From an uncultured Maribacter sp. (GTDB lineage: Bacteria; Bacteroidota; Bacteroidia; Flavobacteriales; Flavobacteriaceae): 64,000 nt of DNA. Of the stretch, positions 1 through 64,000 are shown piece after piece. A program made the position numbers and the translations under genes. How positions within the stretch are numbered: the first letter of the stretch is position 1; every line of letters starts with the position of its first letter. The notes beneath the pieces were generated by a model. That model was not told the DNA's origin and made no database searches. It saw nothing but the letters and a program-made list of their open reading frames with translations. Location of the stretch: NCBI RefSeq assembly GCF_947495965.1, contig NZ_CANMBB010000005.1, forward strand, positions 62,001 through 126,000. Direction: 5' to 3'.

Positions 1-1095
1 AAAAGAAAAACCTCTTGGTGTAAATCCGCCTGCATCACTTTCTAATGCAAAAACATGATTTTCCTTTTTACTTTTTGCTACCTCAGCATATTTATTACCA
101 CCACGCAAACCGTTTTCTTCATTCATAAATAAAACTACTCGTATAGTACGTTTTGGTTTATACCCTGTTTCCTTTAGTAAACGTAACACCTCCATACTTT
201 GCACTACTCCAGCTCCATCATCATGAGAACCATCTCCTAAATCCCAAGAATCTAAATGGCCACCCACTATCATAATTTCATTTGGGTAAGTGGTTCCTTT
301 TATTTCTCCTATAACATTAAAAGATTCTACATCTTTATACTGCTTGCAATTTTGCTTAAAATAGAATTTTATATCTGGGTTAAGTTTTAAAGTTGTACTT
401 AATAATTCTGCTCCATTGGTACTTATAGCTGCTGCAGGCACTCTATTAGCTACTGGAGTATCTCCATAACTCATAGAACCAGTATGTGGAAAATCGTCTA
501 AACGTAAATTAACCGATCTTACTATTACCCCAACAGCTCCATATTTTCCAGCTTCTTCTGCTCCGGAATAACGCTGGTCTACACAACCGGAATAAGAATG
601 AAATGTGCTTATTAATGTTGGCTCCATTGGCCTATTATAAAAAACTATTTTCCCTTCTATATTTTCTTTCCCTAACGCTTTTAAATCTTCAATCCCTTTA
701 ACCTCTATTATATTTGCTTTTACACCTTTCTGTGCTGTTGCTACAGAACCTCCTAATGCACAAATTGGAACGTTTGTAGTTTCTCCAGGTGATGTTTCAA
801 AATAAGCAAACTCAGGAGTACCTCGTACCCATTTTGGAACCATTACGGGTTGTAACCATACCCTATCTAAACCTAAAGAGTCTAATTCTTTCTTTGTATA
901 CTCTACTGCTTTTTGTGCTTGTATAGAACCAGATAATCTTCCTCCAATTTGGTTAGAAAGATAATTAAGCCAGTCATACCCTTGCCCCTTTACTAATGAG
1001 GCATTATAAATACTTTTTAATTGTTTTTCATCTGTTGTTTGTGCATTACTAACAAATACAGCGAATAGTATTAGTATGAGAATGTTATTTTTCAT
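1..1095 (-). CDS. M28 family zinc aminopeptidase with PA domain, C-terminus cut by window edge
   Basis: I translated this frame by hand from the ATG at 1095; it stays open to base 1 (365 codons), so only the N-terminal part is present. It starts with a hydrophobic signal peptide ending near SNAQ. A protease-associated (PA) type insert lies at about residues 130-240, followed by the M28 metal site: GGHLDSWD with the His at residue 280 and its Asp two residues on, then DDGAG, then NEENGLRGG with the catalytic Glu pair near residue 325. M28 enzymes with a PA domain are co-catalytic zinc exopeptidases, here probably exported to the periplasm or surface to trim peptides. The start overlaps the 3' end of the upstream PPK2 gene by 11 bp, so the two are probably co-transcribed. 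Confidence 0.9.
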   Translation of the reverse strand, partial: MKNNILILILFAVFVSNAQTTDEKQLKSIYNASLVKGQGYDWLNYLSNQIGGRLSGSIQAQKAVEYTKKELDSLGLDRVWLQPVMVPKWVRGTPEFAYFETSPGETTNVPICALGGSVATAQKGVKANIIEVKGIEDLKALGKENIEGKIVFYNRPMEPTLISTFHSYSGCVDQRYSGAEEAGKYGAVGVIVRSVNLRLDDFPHTGSMSYGDTPVANRVPAAAISTNGAELLSTTLKLNPDIKFYFKQNCKQYKDVESFNVIGEIKGTTYPNEIMIVGGHLDSWDLGDGSHDDGAGVVQSMEVLRLLKETGYKPKRTIRVVLFMNEENGLRGGNKYAEVAKSKKENHVFALESDAGGFTPRGFSF

Positions 1096-1966
1096 TATTC
1101 AATTGATTTTCGTAATCCTCTAAATTAGCCATTATTTTACTATCTAAAGATGGCTCTACCACATCTTTGTATTTTTTTAACTCTTGCAATAAGATACTTG
1201 CCACAATTACCCTTGCTCCTTTTTTATTATCTGCAGGTATTATATACCATGGCGCATGCTCTTTATTTGTATTAAGTATTGCTTCCTCATAACAATCCTG
1301 ATACGTATCCCATAATTTACGTTCTTTTAAATCTCCTGGCGAAAATTTCCAATGCTTTTCCTTTATTGCTAATCTTCGCAATAACCTTTGTCTTTGTTCT
1401 TCTTTAGAAAGGTTTAGGAAAAACTTAAAAATAATAGTCCCGTTTTCTGCTAAATTTTTCTCAAAATCATTAATCTGTCTAAATCTTCTATCCCAAAATT
1501 CTTGATTTATATCATCTACGCTATCTATTCCTGGTATATGTTCTCCTAAAATATATTCTGGGTGAACCCTTGTTACCAAAACATTCTCATAATGTGTTCT
1601 ATTAAAAACCCCAAAAGTTCCTTTTGCTGGCAATGCTATATAATGTCTCCATAAATAATTATGACTTCGTTCTAAATCTGTAGGAACCTTAAAACTATGT
1701 ACTTGCACCCCACTAACATTAAAATCTTTAAATACCTCTCTAATTAAACTATCTTTTCCAGAAGTATCCATTCCTTGCAGACAAATTAATACACTATACT
1801 TATCATGTGCATAAAAAACATCCTGCAATTCCCCTAAATCTCTCCTAATTAATTTTAAATCCTTTTTTAGTTCTTTATCTGTTACATTAAAATTTTCATA
1901 GGTATCTATATTTTTAATTGCTGCGCTTTTTTTTGCTAAATAAGTTTCTGATTTTATATTATGCAT
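1085..1966 (-). CDS. ppk2: Polyphosphate kinase 2 family protein (PPK2)
   Basis: The protein has 293 residues, the normal size of a one-domain PPK2. It shows the Walker A variant GMDTSGKDS (residues 65-73), the PPK2 motif FNRTHYENVLVTRVHP (121-136), and a basic lid with the segment HWKFSPGDLKER. PPK2 enzymes move phosphate between polyphosphate and nucleotides in the cytoplasm. The PTDLERSHNYLWR and NRTHYENVL segments recall class III enzymes, which can phosphorylate AMP and ADP, but I cannot settle the class or the preferred direction by eye. It is the first gene of a pair with the M28 peptidase. A gap of about 200 bp separates it from a divergent hypothetical gene. Confidence 0.9.
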   Translation of the reverse strand: MHNIKSETYLAKKSAAIKNIDTYENFNVTDKELKKDLKLIRRDLGELQDVFYAHDKYSVLICLQGMDTSGKDSLIREVFKDFNVSGVQVHSFKVPTDLERSHNYLWRHYIALPAKGTFGVFNRTHYENVLVTRVHPEYILGEHIPGIDSVDDINQEFWDRRFRQINDFEKNLAENGTIIFKFFLNLSKEEQRQRLLRRLAIKEKHWKFSPGDLKERKLWDTYQDCYEEAILNTNKEHAPWYIIPADNKKGARVIVASILLQELKKYKDVVEPSLDSKIMANLEDYENQLNNEK

Positions 1967-2162
1967 ATTACTAAGGTGTGTATTTGTTATTCTTTAAAGG
2001 TAAAAAATGTTGTTTTAAATATCCTTTTATCTGTTAAAACTTTCCATTTATCAGGGTCAACGGTATTAATTTGCATTCCATCGAAAATCTATTAACAATG
2101 AGTTTACTATCCGTACATTTACGTTGTAATAACCCAAATTTTACAATTAATACTTATTCATT

Positions 2163-2849
2163 ATGAAGTATTCTTACTTTATTTTACTCACAATAGCATT
2201 GAGCTTATTTTCTTCTTTTAAGCCTAGTAAACCATGTGAATATGCAGGTTCTAATATAAGCTATGTAAAAACCGAAACAAAAAAAGCAATTAATAAAAAT
2301 GATATTAACATTGCACGTTATCATACCTACAAAGCCATAAAAGCTATTGAAAAAACAAAAGAACAACTAAACAACTGCGGCTGTGATTATGCAGCTACTA
2401 GTATACAAGATAGTTTTAAAGATTTAGTTTTAGCTACTAGAGCAACTACTTTAAGAAGTACACGAATATTACTAAACCGTTCTTTAGAAAAAACAATAGG
2501 AAGTCTAGAAGCATTAGAAAAACACGAATTACACAATAGTGATTATGCTAGTGATGTTTTAACAGTAAACACCCTAGGTACTAGCAAAAAAAATAAATCT
2601 CTAGCTGCTCCTAAAGGCATTTTATTAGAGAAAAAAATAGATTCTACCTTATTTGCCTATGAAAAATCATTACAAAAAATAGTAGAAACAGTAGATTGCA
2701 AAAAAGCACTAAGTTATGCTACGCACATTTTTGAACATTGCGAGCAACAACTACTTAAACCTAATTTATCTGAAGGTAAAAAATACTATAATTTGCGTAC
2801 CAAAGAAATTACTGCAAATGCTATAGAGCAATTAAACAATTGTAATTAA
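2163..2849 (+). CDS. Exported Cys-rich helical protein of unknown function
   Basis: This 228-residue protein begins with a signal peptide (MKYSYFILLTIALSLFSSF). The mature part is rich in Lys and Ala and looks helical, with paired cysteines at NNCGCDY, VDCKK, HCEQ and a C-terminal NNCN. The even spread of helices and Cys suggests a small periplasmic helical bundle with disulfides. I do not recognise a named family. The gene stands alone on the plus strand and converges with the sigma-54 regulator, with only 6 bp between the two stop codons. No function is claimed. Confidence 0.7.
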   Translation: MKYSYFILLTIALSLFSSFKPSKPCEYAGSNISYVKTETKKAINKNDINIARYHTYKAIKAIEKTKEQLNNCGCDYAATSIQDSFKDLVLATRATTLRSTRILLNRSLEKTIGSLEALEKHELHNSDYASDVLTVNTLGTSKKNKSLAAPKGILLEKKIDSTLFAYEKSLQKIVETVDCKKALSYATHIFEHCEQQLLKPNLSEGKKYYNLRTKEITANAIEQLNNCN

Positions 2850-2855
2850 CACAGT

Positions 2856-4019
2856 TTATTTGCTAGCAAATAATTTTACATCTTCTTCTGTAACCTCAAC
2901 CCCTCCAAGGATAATTAAACGTTCTACAACATTTCGTAGTTCTCTAATATTCCCTGTCCAATCGTAACTTTTTAATAACTTGATAGCTTTATCTGAAAAA
3001 GTTTTAGTTGCAATACCTTGTTCCGAAGTTATTTTTTTTGCAAAATGAGATATTAATAATGGAATATCATCCCTTCGGTCATTTAAAGCAGGAACTTTTA
3101 TAAGAATTACCGCTAGTCTATGGTATAAATCTTCTCTGAAATTACCATCTGCTATTTCCTTTTTTAAATCCTTATTCGTAGCTGCTAATACTCTTACATC
3201 TACTTTAATATCTTTATCCGTACCAACTCTAGAAATTTTACTTTCCTGTAAAGCTCGTAATACTTTTGCCTGCGCAGACAAACTCATATCTCCTATTTCG
3301 TCTAAAAAAATAGTTCCCTTATTTGCTGCTTCAAATTTACCTGCTCTATCTTTTACTGCAGAAGTAAAAGCTCCTTTTACATGACCAAACAACTCACTTT
3401 CTATTAGTTCTGATGGTATTGCCGCACAATTTACTTCTATAAATGGTGAAGCACTTCTTGGACTTTTTTCATGTAACCAATGTGCAACTAATTCTTTACC
3501 TGTGCCGTTAGAACCTGTTATTAAAACTCTTGCATCTGTAGGAGCTACTTTTTCTATCATATCTTTTATTGCAGATATTTCATTACTATCCCCTATCATT
3601 TGGTAGTTTTTACTAACCTTTTTCTTCAGTTTCTTATTTTCTACCACTAACTCTTTACGATCTAAAGCATTACGAACAGTAGTTAAAAGTCTATTTAAAT
3701 CTGGCGGTTTAGAAATATAATCAAAAGCTCCTAAACGCATTGTATTAACTGCTGTATCTAAATCTCCATGGCCAGATATCATGATAAAAGGAATTTCTGG
3801 TTTTATTTTTTTTGCAGCTTCTAAAACCTCAACACCATCCATTTTTGGCATTTTTATATCACAAAGTACAAGATCGTAATCTTTATTTTTAAGAATCTCT
3901 ATGCCGCGTAAACCGTCTTCAGCCTCTTCTACTACATACCCATCATTTTCTTCTGATAATATCTTAACTAGAACTCTTCTTATAGACGACTCGTCTTCAA
4001 TAACTAATATTTTTGACAT
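2856..4019 (-). CDS. Sigma-54-dependent response regulator (NtrC family) lacking a DNA-binding domain
   Basis: The 387 residues comprise a receiver domain (1-120; acidic pocket EDE, phospho-acceptor Asp54 in LCDIKMP, Lys104) and an AAA+ ATPase (about 140-375; Walker A GSNGTGKE at 169-176, Walker B IFLDEIGD near 240, sensor region WTGNIRELRN). The sigma-54 contact loop reads GAFTSA (216-221) where the family norm is GAFTGA. The chain stops at DVKLFASK just after the AAA+ domain, so the usual C-terminal Fis-type helix-turn-helix is absent. Such proteins contact RNA polymerase-sigma-54 from solution or through a partner. No histidine kinase lies next to it. The downstream neighbour is a DUF6268 outer-membrane protein 9 bp away. 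Confidence 0.93.
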   Translation of the reverse strand: MSKILVIEDESSIRRVLVKILSEENDGYVVEEAEDGLRGIEILKNKDYDLVLCDIKMPKMDGVEVLEAAKKIKPEIPFIMISGHGDLDTAVNTMRLGAFDYISKPPDLNRLLTTVRNALDRKELVVENKKLKKKVSKNYQMIGDSNEISAIKDMIEKVAPTDARVLITGSNGTGKELVAHWLHEKSPRSASPFIEVNCAAIPSELIESELFGHVKGAFTSAVKDRAGKFEAANKGTIFLDEIGDMSLSAQAKVLRALQESKISRVGTDKDIKVDVRVLAATNKDLKKEIADGNFREDLYHRLAVILIKVPALNDRRDDIPLLISHFAKKITSEQGIATKTFSDKAIKLLKSYDWTGNIRELRNVVERLIILGGVEVTEEDVKLFASK

Positions 4020-4028
4020 ATTCTTTGT

Positions 4029-4898
4029 TTAAATTCCTATTCTTATTCCTGTTCTAAAATACAAACCTGGCTTGTTATTTAATATAAATACACTATTCCT
4101 GTCTGTATCTCTTAACGATCCATTTTGTATTATACTATGTCCTCCCATAAGATATACTGAAATATCTTTAGTTATCTTATGCTGGTAGCCAATAGTTGCT
4201 AAAAAAGAAGTAGATGAAACATCTGTTGAAGTACTATTATCATCTAACAAAATGTCATTCTGAATATTTACATAATACCCGTCTAAAATTAATTCCGTTT
4301 GAAAAAAATGATCCTTCTTTAAAAAATATTTTAAGCCAGTTTTTGGGACTCCTAATGTGTAGGACCAGTTTTTATGAAATCTTTTTTCATAATATACAAA
4401 TGGTAATGGCACTCGTACTGACGATGTATTGTTATAGGACAAACCCAATACTAATCTAAAAGGTTTTTCAATATCTTTTTTTTCTTTAAAAGCTCCTGCT
4501 GTCACGTTTATTTTAAAATCTTTTTCATCAAACTCTACGGAGAAATTTGAAGCCCATCTAGGGGTTATTAAACCTATAAACCTCCAATCATCATTCCATT
4601 TAAGGACATATCCAAAATTTAAATCTACCACATAAAATTTTGCTAAAGCTTCTTGGGCTTCAACCGTTAACGTAGATGGTATTTCATAATCGTATTGATT
4701 ATATTCTGCTCCTATAACTAGCACATCTTTTTTAAATACTTTAATAGGAACATTAGCTACTAATTTAATCCTAGATGTTCTATTACCCACATCAGTCTTA
4801 GGTAATAGCATATACTCTGCTCTAAAAACATCTGGAGTTTGCGAATAACTCAAAAAATGAAAAATAAAAAAAATAAAAAAATAAAAACCCTTATTCAT
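4029..4898 (-). CDS. DUF6268-type outer membrane beta-barrel protein
   Basis: The protein has 289 residues with a signal peptide (FFIFFIFHFLSYSQ). The rest alternates short amphipathic beta strands (for example RIKLVANVPIKV, YVVDLNFGYVLKW, WRFIGLITPRWASNF, FRTGIRIGI) and ends in an aromatic/hydrophobic strand, as expected for an outer-membrane barrel. The ITPRWASNF segment and overall length match what I know of DUF6268 proteins in Bacteroidota; their role is unknown. It lies 9 bp upstream, in transcription order, of the sigma-54 regulator, so the two may share a message. Confidence 0.65.
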   Translation of the reverse strand: MNKGFYFFIFFIFHFLSYSQTPDVFRAEYMLLPKTDVGNRTSRIKLVANVPIKVFKKDVLVIGAEYNQYDYEIPSTLTVEAQEALAKFYVVDLNFGYVLKWNDDWRFIGLITPRWASNFSVEFDEKDFKINVTAGAFKEKKDIEKPFRLVLGLSYNNTSSVRVPLPFVYYEKRFHKNWSYTLGVPKTGLKYFLKKDHFFQTELILDGYYVNIQNDILLDDNSTSTDVSSTSFLATIGYQHKITKDISVYLMGGHSIIQNGSLRDTDRNSVFILNNKPGLYFRTGIRIGI

Positions 4899-4942
4899 AT
4901 ACTACTCTACTTCATTAATCTAAGCAAAACACGCTACTACTT

Positions 4943-5791
4943 TTAATTCTTTGCTATAATATGAACATCTCTTTGCGGAAAAGGAATACTTATATTATTC
5001 TCGTTAAATTTAGCATTTATTCCATACCTAACCTTACTTTTTAAACCTGGTGCATTAAAACTATCTTTAATATAAAAGTGGACAGAAAATAATAATGCAC
5101 TATCCCCAAAATCCTCAAATTGCACAAAAGGCTTAGGACTATTTAATAAAGATTTTTCTTCCGTTACGACTTCTAACAAAAGCTTTGTCACCAAATCCAC
5201 ATCACTACCATAAGCTACACCAACCTTTACCATTTCTCGAGTAGTTTTATGATTTTGCGTATAATTATAAATACTATCTGTTAAAAATTTATGATTAGGA
5301 ATTACAATTACTTTATCATCCCGTGTTAAGGCTCTTGTAGTACGCAATCGTATTTCAAAAACCCGTCCTACTTTATTTTCTACTTCTATAATATCTCCTA
5401 CATGCAAAGATTGATCCAAAATGATTAAAATTCCAGAAATTATATCTTGAAAAAGATATTGTAAAGCAAAACCTAACCCAACAAACAGTGCTGCAGAGGC
5501 CGTTAATAATACTGTTAAGTTAATACCAGAAGAGTGTAATATGGTAAGAACTGTCATTATATAAAAAAGGTACTTTAAAAACCCAAAAATACTCTGAAAC
5601 TTATTTTGGTCTTCTTCTGGAAGTTTTACTGTTACTAACTTGTGAATTAATTTAAGTAAATAGGTAACAATAATTATTGCAATTACAATAGTTAATAATG
5701 TACTTATTGTAATATGTCCACTATCGCTAGAATAAATTTCTAATGCTAAAAAATCTTTTATTCCGCTAAAAAAATCTACTAACTTATCCAT
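4943..5791 (-). CDS. Small-conductance mechanosensitive channel, MscS family
   Basis: This is a 282-residue MscS-type protein. An N-terminal membrane helix (about 25-48), a second helix (about 70-88) and a pore helix rich in Gly and Ala (about 90-115, ASAALFVGLGFALQYLFQD) precede the beta domain (GDIIEVENKVGRVFEIRLRTT) and an alpha/beta C-terminal domain. Such channels sit in the inner membrane and release solutes under hypo-osmotic shock. The gene ends 45 bp before the DUF6268 gene and starts 1 bp after the stop of the ABC permease, so it is likely part of the ABC operon. A second, different MscS lies at 21539-22369. Confidence 0.93.
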   Translation of the reverse strand: MDKLVDFFSGIKDFLALEIYSSDSGHITISTLLTIVIAIIIVTYLLKLIHKLVTVKLPEEDQNKFQSIFGFLKYLFYIMTVLTILHSSGINLTVLLTASAALFVGLGFALQYLFQDIISGILIILDQSLHVGDIIEVENKVGRVFEIRLRTTRALTRDDKVIVIPNHKFLTDSIYNYTQNHKTTREMVKVGVAYGSDVDLVTKLLLEVVTEEKSLLNSPKPFVQFEDFGDSALLFSVHFYIKDSFNAPGLKSKVRYGINAKFNENNISIPFPQRDVHIIAKN

Positions 5792-5792
5792 T

Positions 5793-7121
5793 CTAATATT
5801 TTAACCATTTAAATATTTCTTTGTAGGTAGGTTTTTTACCGTACATTAAAATACCAACTCTGTATATTTTAGATGCCAGCCATACAATCCCAATAAAAGT
5901 TACTATTAATAATAGTATAGATGTTAATAGCTGCCACAAAGGCACCCCCCCTTCTCCTATACCGCTTGGCAATCTCATTAACATCACAATAGGAGATGTT
6001 AATGGGAAAATTGAAAAACCAACAGCAATAGGGCCGTGAGGATTACTAAAGACCGAGAAAAAACCAACATAAATAGCCAACATTAAAGGTAATATAATTG
6101 GAAATATGAATTGTTGCGTATCCGTCTCATTATCTACCGCAGCACCAATAGCAGCATATATAGAACTGTAAATTAAATACCCTAAAAGAAAATATATTAT
6201 AAAAAAAGAAAGCAACGTAAACCAAGGTATATCTAATAATTCTTGAGCGTATACTTGCATAGTTTGATCTACTGTTGGTAGTGCTGTATTTATACTTGCG
6301 GTTAATTCTGCTCCGTTCTGTAAAGCAGAAAGCTCAATATCTAAAAAAGATAAAGCTACTAACATTAATAAAGATCCTAGTAGTATCCAAATTATGAATT
6401 GCGTTATTCCTGCTAAAGATGTTCCAAGGATTTTACCTAGCATTAATTGAAAAGGCTTTACGGATGAAATAATAATTTCTATAATCCTACTTGTTTTTTC
6501 TTCAATTACACTTCGCATAACAAAACCACCATAGATTATAATAAACATCATTATAAGGTACCCAAAAGCCCCTCCTATAACTGCCTTAATCTCATTAATT
6601 CCTTTTACGTTTTGTTTGCCATTAAAAGTAGCTGTATTAATAGCATAATTAACCTTTAAAGCAGAAAAATCTTTTGTAGACACTCCCAGATTTTGCAATC
6701 TCTTTTCTCTTAATCTATCCTGAAAAACAAGCTCTAAACGACTAATTAAACTTGTATTTGGAGATTTTTCACTGTAAAAAAAAGACCTTGCAACTACTTG
6801 TTCCAAATTAGACTCTTTAGGTATATACAACAAACCCGAATATCCCATTTTTAATGTAGAGTCCTTTGCTGTCTCTAAATTAATTTCGTTAAAATGAATA
6901 AAAGAAGTTCCTTCTGTAGTTAAAAACTCATTAGAAAAATAATCACTTTCGTTTAATAGTGCAACAATACTTTTTTCATTATCATTAATCTTAGTTAAAT
7001 AAGCTATTAAAACCCCCATTCCTACCATGAGAATAGGGCTTAAAAACGTCATAACAACAAAAGATTTATTACGCACTTTTGCTATATATTCTCTTTTAAT
7101 TATTAAAAATAATTTATTCAT
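5793..7121 (-). CDS. ABC-2 type transporter permease
   Basis: The protein has 442 residues: a cytoplasmic start (MNKLFLIIKREYIAKVRNKSF), one membrane helix at about 20-42, a long extracytoplasmic domain (about 45-185), then five to six membrane helices with the conserved segment GGFVMRSVIEEKTSRIIEI. This is the NatB/ABC2_membrane_3 layout. It partners the ATPase encoded just upstream, whose stop codon overlaps this start by 8 bp, and together they would form an inner-membrane exporter. The substrate cannot be told from sequence; NatAB-like pairs have been linked to sodium or lipid-related export. Confidence 0.9.
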   Translation of the reverse strand: MNKLFLIIKREYIAKVRNKSFVVMTFLSPILMVGMGVLIAYLTKINDNEKSIVALLNESDYFSNEFLTTEGTSFIHFNEINLETAKDSTLKMGYSGLLYIPKESNLEQVVARSFFYSEKSPNTSLISRLELVFQDRLREKRLQNLGVSTKDFSALKVNYAINTATFNGKQNVKGINEIKAVIGGAFGYLIMMFIIIYGGFVMRSVIEEKTSRIIEIIISSVKPFQLMLGKILGTSLAGITQFIIWILLGSLLMLVALSFLDIELSALQNGAELTASINTALPTVDQTMQVYAQELLDIPWFTLLSFFIIYFLLGYLIYSSIYAAIGAAVDNETDTQQFIFPIILPLMLAIYVGFFSVFSNPHGPIAVGFSIFPLTSPIVMLMRLPSGIGEGGVPLWQLLTSILLLIVTFIGIVWLASKIYRVGILMYGKKPTYKEIFKWLKY

Positions 7122-8049
7122 TATTATTTTTACTTTGAACAGTTTTTATAAAAATTTCATTTGCAGAAGGTATTGTTTCTACAAAACTGTTTATGTTTCC
7201 TTTTGATGCTAAATAAGATAGTATTTCCCCAGTCTCTTTTCCAGGAAACTGCATTGTAAAATCTAACTGTTGTTCTACCGTGTTATAGTCTGATGCACTA
7301 ATTTTAAATTTACCAGATAATTCTCCCAGTAAAGCATCTCCATTAGGAGTCTGCAATCCTATTTTATAAATATTATTTTTATATGCTTTTTTAATATCGG
7401 ATAGTTTGCCGTCTAATATTTTCTCTGATTTATGAATTAGGGCAATATATTCACACAACTCTTCTACAGACTCCATCCTATGCGTAGAAAAAATAATAGA
7501 AGTACCTTTTTCTTTTAGTTTTAAAATTTCTTCCTTTATGATATTTGCGTTTATAGGATCAAAACCACTAAAAGGTTCATCAAAAATAAGGAGTTTAGGT
7601 TCATGCAGTACAGTTACAATAAACTGTATTTTTTGTGCCATTCCTTTAGATAATTCTTGTATTTTTTTATCCCACCAATTACCTATTTCTAAACGCTCGA
7701 ACCAAAATTTAAGTCTCTTTTTGGCCTCAGACTTAGACAAGCCTTTTAGTTGCGCTAAATATAATGCTTGCTCCCCTACCTTCATGTTTTTATACAAACC
7801 TCTTTCTTCTGGCAAGTATCCTATTTGAGCAATATGTTCTGCTTTTAGTTTTTCACCACCAAAAAAAACACTCCCTTTATCTGGGTGCGTAATTTGATTT
7901 ATTATACGTATAAGTGTAGTTTTCCCTGCTCCATTTGGACCAAGAAGCCCGTAAATACTATTTCTAGGAATTTCTAAGGAAACATTATTTAAAGCAATAT
8001 GTTTTCCAAAATGTTTGGTAACCTCTTTAGTAACCAAAATATTATTCAT
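7114..8049 (-). CDS. ABC transporter ATP-binding protein, partner of the ABC-2 permease
   Basis: From the ATG at 8049 the protein has 311 residues: Walker A GPNGAGKTT (37-45), signature LSKGMAQK (133-140), Walker B LLIFDEP (153-159) and H-loop STHRM, then a C-terminal regulatory tail as in NatA/DrrA-type ATPases. The reading frame stays open to an ATG at 8151, but that extension would overlap the terminator hairpin of the upstream dnaJ unit and adds 34 residues that do not look like ABC sequence. I therefore chose 8049. It powers the permease that follows with 8 bp overlap. Confidence 0.93.
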   Translation of the reverse strand: MNNILVTKEVTKHFGKHIALNNVSLEIPRNSIYGLLGPNGAGKTTLIRIINQITHPDKGSVFFGGEKLKAEHIAQIGYLPEERGLYKNMKVGEQALYLAQLKGLSKSEAKKRLKFWFERLEIGNWWDKKIQELSKGMAQKIQFIVTVLHEPKLLIFDEPFSGFDPINANIIKEEILKLKEKGTSIIFSTHRMESVEELCEYIALIHKSEKILDGKLSDIKKAYKNNIYKIGLQTPNGDALLGELSGKFKISASDYNTVEQQLDFTMQFPGKETGEILSYLASKGNINSFVETIPSANEIFIKTVQSKNNNE

Positions 8050-8146
8050 GTAAGCCTTTTTATCAAAGATATATAATTGCTTTAAACCGTATTCTTTTTT
8101 ATGATTTTTTGTTAAAAGTTTAAGAGAATTTACACTAAAAAAGAAA

Positions 8147-8175
8147 CCCACCCTTAAAATAAATTCAAGGATGGG
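8147..8175 (-). terminator. Intrinsic terminator of the grpE-dnaJ unit
   Basis: The arms at 8147-8155 and 8167-8175 pair as nine base pairs on the minus-strand RNA (CCCATCCTT with AAGGGTGGG, one U-G wobble). They are followed in that direction by a T-rich run at 8146-8135. The hairpin lies about 90 bp past the dnaJ stop and just before the ABC ATPase gene. Confidence 0.75.
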
Positions 8176-8266
8176 AAAAAAAATTGCTATGAAAAAGAAA
8201 ATTTATATTGACAAAATCAATATATCTCAAATATACGTTTTTTAAATTAAGGATAATAAAACGTAG

Positions 8267-9388
8267 TTACGAGAACATATCCTTTACTTTTTCAAAAAAA
8301 GATTTATCAGATTTTTCTGGCTTAGGCTCAAAATTATCATTGTTCCTCATACGCTCAAAAAACTCTTTTTGTTCTTTATTTAACTCTTTTGGAGTCCATA
8401 CATTTACATGTACTAACAAATCTCCACTACCATAGCCATTAATACTAGATATTCCTTTACCTCGTAAGCGTAAAATTTTACCAGATTGTATTCCTGCTTC
8501 TAATTTAATACGCACTTGACCACCAACAGCATCTATCTCTTTAGAGGTTCCTAATACTGCTTCTGAAATACTTATGTATAAATCGTAGTGTAAATTATCT
8601 CCTTCTCTCTTTAAAGTATCATGATCTATAGTTTCTATAGCTACTAATAAATCTCCTGGCACACCATTTCCTGGCGCATCATTTCCTTTTCCTGTAACTT
8701 TTAACTGCATTCCTTCTTCTACTCCCGCAGGAATAGCAATAGAAACTGTTTCCTCATCTACTATTAAACCTTGCGCATCTGCTCCGCTTGGCTTTTTATC
8801 TATTATTTGTCCGCTACCTCCACATGTACTACAAGCCGCAGAAGTTTGCATTCTTCCTAAAATGGTGTTTTGTATTTTAGTTACTTGTCCACGTCCTCCA
8901 CAAGTTCCGCAAGTTTTATAGGTAACTCCTTCTGCTTGTTTTTTTCTTCGAACTTTAACTTTTTTCTCTACACCATTAGCAACTTCTTCTAAAGTAAGTT
9001 TTACTCGGATTCTAAGGTTGCTTCCTTTTACTCTACGTTGGCCGCCGCCACCGCCAAAACCGCCAAAGCCACCAAAGCCGCCACCACCAAAAATGTCTCC
9101 AAATTGACTAAAGATATCATCCATGTTCATACCGCCACCAAAGCCGCCACCGCCACCGGCACCACCTTCAAAAGCAGCATGACCAAATTGATCATATCTC
9201 GCTTTTTTATCTGCATCACTTAACACCTCATACGCCTCTGCAGATTTCTTAAATAATTCTTCTGCCTTAGCGTCTCCAGGGTTTTTATCTGGGTGATGTT
9301 GTATTGCTTTTTTACGGTAGGCTTTTTTTATTTCTGCCGCAGTAGCATTTTTACTCACCCCTAATATGTCGTAATAATCTTCTTTCAT
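8267..9388 (-). CDS. dnaJ: Chaperone DnaJ with a reduced zinc-binding region
   Basis: This 373-residue Hsp40 co-chaperone delivers clients to DnaK and stimulates its ATPase. It has a J domain (1-70; HPD at 32-34), a Gly/Phe-rich linker (about 75-117) and the two beta-rich substrate-binding domains. The zinc region holds only two CxxCxGxG motifs (CGTCGGRG at 160-167, CSTCGGSG at 186-193), whereas classical DnaJ has four; the motifs forming the outer zinc centre are missing. From memory this is common in Flavobacteriia. The gene follows grpE by 7 bp, the usual heat-shock pairing, and is followed by a terminator. Confidence 0.97.
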
Positions 9389-9395
9389 ACCTTAT

Positions 9396-9947
9396 TTAGT
9401 TACCAACAACAACTTTTGGATGACGTATAATCTTATCTCCAAGAATAAACCCCTTTTCAATAACATCAATAATTTTCCCTTTTAATTTTTTCTCTGGAGC
9501 CGGTATTTGCGTAATTGCTTCATGCATTTCTGCATCAAAAGCATCTCCTTTTTTAACGTCCATTGCATTTAAACCTTTAGATTTTAAAGTTTCTTTTAAC
9601 TTTCCGCTAATTAGCTCTACTCCTTTAAAGGTTTCTTTATCATCAGACTTAGAAAGTTCATTTAAAGCTCTATCAAAATCATCTAAAACAGGTAATAAAG
9701 AAACAAGTACTTCTTGCCCAGCTGTTTTAAACAAATCCATACGCTCTTTAGAGGTTCTTTTTTTATAATTTTCGAACTCTGCAAAAAGACGTAAAAACTT
9801 ATCTTTTTCTTTAGATAAATCTTCTCTTAATTGCTCCTCTACAGAAATTTCTTCCTGCGCTACTTCTTGCTCTTCTTGTTCTACAGTATTTTCTTGTGCT
9901 TCAGAAACAGAATTTTCTAATTCTTCTTCTTTATTTTTGTTACTCAT
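9396..9947 (-). CDS. grpE: Nucleotide exchange factor GrpE
   Basis: This 183-residue protein releases ADP from DnaK in the Hsp70 cycle. An acidic, Glu/Gln-rich N-terminus (about 1-40) is followed by a long coiled-coil helix (FAEFENYKKRTSKER, about 55-95) and the C-terminal beta domain with EAITQIPAPEKK and GFILGDKIIRHPKVVV, the family signature. The gene starts at the ATG at 9947 and sits 7 bp upstream of dnaJ on the same strand. I did not identify a CIRCE operator in the upstream gap. Confidence 0.97.
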   Translation of the reverse strand: MSNKNKEEELENSVSEAQENTVEQEEQEVAQEEISVEEQLREDLSKEKDKFLRLFAEFENYKKRTSKERMDLFKTAGQEVLVSLLPVLDDFDRALNELSKSDDKETFKGVELISGKLKETLKSKGLNAMDVKKGDAFDAEMHEAITQIPAPEKKLKGKIIDVIEKGFILGDKIIRHPKVVVGN

Positions 9948-10086
9948 TTTAAGTCACTTTTTATATGCCATTTTAAAAACGCAAAAGTACTGCCAATTCT
10001 TTAAAAATGTCAAAATGTCACGCAACTTTATATAAATATATAATTGAAGACCAAAAAAAGAAATTATGTCTTAAAGCTTTAAATTT

Positions 10087-10995
10087 TTATGAAGTAATTT
10101 TTTCTAATGCTAAACACACATTAGGATATTTAAAAACAAAGCCTTCTTTTTCTATTTTTTTACTACTAACTCGCTGACTAACAAATAATAAATACGCCAT
10201 TTTTCCTAGTATCAAATACATAATAAATTTTGGAACATTAGGCAAAAAAAATGGTTTTTTTAAAACACTTGCTATTTTACTTACCAATTTAGAATTTGTT
10301 ACAGGATTAGGTCCTACGCCATTATAGACTCCTTCTAATTTTTTTTCACTAATAAAAAGAAAAATACGAGCCAAATCGGTAACATGAATCCATGATTGCC
10401 ATTGCTTACCTGTCCCTAATGCAGAACCTACATAATACTTTACCGGCTTAATTAACATTGGTAATGCTCCGCCATTTTTAGCCATTACTAGACCTATCCT
10501 AACTTTAGACACACTAAAATTACACCCCTTAAATGTCTCTACTTCTTTTTCCCAGAGATTAACAACTTTACCAAGAAAACTCTCATCTACCTCTTTTTCT
10601 TTTTCTGTATAGAAATTTGTTAAAGAATCTGGGTAAATACCTATTGCAGATGCAGATACAAAAGATGTTATTAAACTAGTATCTACTTTATCTAATCCTA
10701 AACGTAAAGTTTTTAGCGAATTTAGTCTACTTTCTAGAATTTCCTTTTTATTACTTTCTGTCCATTTTTTAACAATAGAACTACCTGCTAAATTTATAAT
10801 TGCTGTAACCTCATTAAAACAGGAAATATCTATTTGGTTATGAGACGGATTCCAGTAAAAACCATTATAACCTTCTTTAGCAACTATTTTTTGTTTTGAA
10901 GTTGTTAGATAGTTTACTGCAATAGAATTCTTAAGACATTGCTTAACAATCTCCTTACCTACCAATCCTGTTGCTCCAGTAATTAAAACTTTCAT
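10087..10995 (-). CDS. TIGR01777 family NAD(P)-binding epimerase-like protein
   Basis: This 302-residue atypical SDR protein has the N-terminal nucleotide-binding GATGLVG (7-13). It also has INLAGSSIVKKW and the conserved SASAIGIY segment, followed by RIGLVMAKNGGALPM and SWIHVTDLARIF. The C-terminal DUF1731-type tail (KLVSKIASVLKKPFFLPNVPKFIMYLILG) completes the YfcH/SDR39U1 layout. The biochemical role of the family is not established. The gene is alone on the minus strand with about 90 bp on its 3' side before mnmD. Confidence 0.9.
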   Translation of the reverse strand: MKVLITGATGLVGKEIVKQCLKNSIAVNYLTTSKQKIVAKEGYNGFYWNPSHNQIDISCFNEVTAIINLAGSSIVKKWTESNKKEILESRLNSLKTLRLGLDKVDTSLITSFVSASAIGIYPDSLTNFYTEKEKEVDESFLGKVVNLWEKEVETFKGCNFSVSKVRIGLVMAKNGGALPMLIKPVKYYVGSALGTGKQWQSWIHVTDLARIFLFISEKKLEGVYNGVGPNPVTNSKLVSKIASVLKKPFFLPNVPKFIMYLILGKMAYLLFVSQRVSSKKIEKEGFVFKYPNVCLALEKITS

Positions 10996-11084
10996 ACCTC
11001 AAAGGTATTTAGTTTTAATAACTTAACACCTAATTTTAGTTTGGTTTTAACACTAAATACCATAATATTTAGAGTAGAATGTTC

Positions 11085-11750
11085 CTAAAACTTCTTTTGC
11101 GCTCTTAGCATTTCTCTTTTTCCTGGAGGGCCAGGCAACCTTTCTACTACAAAACCTACAGATTGCATTGCTCTTCTAACACTTCCCTTAGCAGAATAGG
11201 TTACTAAATACCCCTCTTCTTTTAGAGCATCATACATAATTTTAAAAATTTCTTCAGTCCACAACTCTGGTTGTACACGAGCACCAAAAGCATCAAAATA
11301 AATTAAGTGAAAAGCGTTTGTATTTTTAATTTCTGAAAAATCCTTTTGTTCTTTTAACAAACTAAAATCATCTGAAATTTGAATTGTAACACCCCATTCC
11401 GAAGTATGCATTTTATTAAAAAATAATTTTTCTTTGGTTGCATTTAACTCTTCTAAATAATTTAAAGATTGTAATTCCTCTAAAGAAATCGGATACCTCT
11501 CTACCCCTGTATAATTAACTTTTAAATTCGTTTTTTTAGACTCAATATTCGTAATTAAAGCATTTAAACCTGTACCAAAACCAATCTCTAAAATAGCTAT
11601 TTCTCTATTAGAAAATAAGGATAAGCCGTTTTTTATAAAAACATGATAAGCCTCTTGTATTGCTCCATGCTTAGAGTGGTATTGCTCATTCCATTCTGGA
11701 ATATGAATAGTCTTAGAGCCATCTCCTGTAATAATTATTTCTCTTTTCAA
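11085..11750 (-). CDS. mnmD: tRNA U34 5-methylaminomethyl-2-thiouridine methyltransferase, MnmD-like
   Basis: The 221 residues contain the Rossmann SAM-binding motif ILEIGFGTGLN (near 54-64) and the DUF752 block HLIYFDAFGARVQPELWTEE, with the closing VERLPGPPGKREMLRA typical of MnmD and of the MnmC methylase domain. It would methylate the wobble uridine of certain tRNAs; here the methyltransferase is stand-alone, not fused to the FAD oxidase as in MnmC. The start is a TTG at 11750, one base after the DUF4920 gene; no suitable ATG exists nearby. The two genes form a tight pair. Confidence 0.88.
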   Translation of the reverse strand: MKREIIITGDGSKTIHIPEWNEQYHSKHGAIQEAYHVFIKNGLSLFSNREIAILEIGFGTGLNALITNIESKKTNLKVNYTGVERYPISLEELQSLNYLEELNATKEKLFFNKMHTSEWGVTIQISDDFSLLKEQKDFSEIKNTNAFHLIYFDAFGARVQPELWTEEIFKIMYDALKEEGYLVTYSAKGSVRRAMQSVGFVVERLPGPPGKREMLRAQKKF

Positions 11751-11751
11751 A

Positions 11752-12243
11752 TTATTTTTTTAGTAAAACTCCATTAGCTATAAAGCTATATGTTTTCTTA
11801 GGTGTAGTAATTTTAGCTATTTCCTCTTTAGACTCCCCAGCATCTAAAGCATAATGCTGTTGCTCTTTAACACTTGTTTCCTTAACAAACGCTACGCCAT
11901 TAACAATTACTTCTTTTCCTGTAATATCCTTAGGAATAAAAAAGCTATATTCTTTAAAACGAACCATTGCCTCTTGGCTATCCCCTAAATCTAATTTCAT
12001 CCAACATCCTTTTGCCATACAAACATCTGTAACTATTGCAGAAAATTTTAATGCCAACGTATCACTAGTATTAATCTCTTGAAATTTACTTAATGCATAA
12101 GAACTTGTAACTACTTTTTCAGAATCAATCTTCTCCCCAAAAAAATCATAATCATAAGTACTATTTTTATCTATTATTGCGTCTTGCGCAGTAGCAGAAA
12201 AAAACACTAAGAATAAGGCAAACAATATGTTAATTCTCTTCAT
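11752..12243 (-). CDS. Exported DUF4920 domain protein
   Basis: This 163-residue protein has a signal peptide (MKRINILFALFLVFFSATA) and a small beta-rich domain carrying VCMAKGCWMKLDLGDS and EVIVNGVAFVKETSVKEQQHYALDAGES, the signature blocks of DUF4920 proteins of Bacteroidota. The conserved Cys of AKGCW suggests metal or redox binding, but the function is unknown. It is the first gene of a pair with mnmD (1 bp gap) and diverges from ilvE across about 105 bp. Confidence 0.85.
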   Translation of the reverse strand: MKRINILFALFLVFFSATAQDAIIDKNSTYDYDFFGEKIDSEKVVTSSYALSKFQEINTSDTLALKFSAIVTDVCMAKGCWMKLDLGDSQEAMVRFKEYSFFIPKDITGKEVIVNGVAFVKETSVKEQQHYALDAGESKEEIAKITTPKKTYSFIANGVLLKK

Positions 12244-12348
12244 ATTTATTAAAATTCAATTTTAATACTACAAAACTGATTATTTTTAAATAAAAAAGGA
12301 AGTCTAAATGCTAAAATTTTCTATTTTTATTCTTTAATTCTTATTCCA

Positions 12349-13413
12349 ATGAACATTACAGAACAAAAAATTTCGATTGAGAAAGTAAAGCAATCCAAAA
12401 TTAATCAAGTAGATTTTGATAATTTATCCTTTGGGAGTGTATTCGCTGATCATATGTTGGTCTGTGATTATAAAAATGGAAAATGGGAAGCGCCTAAGGT
12501 AATCCCTTACCAGCCCATTGTTTTAGATCCTTCTTCAAAAATATTCCATTACGGACAATCTATTTTTGAAGGTATGAAGGCTTATAAAGATGCAAATAAT
12601 GACACCTGGTTATTTAGACCATTAGAAAACCAGAAAAGACTTAATGTTTCTGCCAAGCGTATGGCCATTCCAGAAATACCGGAAGACTATTTTATGGAGG
12701 GTTTAAAAACACTTCTAAAAGTAGATGAACAATGGATTCCTAAAAACGAAGGAAGTTCCTTATATATTAGACCTTTTATTTTTGCAACAGGTCAAGGTTT
12801 TCATGCTTCCCCTGCAGATGAATATAAGTTTATTATTTCTTGCGCTCCTTCTGGTGCATATTTTTCCGGAAAAGTGAAAGTATTAATAGAAGAAAAATAT
12901 TCTAGATCTGCAAATGGTGGTGTTGGTTTTGCTAAAGCTGGTGGCAACTATGCTGGGCAATTTTACCCAACACAATTAGCAGTTGCTAAAGGTTACAATC
13001 AAGTAATTTGGACTGATGACAATACACATGAGTACATAGAGGAAGCTGGTGCAATGAATATCTTTATTCGTATTAATGACACCCTTATCACTGGACCAAC
13101 AAGTGATAGAATTTTAGATGGCATTACTAGAAAAAGTATTTTAGAAATAGCTAAAGACGAAAACATTAAAACTGAAGTTAGAAAAATAACTGTTGCAGAA
13201 GTTATAGCTGCCGCTAAAGATGGTTCTCTTAAAGAAATGTTTGGAGCAGGTACCGCTGCAGTAATTTCTCCTATTGCTACTTTTGGCTATAGAGATGTAG
13301 ATTATGATTTGCCAGAAAATGAAGATAGCATGGCAACTAAATTAAAAAAACGAATTACAGACATACAATATAACAAAGCCGAAGATCCTTTTGGATGGCG
13401 TTATAAAGTTTAA
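12349..13413 (+). CDS. ilvE: Branched-chain amino acid aminotransferase
   Basis: This 354-residue fold-type IV PLP enzyme is of the eukaryote-like BCAT class (BCAT_beta). It interconverts Leu, Ile and Val with their 2-oxo acids in the cytoplasm. The PLP lysine is Lys196 in GFAKAGGNYAGQ. Other family blocks are HYGQSIFEGMKAY (67-79), YIRPFIFATG and EAGAMNIFIRI. The length is normal for the class. The gene is monocistronic: it diverges from DUF4920 and ends in a bidirectional terminator shared with the MazG-like gene. Confidence 0.96.
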   Translation: MNITEQKISIEKVKQSKINQVDFDNLSFGSVFADHMLVCDYKNGKWEAPKVIPYQPIVLDPSSKIFHYGQSIFEGMKAYKDANNDTWLFRPLENQKRLNVSAKRMAIPEIPEDYFMEGLKTLLKVDEQWIPKNEGSSLYIRPFIFATGQGFHASPADEYKFIISCAPSGAYFSGKVKVLIEEKYSRSANGGVGFAKAGGNYAGQFYPTQLAVAKGYNQVIWTDDNTHEYIEEAGAMNIFIRINDTLITGPTSDRILDGITRKSILEIAKDENIKTEVRKITVAEVIAAAKDGSLKEMFGAGTAAVISPIATFGYRDVDYDLPENEDSMATKLKKRITDIQYNKAEDPFGWRYKV

Positions 13414-13431
13414 TTATTACATATAATATTC

Positions 13432-13462
13432 AAAAAAAGGGAGCCTAATGGCTCCCTTTTTT
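13432..13462. terminator. Bidirectional terminator between ilvE and the MazG-like gene
   Basis: A perfect 7-bp GC-rich stem (GGGAGCC at 13439-13445, GGCTCCC at 13450-13456, loop TAAT) is preceded by seven A and followed by six T, so it works on both strands. The T run touches the stop codon of the converging MazG-like gene. Confidence 0.9.
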
Positions 13463-13847
13463 AATTTTCAAGAATTTCTTTAATATTGGGCTTAAAATAA
13501 TTTGGCCCTTTAAGTACTTTACCATCTTCTCTATATATAGGTTTACCATCCGCACCAAGCTTACTCATATTACTTCTTTGAATTTCTTCAAAGACCTCTT
13601 CAATCTTATATTGCATACCGTGCTCTAATATAGTTCCACATAATATATATAGCATATCCCCTAAAGCATCAGCTACTTCCACCATGTCATTATTACTAGC
13701 AGCTTCTAAATATTCTTTATTTTCTTCGTCCATTAAATTAAAACGAAGTAAATTTTTTGCTTCTCCTAAGTCTGCCTTATTTTCATGTAATACACCCAAA
13801 CCAAAAGATTTGTGAAATAACTCTACTGCAGCAATTTTATCTTTCAT
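13461..13847 (-). CDS. MazG-like nucleoside triphosphate pyrophosphohydrolase
   Basis: This 128-residue all-alpha NTP pyrophosphatase shows the magnesium-binding EExxE-type helix EENKEYLE (41-48) and the second acidic helix EVADALGD (57-64). A C-terminal loop (GADGKPIYREDGKVLKGPNYFKP) is common in the phage- and Bacteroidota-type members. Such enzymes hydrolyse (d)NTPs to monophosphates and may clean the nucleotide pool; the exact substrate is unknown. It converges on ilvE. Confidence 0.85.
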   Translation of the reverse strand: MKDKIAAVELFHKSFGLGVLHENKADLGEAKNLLRFNLMDEENKEYLEAASNNDMVEVADALGDMLYILCGTILEHGMQYKIEEVFEEIQRSNMSKLGADGKPIYREDGKVLKGPNYFKPNIKEILEN

Positions 13848-13895
13848 ATTTATATTTTATAGTTTTCCCTTAGATTTGTGTAAAAATATAAAAAT

Positions 13896-14084
13896 ATGTT
13901 TAGTACAGGGCAACTTGTTTTTGCAGCTCTTTTTGCAGTCTCTTTTATTGCTATAATTGCTTTTTCCTACATAAAAGACAAAAAATTACACGCCAAAAAC
14001 TACAAAGGCGTTAAATGGGTAGCTATAACCTTTGCCATATTCTTAGTAATACTTTTCTGTATTAAGTTTATGCTTAAATTTTAA
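13896..14084 (+). CDS. Small two-helix membrane protein
   Basis: This 62-residue protein has two predicted membrane helices (about 6-24 and 43-61) joined by a basic loop KDKKLHAKNYKGVKW, which suggests the loop is cytoplasmic. It starts 48 bp from the divergent MazG-like gene. I know of no assigned function, but its composition and neighbours fit a real, conserved small protein of flavobacteria. Confidence 0.6.
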   Translation: MFSTGQLVFAALFAVSFIAIIAFSYIKDKKLHAKNYKGVKWVAITFAIFLVILFCIKFMLKF

Positions 14085-14144
14085 CTCTAAAATTACATAC
14101 ACCACAAAAATGCACATATTCACAACATTTTTGCATTTTAACCC

Positions 14145-14172
14145 TTGAAATACAACAAACAACGTAATTTTG
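14145..14172 (+). promoter_or_regulatory. Bacteroidota-type promoter before the 58-residue ORF and crcB
   Basis: TTG at 14145-14147 and TAATTTTG at 14165-14172 are spaced 17 bp apart, matching the -33 and -7 elements of Bacteroidota primary-sigma promoters. The ATG of the 58-residue ORF is 36 bp further on. Confidence 0.55.
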
Positions 14173-14207
14173 CGTTATTCATTTAACAGGGGCAAAATAC
14201 ATAAGTG

Positions 14208-14384
14208 ATGACATTTTTTACAATTCTTTTATTACTAGTAGGACTAAATACAATAATAATGCTTTTTAGTCTTAAAAATATTAACCAAAAACCTAAATCT
14301 ATAGGGAAGGAATTATCTGACATTTCCAAAACTAAAATTTATCCAATAGATTTAGCAAATTCAAATTACAAAAAAGCAATCTAG
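14208..14384 (+). CDS. 58-residue single-helix membrane protein
   Basis: The frame opens at the ATG at 14208 and closes with TAG at 14382-14384. The product begins with a membrane helix (MTFFTILLLLVGLNTIIMLF), then a basic stretch KNINQKPKS and a polar tail ending KIYPIDLANSNYKKAI. A good promoter lies upstream, and crcB starts 18 bp after the stop, so it is probably the leader gene of a two-gene operon. I recognise no family; the polar tail looks constrained rather than random. Confidence 0.6.
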   Translation: MTFFTILLLLVGLNTIIMLFSLKNINQKPKSIGKELSDISKTKIYPIDLANSNYKKAI

Positions 14385-14402
14385 AATTTATACCTTTACG
14401 GT

Positions 14403-14771
14403 ATGAATAATATGCTACTTGTATTTTTGGGAGGTGGAATAGGCAGTGTTCTTAGATATTTTATCTCTAAAATTTTTAACTCGTATTTTCAAAACTTTTT
14501 TTTAGGAACATTCTTAGTTAATATAATAGGATGCTTACTTATAGGCATTGTATTAGGAATGTCTTTTAAAAACAATTTACTTTCTCAAAACCATACCTTA
14601 TTATTAACTACTGGTTTTTGTGGCGGATTTACAACCTTTTCTACATTTGCATTTGAAAGTCATTCTTTTATAAAAAGTGGAGACTTTCTCTTTTTTACAC
14701 TATACACCCTATTAAGTTTTGCCGTTGGTTTAATAGCAATTGCTCTTGGTTTATGGTTAACTAAACTATAA
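14403..14771 (+). CDS. crcB: Fluoride efflux channel CrcB (Fluc)
   Basis: This 122-residue protein has four membrane helices. The family marks are GGGIGSVLRYF near the start, NIIGCLLIGIVLG, and TGFCGGFTTFSTFAFE with the Phe-box residues lining the two fluoride pores. Fluc works as an antiparallel dimer in the inner membrane and lets fluoride leak out of the cell. It follows the 58-residue ORF by 18 bp. I looked for a fluoride riboswitch (conserved GAUGG and pseudoknot pattern) upstream and saw none. Confidence 0.95.
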   Translation: MNNMLLVFLGGGIGSVLRYFISKIFNSYFQNFFLGTFLVNIIGCLLIGIVLGMSFKNNLLSQNHTLLLTTGFCGGFTTFSTFAFESHSFIKSGDFLFFTLYTLLSFAVGLIAIALGLWLTKL

Positions 14772-14834
14772 ACCCCTTACTTCTCACATATTTTACACAA
14801 CTAGACAAACTAATAATTACAGATTAACAGTATG

Positions 14835-14859
14835 TTTTATTGCGAATATTGCAATAAAA
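14835..14859. promoter_or_regulatory. Inverted repeat TTTTATTGC-N7-GCAATAAAA, possible operator
   Basis: Perfect 9-bp arms (14835-14843 and 14851-14859) enclose GAATATT, 64 bp after crcB. There is no T run on either side, so a terminator is unlikely. A related sequence (TTTTAATACGAATATTAC) lies at 20015-20032 after the MFS gene. Confidence 0.35.
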
Positions 14860-14997
14860 ATACAAAAAAGCTATCATTACTGCCGTAAATCTGCATTTTC
14901 ACAAACCCTAAATATTATATCTCAGATATTTACGCACAATAAATATGATACCCACAAAATAATAGGGATATAATTATCATAAACATAAAAATTACAA

Positions 14998-15045
14998 AAC
15001 TACCCCCTATTTTTTTAGGGGGTAGTTCATTTTAACATATATTTG
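14998..15045 (+). promoter_or_regulatory. Promoter and putative nitrogen operator of glnB-amt-porin
   Basis: A perfect 12-bp inverted repeat (14998-15009 and 15016-15027, loop TTTTTT) contains ACCCCCT at 15002-15008. The -7 box TATATTTG is at 15038-15045 and a weak -33 TTAG at 15015-15018, 19 bp before it. The glnA (GSII) promoter has the same ACCCCCT, TTTAG and AACATATnTTTG elements at identical spacing over 44 bp. The repeat overlaps the -33 region, as expected for a regulator site. Confidence 0.7.
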
Positions 15046-15068
15046 GCAGCGTAAACAACAAACGAATT

Positions 15069-15407
15069 ATGAAAAAAATCGAAGCAATTATCAGAAAATC
15101 AAAGTTTGATGATGTTAAAGAAGCATTACATCAAATAGAGGTAAACTTTTTTAGTTACTGGGACGTAACCGGTGTAGGTAACGAAAAACAAGGACACGTT
15201 TATCGTGGAATTTCTTATAGTACCACAGACATTCAAAGAAGACATCTATCTATAGTAGTATCTGATGATTTTTTAACTAAAACAGTTGAAACATTATTAG
15301 AAGCTGCTTACTCAGGTAATGTAGGTGATGGTAAAATATTTGTGTCCGACGTAGTAGAGGCATACAGAATTAGAACCAAAGAAAGCGGTCACGCTGGAAT
15401 CAACTAA
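15069..15407 (+). CDS. glnB: Nitrogen regulatory protein PII
   Basis: This 112-residue trimeric signal protein reads ATP/ADP and 2-oxoglutarate. The start MKKIEAIIRKSKFDDVKEAL and the nucleotide loop SGNVGDGKIFVSDVVEAYRIRT are standard. The T-loop (GVGNEKQGHVYRGISYSTTD) keeps a Tyr in the YRG motif where proteobacterial PII is uridylylated, but the loop is diverged and slightly shorter. It sits 33 bp upstream of amt, the usual arrangement for a PII that plugs the ammonium channel. Expression is probably nitrogen controlled through the operator upstream. Confidence 0.95.
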   Translation: MKKIEAIIRKSKFDDVKEALHQIEVNFFSYWDVTGVGNEKQGHVYRGISYSTTDIQRRHLSIVVSDDFLTKTVETLLEAAYSGNVGDGKIFVSDVVEAYRIRTKESGHAGIN

Positions 15408-15439
15408 AAAAAAAACCAAACAACTAAAAATTATTAAAT

Positions 15440-16678
15440 ATGGACGCAGGATTATTTACAGCCAATAACGTATGGATGATGCTAGCAACAGCGCTAGTAT
15501 TCTTTATGCATACAGGTTTTGCCTTTTTAGAAATTGGCTTAACAAGACAAAAAAATACAATAAACATTTTATTTAAAAATATCTTTATTATCACAGGAGG
15601 TCTTCTTCTTTATTATGCATGGGGATTTAACTTAATGTACCCTGGTTTTGAAGACGGAGATATGGGAATTTTAAAATTTGCAGGTTTTGGAATTGGAGCT
15701 CCTGAAGGAGGAATGACAGCTGCTTATGCCGATGGTGGATACACATGGTGGACAGATTTCTTATTCCAAGGAATGTTTGCTGCTACGGCTGCAACTATAG
15801 TATCTGGTGCAGTTGCTGAAAGAATAAAAATTGGTTCTTTCATGATTTTCACAGTTATCTATGTAGGTCTTGTTTACCCTATCGTAGGAGCTTGGAAATG
15901 GGGTGGAGGATTCTTAGATGCATGGGGATTCTATGATTTTGCAGGTTCTACATTAGTACACTCTGTAGGTGGTTGGGCAGCTTTAGTTGCTGTTGCACTA
16001 TTAGGTTCTAGAATTGGAAAATTTGGAAGCGACGGAAAACCAAAAGCAATACCAGGACACAATATTCCACTTGCAACTGCTGGTGTTCTTATATTATGGT
16101 TAGGATGGTTTGGATTTAACGGTGGATCTGTTCTTTCTGCAGACCCAGAATTAACATCTTTAGTACTAGTTACTACAAGTTTAGCTGCTGCTGCTGGTGG
16201 GTTTGGAGCATTCATTACATCAACAATACTTTACAAAAACTTAGATTTAACTATGTTCTTAAACGGTATTCTAGGTGGATTAGTTGGTATTACTGCTGGA
16301 GCAGATTTAATGTCTCCTAACGAAGCTGTTGTTATTGGTTTCTTAGCAGGTATTATAATTGTACTAGGAGTAGCCTTAGTTGACAAATTAAAATTAGACG
16401 ATCCAGTAGGTGCTATTGCAGTACACCTTATATGCGGTATATGGGGAACTTTAGCAGTAGGTATCTTTGGAAGCATGGCAGGATTTGACCAATTCTTAAC
16501 ACAATTATATGGTGTTCTTATAGTAGGTGGTTTCTGCATAGTAACTTCAGGAATTATACTTGGTGCACTTAAAGCTACTTTAGGATTAAGAGTTTCTAAA
16601 GAAGAAGAATTAGAAGGATTAGACATACACGAACATGGTATGGATGCTTATTCTGACTTTAGAATGAACCAACACTAA
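15440..16678 (+). CDS. amt: Ammonium transporter Amt
   Basis: This 412-residue, 11-helix inner-membrane channel for ammonium or ammonia carries the Amt signature around FNLMYPG and ATAATIVSGAVAERIK. It also has the twin pore histidines in STLVHSVGGW and AVHLICGIWGT. The short acidic/His tail (EEELEGLDIHEHGMD) is cytoplasmic and would face PII. It follows glnB by 33 bp and is followed by an intercistronic hairpin and a porin gene. Confidence 0.97.
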   Translation: MDAGLFTANNVWMMLATALVFFMHTGFAFLEIGLTRQKNTINILFKNIFIITGGLLLYYAWGFNLMYPGFEDGDMGILKFAGFGIGAPEGGMTAAYADGGYTWWTDFLFQGMFAATAATIVSGAVAERIKIGSFMIFTVIYVGLVYPIVGAWKWGGGFLDAWGFYDFAGSTLVHSVGGWAALVAVALLGSRIGKFGSDGKPKAIPGHNIPLATAGVLILWLGWFGFNGGSVLSADPELTSLVLVTTSLAAAAGGFGAFITSTILYKNLDLTMFLNGILGGLVGITAGADLMSPNEAVVIGFLAGIIIVLGVALVDKLKLDDPVGAIAVHLICGIWGTLAVGIFGSMAGFDQFLTQLYGVLIVGGFCIVTSGIILGALKATLGLRVSKEEELEGLDIHEHGMDAYSDFRMNQH

Positions 16679-16686
16679 AAAAAACA

Positions 16687-16714
16687 AACGGAGTGTTTTG
16701 CAGAACACTCCGTT
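16687..16714 (+). other. Intercistronic hairpin between amt and the porin gene
   Basis: A perfect 11-bp stem (AACGGAGTGTT at 16687-16697, AACACTCCGTT at 16704-16714) has a 6-nt loop and lacks a following T run. It is more likely an mRNA-processing or stability element, or a leaky barrier lowering porin expression, than a full terminator. Confidence 0.5.
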
Positions 16715-16796
16715 ACATAATCACATCACAAAACAACTGAAACTAAATTTATAACGTCCAAATTAGTCAAACAAGGACAAACAAATTATTTGAATT

Positions 16797-17888
16797 ATGA
16801 AGAAAATTACAAACACAAAGTACGTAAAAAATATATTTGCTTCTGCTTTAATGCTAGCAGCAACTGCAAATACTTTTGCTCAGGATGAAGAAGCAGCGGA
16901 AGAAGCACCAAAATTAGAAATAAGTGGTAGTGTTGACGCTTATTATAGAACTGCTTTTAATGATGCAGGCGCAGCTTCTACAGACCCAGGAACTGCTTTT
17001 GCAAACCAAACTGGTTTTGCTTTAGGTATGGGTAACTTAATTGCTAGTTATGATGCTGGTAAAGTTGGTGCCGTACTTGATATCGTTGTAGGACCAAGAG
17101 GTGCTGGTGCAACTTTTAATACAGATATTGTAGATGGTATTGTAAACCAAGCATATGTTTACTGGAATGTTTCTGATAAAACTACTTTAACAATGGGACG
17201 TTTTAACACGTTCTTAGGGTATGAAGTAATTGCTCCACAAGCAAACTTTAACTATAGTACATCTTATTTATTCTCTAACGGGCCTTTCTCTCATATGGGT
17301 CTTAAAGCTGATTTTGCTTTATCTGATGATTTTAGCTTAATGGTTGGCGTAATGAATCCTTGGGATACAAATGATATATCAGGAACTGGAGAATATTCTT
17401 TTGGAGCTCAGTTAGGTTTCTACGGTCAATATTTAAACTTCTACTATGATAGTGGTAAAAATGGTGGTTTAGGAACTGAGATTGATTTTACAGGTGGATT
17501 TGATATATCTGATTCTTTTTTCTTAGGAATAAACGCTGCTTATGATACTAATTCTAATGGTACTGCAGAAGTTGGTGGTGTTGAACTTGATGCTACTACA
17601 GGATTTTATGGTGTTGCTCTTTACCCACAAATAGCTGCTTCTGATGCTTTTTCTATCGGATTAAGAGCTGAATACTTCCAATCTGTTGTTGATGACGTAA
17701 CTGGAATAGGCGATTTAGATATAGATGGTGTTACTGCTTTTACTCTTACAGGTAGCTACTCTGTAGATAACTTAATCTTAAAGCCAGAATTTAGATTAGA
17801 CAGCTTAAAAGATGGTTTCACTGATAGTGATGGAGCTGCTTCTGATAGCTTAGCAACTTTTGCTTTAGCAGCAATCTACTCTTTCTAA
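16797..17888 (+). CDS. Outer membrane beta-barrel porin of the ammonium operon
   Basis: This 363-residue protein has a signal peptide (to about residue 28, NTFAQDEE). The mature part begins with LEISGSVDAYYR and consists of alternating beta strands with many Gly, Tyr and Asp, ending in the strand FALAAIYSF with a C-terminal Phe, the mark of outer-membrane barrels. It includes the segment QAYVYWNVSDKTTLTMGRFNTFLGYE found in Bacteroidota putative porins. Its place after glnB-amt suggests it lets ammonium or small nitrogen compounds through the outer membrane under nitrogen limitation; this is inference from context. It ends in a bidirectional terminator. Confidence 0.8.
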   Translation: MKKITNTKYVKNIFASALMLAATANTFAQDEEAAEEAPKLEISGSVDAYYRTAFNDAGAASTDPGTAFANQTGFALGMGNLIASYDAGKVGAVLDIVVGPRGAGATFNTDIVDGIVNQAYVYWNVSDKTTLTMGRFNTFLGYEVIAPQANFNYSTSYLFSNGPFSHMGLKADFALSDDFSLMVGVMNPWDTNDISGTGEYSFGAQLGFYGQYLNFYYDSGKNGGLGTEIDFTGGFDISDSFFLGINAAYDTNSNGTAEVGGVELDATTGFYGVALYPQIAASDAFSIGLRAEYFQSVVDDVTGIGDLDIDGVTAFTLTGSYSVDNLILKPEFRLDSLKDGFTDSDGAASDSLATFALAAIYSF

Positions 17889-17911
17889 GTAAATAATATT
17901 TATACTACTCA

Positions 17912-17940
17912 AAAGCCTTGCAGAAATGCAGGGCTTTTTT
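17912..17940. terminator. Bidirectional terminator after the porin gene
   Basis: The stem AAAGCCTTGCA (17912-17922) pairs with TGCAGGGCTTT (17927-17937), loop GAAA, one wobble, followed by T6. It lies between the porin gene and the converging DUF1684 gene and overlaps the latter's stop codon. Confidence 0.9.
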
Positions 17941-18589
17941 ATTTACTACCCTTTTTAAAAGCTTTAACCCCTGCCAAAACTTCTATATCTAGACTATTAA
18001 TTCCAGGAACTATAGGACAAGAGTACTTTTTATTATAAGCACAATAAGGGTTATACGCTTTATTAAAATTAATTACAATTGTTCTCCCTTCCGGAATAGA
18101 CAAATCTATATAACGCCCACCGCCATAGGTATGTTCTCCATTAGTTTTATCTATAAAAGGCAAAAACAAATAGTCTTTATATTCTTCCTGTAGCATTAAT
18201 TTTCTATTCTGATAAATTTCTAATTTATGCTTTTTACCTTTTAAATTAAAAGTAGCTATACCATACACAACTTCTTCCGATTTTCTATCCGTAGTCGTTG
18301 GCATTAAAAAAGGAATAGCTTCTGGCGTTCTTTCAAATGAAGCAGTAACAACAAAAGTAGTATCTGGCTCAAAGAAATCTAAGGTTTTAAAATCCTTTCT
18401 ATATCTATCTGGCAACGGAGATGTTTTTGGATCTTCATATTCTTTATTTAATTCTTTTTGCCATTCTATAATATCCGCTATTAAAGTATCCTGTACTTTT
18501 TCTTTTTTTACCTGTGCAATATCATGATATTTTTTCTCTTGCTTGCAAGAAAATACCAACAAAGACAATACTACTATTACATACTTCAT
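17939..18589 (-). CDS. DUF1684 lipoprotein
   Basis: This 216-residue protein has a lipoprotein signal (LSLLVFSCKQ, lipobox Cys at about 15). The DUF1684 core shows VYGIATFNLKGKKHKLEIYQ, GGGRYIDLSIPEGRTIVINFNKAYNPYCAYN and CPIVPGINSLDIEVLAGVK; the Asn-Pro-x-Cys-Ala-Tyr and Cys-Pro-x-Pro clusters are the family signature. Its function is not known. It is monocistronic and starts 225 bp from the divergent MFS gene. Confidence 0.9.
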   Translation of the reverse strand: MKYVIVVLSLLVFSCKQEKKYHDIAQVKKEKVQDTLIADIIEWQKELNKEYEDPKTSPLPDRYRKDFKTLDFFEPDTTFVVTASFERTPEAIPFLMPTTTDRKSEEVVYGIATFNLKGKKHKLEIYQNRKLMLQEEYKDYLFLPFIDKTNGEHTYGGGRYIDLSIPEGRTIVINFNKAYNPYCAYNKKYSCPIVPGINSLDIEVLAGVKAFKKGSK

Positions 18590-18710
18590 ATCAAAAAAAA
18601 TTTAATCTAGTAATGTAAAAATACAACATATACCTATTTTTATTAATTTAGTCATCAAATTCAATAAGAATGAACTTTATAACGATTTATAAACTAGTAA
18701 AATCATATTC

Positions 18711-18797
18711 AGCAAAACTGAACAGGCTCTGCTATATTTAAAAATCAAAAGATAACTATATACATAAAAGCCTGACAAAAATGTCAGGCTTTTTTTA
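18711..18797 (+). promoter_or_regulatory. Terminator-like leader (candidate attenuator) before the MFS gene
   Basis: The hairpin AAAGCCTGACA (18767-18777) with TGTCAGGCTTT (18782-18792), loop AAAA, is followed by a T run to 18797 and ends 17 nt before the MFS start codon. No plus-strand gene lies upstream for it to terminate. The segment CAGGCT at 18723-18728 can instead pair with AGCCTG (18769-18774) of the terminator's 5' arm, which would break the hairpin. This is the layout of an attenuator or riboswitch expression platform. Confidence 0.5.
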
Positions 18798-18813
18798 TTT
18801 CAAAAAACTAAAA

Positions 18814-20019
18814 ATGAAACAACTAGCTATAAATTACATAGAATCTTTTAAAGGACTATCTAAAGAAGTTTGGTGGTTAGCTTTTATTACATTAATAAAT
18901 AGAGCTGGTACCATGGTAATTCCTTTTCTTTCTTTGTACTTAACAAAAAGTTTAGGCTTTTCTTTAGAAAATGTTGGTAGTATTATGACAGCTTTTGGAA
19001 TTGGTTCTTTAGCTGGTAATTGGTTAGGAGGAAAACTAACCGATATTTTTGGATACTATAAAGTTATGTTTGCAAGTTTACTATTAACAGGTGTGTCTTT
19101 TATAGCACTACAAGAACTAAAGACCTTTTGGCCAATTTGCATTGGCATTTTTATACTAATGATTATTGCTGACGCTTTTAGACCTGCAGCTTTTGTTGCT
19201 CTAAGCGCTTATAGTAAACCAGAGAATAAAACTAGAAGCGTAACTTTAATTAGACTTGCAATTAATTTAGGTTTTTCCGCAGGACCAGCTTTAGGCGGAT
19301 TAATTATTGCCACGCTTGGATACGATAAATTATTCTGGGTAGACGGCGGTACTTGCATACTAGCAGGCATGCTATTAGTAGCTGTTTTAAATCCTAAAAA
19401 GGCAAAAGTTTTAAATAATATTTATAACAAATCACCCATTTCTGCTTATAAGGATTTCTACTACCTTACTTTTATAGCTGCAATGGTTTTATTAGCTTTT
19501 GCTTTTGTTCAATATTTTTCTACCATACCTATATATTATAGTGAAGCCTATACGTTAAATGAATCGCAAATAGGAATCCTATTAGCTTGTAATGGCTTTG
19601 CCATATTTGCCTTAGAAATGCCTCTTATAAAATATTTAGAAAGTAAGAAGCAGCATAAAATAACCTATGTTATAATAGGATTACTACTAATTATGTTTAG
19701 TTTTTTAGTTCTAAACATTATAAATTGGACAGGCATTTTAGTTATAGGAATGCTACTCATGACTTTCGGAGAAATGATTGCTTTTCCTTTTTCTAATGCA
19801 ATAGCAATGGAAAGAGCTAAACGCGGTAAACAAGGAGAGTATATGGCTCTTTACAGCATGTCTTTTTCTATTGCCCATATATTTGGACACAACTCTGGAA
19901 TGCATTCTATTGCTGCTTTTGGATACGAAAAAACATGGTATGCAATTACTTTTATATGCCTTTTAGGTATTGTTCTACTTACACATCTACTCAAAAAAAC
20001 ATCTAATACTAACTTTTAA
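18814..20019 (+). CDS. MFS transporter, DHA1-like
   Basis: From the ATG at 18814 the protein has 401 residues with about 12 membrane helices. It carries the MFS motif between helices 2 and 3 (GNWLGGKLTDIFGYYK) and the antiporter-type segment NLGFSAGPALGGLI in helix 5, suggesting proton-coupled export of a small compound, possibly a drug-like molecule. The frame is open upstream to an ATG at 18781, but that start lies inside the loop of a terminator hairpin, so I used 18814. The substrate is unknown. The preceding leader may control it. Confidence 0.85.
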   Translation: MKQLAINYIESFKGLSKEVWWLAFITLINRAGTMVIPFLSLYLTKSLGFSLENVGSIMTAFGIGSLAGNWLGGKLTDIFGYYKVMFASLLLTGVSFIALQELKTFWPICIGIFILMIIADAFRPAAFVALSAYSKPENKTRSVTLIRLAINLGFSAGPALGGLIIATLGYDKLFWVDGGTCILAGMLLVAVLNPKKAKVLNNIYNKSPISAYKDFYYLTFIAAMVLLAFAFVQYFSTIPIYYSEAYTLNESQIGILLACNGFAIFALEMPLIKYLESKKQHKITYVIIGLLLIMFSFLVLNIINWTGILVIGMLLMTFGEMIAFPFSNAIAMERAKRGKQGEYMALYSMSFSIAHIFGHNSGMHSIAAFGYEKTWYAITFICLLGIVLLTHLLKKTSNTNF

Positions 20020-20042
20020 TACGAATATTACAATATAAAAAT

Positions 20043-20072
20043 AATAACTAGAGGTCTACACCTCTAGTTATT
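20043..20072 (-). terminator. Hairpin between the converging MFS and hydrolase genes
   Basis: A perfect 13-bp stem (AATAACTAGAGGT at 20043-20055, ACCTCTAGTTATT at 20060-20072, loop CTAC) overlaps the stop codon of the minus-strand hydrolase gene and is followed on that strand by a T-rich run. On the plus strand the T run is poor. Confidence 0.7.
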
Positions 20073-21480
20073 CTTCTATAACATCATAACGCGCTTCTTT
20101 TAAGTACTTTGCAACAGTTTCATTAAACTCTGGACTAATCCTAAATAATGCAGTATGTTCTAATTTATACAATTCTTCTTTATTAGAATAGCCTGTACTA
20201 AGGAGCTCTTCTAAATAAAATAATGCTGTACCGTAATCTTCAATTTTAGAGCTATAAGAGATAACTTTTAAATAATTTTCATATTTAGAAGGAGATGTAA
20301 TTGTCTTTAACATATACAAAAAGTTAAGTGCCTCCTCATCTATTACTGTCGAAGCATTTACAATATCTACATTATCTTCTATAAGAGCCTCTAAATAACT
20401 TTGCAACCTAGCTCCTAACTGTTTATGAACTGTTTTAGGGCTATTTAAAAATTTAGAAATCTCTTCTGTTTGATATTTCCACCATCCTAAATTATTGTAG
20501 TTATAGGTGAGCACATCTTCTTCTAAATAATAATTATACTCTCCTTTTATAAAATCTTCTTTTAATAATAAGGCACTTTCTTCATTATAACTAGACCTGT
20601 ATAACTTACTCCTTTTTAAATTCTTTAAATTATACTTTATAGAATCTATAGATACTAAAGGCTTATAAGCTATAAGCATTTGACTTAATACATTTTCTGA
20701 ATACAAAGGTTTATTTTCAGCTAACAAACTACCTGCTTTAATTAAACCATTTTTGTAATTCTTTTCAACATAAGAAACATCTATTTTTTCCGTGTTTTTT
20801 GCCATTGCCGCTAAATCAAAATATACTAATGCATTTTTAATAGTTTCTACAGGAGGCCATTCTCTACCATTTTCATGAAAGATAAGCTGGTTTGGAAACT
20901 TTAGTCTATTTAACACTTTCTTTGTTCTAATCATTTCAGAATACAAGTAATCGTTCTTACCTACAACACCTATAAAATAAAATGGTTTTCTTGCACTTAA
21001 AATTTCTTCATTAGCTATTGTAGAGCTAAAAGACAATACACCTGTAATTCCTTTAATAAACGCTGGGACTAATGTTGCAAACCGCCCACCTTCTGAGTAA
21101 CCTGATGCATAAATTCTATTTTTCTTTATTGGTAGTAAAGAAAAAACACTATTAAACATTCTGTTTGTAATTAACACATTATCCGTTATTGAAAGAGAGT
21201 CTTGAATATTATTGGAAGCAGCAACAATATAACCATACTCTTCTGCTGCAGTAGTATACATGCTTAATGCCTGCTTACCTTTTCCTTTTAAATCAAAAAC
21301 AAATAATACAGGCCAGGCTTTATCTATTTTAAAATAAGTAGGTAAATAAAGTGAAAAACTTTCCGCTAAAGTATCATTCACTTTTAAACCATCTAATACA
21401 ATTCCTTTTTTTAAAGTTATTTCTTGCGCATTAATTGACCAAGAAATTATAATAAAAAAAAATGCTCCTAAATATTTCAT
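20068..21480 (-). CDS. Exported alpha/beta-hydrolase-like protein
   Basis: This 470-residue protein has a signal peptide (FFFIIISWSINAQ). The region 40-230 resembles an alpha/beta hydrolase: WPVLFVFDLKGKGKQAL and the nucleophile elbow GYSEGG (127-132, Ser129), then FYFIGVVGKNDY and IFHENGREWPP, where a late Asp and His would complete the triad. Residues 235-470 are helical, without a domain I recognise. It may be a secreted esterase or peptidase-like protein, substrate unknown. The gene is monocistronic and converges with the MFS gene. Confidence 0.7.
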   Translation of the reverse strand: MKYLGAFFFIIISWSINAQEITLKKGIVLDGLKVNDTLAESFSLYLPTYFKIDKAWPVLFVFDLKGKGKQALSMYTTAAEEYGYIVAASNNIQDSLSITDNVLITNRMFNSVFSLLPIKKNRIYASGYSEGGRFATLVPAFIKGITGVLSFSSTIANEEILSARKPFYFIGVVGKNDYLYSEMIRTKKVLNRLKFPNQLIFHENGREWPPVETIKNALVYFDLAAMAKNTEKIDVSYVEKNYKNGLIKAGSLLAENKPLYSENVLSQMLIAYKPLVSIDSIKYNLKNLKRSKLYRSSYNEESALLLKEDFIKGEYNYYLEEDVLTYNYNNLGWWKYQTEEISKFLNSPKTVHKQLGARLQSYLEALIEDNVDIVNASTVIDEEALNFLYMLKTITSPSKYENYLKVISYSSKIEDYGTALFYLEELLSTGYSNKEELYKLEHTALFRISPEFNETVAKYLKEARYDVIEE

Positions 21481-21538
21481 AGTACAAAATGTATCAAAAA
21501 CCTCGCCATAACCATTAATATAAAATAATTTTTAAGTG

Positions 21539-22369
21539 CTACTCTCCTATTGCTCCTATTTCTATCCCTTCTGAGTAAGCTACATTAATACCATGCGCAC
21601 TAAAAGCTTTCTTTATAGCCTTATTCGTATTAAAAGTAACTTCCCAATAATCATCTGGCACAACATAAGGCCGCACTAGTAACTCTATATTATGAGAATC
21701 AAAATTACTAATTCCAATTTCGGCTTTAGGCTCCTTTAACACTTTAGGAACGGTAAGTAAGGCATTTTCTATAATATTCTGAACTTTAGGAAAACTTTCT
21801 GCATAAGGCATAGTAACAGTAACTTCTAACCGTATCATTCCTTTTTCAGAATAATTAGTAACTACATTATCGGTCACTTTAGAGTTTGGTATTATTAAAA
21901 TTTTATTTCCAGGAGTGAGCACATCTGTACTAAAAATTCCAATTTCCTCTACTCTTCCAAATTTATCATCTAATTGTATCCAATCACCTATTTTATATGG
22001 CTTTAAGGTTAATATTAATATTCCAGAAGCAAAATTCCCTAAACTTCCCTGCAATGCCATTCCAACAGCAAAACCAGCTGCTGCAAGTATTGCTACTAAA
22101 CCTGTTAAGTCTGCTCCAATAACAGAAGCAATAGTAAATAATACCGCACCTTTTAACAATACACTTACGGTAGAAGATAAAAAAGGTCTTAACGTAGCAG
22201 AAAAACCTGCTTTTTCTAAAACCACACCAACCCATTCCACCAATTTCTTAACCACCTTAAAACCAATCCAAAAAATTAGCCCTGCTAGAATAATTTTTGG
22301 AAGAAAAAAAACAACTTTTTCTTGAGCTACTAAAAGATATTCATTTAATTTATCTAAATCCATAACCAT
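21539..22369 (-). CDS. Mechanosensitive ion channel, MscS family (second copy)
   Basis: The 276-residue protein has an N-terminal helix at 18-38, a helix at about 60-85 and the Gly/Ala-rich pore helix AILAAAGFAVGMALQGSLGNFASGI (about 92-116). The MscS beta domain follows (GDWIQLDDKFGRVEEIGIFSTDVLTPGNKILIIPNS). The 276-residue length and AxxGxAxGxAxQG pore pattern match MscS of E. coli type better than the channel at 4943-5791. The start could be the ATG at 22369 or the one at 22363. It is followed by the exported hydrolase 58 bp on. Confidence 0.94.
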   Translation of the reverse strand: MVMDLDKLNEYLLVAQEKVVFFLPKIILAGLIFWIGFKVVKKLVEWVGVVLEKAGFSATLRPFLSSTVSVLLKGAVLFTIASVIGADLTGLVAILAAAGFAVGMALQGSLGNFASGILILTLKPYKIGDWIQLDDKFGRVEEIGIFSTDVLTPGNKILIIPNSKVTDNVVTNYSEKGMIRLEVTVTMPYAESFPKVQNIIENALLTVPKVLKEPKAEIGISNFDSHNIELLVRPYVVPDDYWEVTFNTNKAIKKAFSAHGINVAYSEGIEIGAIGE

Positions 22370-22425
22370 AAAAATAAGAGATAATCTTAATTAATTACAA
22401 ATAAATAGGTGATGAAATTCTAAAG

Positions 22426-22878
22426 TTAAAAATTTAGCTTACCAACAGGGGCATTAGTAACTACATTAGAAAGTATAATATGGGTTCTAGTTTCACCATA
22501 CTGTATTAATTTATCTATAAATTGCTCTAAATGAAATTGATCTTTTAAAACTACTTCCATTACAATATTTTCATTACCCGTAATTCTATAACAATTTATG
22601 ACCTCCTTGAACTCTTTTACAATTACTAAAAAAGGCTTTAATTTCCCCATAAAAGCCCTTAATGTTATAATTGCTTTTAATTGATGTCCAGTTAAAGAAT
22701 GGGAAACTTTTGTTTTATAACCCTGTATAATTCCTAAATCTTCCATTTTCTTAACTCTCTCTGCAACTGCTGGAGCAGTAAGACCAATTTTTTTGCCAAT
22801 TGCGGTATAAGATTCTCTTGCATTTTCTTGTAAAAAATGAAGTATTTTCCAATTTAACTCATCAATCTTTGTTATCAT
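22426..22878 (-). CDS. Lrp/AsnC family transcriptional regulator
   Basis: The 150 residues consist of an N-terminal winged helix (DELNWKILHFLQENARESYTAIGKKIGLTAPAVAERVKKMEDLGII, 6-51) and a C-terminal ligand-binding RAM/ACT-like domain with AIITLRAFM and CYRITGNENIVMEVVLKD. Such regulators form octamers or hexadecamers and respond to amino acids. Its targets are unknown; the divergent 129-residue gene and purU are the nearest candidates. Confidence 0.95.
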   Translation of the reverse strand: MITKIDELNWKILHFLQENARESYTAIGKKIGLTAPAVAERVKKMEDLGIIQGYKTKVSHSLTGHQLKAIITLRAFMGKLKPFLVIVKEFKEVINCYRITGNENIVMEVVLKDQFHLEQFIDKLIQYGETRTHIILSNVVTNAPVGKLNF

Positions 22879-22997
22879 TACTATTGCATTATAAAAATTA
22901 ATATTTTAAAGTAAAATAGCTAATTTACTAATTTATTTAAATAAATTTATTTGTAATGCTACGTAACTTTATGGTATAATTAGTAAATGTATAAACT

Positions 22998-23387
22998 GTG
23001 TCCCAAAAAAGTTTAGGAAAAAATCCTGTATACAAAAAAGCATTAGAACTCTGCGTTATGAGCAGAGAGATAGCTAGTTATGTTTCCCTAAACAAAGATT
23101 TATTAAAATTATACCAATCCAATAGCTTAAGAGACATTATTGCCAATTCATTACTTACTGATGCCATTCTTATTCCTCAAAAAATAGCCCAGGCAGAATA
23201 TACAAAATGCAAAACAGAGCGTCTAAAAAATGCTTTGCATATAAATATTATGCTAAGAAACATGACATCTTACTGCACTGGTTTAGAAAAAGATGGTTTA
23301 AAAGAAAAAGAATATATTAATTTATTAAGAAAAGAGGTTTTCACTTTTAAAGAATCTTTCAAAAACTGGAGAAACTCTATACTCTAA
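22998..23387 (+). CDS. Small helical protein, possibly four-helix-bundle type
   Basis: The 129-residue protein is all-helical by eye. The pattern NPVYKKALELCVMSREIASYV, then LLKLYQSNSLRDIIANSLLTDAILIPQKIAQAEY, then two further long helices resembles the four-helix-bundle (S23/IVP-like) layout, but the usual sequence marks of that family are weak. The start is probably the GTG at 22998, since the frame is closed just before it; an ATG at 23061 is the alternative. It diverges from the lrp-like gene. Confidence 0.5.
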   Translation: MSQKSLGKNPVYKKALELCVMSREIASYVSLNKDLLKLYQSNSLRDIIANSLLTDAILIPQKIAQAEYTKCKTERLKNALHINIMLRNMTSYCTGLEKDGLKEKEYINLLRKEVFTFKESFKNWRNSIL

Positions 23388-23488
23388 AGCCTAAAAGACT
23401 TCTATTTGTCTATTAAATCTAAAAAACAACTATTTTTATTTAGTTTGATTTAGATAATGTTCTAATTTTGAAAGTTAAAACATACATC

Positions 23489-24340
23489 TTGAAAACTTCT
23501 ATTTTAATAAATTGTCCTGATCAAGCTGGCATTATAAGTATTGTTACAGGCTTTATACATTCAAAAGGCGGAAATATTATATACCTTGACCAACATGTAG
23601 ACAAGGCGGCTAATATATTTTTTATGAGGCTTGAAAGTGATTTTGATGAAGAAAGTTTCAACATTATCACTTTTTCTTCTGAGTTCGAGGAAAAATTAGC
23701 GCTGCCATACAAGATGAAATGGACTTTAAAAAAGGATACCGAAAAATTAAAAATGGCAGTTTTTGTATCTAAATATAACCATTGCTTATATGATTTATTG
23801 AGTAGGTTTAATTCTGGAGAATTAAATGTTGATATTCCTTTTATTCTAAGCAACCACAAAGACCTAGAATATATTGCAAACCAATTTAATATTCCTTTTT
23901 ATCATATTCCTATTACAAAAGACACAAAAGAAGAGGCTGAGCAAAAACAACTTAAATTACTAAAGGAAAACAATGTAGACTTTATAGTTTTAGCTAGATA
24001 TATGCAAATAGTTAGTAGCACAGTCATTGAGAAATTTCCAAATAAAATTATTAATATACACCATTCTTTTTTACCTGCATTTGCGGGTGCAAAACCTTAC
24101 CATGCTGCTTTTGCCAGAGGCGTAAAAATAATAGGAGCCACTAGCCATTATGTAACCGAAGAATTAGATGCTGGCCCAATCATAGAACAGGATGTAACAG
24201 CAGTAACACACTCTCATAGTATTAGTGATTTTATAACCAAAGGACGAGATTTAGAAAAAATAGTATTATCTAGAGCTGTTAAATTACATATTGCAAGTAA
24301 AACAATGGTATACAATAATAAAACCGTTATATTTTCTTAA
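23489..24340 (+). CDS. purU: Formyltetrahydrofolate deformylase
   Basis: PurU hydrolyses 10-formyl-THF to formate and THF, balancing one-carbon pools and feeding formate to purine synthesis. The N-terminal ACT domain (SILINCPDQAGIISIVTGFIHSKGGNI, to about residue 78) is followed by the formyltransferase-fold domain with NIHHSFLPAF, GATSHYVTEELDAGPIIEQD (catalytic His and Asp) and KGRDLEKIVLSRAV. No ATG fits: TTG codons at 23468 and 23489 are the options. I chose 23489 because family members begin right at the ACT strand, giving 283 residues. The DUF4197 gene follows 12 bp later. Confidence 0.93.
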   Translation: MKTSILINCPDQAGIISIVTGFIHSKGGNIIYLDQHVDKAANIFFMRLESDFDEESFNIITFSSEFEEKLALPYKMKWTLKKDTEKLKMAVFVSKYNHCLYDLLSRFNSGELNVDIPFILSNHKDLEYIANQFNIPFYHIPITKDTKEEAEQKQLKLLKENNVDFIVLARYMQIVSSTVIEKFPNKIINIHHSFLPAFAGAKPYHAAFARGVKIIGATSHYVTEELDAGPIIEQDVTAVTHSHSISDFITKGRDLEKIVLSRAVKLHIASKTMVYNNKTVIFS

Positions 24341-24352
24341 AAACGTAAAACA

Positions 24353-25060
24353 ATGTTTAAAAAAATCCTATTAGCATTTACATTCTTTTCATTTTTATCA
24401 TGTGGTGAATTACAACAAATTGTAAACCAACTCCCACAAGAAACAACCACTGTTGGTAATTTAGACATTGCAAAAGGACTTCAAGAAGCATTACAGCTTG
24501 GAATAGACAAACAAGTAACCAAGCTTACTGCTACAAATGGTTTTTACAAAAATGAATTAGTAAAAATAGTATTACCTGAAGAATTACAAAAAGTAGACAA
24601 AACACTAAGAAATATTGGTCTAGGAAAATTAGCAGACGAAGGCCTAAAAGTACTAAATAGGGCTGCAGAAGATGCTGTAAGTGAAGCTACCCCCATATTT
24701 GTTGATGCTGTAAAAGGCATTTCCTTTACAGATGCAAAAAGTATTTTATTAGGTTCTGATGATGCAGCTACTAAATATTTAACTAAAGAAACACAAACCA
24801 ATTTATACAATAAATTTTCTCCCGTAATTAACAATTCTTTCCAGAAGGTAGGCGCAGATAAAATTTGGAAAAATTTAATTACTAAGTATAATAATATTCC
24901 ACTTACAAACAATGTAAATCCAGATTTAACCAACTATGTAACCCAAGAAGCTTTAAATGGAGTATACAAAATGATTGCTATAGAAGAAAAAGAAATAAGA
25001 AATAAAGTATCTTCAAGGACTACAGATTTACTTAAAAAAGTGTTTATTCTTCAAGACTAA
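24353..25060 (+). CDS. DUF4197 lipoprotein
   Basis: The 235 residues have a lipoprotein signal with lipobox FLSCG (Cys at 17). The mature part is helical and carries the DUF4197 blocks GLQEALQLGIDKQVTKL, LPEELQKVDKTLRNIGLGKLADE, DAKSILLGSDDAATKYLTKET and a C-terminal GVYKMIAIEEKEIRNKVSSRTTDLLKKVF. The family has no known function. It is probably co-transcribed with purU (12 bp gap). Confidence 0.9.
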   Translation: MFKKILLAFTFFSFLSCGELQQIVNQLPQETTTVGNLDIAKGLQEALQLGIDKQVTKLTATNGFYKNELVKIVLPEELQKVDKTLRNIGLGKLADEGLKVLNRAAEDAVSEATPIFVDAVKGISFTDAKSILLGSDDAATKYLTKETQTNLYNKFSPVINNSFQKVGADKIWKNLITKYNNIPLTNNVNPDLTNYVTQEALNGVYKMIAIEEKEIRNKVSSRTTDLLKKVFILQD

Positions 25061-25420
25061 TGATTTAAATATTGATTTTACACAATTTTTTTAACATTAT
25101 AGCGTTGTTTTTATTAAAGAGAATATTTATAAAAATTTAATCTTTAATTAACTATTATTAGATTTTAATTAAAGACATTTGTAAAAGTTATTTTAAGTTA
25201 GTAATTTTTTGAGTTAGTTAGTTTAAACCGGTGGGAGCACCGGTTTTTTTTTATTTTAAAAATCAATCATGGGAGTTACTAATTTGGTATTCTAGTATAA
25301 TCTTCATAAATGTAAATTATTATCGGTTTTTACTTTAATTAAAACGATATTATTATTATTAAGTCCTTCATTTTATTATCTTTATTTACTTTTTTAACAC
25401 AAAAACAGATAAAACACTAA
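25061..25420 (+). other. 360-bp gene-free gap with a distant terminator
   Basis: The stretch is very AT-rich and has no convincing ORF. Its one clear element is the terminator at 25225-25252. About 165 nt separate the DUF4197 stop from that hairpin, enough for a long 3' UTR or a small RNA ending there, but I see no recognisable RNA family. The final 150 bp should hold the promoter of the AraC-type gene. Confidence 0.4.
25225..25252 (+). terminator. Strong intrinsic terminator
   Basis: The stem AAACCGGTG (25225-25233) pairs with CACCGGTTT (25238-25246), loop GGAG, followed by a run of nine T. It probably ends the purU-DUF4197 transcript. Confidence 0.9.
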
Positions 25421-26941
25421 ATGAGGAGACTAAGAATCTTAATCACGTTCTTATTTCTGTTCATAAACCTATATTCTTCTATTGCTAAAGAAGGTATTGG
25501 AACAGAAAAAAAAACTACTAGAGAACTACCTCCCATCAGCTTTCGTAACAAAGCTGACGATTTGTTTATGGAGCAAAATTACAATGATGCTATAGAAACA
25601 TATCAATTAGCATTAGAAAAGGAAATACCAAACAAAGCTCCTGTATTAAAAAAAATTGCACTTAGTTATTCCGCATTAAATAAAACTCAAGAAAGCTTAA
25701 AGTATATTGAAGAATATTTGCATAAAGAATACAACCCTAACATCTTAGCAGATAGTGGTTTTGATACTATTAGAGAAACGGAAGCTTTTGATATTATTGA
25801 AAAAAGATATGTGCCTCAAATTAATATTTGGACTTTTATTTATCTATATGTAGCACTTATAGGTTTTTACTTAACAGTAATTATACACTTTAATAAGAAA
25901 ATTGATTCTATAGCCAAAATACTTATTAGCGCTTTTATTTTTACTCATTCAATATTTATAATTCATATTTTCCTATTCTTAACAAATTATCAATTTAATT
26001 TCCCCAATTCTTATTTAATCTCAACAGGTTTTTCATTTTTATATGGCCCCCTATTATACTTTTATTTTAAAAGAATAACACAACAATATACTTTTAAACT
26101 TAAAGACCTAACACATTTAATTCCTACTCTACTAATTTTTATTTACCTAATACCCAAATACTTACTTCCTATAACTGAAAAATTAGAGATTCTTATAAAT
26201 GAAGCTTCTGGATACACCTCTGAAAATTCTACGGAATTTATAACCATTGTAGTTTTAAAAGTAATATCATTACTTACCTATGGTGTTTTTATTAGAAAAA
26301 TATACTTAAAAAGTCAGTTAGACTCTAATTTATCAGACGAAAACAAGATATGGAAAAAAAATATCTACAGAATACATTTCTTATATTTAATATGTTACTG
26401 TATTTACGGGTTTTTATCCCTAAATAATATCTCTGTTGGATTCTTCTTTAATATGCAAATATTTGCAATGGCTATGATGATTCTATACCTAGGATATTCT
26501 GCAAATGCTCAGCCAGACGTTTTTAGCGGTGTTTTAAATGCTAAAAATGCATTGTTTTTTAAATATCAAAAATCTGGATTAACAGATAGCCTATCTAAAG
26601 AACTTAAAGACAATCTTATTCGATTATTTGATATTGATAAAATATACAAAGAGAACCATATTAATTTAGAAATGGTGGCAACCAATTTGGAAACTACAAG
26701 ACATAATGCTTCTCAAGTTATCAATGAACATTTTAATATGAATTTTAACGAGCTTATTAATTGGTACCGTATAAGAGAGGCTAAAAAAATACTAGACAGC
26801 AATACTGCTAAAAAAATGAATATGATTGACGTTGCTTATGAAGTAGGTTACAACAATAAAGTAACCTTTAACAAAGCATTTAAAAAGGAAACTCTTCTTA
26901 CTCCTAGTCAATATCAAAAAAAAATAGCCCCAAATAGCTAA
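25421..26941 (+). CDS. Membrane-bound AraC-family regulator with N-terminal TPR
   Basis: The 506 residues comprise a signal or first helix (1-22), a short TPR-like segment (about 40-105, KADDLFMEQNYNDAIETYQLALEK), and about seven membrane helices (140-360, for example IWTFIYLYVALIGFYLTVII). A C-terminal AraC/XylS double HTH ends the chain (about 405-503: INLEMVATNLETTRHNASQVINEHF, then MIDVAYEVGYNNKVTFNKAFKKE). The layout implies an inner-membrane sensor with the DNA-binding part in the cytoplasm. Neither signal nor target is apparent. It is followed by a plus-strand terminator. Confidence 0.88.
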   Translation: MRRLRILITFLFLFINLYSSIAKEGIGTEKKTTRELPPISFRNKADDLFMEQNYNDAIETYQLALEKEIPNKAPVLKKIALSYSALNKTQESLKYIEEYLHKEYNPNILADSGFDTIRETEAFDIIEKRYVPQINIWTFIYLYVALIGFYLTVIIHFNKKIDSIAKILISAFIFTHSIFIIHIFLFLTNYQFNFPNSYLISTGFSFLYGPLLYFYFKRITQQYTFKLKDLTHLIPTLLIFIYLIPKYLLPITEKLEILINEASGYTSENSTEFITIVVLKVISLLTYGVFIRKIYLKSQLDSNLSDENKIWKKNIYRIHFLYLICYCIYGFLSLNNISVGFFFNMQIFAMAMMILYLGYSANAQPDVFSGVLNAKNALFFKYQKSGLTDSLSKELKDNLIRLFDIDKIYKENHINLEMVATNLETTRHNASQVINEHFNMNFNELINWYRIREAKKILDSNTAKKMNMIDVAYEVGYNNKVTFNKAFKKETLLTPSQYQKKIAPNS

Positions 26942-27013
26942 TTCCACCAACCACACTCAAAAAACTTTAAATCAGACACTTAAAAAGTTTACAAAAGGGC
27001 AAACCCAATAATT

Positions 27014-27049
27014 AAAAGGTAAAGTTTTATAAGGCTTACCTTTTTTTTT
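27014..27049 (+). terminator. Terminator after the AraC-type gene
   Basis: The arms AAAAGGTAA (27014-27022) and TTACCTTTT (27036-27044) are followed by a nine-T run (27041-27049). It lies about 75 bp after the AraC-type stop codon. Confidence 0.75.
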
Positions 27050-27083
27050 ACTAATAAGTGTTTTATTTACATTAGTAAATTAT

Positions 27084-27190
27084 GTAGCAGCCTTGATCAC
27101 CAACTTTTAAGGAAAAAATACAGTTTTCAATTTTAGAAGGTACATATTTGAATTAGCTATCAAGAAAAAATCAGGGCTGCATTTTACTAC
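27084..27190. repeat. Imperfect inverted repeat bounding about 100 bp, with an alternative pairing
   Basis: GCAGCCTTGAT at 27087-27097 pairs with ATCAGGGCTGC at 27170-27180 (one wobble); flanking GTAG (27084-27087) and CTAC (27188-27191) add outer matches. CTTGAT (27092-27097) can also pair with ATCAAG at 27159-27164, giving a competing fold. It lies in the gap between the AraC-type and hydrolase genes. It could be a remnant element with terminal repeats or a structured RNA. Confidence 0.35.
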
Positions 27191-27234
27191 TCCCAATTAA
27201 TATTTCCTTTCAAACAATTCTAGAAGAAATTTAT

Positions 27235-28017
27235 TTAAAAACCAGCTAGATAACCTAGCACCATATTATTGTACAACTTTGGTTGTTCAACATTAACCAC
27301 ATGACCACAATCTTCCACTACAAATAAATTAGAAGCTGTGTGCTTTTCTACAACTTTACGAATACTTGGCAAGAAAAGATAATCTTCTTCTCCCATTATA
27401 TATAAAGTAGGAATTTTTATTTCTACAGATCTAAAAAACCTTAACAAGGGATTAATTTCTACAGCCAAGCTAAACCACTTAAGAAACTCTTCTTTATATA
27501 TTTTCTTTGATTCATTTATATATAACATTCTAGATTCTCTATGATTCTTATACGGCATTATAAAGAAAGTAAGCACATTATATAATTTATCATAAGGTAT
27601 TATTTTCTTTAGCTTCATACCTAGACCTAAAACTAAACGCGATTTAAAACCAAGTTTCATTATTGCGCCTCCCATAACCATACTCAGAACCCTTTCAGGG
27701 TGCTTTTCTGCTAAAGTTCTAATAATAATAGTCCCTAATGATATTCCAATAAAATGAGATTGCTTAATATTCTCATGATTAATAACTTCTATAATATCTT
27801 CTGATAGAGAATCAAAAGTATACGTATCATTAAAATTTTCTATAAATTTTGATGTTGCAGAGTCACCATGACCTCTTAAATCTAATAAAAGAACATTAAA
27901 TCGCTTTCTAAACTCCTTTACTTGTTTGTGCCATATAGTAGAACTACCTCCTGCACCGTGTACAAAAGTTACCCAGGTATCAGAATTTTCATGTATATAT
28001 TTCGTGTAACTAAGCAA
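27235..28017 (-). CDS. Alpha/beta hydrolase
   Basis: The 260-residue cytoplasmic alpha/beta hydrolase has oxyanion loop HGAGGS (20-25), LLLDLRGHGDS, nucleophile elbow GISLGT (Ser93), Asp in IMGEEDYLF and His in EDCGHVVNVEQP. This is the common MhpC/esterase fold; the substrate is not predictable. The start is a TTG at 28017, since the frame is closed by TGA just upstream and no early ATG exists. It is monocistronic. Confidence 0.88.
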   Translation of the reverse strand: MLSYTKYIHENSDTWVTFVHGAGGSSTIWHKQVKEFRKRFNVLLLDLRGHGDSATSKFIENFNDTYTFDSLSEDIIEVINHENIKQSHFIGISLGTIIIRTLAEKHPERVLSMVMGGAIMKLGFKSRLVLGLGMKLKKIIPYDKLYNVLTFFIMPYKNHRESRMLYINESKKIYKEEFLKWFSLAVEINPLLRFFRSVEIKIPTLYIMGEEDYLFLPSIRKVVEKHTASNLFVVEDCGHVVNVEQPKLYNNMVLGYLAGF

Positions 28018-28236
28018 AGTTCCTCATTTTTTAAGTGAGGTACAATGTATTAAAACTTTTTAAATATTCGACGAAATGCACATTTTTTTAACACTTATTC
28101 TATTAACAATAAAATGAAAAAAGCATAATTGGTAAAATAAAGACGAATTACCTATAAATTAGATGTACTTCACTGCTAACAAACGTCTAAAAACATTATC
28201 TGAACGTATATTTGTAAACACACATTAACTACTATT

Positions 28237-28431
28237 ATGAACAAACAGTATTGCAAAGTTGGATCTAGCACACCTTTAGGAAATGGAAGTCAAACTATAA
28301 GTCTTTTAGAGTACCAATACCAGAATTTTATTGAAAAAGCTAATCTAAATAACACCGACACTAAGCTTGGTGAATTCTTCAATTTAAAGGCTCAAAAAAT
28401 AAAAAAAGATTTAGAAAAATTAATGCAATAG
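28237..28431 (+). CDS. Small hypothetical protein
   Basis: The 64-residue soluble protein reads MNKQYCKVGSSTPLGNGSQ, then LLEYQYQNFIEKANLNN, and a basic helical C-terminus (FFNLKAQKIKKDLEKLMQ). I recognise no family. The 3' end forms a shared bidirectional terminator with pyrF, which supports it as a real transcribed gene. The large gap before it (220 bp) would hold its promoter. Confidence 0.55.
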   Translation: MNKQYCKVGSSTPLGNGSQTISLLEYQYQNFIEKANLNNTDTKLGEFFNLKAQKIKKDLEKLMQ

Positions 28432-28450
28432 ATTAATGCATTAATTTTTT
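28415..28450. terminator. Bidirectional terminator built from the 3' ends of two genes
   Basis: AAAAATTAATGCA (28415-28427) pairs perfectly with TGCATTAATTTTT (28437-28449) around a 9-nt loop. The A run on one side and T run on the other serve both strands. Both stop codons (TAG at 28429-28431 and the pyrF stop at 28433-28435) lie in its loop. Confidence 0.75.
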
Positions 28451-29245
28451 CATTTGCTCTTGAAGTACCAATGCACTTTTAGCTGCTTCTTGTGCAAAAT
28501 CCTCATCTTTAGAAGCATATATAATACCTCTAGAAGAGTTTACAAGTAGACCTATTTGCTTATTTGCACCGTATTTATATACATCTTCTAAACTTCCTCC
28601 TTGCGCGCCTACGCCAGGAACTAATAAAAAGCTATTTGGAATAATTTCACGTATTTCTGATAAATAAGTAGCTTTGGTAGCCCCTACTACGTACATTAAA
28701 TTTTCAGAGTTTTTATATGTTATTGAAGTTTCTAAAACCTCCTTGTACAATTCCTTACCATTAATTAATTTGGTTTGAAAATCGTATGCGCCTTTATTAG
28801 AAGTAAGTGCTAACAAAATAGTATGTTTGTTTTTAAATGCCAAAAAAGGCTCTACAGAGTCTTTTCCCATATAAGGAGCAATAGTAACAGAATCAAATTC
28901 CATATCTTCAAAAAATGCCTTAGCATACCTTGTAGATGTATTTCCTATATCACCACGCTTAGCATCTGCTATAGTAAACAGTTCTGGGTAATTTGCATTT
29001 AAGTATTTAATTGTTTTGTCTAAAGCAATCCAACCTTTTATACCATAAGCTTCATAGAAAGCTATGTTAGGCTTATAGGCAACACATAAATGGTGTGTAG
29101 CATCTATAATTGCCTTATTAAATTCAAAAATAGGGTCTTCCTCTTTTAACAAGTGAGAAGGTATTTTTTCCAAATCGGTATCTAACCCTATGCAGAGAAA
29201 AGATTTTTTTAAGCGTATTTGTGCAACTAATTCTTCTGTAGTCAT
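28433..29245 (-). CDS. pyrF: Orotidine 5'-phosphate decarboxylase
   Basis: This 270-residue enzyme converts OMP to UMP in pyrimidine synthesis. It belongs to the longer subfamily 2 (TIGR02127-like) seen in Bacteroidota, with [12 protein letters not shown] near the start, the catalytic cluster [14 protein letters not shown] and [19 protein letters not shown] near the phosphate site. It lies 6 bp downstream of prfA on the same strand, so the two genes probably share a message. Confidence 0.96.
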
Positions 29246-29251
29246 TTGTTT

Positions 29252-30328
29252 TTAAAAAATTCCGGAAGCTTCTTTTAATTTTTCCGTGTTTTCTACCAAA
29301 CTAAGTTCATCAATTATTTTTTGAATATCCCCATTTATAATATTCTGCAAGTCATAAAGTGTTAATCCTATTCTATGATCGGTAACTCTACCCTGTGCAT
29401 AGTTATAGGTTCTAATTTTTGCAGAACGGTCTCCACTACTTACTTGGGAATTTCTTTTCGCAGCATCTTCTTCTTGCTTTTTTGCAAGTTCTAAATCATA
29501 TAAACGAGAACGAAGTACTTTAAAAGCTTTCTCTTTATTTTTATGTTGCGATTTTTGATCTTGACATTGTGCCACTAAACCTGTAGGTACGTGTGTTAAA
29601 CGCACTGCAGAATAGGTTGTATTTACAGACTGTCCTCCAGGTCCTGAAGAACAAAAGAAATCTATACGAACATCTTTAGGCTCTATTTGCACATCAAAAT
29701 CTTCTGCTTCTGGAAGCACCATTACGGTAGCTGCACTTGTATGCACCCTACCTTGGGTCTCGGTTTGTGGCACACGTTGCACACGATGTACACCAGCTTC
29801 GAATTTTAGAGTACCATAGACATCAGCACCATTAACTTCAAACTGAATTTCTTTATAACCACCACTAGTACCTTCACTTAAATCTATAACATTAGTTTTC
29901 CAACCTCTGCCTTCACAATACTTGGTATACATTCTAAATAAATCTCCTGCAAATATACTAGCCTCATCCCCACCTGTTCCTGCACGTATTTCTACGACAA
30001 CATCTTTAGCATCTTCCGGATCTTTTGGAATTAGCATTAGCTTTATATCTTCTTCTAATTGAGGCAAAGATTCTTTTGCTTCATCTAACTGCATTTTGGC
30101 CATTTCTACCATTTCAGCATCACTACCATCTGCAATTATTTCTTCAGCTTCCTCTATATTACTTGTATAGGTTATGTACTCTTCACGCTTGTCCATAAGG
30201 TCTTTTAAATCCTTATATTCTTTAGTTAATTGCACATAACGCTTTTGATCAGAAATTACATCTGGTTGTATGATTAGATCAGAAATCTCATCAAAACGTT
30301 GCTTTACAATATTTAATTTGTCTATCAT
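29252..30328 (-). CDS. prfA: Peptide chain release factor 1
   Basis: This 358-residue factor terminates translation at UAA and UAG. It has the anticodon-like PQT (187-189, the PxT motif in [14 protein letters not shown]) and the peptidyl-tRNA hydrolysis motif GGQ at 231-233 in [20 protein letters not shown]. The remainder, including [23 protein letters not shown], is canonical, and so is the length. The pyrF gene follows by 6 bp. Confidence 0.98.
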
Positions 30329-30461
30329 AATCTTACATCACTTGGGTTGCGAATTTACAATAATTTTACACATTTAATGCTATTGTTCTTATTAAGAAGA
30401 AGCTACTTTTTGTTACAAAAAGAAATAAGTTGCATTACTAATATAAAGCAATATATTTTAG

Positions 30462-31457
30462 TTAAGGTAATTTATCTAAAATTACCCCATTACTCTTGTG
30501 AAGTTTATTATTAGCATCTACAAAAATTGCTTCTGTACCTCCTAACTGATTTATTAAGGCAACACCTTTTTCTAAACCTAATACTAAAACAGCAGTAGCC
30601 AAAGCATCACATAACTCCGCACTTTTTGCAAAAATAGTAGCTTTCTTAAGAGTTTTAACTGGTTTTCCAGATTTAGGATTTATAATATGCCCAAACTTTT
30701 GTTTTTTAAAGCTTACATATTTTTCATAAACATCTGTGGTTGCTACAGAAGATTCCACAATGGGTAACCAAGAAATTATTTTATAATTACTTAATGGGTT
30801 TGCTACTCCTAAAAGCCATTTTTCTCCACTAGCTTTAGTTCCCCAGGTTGTTATATCTCCATCTGCATTAATTACGCCCGCTACAACTTGTTTAGAAACC
30901 AATAAAGATTTAGCCTTATCTACCGCGTAGCCTTTCCCTATTGCATCAAAAGAAATTTGTGTTCCTTTAGTTTTTAAAAAAATTGTTTGCTTTTCTTTAT
31001 CTAAAATAATGTTTTTATAACCTACACTAATAATAGATTTTTTTATCTCATTTTCTGTAGGCAAAAATTGCATACTCCCATTAAACTCCCAGACTTTATC
31101 TACGGAAGCATAAGTAATATCAAAAGCACCATCTGTTAATTCTGAAATTTGTTTTGCTCTTTCTATTAAAGCAAACATCTCCAAACTTACCTTTACTGGC
31201 TTTACTCCTGCATTATTATTTATTTTAGTTGTTTCAGAATCTTTATCCCAAGACGAAATTAGTTTTTCTATTCTTTCTATTTCTGCTGATGCTTCATCTA
31301 TATTAATATACCCAAGCTCTTCATTCACTGCAACAACAGTTATATCAAAAGTCTCCCCCATTAAAGGCACTTTTTTCTTTACAGTAACATATTTTTTTTC
31401 TTGAGAATGTACACCTATAACAAGAAAACCAAATAGCAAAAAAATTAAGGTTTTCAA
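30462..31457 (-). CDS. apbE: FAD:protein FMN transferase ApbE
   Basis: The 331-residue protein has a signal peptide (IFLLFGFLVIGVHSQ). ApbE attaches FMN to a threonine of Na+-NQR or RNF subunits on the outer face of the inner membrane. Visible family marks are MGETFDITVV, LTDGAFDITYASVDKVWEF, ISFDAIGKGYAVDKAK and NADGDITTWG, and later KQKFGHIINPKSGKPV. The start is a TTG at 31457. It follows a Rieske lipoprotein gene 54 bp upstream, and both are exported redox-related proteins. Confidence 0.93.
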   Translation of the reverse strand: MKTLIFLLFGFLVIGVHSQEKKYVTVKKKVPLMGETFDITVVAVNEELGYINIDEASAEIERIEKLISSWDKDSETTKINNNAGVKPVKVSLEMFALIERAKQISELTDGAFDITYASVDKVWEFNGSMQFLPTENEIKKSIISVGYKNIILDKEKQTIFLKTKGTQISFDAIGKGYAVDKAKSLLVSKQVVAGVINADGDITTWGTKASGEKWLLGVANPLSNYKIISWLPIVESSVATTDVYEKYVSFKKQKFGHIINPKSGKPVKTLKKATIFAKSAELCDALATAVLVLGLEKGVALINQLGGTEAIFVDANNKLHKSNGVILDKLP

Positions 31458-31511
31458 TTTGTTAGGTTTTAATATTTTATAAGAAACTAGAGTAAAAAAA
31501 AATTAAAGTTA

Positions 31512-31955
31512 TTAGGCAGTAATAGTTAATATATCGCCTTCTCTTTGAATATTGTAAATTTTTATTGGCCTTGCTGGGTCTCCCTGCACTTGATTTAAAG
31601 GGGAACCGTCTTGTGCAAATTTAGAACCATGCACATCGCAATGAAAAATACCACCTTCTATTGGAACAAAACGAACTTGATCATACTGTTGATGACTACA
31701 TACTTGGGAGGCAGCTACATACTCTCCCTCTAGATTTTTAGCAACAACAACATAATTTTTAAGAATAAAACTACCGTTTTCATTTAATTTCTGTCCTTCG
31801 CTAGAGTTCAAGTCTACTGTAAAATTTACCTCTTCTGGCTCTTTTACAATAGCACCATTTGTAGCATCATCTTTAGAACAGCTTCCTAAACATGGGTATA
31901 ACACTGCAAAAGCAGCACTTGCCCCCACACTTCTTAAAAACTCTTTACGTTTCAT
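31512..31955 (-). CDS. Rieske [2Fe-2S] lipoprotein
   Basis: The 147 residues start with MKRKEFLRSVGASAAF and a lipobox ending GSC (near 26), followed by an acidic linker. The Rieske cluster ligands are in VCSHQQYD and FHCDVHGSKF, that is C-x-H and C-x-x-H, spaced as in small stand-alone Rieske proteins. It could act as an electron carrier anchored in the membrane. Its partner is unknown; ApbE downstream and PurM upstream give little guidance. Confidence 0.9.
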   Translation of the reverse strand: MKRKEFLRSVGASAAFAVLYPCLGSCSKDDATNGAIVKEPEEVNFTVDLNSSEGQKLNENGSFILKNYVVVAKNLEGEYVAASQVCSHQQYDQVRFVPIEGGIFHCDVHGSKFAQDGSPLNQVQGDPARPIKIYNIQREGDILTITA

Positions 31956-32005
31956 AATGGTATACTTTATAAATAAAAACGGAAGAATATTAGTTATCGT
32001 ATGCC

Positions 32006-33184
32006 TTAATAGTTAAAGGTTCCATACTCACTTTTAATGGTAAGTTTTTTGGAAGAATTTTCTTCCACACGACCTATTATTTGTGCCTCTATACCAAAAT
32101 CTTTACCTATTGCTATTAAATCTTCTGCAATTTCAGGAGAAACATAAGCTTCTAATCTATGACCACAGTTAAAAACCTGATACATTTCTTTCCAATCTGT
32201 GTTAGACTGCTCCTGAATTAATTTAAAAAGTGGTGGCACTGGCAGCATATTGTCTTTTATGATATGCAAATTATCTACAAAATGTAAAATTTTTGTTTGC
32301 GCCCCTCCACTACAATGTATCATTCCATGCACCTCTTTTGAAGTATATTTTTTAAGAATTTGTTTTACTACGGGAGCATATGTTCTTGTAGGAGACAATA
32401 CAAGTTTACCAGCATCTATTGGGGAATTTTTAACCTCATCGGTTAATTTTACTCCTCCAGAATACACTAATTCTTCTGGCACAGAAGCATCAAAACTTTC
32501 TGGGTACTTATCTGCCAAATATTTAGAAAAAACATCATGTCTTGCAGAAGTAAGACCGTTACTTCCCATTCCTCCATTATATTCGCTCTCATAGGTAGCT
32601 TTACCATAAGAAGCAAAACCCACTATAACATCTCCTGCTTGTATATTCGCATTGTCTATAACACTACTTCTCTTAAGTCTTGCTGTAACAGTAGAATCTA
32701 CAATAATTGTTCGCACCAAATCTCCTACATCTGCAGTTTCTCCTCCTGTAGAGTGTATTATAATTCCGTGTTCTTTTAAATCGGAAATTAACTCCTCTGT
32801 ACCATTTATAATAGCAGAAAGTACTTCCCCAGGAATTAAATTTTTATTCCTTCCAATAGTAGAGGAAAGCATAATATTATCTGTAGCTCCAACACAAATT
32901 AAATCATCTATATTCATGATTAATGCATCTTGAGCAATACCTTTCCAGACAGAAACATCTCCAGTTTCTTTCCAATACATATATGCTAATGAAGATTTGG
33001 TACCAGCACCATCTGCGTGCATTACCAAACAATATTCCTCATCATTTGTTAAATAGTCTGGCACTATTTTACAAAAAGCCTTTGGAAAAAGACCTTTATC
33101 TATATTCTTTATAGCATTATGCACATCCTCTTTTGATGCTGAAACTCCTCTTTGATTATATCTTTCACTATTTGACGAACTCAT
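32006..33184 (-). CDS. purM: Phosphoribosylformylglycinamidine cyclo-ligase, Bacteroidota type
   Basis: This 392-residue AIR synthase closes the imidazole ring in purine synthesis. PurM-fold marks are MHADGAGTKSSLAY, AQDALIMNIDDLICVGA, STGGETADVGDLVRT, GFASYGKATYESEYNGGMGSNGLTSAR and MIHCSGGAQTKILHF. It is longer than the E. coli enzyme and of the divergent form used in Bacteroidota. It precedes the Rieske gene by 50 bp and follows GSIII by 69 bp on the same strand. Confidence 0.92.
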   Translation of the reverse strand: MSSSNSERYNQRGVSASKEDVHNAIKNIDKGLFPKAFCKIVPDYLTNDEEYCLVMHADGAGTKSSLAYMYWKETGDVSVWKGIAQDALIMNIDDLICVGATDNIMLSSTIGRNKNLIPGEVLSAIINGTEELISDLKEHGIIIHSTGGETADVGDLVRTIIVDSTVTARLKRSSVIDNANIQAGDVIVGFASYGKATYESEYNGGMGSNGLTSARHDVFSKYLADKYPESFDASVPEELVYSGGVKLTDEVKNSPIDAGKLVLSPTRTYAPVVKQILKKYTSKEVHGMIHCSGGAQTKILHFVDNLHIIKDNMLPVPPLFKLIQEQSNTDWKEMYQVFNCGHRLEAYVSPEIAEDLIAIGKDFGIEAQIIGRVEENSSKKLTIKSEYGTFNY

Positions 33185-33253
33185 TCTAAAATATTTGAAG
33201 CAAAAATAATAGAAACCATAAAGATGGTAACTATAATTAAAAGTTTATATCCA

Positions 33254-35440
33254 CTATTTAATGAACAACAATTCTCTGTACTTTGTTAACGGCCAAGTTT
33301 GATCCTCTACAACTTGCTCTAACTTATCACAATGGTATCTTATTTGACTAAAATATGGTTTAACATTTTCACAATAAGCATTTGCCTTTTTTGCACTATC
33401 TAATAGTTTATTAGCTTTTTTCCTAGTATCCGTCATATGGTCCACTAACTTTTTAACCTCTACCAAATGCTCTGCTATTTCCTCTATAATAGATAATTGG
33501 CCATCTGTAAGTTTTTTATGAGCTGCCCCATAAATATCTTTAATACCCATTACATTCTTTATAAGTTTATTTTGATATTCTATGGATGATGGTAGTATAT
33601 AATTATACACTAACTCCTTTAAAACACGACCTTCTATTTGCAAATGAAGAATGTAGGAGTCTAGTTCTACCTCTTGCCTAGCTCTTACCTCTACCTCACT
33701 TAAAACCTTAGTTGCTTTAAAAAGTTCTAGACTTTCTTTGGTTGTAAGCACTTTTAGTGCTTCTGGCGTTGTTTTATTATTACTTAACTTTCTTCTTACA
33801 GCTTCTTTTTCCCATTCTGCACTATACCCATCTCCATCAAAACGAATTCTTTTAGAAGTCTTAATATATTCTCTTAGTACATTAAAAATAGCTTCATCTT
33901 TCTTAAGACTCTTTTTATCTACCAAAGCATCCACCTCTTTTTTAAAATCAGTTAATTGTTTTGCTACAATAGTATTTAATATGGTCATTGGTTTTGCACA
34001 ATTAGTTTTAGAACCAACTCCTCTCATTTCAAACTTATTACCCGTAAATGCAAAAGGGGATGTTCTATTGCGATCCGTATTATCTAGCAAAATTTCTGGT
34101 ATCTTACCAACTACATTAAGCTTAAGCTCTGTTTTTTCTTCAGGTGAAAGTTTTCCCTGAGAAACCCCTTCTAACTCATCTAAAACTCTACTCAACTGGG
34201 AACCAACAAAAATAGAGAAGATTGCTGGTGGTGCTTCATTTGCACCCAATCTATGGTCATTACTTGCTGATGCTATTGAGGACCTAAGCAACTCTTCATA
34301 AGTATTAACCGCTTTAATGGTATTTACAAAAAAGGTTAAGAATTGTAAGTTCTTCATGGGTGTTGATCCTGGACTGAGTAAGTTTACGCCAGTATCTGTA
34401 GCCAATGACCAATTATTATGTTTCCCGGATCCATTTATCTCTGCAAATGGTTTTTCATGAAAAAGAACTTTAAAATTATGCTTATCTGCTATTTTATCCA
34501 TAACATCCATTAATAAGAGATTATGGTCCACAGCAAGATTTGCCTCCTCAAAAACAGGTGCTAATTCAAATTGATTAGGAGCAACCTCATTATGCCTTGT
34601 TTTTACAGGAATTCCTAATTTTGTGCATTCCTTTTCTAAATCGCTCATAAAACTAAGAACCCTACTTGGTATTACTCCAAAATAATGATCATCTAACTGT
34701 TGCCCTTTTGCTGCAGTATGCCCTACTAAGGTTCTTCCTGTTAAAATAATATCTGGTCTAGAATGTGCTAAAGCTTTATCTATTAAAAAATATTCTTGTT
34801 CCCACCCTAAAGTAGCATTTACTTTAGCTACCGTTTTATCAAAATATTTTGCTACTGCAGTTGCAGCCTCATCTACTGCATGCAATGCTCTTAACAATGG
34901 TGCCTTATTATCTAAAGCCTCTCCTGTATATGAAACAAATACCGTAGGAACACATAATGTAGTTCCATAAATAAACGCAGGTGATGTTGGATCCCATGCT
35001 GTGTAACCACGAGCTTCAAACGTATTTCTTATACCTCCACTTGGAAAACTAGAAGCATCTGGTTCTTGTTGCACTAACTGCCCTCCTCCAAATTTTTCCA
35101 AAGCAGTACCATTTGGTAATAAATCAAAAAAAGCATCGTGTTTTTCTGCAGTACTACCTGTTAATGGCTGAAACCAATGCGTATAATGCGTTGCACCCAT
35201 TGCTATTGCCCAACCTTTCATAGCTTCTGCTACCTGGTCTGCAATTTTTCTATCTATTTTTGTACCAGAAAAAATTGCCCCTTGTACACTTTCCAAAGCG
35301 TCCTTTGTAAGGTACTGTAACATTTTCTCTGTATTAAAAACATTTACACAAAATAACTCTGAGCGCCTCCCCTTTTCTTCAATAATTCTACTCTCTCTTT
35401 GGGCACTTTCCGAAATTGCTTTAAATCGTATTTTAGACAT
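33254..35440 (-). CDS. glnN: Glutamine synthetase type III (GlnN)
   Basis: The 728-residue GSIII makes glutamine from glutamate, ammonium and ATP. GSIII-specific parts are visible: MSKIRFKAISESAQRESRIIEEKGRRSELFCVNVFN at the start, HYTHWFQPLTGSTAEKHDAF, EQEYFLID, KTRHNEVAPNQFELAPVFE, NGSGKHNNWS, RLGANEAPPAIFSIFVG and DRNRTSPFAFTGNKFEMRGVGS. I chose the ATG at 35440, which begins with the conserved MSKIRF, over the open extension to 35467. It diverges from the type II enzyme across 205 bp. Confidence 0.96.
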   Translation of the reverse strand: MSKIRFKAISESAQRESRIIEEKGRRSELFCVNVFNTEKMLQYLTKDALESVQGAIFSGTKIDRKIADQVAEAMKGWAIAMGATHYTHWFQPLTGSTAEKHDAFFDLLPNGTALEKFGGGQLVQQEPDASSFPSGGIRNTFEARGYTAWDPTSPAFIYGTTLCVPTVFVSYTGEALDNKAPLLRALHAVDEAATAVAKYFDKTVAKVNATLGWEQEYFLIDKALAHSRPDIILTGRTLVGHTAAKGQQLDDHYFGVIPSRVLSFMSDLEKECTKLGIPVKTRHNEVAPNQFELAPVFEEANLAVDHNLLLMDVMDKIADKHNFKVLFHEKPFAEINGSGKHNNWSLATDTGVNLLSPGSTPMKNLQFLTFFVNTIKAVNTYEELLRSSIASASNDHRLGANEAPPAIFSIFVGSQLSRVLDELEGVSQGKLSPEEKTELKLNVVGKIPEILLDNTDRNRTSPFAFTGNKFEMRGVGSKTNCAKPMTILNTIVAKQLTDFKKEVDALVDKKSLKKDEAIFNVLREYIKTSKRIRFDGDGYSAEWEKEAVRRKLSNNKTTPEALKVLTTKESLELFKATKVLSEVEVRARQEVELDSYILHLQIEGRVLKELVYNYILPSSIEYQNKLIKNVMGIKDIYGAAHKKLTDGQLSIIEEIAEHLVEVKKLVDHMTDTRKKANKLLDSAKKANAYCENVKPYFSQIRYHCDKLEQVVEDQTWPLTKYRELLFIK

Positions 35441-35480
35441 AATTTCCTGTTCTAATAAATAATTCAAATTAAAAATATAT

Positions 35481-35521
35481 CAAAATTACTATCAAAAATT
35501 AGATATTTAACAATTTCCCCT
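35481..35521 (-). promoter_or_regulatory. Candidate GSIII promoter and operator half-site
   Basis: On the minus strand TAATTTTG (35488-35481) fits a -7 box, 41 bp before the GSIII start codon. AGGGG (35521-35517) lies just upstream of the expected -33 position and resembles the inverse of the ACCCCCT element of the glnB and glnA promoters. The match is weaker than at those two sites. Confidence 0.35.
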
Positions 35522-35567
35522 ATAAAATTCAGGGCAAAAAGAAAAAATGAAGCATTTTAACACATTA

Positions 35568-35611
35568 ACCCCCTTTAAATTTAGAAGATAAACACAAAAA
35601 ACATATTTTTG
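35568..35611 (+). promoter_or_regulatory. Promoter and putative nitrogen operator of glnA (GSII)
   Basis: ACCCCCT (35568-35574), TTTAG (35580-35584) and AACATATTTTTG (35600-35611, containing the -7 box TATTTTTG) occur here with exactly the spacing found upstream of glnB. The start codon is 35 bp further on. Unlike at glnB, the downstream half of the inverted repeat is degraded. Confidence 0.7.
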
Positions 35612-35645
35612 TTTGAATCTAAAAGAATTAATAATAAATAACATT

Positions 35646-36668
35646 ATGGCCAAAATTAAATTAGAATACCTATGGTTAGATGGGTATTTCCCAACACAGA
35701 ATTTAAGAAGTAAAACTAAAGTTGAAGAGCATGAAGACTTCAAAGGAACTCTTGAGGAGCTTGATAATTGGTCTTTTGATGGATCATCTACTAGACAAGC
35801 AGAAGGAGGATCTTCTGACTGTTTATTAAAACCAGTTGCTATTTACCCAGACCCAGCTCGTATTAATGGATACTTGGTAATGACTGAAGTTTTAAATGCA
35901 GATGGTACTGCTCACGTTTCTAACGGTAGAGCTACTATTGATGATGATGACAATGATTTCTGGTTTGGTTTTGAGCAAGAATATTTCATTATGGACACTA
36001 AAACACAATTACCTTTAGGATTCCCTGTAGGTGGTTATCCTGGTCCACAAGGTATGTACTACTGCTCTGTTGGTGGAAAAAACACATGGGGTAGAGATTT
36101 AGTAGAAGAGCACGCTAATTTATGTATAGATGCTGGTCTTAACTTTGAAGGTATTAACCAAGAGGTTGCTGCTGGTCAATGGGAATTCCAATTATTTGCA
36201 AAAGGAGCTAAAAAAGCTGGAGATGAAATTTGGATAGCTCGTTATTTATTAGACCGTTTAACGGAGCAATATGGTTACTATATTGAGTACCACCCAAAAC
36301 CTCTTGGAAAAGATATGGATTGGAATGGTTCTGGTATGCACGCTAATTTCTCTAACACTATTCTAAGAACATGTGGAGACAAAGAAGTTTATGCTAAAAT
36401 CTGTGAGGCTTTCCGCCCAGTTGTAGATGAGCATATTGCTGTTTACGGTGAGTTTAACGACCAACGTTTAACAGGTTTACATGAAACTGCTGCTATTACA
36501 GATTTTTCTTGGGGAGTTTCTGATAGAGGTGCATCTATCCGTATTCCAATTATTGCTGTGGAAAAAGGATGGAAAGGTTGGTTAGAAGATAGAAGACCAG
36601 CTTCTAATGGTGATCCATACAAAATTGCAGGTAGAATTATTAAAACAGTTAAATCTGCAAACATATAA
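35646..36668 (+). CDS. glnA: Glutamine synthetase type II, beta-grasp/catalytic short form
   Basis: The 340-residue GS of eukaryote-like type II has LEYLWLDGYFPTQNLRSK, WSFDGSSTRQAEGGSSDCLLKP, FGFEQEYFIMD, GINQEVAAGQWEFQLF, GSGMHANFSNT and DRGASIRIP. All match the ATP, glutamate and metal sites of GSII. I chose the ATG at 35646 (MAKIKLEYLW) over an open extension to 35613, which would include the -7 box region. The gene is monocistronic, ends in a terminator and lies head to head with GSIII. It shares a promoter block with glnB-amt. Confidence 0.95.
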   Translation: MAKIKLEYLWLDGYFPTQNLRSKTKVEEHEDFKGTLEELDNWSFDGSSTRQAEGGSSDCLLKPVAIYPDPARINGYLVMTEVLNADGTAHVSNGRATIDDDDNDFWFGFEQEYFIMDTKTQLPLGFPVGGYPGPQGMYYCSVGGKNTWGRDLVEEHANLCIDAGLNFEGINQEVAAGQWEFQLFAKGAKKAGDEIWIARYLLDRLTEQYGYYIEYHPKPLGKDMDWNGSGMHANFSNTILRTCGDKEVYAKICEAFRPVVDEHIAVYGEFNDQRLTGLHETAAITDFSWGVSDRGASIRIPIIAVEKGWKGWLEDRRPASNGDPYKIAGRIIKTVKSANI

Positions 36669-36690
36669 TAACTCAACTATTATTATTTAA

Positions 36691-36725
36691 AAAAAGCTCC
36701 TTTATAAATAAAGGAGCTTTTTTAT
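36691..36725. terminator. Bidirectional terminator after glnA
   Basis: AAAAAGCTCCTTTA (36691-36704) pairs with TAAAGGAGCTTTTT (36709-36722), with a TAAA loop and T-rich tail; the A run upstream serves the converging glycerophosphodiesterase gene. Confidence 0.92.
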
Positions 36726-36743
36726 TTATCAAATGTTAACACT

Positions 36744-37883
36744 CTATTTCCACGTAGACAAAGCTTTTACAGCCTCGTCTGTATAATCTGTAAAAACACC
36801 ATCTACTCCTGCGTTAAAAAATAGATGATACTCACTTTCATGATTACCATTACTCCACTTTACATCTTCATTTCTAAAAGTATAAGGATGTACTTTTAAA
36901 TCATATTTATGTGCTAAACTTATAAAGTTTGTTTTTGGCAAAATAGTAATATCACCTGCTTCGTCTTTTGCAAAAGAGATAATAAATGGTTTCCATGGTC
37001 CTATGCCATCTGCATAATTAGCAGTATAACGCATTCCTTCTTCTGTTGTAAAAAATTCATACGTTCTAGTATCTCCATTAGCATAAAAGTCATATGGCGC
37101 AGCATAAGAAATAAAATCTCCTGCTGGAACATTAAAATCTAATGAGCCATCTGCATTTACATTATAGGTAGATATTAGTTGTACTAATTTTACAGTAGAT
37201 TTTGTATTTATATACTGTAAAGGAGCTACTTCAAAACACTGCACAAAAACTGGTGCTTCATAAGAATTCCACCCTGCTTTTTCTAACACTTCTAATAATG
37301 CATCTTCAAAATTATAACCTAATTGGCTATGAAAATAAGGGTGTTTCATTTCAGGATAAATACCCACAACTTTCCCAGATGTGGTTTTCCTAGATTTGGC
37401 TAAAGCAATTATCTCTTCTATGGTTGGTATAGAATACAAATTATCGAACTGATTAGACCTGTCCGATCTAGCCTGTTTAGCTTTTAAGGTTTTTATTTCT
37501 TCCAAAGTAAAATCAGAAACAAACCAATCTGTAATTTCTTTACCATCTAATTTCTTAGTAGATTTTAAATGGGCATATTCTGGCAAATCGGCAACATTTG
37601 TAGTTCCAGAAATAAAAGGTTCATGACGAGCTACTAAGGCCCCATCTTTTGTCATTACTAAATCTGGTTCAATAAAATCTGCTCCCAACTCAATAGCTTT
37701 CGCGTACGCTTCCAAAGTATGCTCTGGTTAGATAGATTGTGCTCCCCTGTGTGCAATTACTAAAGGTTTATCTTGTTTTTCTCCAGAAGGTCCTCCCCCA
37801 ACAAAATCGTCTATTTTTTGACAAGAATTTAAACCCAACATAAGGGCTACAATTGATACAGATACTAATTTTAGGTTTTTCAT
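36744..37883 (-). pseudogene. GlpQ-like glycerophosphodiester phosphodiesterase interrupted by an in-frame stop
   Basis: The full frame runs from the ATG at 37883, through a lipoprotein signal (VALMLGLNSC), a linker DDFVGGGPSG and the catalytic PLVIAHRGAQSI, then hits TAA at 37730-37728. The same frame resumes at once with PEHTLEAYAKAIELGADFIEPDLVMTKDG and continues for more than 320 residues in good GDPD sequence, including ARHEPF, VVGIYPEMKHP, LKVHPYTFRNED and GVDGVFTDYTDEA. Intact relatives have a Tyr, Leu or Phe where the TAA stands, so one base change explains it. The downstream part alone would lack both export signal and the catalytic HRG histidine. Confidence 0.85.
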
Positions 37884-37926
37884 AATAATCATAGTTTTAG
37901 ATTACCGTAAAAAAACAAAACCCATA

Positions 37927-37988
37927 TTAATGAATTTATAACCTAATATTACACAATTAACACTATTAGGTTACCTTAATGAATTTAT
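37927..37988. repeat. Direct repeats flanking an inverted repeat
   Basis: The 13-bp direct repeat TTAATGAATTTAT occurs at 37927-37939 and 37976-37988. Between lies a perfect 10-bp inverted repeat TAACCTAATA (37939-37948) and TATTAGGTTA (37964-37973) with a 15-nt loop. It sits between the CaCA and GlpQ-like genes. No T run follows, so it is not a plain terminator. Confidence 0.6.
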
Positions 37989-38041
37989 GGAAACCATAAC
38001 TTAACTTAATACGAAAATTAAAATACTCTGAAGTTATTTAT

Positions 38042-38983
38042 TTAAGAGACTGTTAAATAAACAAAGGTTATATATATTCCCAAAAGTATTATGCCATCTC
38101 TCCAGCCTAATCGCAAGCCTTTTGGAACAAAAACTAAAGGGAGAATAAGAAAAGAAATACCCAACATCCAAAAGATATCAAAATCTAACAATCCTTGGTC
38201 TACAACAGTAATTGGCGTTATAATAGAAGTAATACCCAATACTGCTAGTAAATTAAAAATATTAGACCCTATTAAATTCCCTACTGAAATTGCTTTCTCC
38301 TTTTTTAATATTGCAATAATAGAGGCTGCTAACTCCGGAATACTTGTTCCTACAGAAACTACTGTTACACCTATTACACGTTCACTAACCCCATATAATG
38401 TTGCTAAACCAACTGCGCCATTTATTAATAATTCTGAACCTCCCCATAATGCAACACCACCAATACCTAGAAACAAAACTACTTTATATAACTCTAAAGG
38501 GGTTTCCTCTTCCTCATCCATATCTTCTTCAACAGCTTTCTTTTGAAAACGTAACAAATAAACTAAAAAAGCAAAAAGAAATACTACCATAATAATACCC
38601 TCATACTGCTCTATAACTCCATCTGTGTATATAAAACCAAAAAACAATAAAGATGCTAGCATCATTACGGGCCAATCTGTAGTGTAAAAGGTCTTTTTAA
38701 CATCTATTGCACCCAAAATTACTGTAACCCCTAAAACTAAACCCAGATTAGCAATATTAGAACCTACAACATTTCCTAACGCTAAATCTGGAGAACCATT
38801 TAAAGCAGCTTTAATACTAACAATTAACTCTGGCGCAGAGGTAGCAAAAGATACTACAGTCATCCCCACTACAATTTTAGGAATATTTAATCTATAAGAA
38901 ATTGCAACTGCCGATTTAAGTAACCAATCTCCTCCAGCTATTAATAGAGTTAATCCTAAAACTATATATAAAATATTCTGCAT
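38042..38983 (-). CDS. Calcium/sodium antiporter, CaCA (YrbG-like) family
   Basis: The 313-residue inner-membrane exchanger has ten predicted helices and two inverted alpha-repeats: GMTVVSFATSAPELIVSIKAA with NVVGSNIANLGLVLG, and GVTVVSVGTSIPELAASIIA with NLIGSNIFNLLAVLG. The acidic EEDMDEEEET loop lies between the halves. The repeats hold the Glu residues that bind Na+ or Ca2+. I chose the ATG at 38983 (MQNILYIVLG), since the extension to 39022 adds a non-helical lead. Confidence 0.93.
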   Translation of the reverse strand: MQNILYIVLGLTLLIAGGDWLLKSAVAISYRLNIPKIVVGMTVVSFATSAPELIVSIKAALNGSPDLALGNVVGSNIANLGLVLGVTVILGAIDVKKTFYTTDWPVMMLASLLFFGFIYTDGVIEQYEGIIMVVFLFAFLVYLLRFQKKAVEEDMDEEEETPLELYKVVLFLGIGGVALWGGSELLINGAVGLATLYGVSERVIGVTVVSVGTSIPELAASIIAILKKEKAISVGNLIGSNIFNLLAVLGITSIITPITVVDQGLLDFDIFWMLGISFLILPLVFVPKGLRLGWRDGIILLGIYITFVYLTVS

Positions 38984-39390
38984 CTTTAAATTTTGTGCAA
39001 ATATAAGTGAAGATTTTGGCATTAAAACATCTCTTTTTAATCCTTTTATTATAACTAAAACACCACTAATTTATATGCTACTAATAATGAAAATGAAAAA
39101 AATTGATTAAAAATTAATAAAAATGCCCTTGCAATAAACAATTCCATCAAAATACGCCCTACATTTATTACAAAATGAAACAATAATTAAAATATATAAT
39201 TACACTTTAAAACATCAATTAAGATTATATACAAAATATCGAAACCATAATCATCATATTAATTACATATATGTATTTAATTATATCGATTTAACTAAAA
39301 TTCCTTGTAAGTGAATATTTAATTTATATATATTGATTGAATAATCGATTATTAATAACCTTATTTTTTAACCCTTTAAACCAAAAAAGT
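38984..39390. other. AT-rich 400-bp gap with palindromes
   Basis: No convincing ORF is present on either strand. Two perfect palindromes stand out: TACATATATGTA (near 39263-39274) and AATAATCGATTATT (39340-39353). The second lies 38 bp before the ATG of a 20-codon ORF and could be a promoter-proximal operator. The right part should hold the promoter of that mini-gene, the left part that of the CaCA gene. Confidence 0.4.
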
Positions 39391-39453
39391 ATGATAACAT
39401 TTGCAAAACTTTTATTAGTATTATTTCTTTCTATAATTATGTTTTTTGCTTAA
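39391..39453 (+). CDS. 20-residue hydrophobic peptide ORF with its own terminator
   Basis: The ORF ATG to TAA encodes MITFAKLLLVLFLSIIMFFA, a single membrane helix with one Lys. It starts after the A-rich CCAAAAAAGT context seen before many Bacteroidota genes. A terminator at 39479-39511 follows 25 bp on, so a transcript of roughly 150 nt would contain only this ORF. Whether it is translated, or marks a small RNA, cannot be decided from sequence. Confidence 0.35.
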   Translation: MITFAKLLLVLFLSIIMFFA

Positions 39454-39478
39454 GTAGTATCATATAGGCCTATATACA

Positions 39479-39511
39479 AAAGACTGCCAAAGTGCAGTCT
39501 TTATTTTTTTA
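39479..39511 (+). terminator. Terminator of the 39391 mini-gene
   Basis: AAAGACTGC (39479-39487) pairs with GCAGTCTTT (39494-39502), 6-nt loop, followed by an almost continuous T run. It stands before the DUF885 gene and after the 20-codon ORF. A 14-bp palindrome ATATAGGCCTATAT lies at 39462-39475. Confidence 0.85.
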
Positions 39512-39542
39512 ATTATCTTGAGCTTGACTAAAAAAATGAAAA

Positions 39543-41318
39543 ATGAAAACTTATTTAAAACTAATAGCACTTTTAATTGCTATAACTTATTCCTGTAAAG
39601 AGAAACCTAAAAGAGAAACCAAAAATTTATCTGAAAAATTTACGCAATTACTAAACAATTATTATGAAGATGAACTTATACTAAACCCAATTAATGCAAC
39701 CACTGCTGGCGACCATCGTTACAATGACATTTTTGTAAATAATCTTTCTAGTGAATTTATTAATACGTCTAAAACCCATTACACCCATTATAAAAAACAA
39801 TTAAATTCTTTTCCAAACGATAGTTTAACAGAAAGTGAACAACTAAGTAAAACTATTTTAAACTGGGAATGCGATATTAAATTAAACGAATTTAATTTTA
39901 ATGCCAACTTAACACCTATAGATCAAATGTGGTCTGTTAACCTATTTGTAGGACAATTAGCAAGCGGAAGCAGTGCCCAGCCTTTTAAAACTGTAGATGA
40001 TTATAATAAATGGCTAAAAAGAGTTGATGGTTATTTAGAATGGATAACAAGTGCCACAGAAAGAATGAAAGAAGGTATTAACAAGAAACATGTACTACCT
40101 AAATCACTTATAATTAAAGTAATACCACAACTAAAAGCCCTTACGAATAAAGATGTAGAAAAACATCTATTTTATCAGCCTGCACTAAATTTCCCTGTGA
40201 ATTTCACAGAAAATCAAAAATCTGAATTAACAAATGCCTATAAAAACATGGTAAGTAATAAGGTAATCCCTGCTTATGAAAAATTATACACGTTTATAAG
40301 TACTACTTATCTAGAGGCTGGAAGAGAAACAAGTGGTATACAAGGAGTACCAAATGGCGATGCATATTATGCGCACCAAATAAAAAAATATACAACAACT
40401 AATATGACAGCCGAAGAGATACATACTCTAGGATTAAAAGAAGTAGCTAGAATACGTTCCGAAATGGAAAAAATTAAAGCGCAAGTTGGATACAAAGGAG
40501 ATCTTAAAGATTTCTTTAATTACGTTAGAAACAGCAAAAAATTAATGCCTTTTAAAGAACCAAGTGAAGTTATTGCTAATTTTAATACTATCCATGAAAA
40601 AATGAAACCTCAGCTTGAGAAGCTTTTTGATGTAAAACCCAAAACTCCTTTTGAAGTAAGAAGAACAGAAGCTTTTCGTGAAAAATCTGCAAGTGCAGAA
40701 TACAACCCTGGATCTATAGATGGTACAAGACCTGGCATTTTTTACACTCCAATTCCTGATGCCACAAAATACAACACGTATTCCGATGAGTCATTATTTT
40801 TACATGAAGCAATTCCTGGGCATCATTACCAAATATCTTTAACACAAGAAAGTAATATTTTACCTAAATTTAGAAAAACACTTTGGTATAGTGGCTATGG
40901 AGAAGGGTGGGCATTATACTGCGAATCTCTTGGAGAAGAATTAGGATTATACACCGACCCTTACCAACTTTTTGGTATGCTAGGTGCAGAAATGCACAGA
41001 GCAGTTCGTTTAGTTGTTGATACTGGCTTACATTCTAAAGGATGGACAAGAGAACAAGCCATAGAATATTCTTTAGAAAATGAAGCAGAATCAAAGGAAG
41101 GAATTACATCCGAAATTGAACGCTACATGGCTAATCCAGGACAAGCATTATCTTATAAAATTGGACAATTAAAAATCCAAGAACTCCGAAAAAAAGCAAA
41201 AAATGCTATGGGAGAAAAATTTAGCATCAAAGAATTTCATAATCAAATTTTAGAAACTGGATGCGTACCTTTAGCCCTATTAGAGGATAAAATTAATAAC
41301 TGGATTACCCAAGAGTAA
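39543..41318 (+). CDS. DUF885 family lipoprotein, putative zinc peptidase
   Basis: The 591 residues begin with a lipoprotein signal (LLIAITYSCKEK, Cys at 19). The DUF885 core shows NPINATTAGDHRYND near the start, YNPGSIDGTRPGIFYTP, and the metal motif HEAIPGHHYQ (His421 onward), followed by YGEGWALYCESLGEELG, which supplies the distal ligand. The C-terminal IKEFHNQILETGCVPLALLEDKI is also typical. The family is thought to be metallopeptidases related to M2/M3-like folds. It would act in the periplasm. The gene is monocistronic. Confidence 0.88.
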   Translation: MKTYLKLIALLIAITYSCKEKPKRETKNLSEKFTQLLNNYYEDELILNPINATTAGDHRYNDIFVNNLSSEFINTSKTHYTHYKKQLNSFPNDSLTESEQLSKTILNWECDIKLNEFNFNANLTPIDQMWSVNLFVGQLASGSSAQPFKTVDDYNKWLKRVDGYLEWITSATERMKEGINKKHVLPKSLIIKVIPQLKALTNKDVEKHLFYQPALNFPVNFTENQKSELTNAYKNMVSNKVIPAYEKLYTFISTTYLEAGRETSGIQGVPNGDAYYAHQIKKYTTTNMTAEEIHTLGLKEVARIRSEMEKIKAQVGYKGDLKDFFNYVRNSKKLMPFKEPSEVIANFNTIHEKMKPQLEKLFDVKPKTPFEVRRTEAFREKSASAEYNPGSIDGTRPGIFYTPIPDATKYNTYSDESLFLHEAIPGHHYQISLTQESNILPKFRKTLWYSGYGEGWALYCESLGEELGLYTDPYQLFGMLGAEMHRAVRLVVDTGLHSKGWTREQAIEYSLENEAESKEGITSEIERYMANPGQALSYKIGQLKIQELRKKAKNAMGEKFSIKEFHNQILETGCVPLALLEDKINNWITQE

Positions 41319-41326
41319 TTTGTTTT

Positions 41327-41370
41327 AAAAGTAATAAACCTCGATAAATCTATTGAGGTTTATTACTTTT
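41327..41370. terminator. Long hairpin after the DUF885 gene
   Basis: AAAAGTAATAAACCTC (41327-41342) pairs perfectly over 16 bp with GAGGTTTATTACTTTT (41355-41370), 12-nt loop. It sits between the DUF885 gene and the 50-residue ORF. Confidence 0.8.
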
Positions 41371-41388
41371 AACTTAAATAAAGTTTAT

Positions 41389-41541
41389 ATGAAACTTATG
41401 ATTTTTAAAATTCTAGCAAAGATTAACAAAACATTACTACCTTCTTACTCTAAGAAACAGTTAGACCTTTCTAAAGCATCCAAACTACAGTTAGCAATTA
41501 TAGGGTGGCGTTATTGGATTACCACAAATGCTTTAGATTAA
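41389..41541 (+). CDS. Conserved-looking 50-residue basic protein
   Basis: From the ATG at 41389 the protein reads MKLMIFKILAKINKTLLPSY, then SKKQLDLSKASKLQLAIIGWRYWITTNALD. I recall similar short proteins in other flavobacteria, sometimes given names I would not trust, so I assign no function. The frame is open upstream to 41353, but that extension lies in a terminator arm. Its stop codon overlaps that of apt, on the other strand, by two bases. Confidence 0.65.
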   Translation: MKLMIFKILAKINKTLLPSYSKKQLDLSKASKLQLAIIGWRYWITTNALD

Positions 41542-42050
41542 TAGTGTAAAAGGGAGGTCACTTTATATTTAGACAATTTTTTATTTCCCTCTAAAAAATC
41601 TAACTCTAATAAGAAATTACACTGTACTATTTCTCCTCCTAATTTCTCAACTAATTTACAAACAGCCTCAGCTGTTCCTCCTGTTGCTAAAACATCATCA
41701 TGAACAAGTACTTTATCTCCTTTAGAAATAGCATCTTCATGAATTTCTAAAGCATCGGTTCCATACTCTAAGTCATAGGTTTCTTGTGCAACTTTTGATG
41801 GCAACTTACCAGGCTTACGAACTGGTATAAAACCAGCGTTAAGTTCTCTTGCCAATAAAGGTGCAAAAAAGAACCCCCTACTCTCTACCCCAATAACTTT
41901 ATCAATTTTTTTATTTTCTACAATTTTCAACAAACTATTTGTTGCAAACTTTAGAGCTTCCGCATTACTTAACAAAGGAGTTATATCTTTAAAAACTATA
42001 CCTTTTTTCGGAAAATCAGGAACATCCTTTATATACTTATATAAATCCAT
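41538..42050 (-). CDS. apt: Adenine phosphoribosyltransferase
   Basis: The 170-residue purine salvage enzyme makes AMP from adenine and PRPP. It has the N-terminal DVPDFPKKGIVFKDITPLL, the ESRGFFFAPLLA loop, KPGKLPSKVAQETYDLEYGTD (flexible loop) and the PRPP motif VLVHDDVLATGGTAEA. It begins 3 bp after the stop of the LacI-type gene, so the two are probably one transcript, an unusual pairing. Confidence 0.97.
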   Translation of the reverse strand: MDLYKYIKDVPDFPKKGIVFKDITPLLSNAEALKFATNSLLKIVENKKIDKVIGVESRGFFFAPLLARELNAGFIPVRKPGKLPSKVAQETYDLEYGTDALEIHEDAISKGDKVLVHDDVLATGGTAEAVCKLVEKLGGEIVQCNFLLELDFLEGNKKLSKYKVTSLLHY

Positions 42051-42053
42051 TCT

Positions 42054-43049
42054 TTAACATATTCTTTTCCCAATACTATCTACAGATATTGCATGTACCC
42101 CTTCTGTATAATTCTCTAGTTGGTCTATTAATAACTCTGCCGTTTTCTCTCCTAAAAATTTTCCTCTTGGAGAAATAGGCTTTACACCTTTAATAGCTTC
42201 AAAAGCCGATTTTCTAATAGAAAAAGCATAAATAAAAAGTTCTCCTTTACTTAATAGTTTTTGCGTATTCTTATGCATCAAAATAGTTTCTAACAAATAT
42301 TGATTCATAACTATTAAAGTAGATACTCCGTCTTCTTTTACTTTTTTAATTACGTCTCCAGCAAAAGACTCTTCTCCGTTAGCCTTTATAACGGCATGAT
42401 TATTTATTTTATGAATATTTTGTAAAGCCTCTACTATTCCTCTTTTACGCCTGTCTACATACATTGCATTAGAAAAAGACTCTACTACTAAAACATTTTT
42501 GTTTTCAGAAATTTTTAAGTCAGAAACGGCGTTATAAGCCTCTTTATAATGATCTATACTAACCTTGTTAAAAGCTAAATCTTCTGGAACTTTATTAGCT
42601 AGCACAACAGATATTCCCCTATTACGTGCACGTTCTATATGACTATAATTTTCAGATGTTATAGTATCCTCTGTTAAAGAAACAATAATACCATCTACTC
42701 CTTTTTCAATTAAAATATCTACGTTATGTGCTTCGCGTTCTTTATTGTAGTTTGATGTTGACAAGATAGCATTGTACCCTTTAGAATAAGCTACTTTTTC
42801 TATACCAATAAATAATTTAGCAGAAAAACGGTCTAGTACGCTAGGTATAACAACACCGATAGTCTTACTCTTTCCCTTTTTAAGGCTTAAAGCAAGTGGA
42901 TTTGGCCTATAATTAGTTTTTAATGCCGCCTCTTTTACTCTGTTTTTAGTTGCAGCACTAATTTCTAAACTATCATTTAATGCTTTTGAAATTGTTGAAA
43001 CCGAAAGATTTAACAACTTAGAAAGGTCTTTAAGCGTAGTATTCTTCAT
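42054..43049 (-). CDS. LacI family transcriptional regulator
   Basis: The 331 residues have an N-terminal LacI HTH (TTLKDLSKLLNLSVSTISKALNDS, 3-26), a hinge NYRPNPLALSLKKGKSKTIGVVIP, and a periplasmic-binding-protein-like sensor domain (about 60-331). The hinge and GVVIP are canonical. It is separated from the uronate genes only by tRNA-Arg and could control them, perhaps through TACGTTAACGTA at 46899-46910; this is inference. It also lies directly upstream of apt. Confidence 0.93.
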   Translation of the reverse strand: MKNTTLKDLSKLLNLSVSTISKALNDSLEISAATKNRVKEAALKTNYRPNPLALSLKKGKSKTIGVVIPSVLDRFSAKLFIGIEKVAYSKGYNAILSTSNYNKEREAHNVDILIEKGVDGIIVSLTEDTITSENYSHIERARNRGISVVLANKVPEDLAFNKVSIDHYKEAYNAVSDLKISENKNVLVVESFSNAMYVDRRKRGIVEALQNIHKINNHAVIKANGEESFAGDVIKKVKEDGVSTLIVMNQYLLETILMHKNTQKLLSKGELFIYAFSIRKSAFEAIKGVKPISPRGKFLGEKTAELLIDQLENYTEGVHAISVDSIGKRIC

Positions 43050-43224
43050 AGTTTATCAAATTCGTAATTACTATATAACTAAATATTAATCTACTAAGGT
43101 AATATTAGTTTAACAATGTCTCTAATAAAACCGTAGAAATACAAATTATTATGTTTAATAACAGGAGTTATAATATAAGGTTCTAATCTAAAAATAAAAA
43201 ATCTAATATTTTACAACAGGTTCT

Positions 43225-43255
43225 TTTGTAATAAGTTTAAAAAGAAATATATTTG
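43225..43255 (+). promoter_or_regulatory. Consensus Bacteroidota promoter of tRNA-Arg
   Basis: TTTG (43225-43228) and TATATTTG (43248-43255) are separated by 19 bp, an exact match to the -33/-7 pattern. A small hairpin CCCGT-N3-ACGGG follows at 43259-43271, just before the tRNA. Confidence 0.85.
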
Positions 43256-43279
43256 CAGCCCGTTTTACGGGAACAATTA

Positions 43280-43353
43280 GGCCTCGTGGCGCAACTGAAT
43301 AGCGCACTTGATTACGGCTCAAGAGGTTACAGGTTTGAATCCTGTCGAGGTCA
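43280..43353 (+). tRNA. tRNA-Arg, anticodon ACG
   Basis: The 74-nt cloverleaf folds with acceptor stem GGCCTCG (43280-43286) pairing with CGAGGTC (43346-43352), discriminator A, D-stem GCGC/GCGC, anticodon stem CTTGA/TCAAG with loop TTACGGC (anticodon ACG, read as ICG) and T-arm ACAGG/CCTGT around TTTGAAT. The 3' CCA is not encoded. It decodes CGN arginine codons. Confidence 0.95.
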
Positions 43354-43363
43354 CTACTAAACA

Positions 43364-43397
43364 AAAAAAAGCTTTCAATTTCTTGAAAGCTTTTTTT
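43364..43397. terminator. Bidirectional terminator between tRNA-Arg and uxaC
   Basis: The 15-bp stem with core GCTTTCAA (43371-43378) and TTGAAAGC (43383-43390), loop TTTC, has A7 before and T7 after. Confidence 0.93.
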
Positions 43398-43423
43398 ATT
43401 TATAAATAGTTCCTTATTGCAGT

Positions 43424-44842
43424 TTACGCATTAAAATTAAAATAATTTACTGCATTATTATAACAAATATCTTGCACCATTTTCCCAAGAAATTCTACAT
43501 CATTAGGCACAAGTCCTTCTTTTATGTCTTGCGCAATTAAATTACATAGGATACGCCTAAAATATTCGTGTCTTGGAAATGACAAAAAGCTTCTACTATC
43601 GGTTAACATACCCACAAAACGACTAAGCAACCCCATATTTGACAATGCATTTAATTGTTTTTCCATTCCGTCTTTTTGATCTAGAAACCACCATCCAGAA
43701 CCCCATTGCATTTTACCAGGTATATCTGCATTTTGAAAATTTCCCATCATAGTTGCAAAAACTTCATTCTGTGCAGGATTTAAATTATATGTAATTGTCT
43801 TTGCTAATTGATTGTTTGAATTTAGTTGATTAAATAATTTAGACATAAAATCTGCCATTGGAAAATCTCCTATAGAGTCGCAACCAGCATCTAAACCTAC
43901 TTCTTGTACTAACAAACTATTATTGTTTCTAATAGGGCCTAAATGGTATTGTTGCACCCAATTATATTCATGGTATTTTTTTCCTAAATAAATAAATAAG
44001 AATGACCGATACTTATCTACTTCAGTAACAGAAAGCTTTTTTCCTTTTACTCTTTTATTGAAAATTGACATTACTTCTTCCTTAGTATGGTCTTCAATTC
44101 TTAATGCCTCCCCTACTCCAAAATCAGACAATCTACATCCGTTATTGTTAAAAAATAAAATACGTGCATCTATAACTCCTAAAAAATCATCCAGAGTATT
44201 AATTTTTATTCTAGCGCTGGCTCCCAATTTAGATAAGTAAACTAAAAAACTCTTTTTTTGGATAAAGAAAAGTTCATCGGATCTAAATGTTGGTAATACT
44301 TTAGTATAAAAATTATTTGATTTTGCAATCTGTTTATGATATTGTAAATCATCACAAGGATCATCTGTAGTACAAACAACTTCAACCTTCATTTGTTCTA
44401 GCAACTGAGAAGGTGTTTTCTTTGCTAAAATAGAATTTACTTGATCATAAATTACCTCTGCTGTAGAGGGCTGTAAAATTTTATCAATATTAAAATAACG
44501 TTTTAGCTCTAAATGTGTCCAATGAAACAAAGGGTTTCTTAACGTATATGGCACCGTATATGCCCATTTTAAAAATTTTTCTTTATTGGTAGCTGCACCA
44601 GTAATAAAAGCTTCTTCCACACCATTAGCACGCATACCACGCCACTTATAGTGATCTTCCTTTAACCATGCTTCTGTTATATTTTCAATAGGTTTATTTT
44701 CCGCAATTTTCTGCGCCGATAAATGATTATGATAATCAATTATTGGTAAATCTTTAGCGTAATTATGGTATAATTCTTCTGCTACTTTGGACTGTAACAA
44801 AAAATTATCGGTAATAAAACCTTGTGAATTTATTACACTCAT
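43424..44842 (-). CDS. uxaC: Glucuronate/galacturonate isomerase
   Basis: The 472-residue enzyme isomerises D-glucuronate to D-fructuronate, or galacturonate to tagaturonate. Family marks are DLPIIDYHNHLSAQKIAENKPIENITEAWL near the start (metal-binding His pair), HWTHLELKRYFNID, VVCTTDDPCDDLQYH, and the C-terminal SRSFLSFPRHEYFRRILCNLI. It is the last gene of the SDR-uxuA-uxaC unit, with its start directly abutting the uxuA stop. UxuA next door shows that glucuronate is the relevant substrate. Confidence 0.97.
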   Translation of the reverse strand: MSVINSQGFITDNFLLQSKVAEELYHNYAKDLPIIDYHNHLSAQKIAENKPIENITEAWLKEDHYKWRGMRANGVEEAFITGAATNKEKFLKWAYTVPYTLRNPLFHWTHLELKRYFNIDKILQPSTAEVIYDQVNSILAKKTPSQLLEQMKVEVVCTTDDPCDDLQYHKQIAKSNNFYTKVLPTFRSDELFFIQKKSFLVYLSKLGASARIKINTLDDFLGVIDARILFFNNNGCRLSDFGVGEALRIEDHTKEEVMSIFNKRVKGKKLSVTEVDKYRSFLFIYLGKKYHEYNWVQQYHLGPIRNNNSLLVQEVGLDAGCDSIGDFPMADFMSKLFNQLNSNNQLAKTITYNLNPAQNEVFATMMGNFQNADIPGKMQWGSGWWFLDQKDGMEKQLNALSNMGLLSRFVGMLTDSRSFLSFPRHEYFRRILCNLIAQDIKEGLVPNDVEFLGKMVQDICYNNAVNYFNFNA

Positions 44843-46021
44843 CTAGAAAATACTTTTAGAAATTCCATATTCCAATCCACGAAGTTCTGCTAAACCACGC
44901 AACCTACCAATACCAGAATACCCAGGATTGGTTTTTTTCTTTAAATCGTCTAACATTTGGTGTCCGTGGTCTGGTCTTACAGGAATAGTACAATCTTTTC
45001 TTCCTTCGGTCTTACGCCTTTCTTCTTCTACTAAAATTTCTTTTACAACACTATACATATCTACATCACCATCTAAATGATTTGCTTCATAGAAATTACC
45101 ATGTGCATCTCGCTTTGTACTTCTTAAATGTAAAAAGTGTGTACGGTCTGCAAAACGTTTAAAAATCTGAACCAAATTATTATCGGCCCTTACTCCTAAT
45201 GAACCTGTGCAAAAAGTAATTCCGTTAGCTCTATCCGGAACATTATCAAATAAAAAAGCATAATCTTCCTCTGTACTTACCACTCGTGGCAATCCTAAAA
45301 TAGGATATGGCGGATCGTCTGGGTGAATACACATTAATACTTTATTTTGAGAAGCCACAGGAATAATTTCTTTTAAAAAAGATACTAAATTTTCCCTTAA
45401 CACCTGTGCGTCTATATTTTTATAGGTATCTAAAATTTCTTGAAATTGTTCTAACGTATACCCTTCTTCTGCTCCAGGCAAACCAGCAATTATATTATTT
45501 ATTAATTGCTTTTTATTATCGCCTGAAAGAGTATTTACATATGTTTCTGCAGCACTTTTTTGTGCTTCAGAATAACTATTTTCTGCTCCAGGTCTTTTTA
45601 ATAAAAATAGTTCAAAAGCTGCAAAAGCAATAACATCAAAACGTAATGCCTTAGAACCATCTTCTACTTGAAAACTTAAATCTGTTCTTGTCCAATCTAA
45701 AACAGGCATAAAATTATAGCAAACTATGGGTATACCACAAGATGCTAAATTTTTAACACTCATCTTATAATTATCAATATACATTTGAAAATTTCCTGAA
45801 CGTGTTTTTATATTCTCATGTACCGGAATACTTTCTACAACACTCCAGTTGAGTCCTGCATCATCTATATCTTTTTTTCTTTTTTGAATCTCTTCTATTG
45901 TCCAAACTTCACCATTAGGAATATGGTGTAATGCAGAAACAATACCTGTTGCTCCTGCTTGGTTTATATCTTCTAAAGATACGGGGTCTTTAGGTCCGTA
46001 CCATCTCCATGTTTGCTCCAT
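44843..46021 (-). CDS. uxuA: Mannonate dehydratase
   Basis: The 392-residue iron/manganese enzyme dehydrates D-mannonate to 2-keto-3-deoxygluconate (KDG). Visible blocks are [101 protein letters not shown] and RPDHGHQML. All are hallmarks of UxuA, with His and Cys metal ligands. It follows the SDR gene by 18 bp. KDG kinase and aldolase, the next steps, are not in this window. Confidence 0.97.
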
Positions 46022-46039
46022 TATCTACTATATATTTTT

Positions 46040-46867
46040 TTAAACTCCACTATAGGCACTAAAACCACCATCTATTGGTACTACAATGCCAGTAACAAAG
46101 GAAGCTCCTTCGCCACACAACCATAATGTTGTTCCTACTAAATCTTCTGGTTTTCCAAATTTACCCATTGGTGTTTGTTCTATAATTTGATTTCCTCTTG
46201 GAGTTAAACTACCATCCTCTTGTGTAAGTAAACTTCTATTTTGATCTGTTAAAAAAAATCCTGGTGCCAGCGCATTTACTCTAATTCCTACTTTAGAAAA
46301 ATGCACTGCTAGCCACTGTGTAAAATTAGAAACAGCTGCTTTAGCTCCGCTATATGCTGGAATTTTTGTTAATGGTGTAAAAGCATTCATAGAAGAAATA
46401 TTTAAAACACTACATCCTTGCTTACCTACCATATCTTTTGCAAAAACTTGTGTAGGCAACAATGTTCCTATTAAATTTAAATCAAAAACAAACTTAATTC
46501 CTGTTGGGTCTAAATCAAAAAAAGTTTTAAATCCTTCTGTTGTATCTTCTAAATCCTCTTCAAATAAAAAAGGGTTTGATGTTGTTCCTAAAGGATGATT
46601 ACCCCCTGCTCCATTAATTAAAATATCGCATGTTCCTAATTTACTATTCACTTCTGCTTTTGCTATATCTAAAGAATCTTTTTCTAAAACATTTGCTTCT
46701 ACACCAATAGCTATGCCACCATCTGCCGTAATTTCATTAGCAATATTAACAGCCGCCTCTTTACGCAAATCCAAAACTGCAATTTTATGTCCTTCCTTTG
46801 CAAGAGCTTTTGCTAATGCACTACATAGTACTCCCCCTGCGCCTGTTAAGACAATTACTTTACTCAT
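46040..46867 (-). CDS. SDR oxidoreductase, probable D-mannonate (fructuronate) oxidoreductase
   Basis: The 275-residue short-chain dehydrogenase has the nucleotide motif TGAGGVLCSALAKALA (8-23), DLR for cofactor choice (NAD-like), NGAGG, catalytic Ser in NISSMNAF and YSGAK (Tyr/Lys), and a C-terminal GIVVPIDGGFSAYSGV. SDRs of this kind placed before uxuA replace the classical UxuB and reduce fructuronate to mannonate; the assignment rests on the neighbours. It is the first gene of the uronate unit, preceded by its own gap with an operator-like palindrome. Confidence 0.85.
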   Translation of the reverse strand: MSKVIVLTGAGGVLCSALAKALAKEGHKIAVLDLRKEAAVNIANEITADGGIAIGVEANVLEKDSLDIAKAEVNSKLGTCDILINGAGGNHPLGTTSNPFLFEEDLEDTTEGFKTFFDLDPTGIKFVFDLNLIGTLLPTQVFAKDMVGKQGCSVLNISSMNAFTPLTKIPAYSGAKAAVSNFTQWLAVHFSKVGIRVNALAPGFFLTDQNRSLLTQEDGSLTPRGNQIIEQTPMGKFGKPEDLVGTTLWLCGEGASFVTGIVVPIDGGFSAYSGV

Positions 46868-46893
46868 TTTTCTTTCTTTAAATTACATTAAAT

Positions 46894-46911
46894 ACGTGTA
46901 CGTTAACGTAA
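46894..46911 (-). promoter_or_regulatory. Operator-like palindrome upstream of the uronate genes
   Basis: TACGTTAACGTA (46899-46910) is a perfect 12-bp palindrome. ACGT recurs at 46894, 46900 and 46906, exactly every 6 bp. It lies about 30 bp before the SDR start codon and just after the SusD terminator. LacI-family sites are often palindromes of this kind. Confidence 0.5.
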
Positions 46912-46921
46912 ATATAACAAA

Positions 46922-46952
46922 AAAAGTCTATTCCACTATAGAATAGACTTTT
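46922..46952 (-). terminator. Terminator of the susCD unit
   Basis: AAAAGTCTATTC (46922-46933) and GAATAGACTTTT (46941-46952) form a 12-bp stem; on the minus strand it is followed by a T run (46925-46918). It separates SusD from the uronate genes. Confidence 0.85.
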
Positions 46953-46975
46953 CAATAAAAAAACTAACTTAAAAA

Positions 46976-48526
46976 TTAATAGCCAGGATTCTGCTCTAAT
47001 AAAGAATTTAAATTTAATTCTACTTGCGGAATTGGCCAACGAATTTCATGGTCCTCAAATTGAGGTTGAGGATTACCTGCATTTACTCCCTTTTGATCTG
47101 CAAAAATAGAAGACCTATAAAACTCAATCCCTCTTCTGGTAAGATCAGTTCGCCTCCACCCTTCAAAACAAAGTTCTTTCGCTCTTTCAGATAAAATTGC
47201 TGCATCATTATCTTCTTGCGATCCTAAAAGGATATTTGGTAAAGCATCTGGAAGTCTTCTTGCTCTATTACGCAAACGGTTAACCGTAATGTCTAAATCT
47301 TCTTGCGTTAGCTCCCCTAATTCATTTAACGCCTCTGCATACATTAATAAAACATCTGCGTAACGAATGTAAGGGTAATCAAATGGTGTATCTCCGGTAT
47401 ATGCGTTAGGTTTTGCTGCATGCCATTTCCACGGTCTCCATGCAAGAGGGTTATTGGCCTGCCCTGGTGTAGTTTCGGATTCATAAGCTTCATCCGGACC
47501 AACTCTATTAGCATTATGTTTAGAGACATTGTTTTTGAAACGCCAATCTCCATCTTCGTCATAGGTATTAACAAAATTCAAATTAAAAAGAACACTTGGA
47601 AATCCTCCGCCATTAGGTCTTGAACCTCTAGGACCAAATAGACTACCTACATTACCGCCATTAGATAACCCTGCACCTTCCATACCTATAGCAAATATCA
47701 TTTCTGATGATTGTTCATTATCCAATGTAAAAATGTCGCGATAATTAGGCAATAAATTGTAAACACCACTATCCATAACTTCTTTTAACAAATCTCTAGC
47801 TTCTACTAATTTATCCGTTTGGTTTAATGGAAAACCTGCCATTTGCAAATACACTTTTCCTAATAAGGCTTGAGCTGCTCCTTTTGTAGCTCTACCTGAA
47901 CCCTGTTCCACTGGAAGCGTAGCTATTGCAAATTGCAAATCTTCTACTATAAAATTATACACTTCTTCAGGAGGTGATGCTACTATATCTAAATTATCTA
48001 ATTCCGTAGTTTCATTCTTCCTTAAGGGTATATTCTCCCATGCAACCACTAAGCCAAAATAAAGCATGGATCTTAAATATTTCGCTTCGGCAATAAATTT
48101 ACTTTTATCTTCAGATTCTATTTGATCTGCTGTCATTTTTCCTATACGATCAATAGTACTATTAACTCTATTAACAGAACTGTACATATTTTTCCACAAT
48201 TTCTCTAATTGAGGAGTTCCAGGAGTTTGTTGGTGCAAATAAATAAACCTTCTTTGGTCCCATCGTGGAGCTACTCCAAGATCTGAAGCTGTAATGCCCC
48301 AAAGAAATTGTATTCCTTCTTGTCCTTGACCTCCATAAGACATTGTATGTTGTATGGCATCGTATGCACCAAATAAATAAATTTCTGCCCCATCTGTATC
48401 TACTAATAATGCATTAGGATCCAAAAATGCTGTCGGTTTTTCTTCTAAAAAACCGTCTTCACATGAGGTAATTACCATCGCTAAAAATATGACAATGACA
48501 TATTTCAATAATTTATAATCTTTCAT
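46976..48526 (-). CDS. SusD/RagB family glycan-binding lipoprotein
   Basis: The 516-residue lipoprotein (lipobox ITSC, Cys22) sits on the cell surface over its SusC partner and captures oligosaccharides. SusD features are EEKPTAFLDPNAL after the lipobox, TPR-like helices with AEAKYLRSMLYFGLVVAWENIPL, ATKGAAQALLGKVYLQMAG, YPYIRYADVLLMYAEALNELG and the C-terminal RAKELCFEGWRRTDLTRRG with HEIRWPIPQVELNLNSLLEQNPGY. It starts 26 bp after SusC and is followed by a terminator. Confidence 0.97.
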   Translation of the reverse strand: MKDYKLLKYVIVIFLAMVITSCEDGFLEEKPTAFLDPNALLVDTDGAEIYLFGAYDAIQHTMSYGGQGQEGIQFLWGITASDLGVAPRWDQRRFIYLHQQTPGTPQLEKLWKNMYSSVNRVNSTIDRIGKMTADQIESEDKSKFIAEAKYLRSMLYFGLVVAWENIPLRKNETTELDNLDIVASPPEEVYNFIVEDLQFAIATLPVEQGSGRATKGAAQALLGKVYLQMAGFPLNQTDKLVEARDLLKEVMDSGVYNLLPNYRDIFTLDNEQSSEMIFAIGMEGAGLSNGGNVGSLFGPRGSRPNGGGFPSVLFNLNFVNTYDEDGDWRFKNNVSKHNANRVGPDEAYESETTPGQANNPLAWRPWKWHAAKPNAYTGDTPFDYPYIRYADVLLMYAEALNELGELTQEDLDITVNRLRNRARRLPDALPNILLGSQEDNDAAILSERAKELCFEGWRRTDLTRRGIEFYRSSIFADQKGVNAGNPQPQFEDHEIRWPIPQVELNLNSLLEQNPGY

Positions 48527-48552
48527 ATTTATTTTTTTATTGTTATACTGTA

Positions 48553-51500
48553 TTAAAATCCTACGCTTAATCCTATTCTTAAAGTTCTAGCGCGAGGGTA
48601 AGAATCTACGTCTAATCCTGAAGTTAATTGATTTCGTGCTACACTAACATCTGGATCATATCCAGAGTAATTAGTCCAAACAAAAACATTGTCAATAGCT
48701 CCGTAAATTCTAAACTTTTTGACTCCAATATCTTTTTTTAATCTTTTAGGAAACTCATAACCAAGAGTAATATTACTTAACCTTAAATATGAACCGTCTT
48801 CAATGTAGTCTGAATAAAGAGAACCAGGAATAGCCCCAAATTGATATCCTAAAATAGAAGCGATCTTAGTGTCCGGAGATTCTGGTGTCCAACGATCTCT
48901 GACAGATCCGTACTTATTAGAAAACTGAACTACTTGACTATTTCCTTTGTGAAGATTTTTATTAAACACCTCATTACCATAAGACCATTGCGTAATAACT
49001 GATAAATCGAAATTTTTATATTTGAAATTATTAGTAAACCCACCAAAATGTTTTGGAAGTGAACTCCCAAGAATTTTTTTATCGTCATTATTAACAATAC
49101 CATCGGTAGCATCTGGAATACCATCTCCATCAGTATCTACGGTAATTTGGTCTTTAAACTTTGGCATCCCTGGACGATACAACTCTCTATTAGATTGCCC
49201 GGAAGTATGCACCCCATCTTTAAGCTCATATTCTAATTGAAACCAAGCAATATTTTGATCTTCGGCATCTTGTCTAATTTTTTCAGCTGCCTGCACATCT
49301 GTTAATCCATCAAAAGCATCAAAATCACTATAACCATAAACACCTTCTACTTCAATTCCATAATAAGAACCTAAAGATTCTCCTACTCTTACTATGTAGT
49401 CGTTAGTTACCTGGTTACCTGCCCCTATAGCTGTTTCTATGAATTCATCTGCTCCCCCTAAATCTAACACTTTATTTTGATTAAAACTTATATTAAAATT
49501 GGATGTCCATTCAAAATTTTCGTCTTCTACGTTAATTGTGTTAATAGCAAATTCAAAACCTTTGTTTTCAACCGCTCCTAAGTTTTTAAATACATTCTCA
49601 TAACCACTTGTAGGTGCTAGTGGTACTTCTAAAAGCAAATCCTCCGTTTGGTTATTGTAATAATCCGCTTCTAGACTTATTCTATTATTAAATAAACCTA
49701 TAGCAACTCCTGCATCTAATTTTTTAGTAGTTTCCCAAGTTAAGTCAGGATTTGCTAATTGAGTAATAGCAGCCCCAGTAAACAATTCATTCCCACTTAA
49801 AATTATACTAGCAAAACCAGCCTGAGCAAAAGATCTGTAGGAGCCAATTGCCGTATTACCTGTTTCTCCATAACTAGCTTTAAATCTTAAATTGTTAATT
49901 ACTTTGCTATTTTCAAGAAACTTCTCATTAGCAACATTCCATGCAACACCTGCAGATGGAAAGAAACCCCATTTTGCTCCTTCGGCAAAACGTGAAGAAC
50001 CATCGTATCTTGCACTTGCATTTACAATATACTTACCTTTATAGCTATACTGAAAACGAGCTAAATAAGATTCTAACGCTGTTTTAACAAAGTTAGACCT
50101 GTTCTGTAAAGTTTCTTGAGCAACATCTAAACTTCCTAAATTAATTCCTGGTAAATCAAAGCCTAAAGCTTCAGATCGTGTAAATTCATTCGTATTTTGT
50201 TGTCTTTCGTATACCGCAGTAACATTTAAATTATGCCCCCCTTCAAAAGTTTTTCTATAGTTTAAGTTTTGCTCCATAATTAAACCTGAAGTAACAACAT
50301 TATTAACAATAGCCCTGCCATTTGTTAACTTACCGTAACCCACATCTTCAGAAAAGTATTGTTCGGTTTTATTAGAACCTACAGAACCTCTTAAAGATGA
50401 TTTAAAAGATAAATTGTCTGTTATATTATATTGTAAAAAAACACTACCAAATGATCTAAAAGCTTTTCTTTCATTACTATCACTCTCTAACCTAAGTACC
50501 GGATTAACAAATTCTCCATTTCTTAAGCTTACTATATTACCATCTTCATCAAATTCAGCATCGTCTCCTGGTTGCCTTCTTCCTAGCACAGGCCTAAACA
50601 AGGTTGCATTAGTTAATAGACCACTTCTTCCTGCAAGGCCGGCATTAGCAGCCGAAACAACACCAGAGCTCTTTGTAATACCCAAATTAATATTTACACC
50701 TGCTTGTAATTTCTCATTAATATTTTGTCTTACATTAAGGTTACCGCTATAACGCTCGTAATCACTAGTTTTAATAATTCCTTCTTGGTCTAGGTAAGAA
50801 AAAGAACCTGAATACGAACTATTATCACTACCACCAGTCATGGCAAGCTTATAATTTTTAGTTATTGCAGTTCTTGTAATTTCATCTTGCCAATCATTAA
50901 CAATGAACCTAGCATCTTCAACAGAAATAGGCGTACCATCATCTTCCCTGTATAAAAAAGCCTCCCTATTTTGATCATTCGTAGGATCTACATTAACCAA
51001 TGGATAATATTCATTCCACCAATCTATATAATCTTGACCACCAAGTAAATCTATAGGTCTAGCAATAGTGGATACACCAGTAAAGGTTTCAAAATTTAAA
51101 GAAGAATACCCTTTTTTACCTTGTTTTGTTGTAATAATAACTACACCATTAGCTCCTCTAGAGCCATAAATAGCGGTTGCTGAAGCATCTTTTAAAACTT
51201 GAATAGACTCAATTGTACTAGGGTCTATAGATTCTAATGGACTGGTAGTGGAATTCCCTAAGCCTCCTCCTCCTGCACCTGTAGCTACTGAAGAACCCCC
51301 AAGTGCAAAACCATCAATAACATACAAAGGGTCATTACTTGCCGTTATCGAAGAACCTCCTCTAATTCTAATTTGAAAACCAGAACCAGGCTCTCCACTA
51401 GATTGAACCACTTGCACACCAGATGCACGAGCGGCAAGGCCTCCTTCAAAAGATACTGGTTTAACTTGATCTAGCTCCTCACTTTTAACAGATACTATGG

Positions 51501-51870
51501 AACCTGTTAAATCTTTCCTCTTGGCCGTACCATAGCCAATTACAACTACTTCTTCCAGATTTGATACATCTTGTTGTAATATAACATCTAGATTCATTTT
51601 TCCATTTAAAGACACTTGCTTTTCCTTATAGCCTATATAACTAAATACAAGTACAGCATCTTTGTCTGCATTAATTTTAAAATTCCCATCAAAATCTGTT
51701 GCGACACCTATAGTGGTTCCTTTTACTACGACTGATACTCCCGGCAGTGCACCCGAATTATCACTCACACTTCCCGAAACATTTACCTCTTGTGCCAAGC
51801 TTGCGCTTACGTAAAATAAGGCAAAAGCAATACTAAAGTGTGCTTTTATTAATTTAAGTTTGTTTAACAT
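48553..51870 (-). CDS. SusC/RagA family TonB-dependent outer membrane transporter
   Basis: The protein has 1105 residues from the ATG at 51870 (a GTG two codons upstream is possible). The signal peptide (to about 28) is followed by a carboxypeptidase-regulatory-like domain (VNVSGSVSDNSGALPGVSVVVKGTTIGVATDFDGNF), and the TonB-box region EEVVVIGYGTAKRKDLTGS. A plug domain (about 115-225, with IRIRGGSSITASNDPLYVIDG and DASATAIYGSRGANGVVIITTK) and a 22-strand barrel follow. It imports oligosaccharides with energy from TonB. A long upstream region (over 500 bp) suggests regulated expression. Confidence 0.97.
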   Translation of the reverse strand: MLNKLKLIKAHFSIAFALFYVSASLAQEVNVSGSVSDNSGALPGVSVVVKGTTIGVATDFDGNFKINADKDAVLVFSYIGYKEKQVSLNGKMNLDVILQQDVSNLEEVVVIGYGTAKRKDLTGSIVSVKSEELDQVKPVSFEGGLAARASGVQVVQSSGEPGSGFQIRIRGGSSITASNDPLYVIDGFALGGSSVATGAGGGGLGNSTTSPLESIDPSTIESIQVLKDASATAIYGSRGANGVVIITTKQGKKGYSSLNFETFTGVSTIARPIDLLGGQDYIDWWNEYYPLVNVDPTNDQNREAFLYREDDGTPISVEDARFIVNDWQDEITRTAITKNYKLAMTGGSDNSSYSGSFSYLDQEGIIKTSDYERYSGNLNVRQNINEKLQAGVNINLGITKSSGVVSAANAGLAGRSGLLTNATLFRPVLGRRQPGDDAEFDEDGNIVSLRNGEFVNPVLRLESDSNERKAFRSFGSVFLQYNITDNLSFKSSLRGSVGSNKTEQYFSEDVGYGKLTNGRAIVNNVVTSGLIMEQNLNYRKTFEGGHNLNVTAVYERQQNTNEFTRSEALGFDLPGINLGSLDVAQETLQNRSNFVKTALESYLARFQYSYKGKYIVNASARYDGSSRFAEGAKWGFFPSAGVAWNVANEKFLENSKVINNLRFKASYGETGNTAIGSYRSFAQAGFASIILSGNELFTGAAITQLANPDLTWETTKKLDAGVAIGLFNNRISLEADYYNNQTEDLLLEVPLAPTSGYENVFKNLGAVENKGFEFAINTINVEDENFEWTSNFNISFNQNKVLDLGGADEFIETAIGAGNQVTNDYIVRVGESLGSYYGIEVEGVYGYSDFDAFDGLTDVQAAEKIRQDAEDQNIAWFQLEYELKDGVHTSGQSNRELYRPGMPKFKDQITVDTDGDGIPDATDGIVNNDDKKILGSSLPKHFGGFTNNFKYKNFDLSVITQWSYGNEVFNKNLHKGNSQVVQFSNKYGSVRDRWTPESPDTKIASILGYQFGAIPGSLYSDYIEDGSYLRLSNITLGYEFPKRLKKDIGVKKFRIYGAIDNVFVWTNYSGYDPDVSVARNQLTSGLDVDSYPRARTLRIGLSVGF

Positions 51871-52384
51871 ATTCACATAAAGATTAGTTAGTTAGTTATT
51901 AATTTTTTGTTAAAATTATGTGTAATCATTAACAAACAAGCCTTTAAAATAACTATTTAGCAATATGTATATTAGAAATAGAATTTTTAAACAACAGTAT
52001 AATAAGCTGTATAATTGTTGTATAGTTTTTATTTTACCCTGTGAGAAAGATTCTTTTTTTATTTGGAAATTATAGCACCTAATTTTACTTCATAATAAAC
52101 TATAAAATGATTTTTTCTTATAGAAGTATTACTTCGAAAAACTATAATTTTGCGCTCTTTTTTAAGCAAAATTATAATCCAGTAGGATTCAGTGAATACT
52201 ACTAAACACGTTTAAATTTCTCTTATAATATTATTCAGTACATTACTTAAAAAATATAACTGAAACGGCAAGTCTTTGTAGTCTTGTTTTTACCATTCAC
52301 TTGTACAATGGTATATATTGTTCCTATTACTTTATACATGTTTAATAAACCACTTTATAATAACACAAAAAATAGGTGTTATAT
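51871..52384 (-). promoter_or_regulatory. Long regulatory gap upstream of susC
   Basis: There is no ORF in about 510 bp. An 11-bp perfect inverted repeat TATAATTTTGC (52143-52153) and GCAAAATTATA (52166-52176) carries a TAnnTTTG box in each orientation; the minus-strand one (52174-52167) could be the susC -7 box with a leader near 290 nt. TAAACACGTTTA at 52203-52214 is a further near-palindrome. I see no named RNA family. Confidence 0.4.
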
Positions 52385-52435
52385 AAACAGAAGAAGCCCA
52401 ATTATAGTTTCGCTATAATTGGGCTTCTTCTGTTT
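52385..52435. terminator. Terminator of the sulfatase-GH43-GH117 unit
   Basis: A 23-bp perfect stem (arms 52385-52407 and 52413-52435; core GAAGCCCAATTATAG) has loop TTTCG. It lies 22 bp past the GH117 stop codon and isolates this unit from susC. Confidence 0.93.
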
Positions 52436-52457
52436 TATTGAAAAGTTAGTTGGGTAC

Positions 52458-53723
52458 CTACTTAGATTTATTATATCCTAATCTCTTTAACTGTTCACTA
52501 CTTAAACCTTGAGAATAATATACTTCTGGAGTGTGTCTTACTCTATGTTCTTTCATTTCTAGGTCATTAATATCTAAACTTAAATCACAATCAAAACGAA
52601 CCAATTTAGAATGGAATTTTTCTTTACCACCTAAAGCTATAAAATGTGCCATTCCCCATGTAATTCCACGACCATCCTTAGTATCTGTAAAAGCGTCTGG
52701 AACATGTGGTGCCGCCGCATACGGCATTAATTCTGTAATAGAGGCTATTTTAAAATTTACCCAATCTTCTGCATATTGTATTGTGTTATGCTCTGGACCA
52801 TCTTTATAAACCAAAGCAGCAACTCCTTTTCTAAAAGGAAATAAAGAAGTTTCATGTCCAGATGTAATAACAGGATTTAACGGGTGTTTTGTAAAAGGCC
52901 CTAAAGGATTATCCCCAATAACCAAACCTTGCATGCGAACTAAGTCTGGTCTTTCTCCAAAATCTGACTTATAATAAATATAAATTTTACCATCATGAAC
53001 TAATGGGTAAGGATCATGAATAGAATATTGATCCCACTCTCCTTCTGCTCCATTAGGTATAACTATTTTATTGTATGCTGTCCAAGGTCCTTCTGGAGAA
53101 TCTGCATAAGAAACCGCTACTGGGCAATCGTCCCCTCTTTTACCACTAGCTTCCATAAACCCTTGGTAATATAAATAGAATTTACCTTTCCATTCTAAAA
53201 TATCTGTTGTAGTAACTGCTCGCCATCCTACAATGGGTTTTTCTGGACGCTTTATTGCTACTCCTTGCTCTTCCCAATTAAAGCCATCAGTAGATGTTGC
53301 ATACCAAATTTCAGCTAAATCCCAATCTGCAGAAGGAATAACATCTGTAGATTTTTCTGCTCCTTGCGGTGGTGTTGGTGTATTTCTATACGTATACCAC
53401 ACGTAATACTTTCCGTTGTGAAAAATTATCTTTGATGGGTCTCTACGAGAAATAGTTCCATCATGATTGTTATAATCAAAACCTTTTAACTCTGTATATT
53501 TAAATTGACTAAAAAGCTCATTATGATTAGGTTGTGGCGCTTCATAGTCTGTATATATACGTTCCATGGCAGCACTCATTTTTCTATTGGGCTTTTCCTT
53601 TGGAAGCACAAAAGGAAATCCTCCTTGGTTTTTAGGTTGCTCAGTCGTTTCTGTTTCTTTTGTACCTTGTTGGCAAGCAACTAGTGCTAACGCTCCAACA
53701 ATAGCTAAAAGTTTTAGTTTCAT
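52458..53723 (-). CDS. GH117 family glycoside hydrolase lipoprotein
   Basis: The 421 residues have a lipobox LVAC (Cys17). The N-terminal helix carries SAAMER (50-55), fitting the SxAxxR motif by which GH117 dimers swap domains. A five-bladed propeller follows with SRRDPSK (Asp95), YSIHDPYPL (Asp237) and TSGHETSLFP (His290), positions that match the Asp, Asp and unusual His catalytic residues of GH117. Characterised members remove 3,6-anhydro-L-galactose from agar oligosaccharides, but several clades have no known activity and no agarase is seen here. It is the last gene of the sulfatase unit, 15 bp after the DUF1593-GH43 gene. Confidence 0.85.
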   Translation of the reverse strand: MKLKLLAIVGALALVACQQGTKETETTEQPKNQGGFPFVLPKEKPNRKMSAAMERIYTDYEAPQPNHNELFSQFKYTELKGFDYNNHDGTISRRDPSKIIFHNGKYYVWYTYRNTPTPPQGAEKSTDVIPSADWDLAEIWYATSTDGFNWEEQGVAIKRPEKPIVGWRAVTTTDILEWKGKFYLYYQGFMEASGKRGDDCPVAVSYADSPEGPWTAYNKIVIPNGAEGEWDQYSIHDPYPLVHDGKIYIYYKSDFGERPDLVRMQGLVIGDNPLGPFTKHPLNPVITSGHETSLFPFRKGVAALVYKDGPEHNTIQYAEDWVNFKIASITELMPYAAAPHVPDAFTDTKDGRGITWGMAHFIALGGKEKFHSKLVRFDCDLSLDINDLEMKEHRVRHTPEVYYSQGLSSEQLKRLGYNKSK

Positions 53724-53737
53724 ATTTTAATGTTTAG

Positions 53738-56005
53738 TTATTTAATAATTATTTCATCTATTTCCCAAGTACCATTATACGTGTTCACTGCTGGCTGAAT
53801 TGCTAATTGCATCAACTTTTCGTTAACCGCTTTAAATTTTGATAATGGGATTGTGTAGGTTTTAAAATCGCCATCGTTTGAAGAGATAGGTATAGCTACC
53901 CAATCTTGGGTATTCCAGTCTACAACCGTAGCAGCATCTCTCCAAAAATTTTTATTATTAGTTTTATTTATAGTGAACAATGCAATTCTTAATAAACTAG
54001 CATGACTATTATTTTTTATTTTAATGATTACCTTAGAGGCTCCTTTTGTATTTGTAAATAACGATGGAGAGCTTTGAACAATAGCCTTTGGTTCTTGTAT
54101 ATTTCCTACTAAGGTACCATTGCTCATATAAATGTTAGTGCCGTTTAAAGCCTTCCAACCCATGGTACTATTTTCAAATTTAAATGGACGCCCTGGGCCA
54201 GGGTACCAACGATCGCTTTTAGGAATTCTAACACTACCATTTTCATTAAAAAATACAGGTTTTAAACTGGCGCCTCGATAAAAGGCACTAATATCATGGT
54301 TTTCTTGAAGCACATATTTTTGACCATGCCAATCAAAAAAGCTGGTATGCCCGCCATCTAAGAATTTACCTTTAAAATAATAAGGTCCGTAAAGGCTATT
54401 TGACATAGCATAACGGGATCCAAAAACAAGATAGTACTTCCCATTTTGTTTAAATAATGTGGGTTTATCTTCAGCGTGAAATGACTTCCCATTTTCATCT
54501 AAAAGTTGTAATACTTTTGGCTCTGATTTAAGTGATTTCATGTCCTCAGCAAGCGTTGCTATGTAATAAACGCCTGCTCCAAAAATGATGTAGTATTCTC
54601 CATCTTCAGCCTCAAAAATTTCTGGATCATAAGGGTGTCCTGGAATAATGTCTTTAGGTAATAGCGGTTTACCTAACAGGTCTTTATAATTGCCATTAAT
54701 TTTATCTGCAACCGCTACACCTGTATTTATGTTCCTATTAGAAAAGAACCAATAATACTTTCCGTTTCGTTTTGTAATATCTCCTGCCCAACAGTTTGGT
54801 TTGTCTCCAATATAGAGGTCTTTTGGATGAATGCTATTATGGTATTTAAATGTTCTAAGATCAGTTGAAGACCAAATTTCCCAACGATCCATTGGGAAAG
54901 AACCCTCGGGTTCCCAACTTTTGTCATGACCTGCTATGAACCATAGCGTATCGTTTTCCACCCAAGCATGAGGGTCTGCCATACCATGCTCTGGAACCAT
55001 TATATCTACTTTAATGGCATTAGGATTATACCCAGCAGCTGCATTAGATCGCCTTAATAGTTCATTACGCATATCTTTAGCACGAAGTGCAAAAGCTTTT
55101 TCGTTTTTTTCTTCTGTCTCAGGAAAGTTGAGCCCGTTGTTCGATATGTCAGTTAAGTTCACTCCATAATTTCCTAATAAAGCCCAATAGCAAGCACTAT
55201 CTGAATCGTCTACACGGTTTTTATTAAATTTACCCTCTCTGAAAATAGCCCCTAAATTACTCTCATAAAATTGATTAAAATAGGCCTTTCCTTTTTGGCC
55301 GCCTTCAACAATACCATATTGCCCTATTCCTCCACATTCATAGAATTTGAAATCGCCATTTAGTGCCATTTTCTTTATATAATCGCAGGCAATTGGATCT
55401 CCTAAACAATTGTGAGTGTGTTCTGGGTTTTTAAGGGTTCCAACATGGAAGTTAGAACTTGTCCAGTGACTAATAAACCTTATTTTATCCAACAAATCAA
55501 TGCGTCCTAAACGTTTGCAATAACTTACTAAAATGGCTTGTTCTGTAAGTGGCCCATAACATAGGATGTTTAAGGTACCTTTGGTTTTTTCTAACTCTTT
55601 ATAGAGCGCAAGAATACTTGGGTAGTCTTTTAGGTTATAGTTTTCCTGCAACTGAAAATTTTCACCCATGCCTTTAACAGAAGATTCCATAAACCGGAAG
55701 CTTTTTTGATATCCTCCAATGTATTTATTAAGGTTTGGAAGATCTTTAGCATAGGCCTTTCCATAAGTTTCTTGTGCCCATTTACCTTGACTTGGTGTGT
55801 TCTTGTTCCATGGGTGCACTGTACTTGCCATTACAATAGCACGGGTATCAAAATGATTAGACATTAAGATATAACTTGCTACTGCAGAAATATCATCCGG
55901 ATCGTTTATGTTATCTCCTCCATCACTTATTAACCATACTTTAGGTTTTTGTGCCATTGCAATTACAAAACCAAATAAAAAAAAAGTAATTATATTTTTT
56001 TTCAT
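53738..56005 (-). CDS. DUF1593 and GH43-like fusion protein with C-terminal beta-sandwich
   Basis: The 755-residue exported protein has three parts. Residues 20-310 are a DUF1593 domain, related to nucleoside hydrolases, with the acidic loop SDGGDNINDPDD (27-38), YGPLTEQAILV and HWTSSNFHVG. Residues about 335-610 form a GH43-type propeller with candidate base Asp344 (MADPHAW), Asp460 (PYDPEIF) and acid Glu512 (AEDKPTLF). Residues about 625-755 look like a carbohydrate-binding sandwich ending YNGTWEIDEIIIK. It is in tight linkage with the sulfatase (3 bp) and GH117 (15 bp). By eye this gene is richer in GC than its neighbours, perhaps of different origin. Confidence 0.82.
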   Translation of the reverse strand: MKKNIITFFLFGFVIAMAQKPKVWLISDGGDNINDPDDISAVASYILMSNHFDTRAIVMASTVHPWNKNTPSQGKWAQETYGKAYAKDLPNLNKYIGGYQKSFRFMESSVKGMGENFQLQENYNLKDYPSILALYKELEKTKGTLNILCYGPLTEQAILVSYCKRLGRIDLLDKIRFISHWTSSNFHVGTLKNPEHTHNCLGDPIACDYIKKMALNGDFKFYECGGIGQYGIVEGGQKGKAYFNQFYESNLGAIFREGKFNKNRVDDSDSACYWALLGNYGVNLTDISNNGLNFPETEEKNEKAFALRAKDMRNELLRRSNAAAGYNPNAIKVDIMVPEHGMADPHAWVENDTLWFIAGHDKSWEPEGSFPMDRWEIWSSTDLRTFKYHNSIHPKDLYIGDKPNCWAGDITKRNGKYYWFFSNRNINTGVAVADKINGNYKDLLGKPLLPKDIIPGHPYDPEIFEAEDGEYYIIFGAGVYYIATLAEDMKSLKSEPKVLQLLDENGKSFHAEDKPTLFKQNGKYYLVFGSRYAMSNSLYGPYYFKGKFLDGGHTSFFDWHGQKYVLQENHDISAFYRGASLKPVFFNENGSVRIPKSDRWYPGPGRPFKFENSTMGWKALNGTNIYMSNGTLVGNIQEPKAIVQSSPSLFTNTKGASKVIIKIKNNSHASLLRIALFTINKTNNKNFWRDAATVVDWNTQDWVAIPISSNDGDFKTYTIPLSKFKAVNEKLMQLAIQPAVNTYNGTWEIDEIIIK

Positions 56006-56008
56006 TAC

Positions 56009-57772
56009 TTATTTTATAAGTTTTATATAAGTATAATACACTCCATATTTTTCTTTTCCTTCCATAAAATCATTGATTAAAAAAGTTTTTCCTTTTTCTA
56101 AATGAACATCAAAACTTATCTCTTCATCTTCATTAGTTATTTCTTTTTCTAAAATTTGATTTGCAATACTAATTCGTACTTTCTCAGGCGAAATTGCCTT
56201 ATATGTAAACCAATTTTTAGGGTTAACTTGAGGAACACCTAGAATAGGACCGGAACATTCTACAGGCCATCTTCTACAAGATATTCTATATACTCCCTTT
56301 TTTTCTACTTTTAGAGCATGAGTATTGTTCTTACTCTTTAATCCCTCGGCTACTTGCTCGCTTTTCCAAAATCCGCCATGTTCCCCTATTGCATGTTGTA
56401 TAGTTAGCTTTATATTTTTTTGATTATCATTTCCAATTATTGCAGTAGGAAATTCAAAGTATTCTGAATTAGTTTTAGATGCTTTTAAAAACGTAGCGTT
56501 GTCTTGTAACATTTGTTTCACTATAGCTGGGTATTTATTAGCCACATCATTTTCTTGCATTCTATCCTTCTCTATATCATATAATTCTGTACCATTTATA
56601 AGCCTCCATTTATCATTTATAATACAGGTGTTTTCTATATCTGTAGGGGGCCTCCAGTCTTGACGATTGTGTACAAAAATTGTTCTGTTTATTAATTTTT
56701 CCTCTTCTTTTAATAATAAAGATGAAACGTCTACACCATCTAAAATAGTAGTTTCAGGAATCTTAATATTACACAATTTTGCTAGTGTAGGCATAACATC
56801 TACATGCGCTGTGGTTACATTAATATCCCAGCCCCCTTTAATCTTACCATCTTTCCATCGAATAAAAAATGGCACTCTATGACCACCTTCAACTCTATCT
56901 CCTTTTCTTCCTCTAAGTCCCATATTATAACCCATTTTCTCATCTCTACTAATGCCACCAGTAGCGCCATTATCTGTCATGAAAATTAAAATGGTATTAT
57001 CTGCTAATTTATTTTTCTTTAAAAATTTTTCTAGTTTTCCAAAATTCTCATCAATATTTGCCACCATTCCAAAATACTTTGCATTAGGAAACTCGATTCC
57101 TTCCAAAGCCTTATATGGTTGCGCATACTTATCTTCTACATAATGAGGACTATGAGGGGCATTGGTAGGCAAATACACAAAAAAAGGGTTATCTTTATTT
57201 TCAGCAATAAAGTGCATTGCTTCTTGAAACCAAACATCGGTACAATACCCTTTAAAAGGTTTAGGTTTATTATTTACATAATACGTATCATTAAAATAAT
57301 TATTACCCCAATAATCTGATAATTCTCCAACACCACCAGCTTTATGATGTATTGCAACATCAAAACCAAAATCTGTAGCCCTTACAGGGTAATTATCTCC
57401 TAAATGCCATTTTCCAAAAATACCTGTTGTATAACCATTTTCTCTAAACAACTTAGCAATACTATTTGTTCCTTCAGAAAGAGCATCTCTACCTTTATAT
57501 GTTGCCCAAGCACCATTATTTATAGGATATTTCCCTGTCATTAATGCACTTCTTGTTGGCGTACATACTGGACTTACATGAAAATCTGTAAAGCGAACAG
57601 CTTGCTTATAAAATTTATCAATATTTGGTGTCTTAAGCCAAGGGTTACCATGGCATCCTAAATCTCCAATACCTTGGTCATCTGTAAGTACTAAAATTAT
57701 ATTTGGTTGCTTTTGCGCGTAACAAAAACCTATTACACTAATAAATAGTATATATAATAATTTAATTTTCAT
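56009..57772 (-). CDS. Secreted type I (S1 family) sulfatase
   Basis: From the ATG at 57772 the protein has 587 residues (an ATG at 57790 is also open). It has a signal peptide (ILFISVIGFCYAQ), the metal-binding VLTDDQGIGDLG (Asp31, Asp32), the formylglycine motif CTPTRSALMTG (Cys70, needing anaerobic-type or FGE-type maturation), GIFGKWHLGD, and FMTDNGATGG. The C-terminal region past about residue 440, with YRISCRRWPVECSGPI, is a sandwich common in one S1 group. It removes sulfate from an oligosaccharide in the periplasm. It heads the unit with the GH43 fusion and GH117. Confidence 0.93.
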   Translation of the reverse strand: MKIKLLYILFISVIGFCYAQKQPNIILVLTDDQGIGDLGCHGNPWLKTPNIDKFYKQAVRFTDFHVSPVCTPTRSALMTGKYPINNGAWATYKGRDALSEGTNSIAKLFRENGYTTGIFGKWHLGDNYPVRATDFGFDVAIHHKAGGVGELSDYWGNNYFNDTYYVNNKPKPFKGYCTDVWFQEAMHFIAENKDNPFFVYLPTNAPHSPHYVEDKYAQPYKALEGIEFPNAKYFGMVANIDENFGKLEKFLKKNKLADNTILIFMTDNGATGGISRDEKMGYNMGLRGRKGDRVEGGHRVPFFIRWKDGKIKGGWDINVTTAHVDVMPTLAKLCNIKIPETTILDGVDVSSLLLKEEEKLINRTIFVHNRQDWRPPTDIENTCIINDKWRLINGTELYDIEKDRMQENDVANKYPAIVKQMLQDNATFLKASKTNSEYFEFPTAIIGNDNQKNIKLTIQHAIGEHGGFWKSEQVAEGLKSKNNTHALKVEKKGVYRISCRRWPVECSGPILGVPQVNPKNWFTYKAISPEKVRISIANQILEKEITNEDEEISFDVHLEKGKTFLINDFMEGKEKYGVYYTYIKLIK

Positions 57773-57790
57773 TTTATTTTCAATGCTCAT

Positions 57791-58224
57791 TTATTGTAAT
57801 ATTATTTAATGATTTCACTTATAAAAACACAACACCCATAACTAAATTCTATTTTATTTTCTATTGCGCAACTACTATTTTAAAAAAATAACACATAGAA
57901 ATGACACAATAAAAGCCCTCAATATTTATACAATAATATTGATCTAATTTGCTGTATTAATGACTCTAGTATTAATTTTTCGCTGTTGACAAAAGATGGA
58001 AATACTGAGAATAAGTCTTCAATTATTACAAAAAACTACAACTAAAATTTGAGTATTTAATACCTCTCTCGCCTTTAAAAAATTAAAAAAATATTCCTAC
58101 AAATTTACCTATAGTAACACAAGTATTTAAAAAAATAAACTATACAAATTATATACAAATCGTGAAAAACAATTAATTAATTATAAATTTATGATTCTGC
58201 AAAAACTAACACCAAACAACTACA
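57791..58224. promoter_or_regulatory. Divergent promoter region between sulfatase and PUL regulator
   Basis: A gap of about 430 bp has no ORF. An 8-bp inverted repeat TCAATATT (57919-57926) and AATATTGA (57935-57942) with an 8-bp spacer is the best operator candidate. CAAATTTA at 58100-58107 reads TAAATTTG on the minus strand and could be a -7 box for a long-leader sulfatase transcript. Confidence 0.35.
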
Positions 58225-59844
58225 ATGAAACTAAAAAATAAGATATTATTTATTAATCTTCTTATACTAAGTTCCTATAACTTATATGCGAGTCCTATTT
58301 TTTTTCAAAAAAAACACCAAAAGGATTCTACAAAATATTATACAAGGCAAATAAAAAAAGTATTTGGAAAGGAATATACAAACTTGCAAGAATCGCAACG
58401 CATTTTAAAAGAAAGCCTTGCATTCTTTAACGCTAAAAAGGACACAAATAAAATAATTCAATGTTATTTACTATTATCTAACCTACAAACAAAAAAAGGA
58501 AATTATAGCAAGTCTTTTGATTATTTATGGGATGCCAAAAACATGAGTTCTAATAATAGTAAAACACTACAGGTAAATTCTAGATTAATGCTGGCAAGAC
58601 TCTATGATGAATTTAATATGACCAAACTAGCTTTAGCAAATACAGAGGAAGCTTTAAAAATTTCAAAATCTTCTTCAAATTATAATACTACAATTTCTAG
58701 TTATATGTATTTAGCGGTTAGGCAACGTACATCAGGTAACTACAAAAAAGCACTAAAATATTTAGACTCTTGCCTAACTGTAAATTCAAAATCCTCAACG
58801 AAAAACTTTGAAATGCCTTTTTGGGATGCAGAGCATGGTATTCTACTTCAAAAACTTGGTCAATATAAGGAATCTCAAAGATATTTACATAAAGCAAGAA
58901 ACGCTACAAAACACCTAAATATAGATTACAGACCTTATATTTCTATGTATTTAGGCGATTTAAAGCAAAGTCAAAAACAACTAGATAGTGCTGCTCTATA
59001 CTACAAAGAAAGTTTAAAATTAATTCACAACCTTGGCTTAAAAAATGATAAAGAAATTTACACTTTAGATAAATTAGCACAAGTTTATAAGAAAAGAGGC
59101 AACATAAGAGTAGCATACAATTACATGGAAGAAGCCAGAACTTTAGAAAGTAAAAAAATAGCTATAAAAAACCGCACCATTAGTGAATTGTTTGAGATTA
59201 AAAGTACGTATCTAAAAGACATATTTGAAAAAGACGCAAAATTAGAGCAACAAAATTTACTAATTGAAAAAAATGAACAAATACAGTTTCGTCTTAAAGT
59301 AATTTTAGGACTATTAATTCTTCTTAGTATTGTTTCTTATACTTTTATACAAATGCGCTTAAAACTAAAAAAAACCTTATTAGATAAAAAAGAAGCCCAA
59401 ATAAAAGCGGAGAGTATTAAGAAAAAGAGTGAGAATGAAATAGAATTAAAAAGTAAAGAGCTTACATCTTATGCACTACAATTAGTAGATAAAGATTCTG
59501 CTATTGATGAACTTTTAGATGTATTAAAAACAGAAACTTCTCAAAAATATAAAAACCTTTATTACAAATATAAAAAAGGATCTAAAGATTTATGGGACGA
59601 TTTTAATATGCAATTTACAAGTATTAACTCTGCCTTTTACAATAAGTTAGAAACTTTACACCCAAAATTAAGTGTTACAGAACAAAAACACTGCGCTCTT
59701 ATAAAACTAAATTTAGGCACAAAAGAAATGGCCAGGATTTTAAATATTGAAGCGCATAGTGTACACGTATCTCGCTCCAGAATACGTAAAAAAATTGGAT
59801 TACAACGTTCAGAAAATTTAGAAAAATATATTGCTTCCCTTTAA
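58225..59844 (+). CDS. Membrane-anchored TPR regulator with LuxR-like HTH, probable PUL regulator
   Basis: The 539 residues have a signal peptide, a TPR array (about 60-310, with repeated units such as YKKALKYLDSCLTV and AALYYKESLKLIHNL), one membrane helix (about 357-377, VILGLLILLSIVSYTFIQM), a charged coiled coil and a C-terminal LuxR/GerE-type HTH (VTEQKHCALIKLNLGTKEMARILNIEAHSVHVSRSRIRKKIGL). The periplasmic TPR part could sense a ligand or partner protein, with the HTH in the cytoplasm. It diverges from the sulfatase unit, which points to local regulation of the PUL. Confidence 0.87.
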   Translation: MKLKNKILFINLLILSSYNLYASPIFFQKKHQKDSTKYYTRQIKKVFGKEYTNLQESQRILKESLAFFNAKKDTNKIIQCYLLLSNLQTKKGNYSKSFDYLWDAKNMSSNNSKTLQVNSRLMLARLYDEFNMTKLALANTEEALKISKSSSNYNTTISSYMYLAVRQRTSGNYKKALKYLDSCLTVNSKSSTKNFEMPFWDAEHGILLQKLGQYKESQRYLHKARNATKHLNIDYRPYISMYLGDLKQSQKQLDSAALYYKESLKLIHNLGLKNDKEIYTLDKLAQVYKKRGNIRVAYNYMEEARTLESKKIAIKNRTISELFEIKSTYLKDIFEKDAKLEQQNLLIEKNEQIQFRLKVILGLLILLSIVSYTFIQMRLKLKKTLLDKKEAQIKAESIKKKSENEIELKSKELTSYALQLVDKDSAIDELLDVLKTETSQKYKNLYYKYKKGSKDLWDDFNMQFTSINSAFYNKLETLHPKLSVTEQKHCALIKLNLGTKEMARILNIEAHSVHVSRSRIRKKIGLQRSENLEKYIASL

Positions 59845-60143
59845 AAAAACTCAATAAACGCAAAAAAACCTATTTTTTAATCATTTCTTAACGCAAAACT
59901 CTTTCCTATAAAATAGAAAAATCTTTTATCAACATCTATTGTTTATAACAAAAAAGAATGCAAAAAACACCCCAAAAAATACATAAACAACTAAAAAACA
60001 GTAAATTAAAATCAAATTCACACAACTGCAATACCCTTAAAAAAACCTTAAATATAAAAACCTAATAGCTTTATAAGAAGTAACAATTACAATGATATTT
60101 GGAAATGTTCTATATTATATTAACTTTAGCAAAAATTTAATTT
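59845..60143 (+). other. 300-bp AT-rich gap
   Basis: The stretch is almost pure A/T-rich with long A runs. I see no ORF, hairpin terminator or recognisable RNA. The TATATTAACTTTAG segment near 60115 may be part of the promoter of the 73-residue gene. Confidence 0.3.
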
Positions 60144-60365
60144 ATGGATTTAACGGAAAGAGCTCTTGAGTTTGAAACCAGAAAAATGAGCAACATGTCT
60201 ACTAGTGACCGTGTTGAAGCATCAAGAGAGGCAAAGGCTTTAATATTAGAAATTAACGAAATTTATAAGGAAACTAAAGATTCTGAGTTAATGGATATGA
60301 TGAAGCGTTTAACAGAAAAGAAAAAGAAAATAGAGAAACGCCTTAAAGGTGCGCCTTTAGTATAA
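60144..60365 (+). CDS. 73-residue charged helical protein
   Basis: The protein reads MDLTERALEFETRKMSNMSTSDRVEASREAK and ends with a strongly basic helix KRLTEKKKKIEKRLKGAPLV. It looks like a two-helix coiled coil, soluble and cytoplasmic. I recall similar short proteins in flavobacteria but know no function. A very strong palindromic terminator follows, so it is an independent transcript. Confidence 0.65.
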   Translation: MDLTERALEFETRKMSNMSTSDRVEASREAKALILEINEIYKETKDSELMDMMKRLTEKKKKIEKRLKGAPLV

Positions 60366-60402
60366 CACATTAAAACAATTATTTTATTTTTACATTGAAA
60401 TG

Positions 60403-60450
60403 TAAAATATAAAAGGTGTATAGTTTAAACTATACACCTTTTATATTTTA
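60403..60450 (+). terminator. 48-bp perfect palindrome acting as terminator
   Basis: The arms at 60403-60426 and 60427-60450 are exact reverse complements with no spacer (core GTATAGTTTAAACTATAC). The 3' half ends in the T-rich TTTTATATTTTA. It lies 38 bp after the 73-residue gene and 21 bp before the YeeE gene. Confidence 0.8.
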
Positions 60451-60470
60451 AGATAAACCCTAGTAAAATT

Positions 60471-61028
60471 ATGGAGTATATATTAAATCCTTGGCCATGG
60501 TATATTTCTGGACCTTTAATTACTCTTGTAATGGTAATTCTAATTCTCTTTGGAAAGAATTTTGGAATGTCATCTAACCTAAGAACACTTTGTACTATTG
60601 GTGGTGCAGATAAATATGCCGATTTTTTTAAAATAGACTGGAAATCTTACAGCTGGAATTTAGTAGTTGTATTAGGAGCAATTATTGGTGGCTTTATTGC
60701 TACGCAATTTTTATCTAACGGAGCACCAATAGATTTAAGCATAGAAACAATAAAAGACTTAAATACATTAGGATTTTCTAACGCTGGGGAAACTTTATTA
60801 CCACCAGAAATATATAGCTGGGATGCCATTTTATCTTTAAAAGGTATGAGCATTTTAATTATAGGAGGTTTTTTAGTTGGTTTTGGAGCTCGCTACGCGG
60901 GAGGGTGCACATCTGGACACGCCATTAGCGGACTTAGTAATCTACAAATCCCTTCTTTAATTGCTGTAATTGGATTTTTTATTGGTGGATTGGTAATGAC
61001 ACATTTTATTTTACCCTTAATTTTTTAA
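60471..61028 (+). CDS. YeeE/YedE family sulfur-compound transporter, part 1
   Basis: The 185-residue membrane protein has about five helices, with the Cys motif ARYAGGCTSGHAISGLSNLQIPSL typical of YeeE/YedE (the E. coli relative imports thiosulfate through Cys relay). The first half includes LRTLCTIGGADKYADFFKIDW. It pairs with the next gene, 3 bp on, as in the common split two-gene form where each protein gives half of the transporter. The substrate may be thiosulfate or another sulfur species. Confidence 0.9.
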   Translation: MEYILNPWPWYISGPLITLVMVILILFGKNFGMSSNLRTLCTIGGADKYADFFKIDWKSYSWNLVVVLGAIIGGFIATQFLSNGAPIDLSIETIKDLNTLGFSNAGETLLPPEIYSWDAILSLKGMSILIIGGFLVGFGARYAGGCTSGHAISGLSNLQIPSLIAVIGFFIGGLVMTHFILPLIF

Positions 61029-61031
61029 AAT

Positions 61032-61445
61032 ATGAATTTTTTAAAATTTTTATTTGTTGGAATTCTTTTTGGAATAATTTTAGTAAAGTCTGAAGCCGTT
61101 TCTTGGTATAGAATTTTTGAAATGTTTAAATTTCAATCCTTTCATATGTATGGCATTATTGGTTCAGCAGTAGGTTTGGGCATTGTATCTGTTTACCTTA
61201 TTAAAAAATATAAAATTAAAAGCATAGAAGGGCAGAAAATAAACATACTTGCTAAGAACAAAAGTTTTATAAATTACTTGCTAGGAGGTACTATATTTGG
61301 ATTAGGATGGGCTTTAGCAGGTGCTTGCCCAGGGCCAATGTATATTCTTTTAGGAACTGGTGTTTTTAGTATGCTCATTGTTATTGCTGCAGCAACACTA
61401 GGAACTTTTGTATATGGCTTACTAAAAAGTAAATTACCACATTAA
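61032..61445 (+). CDS. YeeE/YedE family (DUF6691-like) transporter, part 2
   Basis: The 137-residue membrane protein has four helices and the motif GLGWALAGACPGPMYILLGTG, which carries the second conserved Cys of the split YeeE/YedE transporter. The N-terminal FLFVGILFGIILVKSEAVSWYRIFEMFKFQSFHMYGIIGSA is also family-typical. It starts 3 bp after part 1. It converges with the GH3 gene across a hairpin. Confidence 0.9.
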   Translation: MNFLKFLFVGILFGIILVKSEAVSWYRIFEMFKFQSFHMYGIIGSAVGLGIVSVYLIKKYKIKSIEGQKINILAKNKSFINYLLGGTIFGLGWALAGACPGPMYILLGTGVFSMLIVIAAATLGTFVYGLLKSKLPH

Positions 61446-61478
61446 AAAAGGCATAAAAAATAAATTTAGATGCCTTTT
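61446..61478. terminator. Hairpin between the YeeE pair and GH3
   Basis: AAAAGGCAT (61446-61454) pairs with ATGCCTTTT (61470-61478) around a 15-nt loop, with A and T runs on both sides. A moderate bidirectional terminator. Confidence 0.6.
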
Positions 61479-61496
61479 AAAACTTAAAAAAAACGA

Positions 61497-63785
61497 TTAA
61501 TTAATTAACTTAAAATTATCTTCCAATACTGTTTTAGAGCTTCCTCCTAAAAAGACAGTAAACTCTCCTTTTTCTGCTTCCCATTTATTATTTGCAGAAT
61601 AAAATTGAAGCAGTTTTTCGTCTATAACAAAACTTACATCTTTAGATTCTCCAGGTTTTAAAGAAATTATTTTAAAACCTTTTAATTCCTTCACAGGTCT
61701 TGTAATACTTGCAAATTTGTCTTGAATATATAATTGCACTACTTCTTTACCTTCATATTTTCCAGTATTAGTAAGCGTACAAGAAACTGTAATATTTTCT
61801 CCTTTTTTAAAATAGGTTTTAGTTAATTTTAAATTACTGTATTTAAAATTTGTATAACTTAATCCATATCCAAATTCATATAAAGGAGTATTAGTTTCAT
61901 CTATATAATGCGACCAAAAAACCATATTTGGAGCAGGAATTTTTGGTCTTCCAGTGCTTTTATAATTATAATAAATAGGAATTTGCCCAACACTCTTAGG
62001 AAAAGTCATTGGTAACTTACCACTTGGGTTATAATCGCCATACAACACTTGAGCAATTGCATTACCACTTTGCGTACCTAAATGCCATGCTTCTACAATG
62101 GAAGGTATATTTTCATTAGCCCAATTAATAGCTAACGGACGACCGTTCATTAAGACCAAAACTATATTTTTATTTACTTTATAAACAGCTTCTAAAAGTT
62201 CCTGTTGTAATCCTGGCAAATCTAAATTTGTTCTACTTCTTCCTTCTCCAGATTGAAAACCGTTTTCTCCTAAAACTAGTATAACCACATCATTTTTTGC
62301 AGCTAAAGCAACTGCTTCTTTTATACCCGCTCTGTCCGTTTTATTTATTTTTGTTTCTAATGTAAAATCTGTTTTTCCATGGGCTAAGACTACCCCTTTT
62401 TCATAAGAAATTTTATTTCCTTTATACGCATTTAAACCTTCTAAAACAGATACTGCTGTATTATCATCTGCAGCTATTCGCCAACTTCCAAGTGGACTAT
62501 TCTTATCTTGAGCTAAGTCTCCTATTACTGCAATTTTTTGCCCTTTTTTAGGCAAAGGAAGTAATTGTTTTTCATTTTTTAAAAGAACAATAGATTTCTT
62601 AGCCATGTCTAATACCTCAGCTTGGTTTTTAGCACTCCCAATTTCCTCCTTCTCTCTTTTTTCATCACAATACAAATATGGATTATCAAAAAGCCCTAAC
62701 TCATACTTAACAGTTAAAATTCTTTTTACCGCATCGTTTATCTTTTCTACATCTACTTTTCCACTACATACTAAAGCTTCTAAATGATTTACGTACGCAT
62801 AGGATTCCATATCCATATCAGAACCGGCATTTACTGCAATTGCACTTGCTTGAGTTTTATTTTCTGCATATCCATGCTCTATCATCTCATTAATAGATCC
62901 CCAGTCCGAAACTACAAACCCTTTATAATTCCATTCTCCTTTTAAAACATCTCTTTGTAAAAAAGAATTACCAGTTGCTGGCACTCCATTAAGCTCATTA
63001 AAAGAATTCATAAAAGTTTTTACATCTGCATCAATTGCCGCTTTAAATGGAGGAAAAATCACATTACGTAATGTTGCTGTACCAACATCTACGGTATTGT
63101 AGTCTCTACCAGATTCTGAAAAACCATAGCCAGCAAAATGTTTAGCACAAGCAGCAATAGTATACACAGCACTTAAATTATCTCCCTGAAAACCTTTTAC
63201 TCGTGCATATGCAATTTTACTTGCTAAATAAGTGTCTTCTCCTGCACCTTCCATTACACGTCCCCAACGAGCATCTCTAGAAATATCTACCATTGGTGCA
63301 AATGTCCAATTTATACCACTTGCAGCAGCTTCTCTTGCAGCAACCTCAGCCGATTTTTTAATAGCATCCATATCCCAACTAGCAGCTTCTGCTAAAGGAA
63401 TTGGGCTAATTGTTTTATAGCCATGAATAACATCAAAACCAATGATTAAAGGAATGCCTAATCTTGTTTCTTCTACGGCTATTTTTTGTACACGCCTTAC
63501 TTCTTCTACACCACGAACATTTAGCATAGAACCTACTTGCCCAGATTTTAAATTGTCGTATTTTTTTGCTCCATCTCCTTCTTTTGGGCTAGGCCCTGTA
63601 ACATTCCAAAAGCCATTGTACTGGTTCATTTGACCAATTTTTTCTTTTAGAGTCATCTTACTTAAAAGAGATGCCACTTTTTGTTTAATTTCTTCTTTAG
63701 AATCCTTATTGCCTCCCCTTTTTTCTTGTGCATTTATATTGCATAATAAAAATATAAAACACAGTGTTACAATTTTTTTTTTCAT
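61497..63785 (-). CDS. GH3 family beta-glucosidase (BglX-like)
   Basis: The 762-residue enzyme has a signal peptide (LCFIFLLCNINAQ). The GH3 N-terminal barrel shows GFDVIHGYKTISPIPLAEAASWD, APMVDISRDARWGRVMEGAGED, AKHFAGYG (215-216 KH motif) and the nucleophile Asp294 in GFVVSDWGSI. The C-terminal sandwich carries VLVLGENGFQSGEGRSRTNLDLP, and a fibronectin-III-like domain (about 650-760) closes the chain. The length is normal. It releases glucose from beta-glucans in the periplasm. A GH16 gene upstream suggests a laminarin role. Confidence 0.96.
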   Translation of the reverse strand: MKKKIVTLCFIFLLCNINAQEKRGGNKDSKEEIKQKVASLLSKMTLKEKIGQMNQYNGFWNVTGPSPKEGDGAKKYDNLKSGQVGSMLNVRGVEEVRRVQKIAVEETRLGIPLIIGFDVIHGYKTISPIPLAEAASWDMDAIKKSAEVAAREAAASGINWTFAPMVDISRDARWGRVMEGAGEDTYLASKIAYARVKGFQGDNLSAVYTIAACAKHFAGYGFSESGRDYNTVDVGTATLRNVIFPPFKAAIDADVKTFMNSFNELNGVPATGNSFLQRDVLKGEWNYKGFVVSDWGSINEMIEHGYAENKTQASAIAVNAGSDMDMESYAYVNHLEALVCSGKVDVEKINDAVKRILTVKYELGLFDNPYLYCDEKREKEEIGSAKNQAEVLDMAKKSIVLLKNEKQLLPLPKKGQKIAVIGDLAQDKNSPLGSWRIAADDNTAVSVLEGLNAYKGNKISYEKGVVLAHGKTDFTLETKINKTDRAGIKEAVALAAKNDVVILVLGENGFQSGEGRSRTNLDLPGLQQELLEAVYKVNKNIVLVLMNGRPLAINWANENIPSIVEAWHLGTQSGNAIAQVLYGDYNPSGKLPMTFPKSVGQIPIYYNYKSTGRPKIPAPNMVFWSHYIDETNTPLYEFGYGLSYTNFKYSNLKLTKTYFKKGENITVSCTLTNTGKYEGKEVVQLYIQDKFASITRPVKELKGFKIISLKPGESKDVSFVIDEKLLQFYSANNKWEAEKGEFTVFLGGSSKTVLEDNFKLIN

Positions 63786-63820
63786 TGCTTTTATTCTTAA
63801 AAACTACTATAAATTAAAAA

Positions 63821-63854
63821 GGAGAAATCTTAAACATTACAGAAAGATTCCTCC
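63821..63854 (-). terminator. Terminator between the GH16 and GH3 genes
   Basis: On the minus strand GGAGGAATCTT (63854-63844) pairs with AAGATTTCTCC (63831-63821) over 11 bp with one wobble, followed by TTTTT. It may lower or stop read-through from GH16 into GH3. Confidence 0.7.
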
Positions 63855-63885
63855 TCTTTTAGGAATATATTAGATACCCATTTTT

Positions 63886-64000
63886 TTATTGGTATACCCT
63901 TACATAATCTATCTCCATCGAATCTTCAATAAAACCAGGATCAACAGTACCTCCTAAAGTTCCTCCCATAGCAACATTAAGAATCATAAAAAAGTCTAGG
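63886..64000 (-). CDS. GH16 family glucanase, C-terminal end only
   Basis: Only the last 37 residues lie in the window, with the stop at 63888-63886. The sequence LDFFMILNVAMGGTLGG, then FIEDSMEIDYVRVYQ, is the closing strand set of GH16 laminarinases and related beta-glucanases. The frame runs off the window edge. With GH3 downstream it fits a laminarin-degrading cluster. Confidence 0.85.
   Translation of the reverse strand, partial: LDFFMILNVAMGGTLGGTVDPGFIEDSMEIDYVRVYQ

What the first reader, a model, noticed from the sequence alone, without database searches (positions are those of the whole stretch)
14998..15045. Shared promoter block of glnB-amt-porin and glnA: a candidate nitrogen regulon site
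ACCCCCT, TTTAG and AACATATnTTTG occur upstream of glnB (15002, 15014, 15034) and glnA (35568, 35580, 35600) with exactly equal spacing over 44 bp, while the bases between differ. At glnB the C-block belongs to a perfect 12-bp inverted repeat. The C-block ends 5 bp before the weak -33 element, where an activator or repressor would sit. Nitrogen control in Flavobacteriia is poorly described, so this may be the site of an unknown regulator. The GSIII promoter has a weaker inverse copy near 35517.
Basis: partly seen in the sequence, partly recalled or inferred. Interest (0 to 1): 0.72.

Follow-up and report, generated by a model that had tools for sequence, protein, structure and literature searches.

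The report
Paired nitrogen operator of Flavobacteriales
In this bacterium and many of its relatives, genes that take up and assimilate ammonium share two palindromic DNA sites five helical turns apart, which look like the docking sites of a nitrogen-control protein that has not yet been identified.

Summary
It is a pair of dyads, ACCCC-N~10-GGGGT, centres about 53 bp apart, at about -91 and -38 of a sigma-A promoter (-7 box TAnnTTTG). A profile trained on glnB and glnA promoters finds the element in 156 of 249 family genomes. All 119 strong sites whose genes I read lie at glnB-amt, glnA|GSIII, GSIII or gltB|porin. Sites were also seen at ald, ureABC|urtA, amt and nirB; a few weaker hits had no nitrogen gene. 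The proximal dyad is a full palindrome at glnB and porin promoters but in only 2 of 51 glnA promoters. The regulator is not identified: two Lrp/AsnC clades, one inside the window, are missing from complete genomes that have the site; an AsnC-like and a short MerR protein are too universal to judge. Sigma-54, RNA-element and terminator readings are not supported. Activation versus repression is undecided.

The parts
14950..14968 (+). distal dyad of the glnB promoter (CCC 14951-14953, GGG 14965-14967, centre 14959, about -91)
   Evidence: conserved in relatives
14998..15027 (+). proximal dyad of the glnB promoter, a perfect 12-bp inverted repeat (centre 15012.5, about -38)
15038..15045 (+). -7 box TATATTTG of glnB; start of transcription inferred at about 15050
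   Evidence: box position -12 to -5 from PMC9723704, passages read
15069..15407 (+). glnB, PII protein
   Evidence: Pfam P-II
15440..16678 (+). amt, ammonium transporter
   Evidence: Pfam Ammonium_transp
16797..17888 (+). BBP2-type beta-barrel porin, probable operon member
   Evidence: Pfam BBP2
35516..35535 (+). distal dyad of the glnA promoter (CCCC 35517-35520, GGG 35532-35534, centre about 35526), between glnA and GSIII
35568..35587 (+). proximal half-dyad of the glnA promoter (CCCCC 35569-35573; right arm degenerate)
35604..35611 (+). -7 box TATTTTTG of glnA; start of transcription inferred at about 35616
35646..36668 (+). glnA, glutamine synthetase
   Evidence: Pfam Gln-synt_C and Gln-synt_N
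33254..35467 (-). glnN, GSIII (ORF from a TTG; first ATG at 35440), divergent from glnA; a TAATTTTG box on this strand at 35488-35481 (read by eye)
   Evidence: Pfam GSIII_N
22426..22878 (-). W-Lrp, Lrp/AsnC-type gene between glnB and glnA; considered as the regulator and not supported
   Evidence: Pfam

Best explanation
The block is the operator of a nitrogen-control transcription factor of Flavobacteriales. A dimeric protein binds each dyad (half-site ACCC(C), arms about 14 bp apart). Two such dimers, on the same DNA face five helical turns apart, sit at about -91 and -38 of a sigma-A promoter and tune glnB-amt-porin, glnA (and probably the divergent GSIII) and ald together with nitrogen status. 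Shown: the sites, their rigid geometry, their conservation, and that the strong sites read lie at nitrogen genes. Inferred: that a protein binds, that the signal is nitrogen status, and the sign. Working choice for the sign: repression in nitrogen excess by covering the -33 region, leakier at glnA, where the proximal site is a half-site (about 50%; activation about 40%). The regulator is unidentified; best guess the near-universal AsnC-like protein (about 25-30%). The confidence below is for the operator claim, not for sign or regulator.
For: Two dyads recur before glnB and glnA in many genera. R1 hits 156 of 249 family genomes; 119 of 119 strong sites read have a nitrogen gene starting within 450 bp: 52 glnA with GSIII, 34 glnB (29 with amt), 29 gltB with porin, 1 gltB, 3 GSIII. 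Untrained targets: ald in 7 loci including the own genome, ureABC|urtA, amt, nirB. Rigid geometry: full pairs 52-53.5 bp apart in 54 of 59, C-run to G-run centres 13.5-14.5 bp in 137 of 166 dyads although run length varies; proximal centre -37.9, sd 0.8, from the inferred start in 110 sites. Proximal dyad full in 31 of 31 glnB and 25 of 25 porin sites, 2 of 51 glnA sites.
Against: No binding or expression data. Single dyads are not enriched in the own genome. 93 of 249 family genomes have no hit at E<=1e-5, and only 17 of 395 in a phylum sample. Some weaker hits have no nitrogen gene: L107 and L110 of 20 loci read; L101 and L109 have only a Gcw_chp gene. Of the 119 sites, 12 show no full dyad by my rule and 9 lack a proximal C-run in register with a -7 box. 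The profile was trained on glnB and glnA, so hits there are not independent. No tested regulator tracks the sites.
Confidence: 0.85

Rival explanations
1. The regulator is the Lrp/AsnC protein next to ald (LrpN) or the one inside the window (W-Lrp), a local amino-acid-sensing regulator.
For: LrpN lies within a few kb of ald and its site in six genomes read. Both are commoner in site-bearing genomes: LrpN 140 of 156 against 51 of 93, W-Lrp 133 of 156 against 45 of 93 (relatedness not corrected).
Against: LrpN is missing from 16, W-Lrp from 23 and both from 7 of 156 site-bearing genomes, among them single-contig genomes G143 and G270. No paired dyad before LrpN in 30 loci; single matches upstream in L127 and L138 only. 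Lrp boxes have narrower arm spacing, about 11 bp (recalled).
Confidence: 0.12
2. The regulator is the near-universal AsnC-like protein (own genome C2:112488, 159 aa).
For: Present in 243 of 249 family genomes and 154 of 156 with the site, often 84-100% identical. Closest solved relative is E. coli AsnC; NCBIfam's best model is AsnC, below its cut-off.
Against: It is as common in genomes without the site, so presence says little. No site seen before its gene. Its box type would need wider arms than recalled Lrp boxes.
Confidence: 0.27
3. The regulator is a MerR-type protein, for instance the short 109-aa MerR found in every genome tested, working like GlnR/TnrA of Bacillus.
For: Found in 38 of 38 genomes tested, 22 with and 16 without the site; short like TnrA, with a weak, sub-cut-off NCBIfam TnrA match at E 7e-4. 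The 14-bp arm spacing equals that of the GlnR/TnrA box (recalled).
Against: Lies between an M23 peptidase and a LemA gene, not nitrogen genes (names partly by eye). Universal, so presence says little. Other MerR models score higher.
Confidence: 0.15
4. The palindromes are transcription terminators or RNA hairpins of the leader, not operators.
For: Perfect 12-bp stem with 6-base loop; a terminator-like hit at 14997-15028.
Against: That hit reads only on the minus strand, where no gene was found to end. No Rfam match in 14000-36500. At glnA the right arm is degenerate while left arm and spacing stay. The dyads lie upstream of the -7 box. The pair recurs beside different upstream genes.
Confidence: 0.03
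5. The promoters are sigma-54/NtrC promoters as in enterobacteria.
For: Nitrogen genes with paired upstream sites; an NtrC-type activator could in principle use such sites.
Against: No GG-N10-GC in 14901-15069 or 35481-35646; the conserved element is a sigma-A -7 box. PMC12316311 (passages) ties sigma-54 control of glutamine synthetase mainly to Pseudomonadota.
Confidence: 0.03

Closest known systems
Bacillus GlnR/TnrA operators (MerR family; recalled, no call)
   Same: Nitrogen regulon including glnA; two operators near one promoter; arm-to-arm spacing of 14 bp
   Different: Box letters differ (TGTNA-N7-TNACA); here the pair is 53 bp apart and the regulator is unknown
Archaeal NrpR operators (recalled, no call)
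   Same: Paired palindromes on one DNA face that control glnA- and glnK-type genes
   Different: GGAA-N8-TTCC boxes; no NrpR was looked for here
E. coli Lrp/AsnC regulation (recalled, apart)
   Same: Targets such as gltB and ald; AT-rich palindrome centres; an Lrp/AsnC gene near ald here
   Different: Recalled Lrp boxes have narrower arms; neither LrpN nor W-Lrp is needed where the site occurs
Enterobacterial NtrC with sigma-54
   Same: Two upstream sites before nitrogen genes
   Different: No sigma-54 element; sigma-A -7 box instead

Membership tests
Bacteroidetes sigma-A promoter | -7 box TAnnTTTG | tested here: met
   Present at glnB and glnA; TAnnTTT[GA] in register with the proximal C-run in 110 of 119 sites
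Bacteroidetes sigma-A promoter | -33 element with TTG | tested here: inconclusive
   TTG in the window in 13 of 110 sites, 48 of 213 control promoters and 40 of 213 random stretches
Sigma-54/NtrC promoter | GG-N10-GC element | tested here: not met
   None in the two promoter stretches
LrpN or W-Lrp regulon | Regulator present wherever the site is | tested here: not met
   Missing from 16 and 23 of 156 site-bearing genomes
AsnC-like protein regulon | Regulator present wherever the site is | tested here: inconclusive
   154 of 156, but also nearly universal elsewhere
AsnC-like or MerR regulon | Protein binds the dyads | not testable with these tools
   Needs purified protein
MerR (GlnR/TnrA-like) regulon | MerR protein present wherever the site is | tested here: inconclusive
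   38 of 38 genomes, 22 with and 16 without the site
MerR (GlnR/TnrA-like) regulon | GlnR/TnrA box TGTNA-N7-TNACA (recalled) | tested here: not met
   The conserved arms are C/G runs
Intrinsic terminator | Stem followed by T-run on the strand of the upstream gene | tested here: not met
   Only a minus-strand match; crcB upstream is on the plus strand
Known RNA element | Match to an Rfam family | tested here: not met
   0 matches at gathering scores in 14000-36500

The most novel reading that the evidence does not exclude
The pair of dyads is the master nitrogen operator of Flavobacteriales, reaching some other Bacteroidia, read by a transcription factor unrelated to NtrC, NtcA, AmtR and GlnR. 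It would be an independent solution to nitrogen control that gates PII-amt, both glutamine synthetases, alanine dehydrogenase, urease and urea uptake, and nitrite reductase through a rigid five-turn two-dimer complex.
Probability: 0.4. Interest if true: 0.82.

Novelty: new variant of a known kind. Interest (0 to 1): 0.66.

Why it matters
How nitrogen assimilation is controlled in Bacteroidota seems little described. Nine answered full-text searches listed no paper whose title or abstract start describes such an operator; the library lacks most subscription journals, and I opened only two papers, in passages. Flavobacteriia matter in nitrogen-poor waters (recalled). The element gives a concrete, conserved DNA bait, a first list of target genes, and a built-in comparison (full palindrome at glnB and porin-amt, half-site at glnA), so an open question becomes directly testable in a cultured strain.

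Tried and rejected
(1) One C-block as the unit: a single dyad is not enriched in the genome; the pair is the unit. (2) LrpN beside ald as regulator: missing from 16 of 156 site-bearing genomes, no paired dyad before it in 30 loci. (3) W-Lrp inside the window: missing from 23 of 156. (4) Listing the regulators of the small site-bearing genome G073 to exclude families: only 1.19 of about 1.69 Mb could be fetched. A recalled MerR signature gave no strict match there, yet the family search shows one MerR gene (C13:257) inside the fetched part and the short one (C11:66148) outside it, so the signature missed one and no exclusion is claimed. (5) The short MerR as a discriminating regulator: in 38 of 38 genomes. 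(6) Sigma-54, terminator, Rfam RNA: not supported. (7) Using the -33 element to decide activation or repression: inconclusive. (8) asd of G035 as a target: the site lies behind it, before a gene without a Pfam family.

Rows dropped or not read. The 119 sites are, by my reading's capped list, its rows from genomes not read before, without reverse-strand duplicates of the same palindrome; they are sites, not genomes. Hits weaker than about 5e-9 were not listed and not read. Weak hits beyond the 20 loci fetched were not read. In one search, 5 hit loci were read for genes (L457, L458, L463, L464, L465). In one search, 34 of 35 promoters gave a region (L044 did not); 31 of the 34 went into the alignment, three near-identical ones (L006, L035, L055) left out. 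Presence lists were typed from the outputs; their totals equal the tallies.

Full report
Observation. The composite pattern occurs twice in the window without mismatch and never in 100 shuffles. With a relaxed -7 part and two mismatches allowed, the whole genome has the two perfect places and one 2-mismatch place that I did not read. The perfect 12-bp repeat at glnB has arms 14998-15009 and 15016-15027.

What the blocks are. AACATATnTTTG holds TATnTTTG, the sigma-A -7 box TAnnTTTG of flavobacteria, placed at -12 to -5 in F. psychrophilum (PMC9723704; passages read, outline). That puts the starts at about 15050 and 35616 (inference). The rest, ACCCCCT with TTTAG, is a palindrome at glnB and half of one at glnA; TTTAG is part of the right arm at glnB.

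Footprinting. I took upstream regions of glnB and glnA orthologs from 60 genomes, the own one included, in coding orientation. Two dyads recur, not one. By reading, dyads lie before the glnB operon in 22 of 27 ortholog loci: 16 directly before glnB, and 6 where R1 finds the site 1.2-2.8 kb upstream, before a porin in the three of them read. The pair, sometimes with a degenerate member, lies directly before glnA in 22 of 30 loci. The own distal dyads are at 14950-14968 and 35516-35535; both own pairs are about 53 bp apart.

Profile. An alignment of 31 such regions gave a sequence-only profile, R1 (its E-values are rough). In 60 genomes it hit glnB and glnA promoters from 3.6e-17 down to about 1e-7, and new places. 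Of 20 loci then fetched, 16 have a nitrogen gene beside the site: 7 ald, 4 porin operons (3 divergent from gltB), 3 GSIII, 1 amt|ilvD, 1 glnB. The other four are L101 and L109 (a Gcw_chp protein; such a gene also precedes glnB in an Alistipes locus) and L107 and L110 (no nitrogen gene). The own genome's third strong site is before ald, with C-runs 52.5 bp apart (measured by hand).

Family scan. 156 of 249 genomes of the family, 147 of 235 genera, have a hit at E<=1e-5. I read 119 strong sites (24 ready loci and 95 fetched). All 119 have a nitrogen gene starting within 450 bp: 52 glnA with GSIII, 29 glnB with amt, 5 glnB, 29 gltB with porin, 1 gltB, 3 GSIII. The porin sites are independent of the training set. 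The porin start is nearer than the gltB start, so gltB itself may or may not be controlled.

Wider reach. In 395 genomes of the phylum R1 hit 17 at E<=1e-5: 16 in the same family, one (G648) in another family of the class. There it lies before a nirB-type gene, cut by the locus end; the best NCBIfam model is NirB, below its cut-off on this fragment. In G421 it lies between ureABC and urtA, in G578 before an ammonium transporter, in G361 between glnA and GSIII, in G186 between gltB and a porin-amt operon. Of 80 named glnB loci, 31 have a hit at E<=0.01: 29 of the first 39, mostly Flavobacteriales (Maribacter, Robiginitalea, Flagellimonas, Lutibacter, Zunongwangia, Salegentibacter, Aquimarina, Leeuwenhoekiella and others; weak in Flavobacterium jejuense), and 2 of the other 41 (Candidatus Alistipes merdigallinarum, Tangfeifania). 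In two Aquimarina loci (L395, L406) the hit lies behind glnB. A Cryomorphaceae locus (L410) has three dyads at 52-52.5 bp steps; of the 41 loci L412-L452, four have a single dyad by my rule and none a pair.

Geometry. Of the 119 sites 59 show two full dyads by my strict rule, 48 one and 12 none. Full pairs are 52-53.5 bp apart in 54 of 59. C-run to G-run centres are 13.5-14.5 bp apart in 137 of 166 dyads, although run length varies. In the 110 sites with a proximal C-run and a -7 box in register, the proximal centre is at -37.9 (sd 0.8) from the inferred start. 53 bp is five turns of B-DNA, so both dimers would face the same side.

Gene-specific difference. The proximal dyad is a full palindrome in 31 of 31 glnB and 25 of 25 porin sites but in 2 of 51 glnA sites; the distal dyad is full in 29 of 31, 20 of 25 and 40 of 51. 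This conserved grading fits tight control of uptake and PII and looser control of glnA. It suits repression by covering the -33 region, but an activator with a weak half-site next to RNA polymerase would look similar. The -33 element did not decide it: TTG in 13 of 110 sites, 48 of 213 control promoters, 40 of 213 random stretches.

Regulator. An Lrp/AsnC gene (LrpN) lies near ald in six genomes read, and another (W-Lrp) lies in the window between glnB and glnA. Both are commoner in site-bearing genomes, with relatedness uncorrected, yet 16, 23 and, for both together, 7 of 156 site-bearing genomes lack them, among them single-contig G143 and G270. A third, very conserved AsnC-like protein is in 243 of 249 genomes and 154 of 156 site-bearing ones; its closest solved relative is E. 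coli AsnC. A short MerR protein is in 38 of 38 genomes tested. Being universal, neither can be told from any other core regulator by this test. The 14-bp arm spacing fits recalled MerR-type boxes better than recalled Lrp-type ones. I leave the regulator open.

Other readings. No sigma-54 element, no Rfam match, and the terminator-like fold reads on the strand that no upstream gene uses.

Literature. Answered paper searches listed no description of this operator. I read passages of PMC9723704 and PMC12316311; the rest I saw as listings.

Verdict.

Noticed in passing
L410, centres about 58, 110 and 162 bp upstream of glnB: A Cryomorphaceae glnB locus carries three tandem dyads at 52-52.5 bp steps, which hints at a repeating, helically phased protein array.
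   Followed up: no
G421, L457 about 1480-1600: The operator pair lies between ureABC and urtA, extending the regulon to urea use in an unnamed genus (g147).
   Followed up: partly
G648, L464 about 1490-1600: Operator pair before a nirB-type gene in a genome of another family of the class.
   Followed up: partly
genus g147: Four genomes of this unnamed genus have an R1 hit while at least 16 listed ones have none, so the operator seems lost or diverged within one genus; the named Flavobacterium jejuense locus L399 has a degenerate TACCC...GGTA pair.
   Followed up: no
L496:1411-1740 (own genome C4:298939): A 109-aa MerR-type gene between an M23-type peptidase and a LemA-type gene was found in 38 of 38 genomes tested; I know of no function for it.
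   Followed up: partly
L311:3489-3965 (own genome C2:112488): An AsnC-like protein is 84-100% identical in most listed rows across the family, stronger conservation than the other Lrp/AsnC proteins searched.
   Followed up: partly
W-Lrp homologs of G062, G220, G098, G022, G219: The search reports one stop codon inside the matched stretch of these homologs; not checked whether these are broken genes or matches running past the gene end.
   Followed up: no
window 25421-26941: A TPR protein with a C-terminal AraC-type DNA-binding domain lies between glnB and glnA; its role is unknown.
   Followed up: no
L106 (G035), 4405-4519: An operator-like pair lies between an amt gene and an ilvD-led operon; which side it serves is open.
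   Followed up: no
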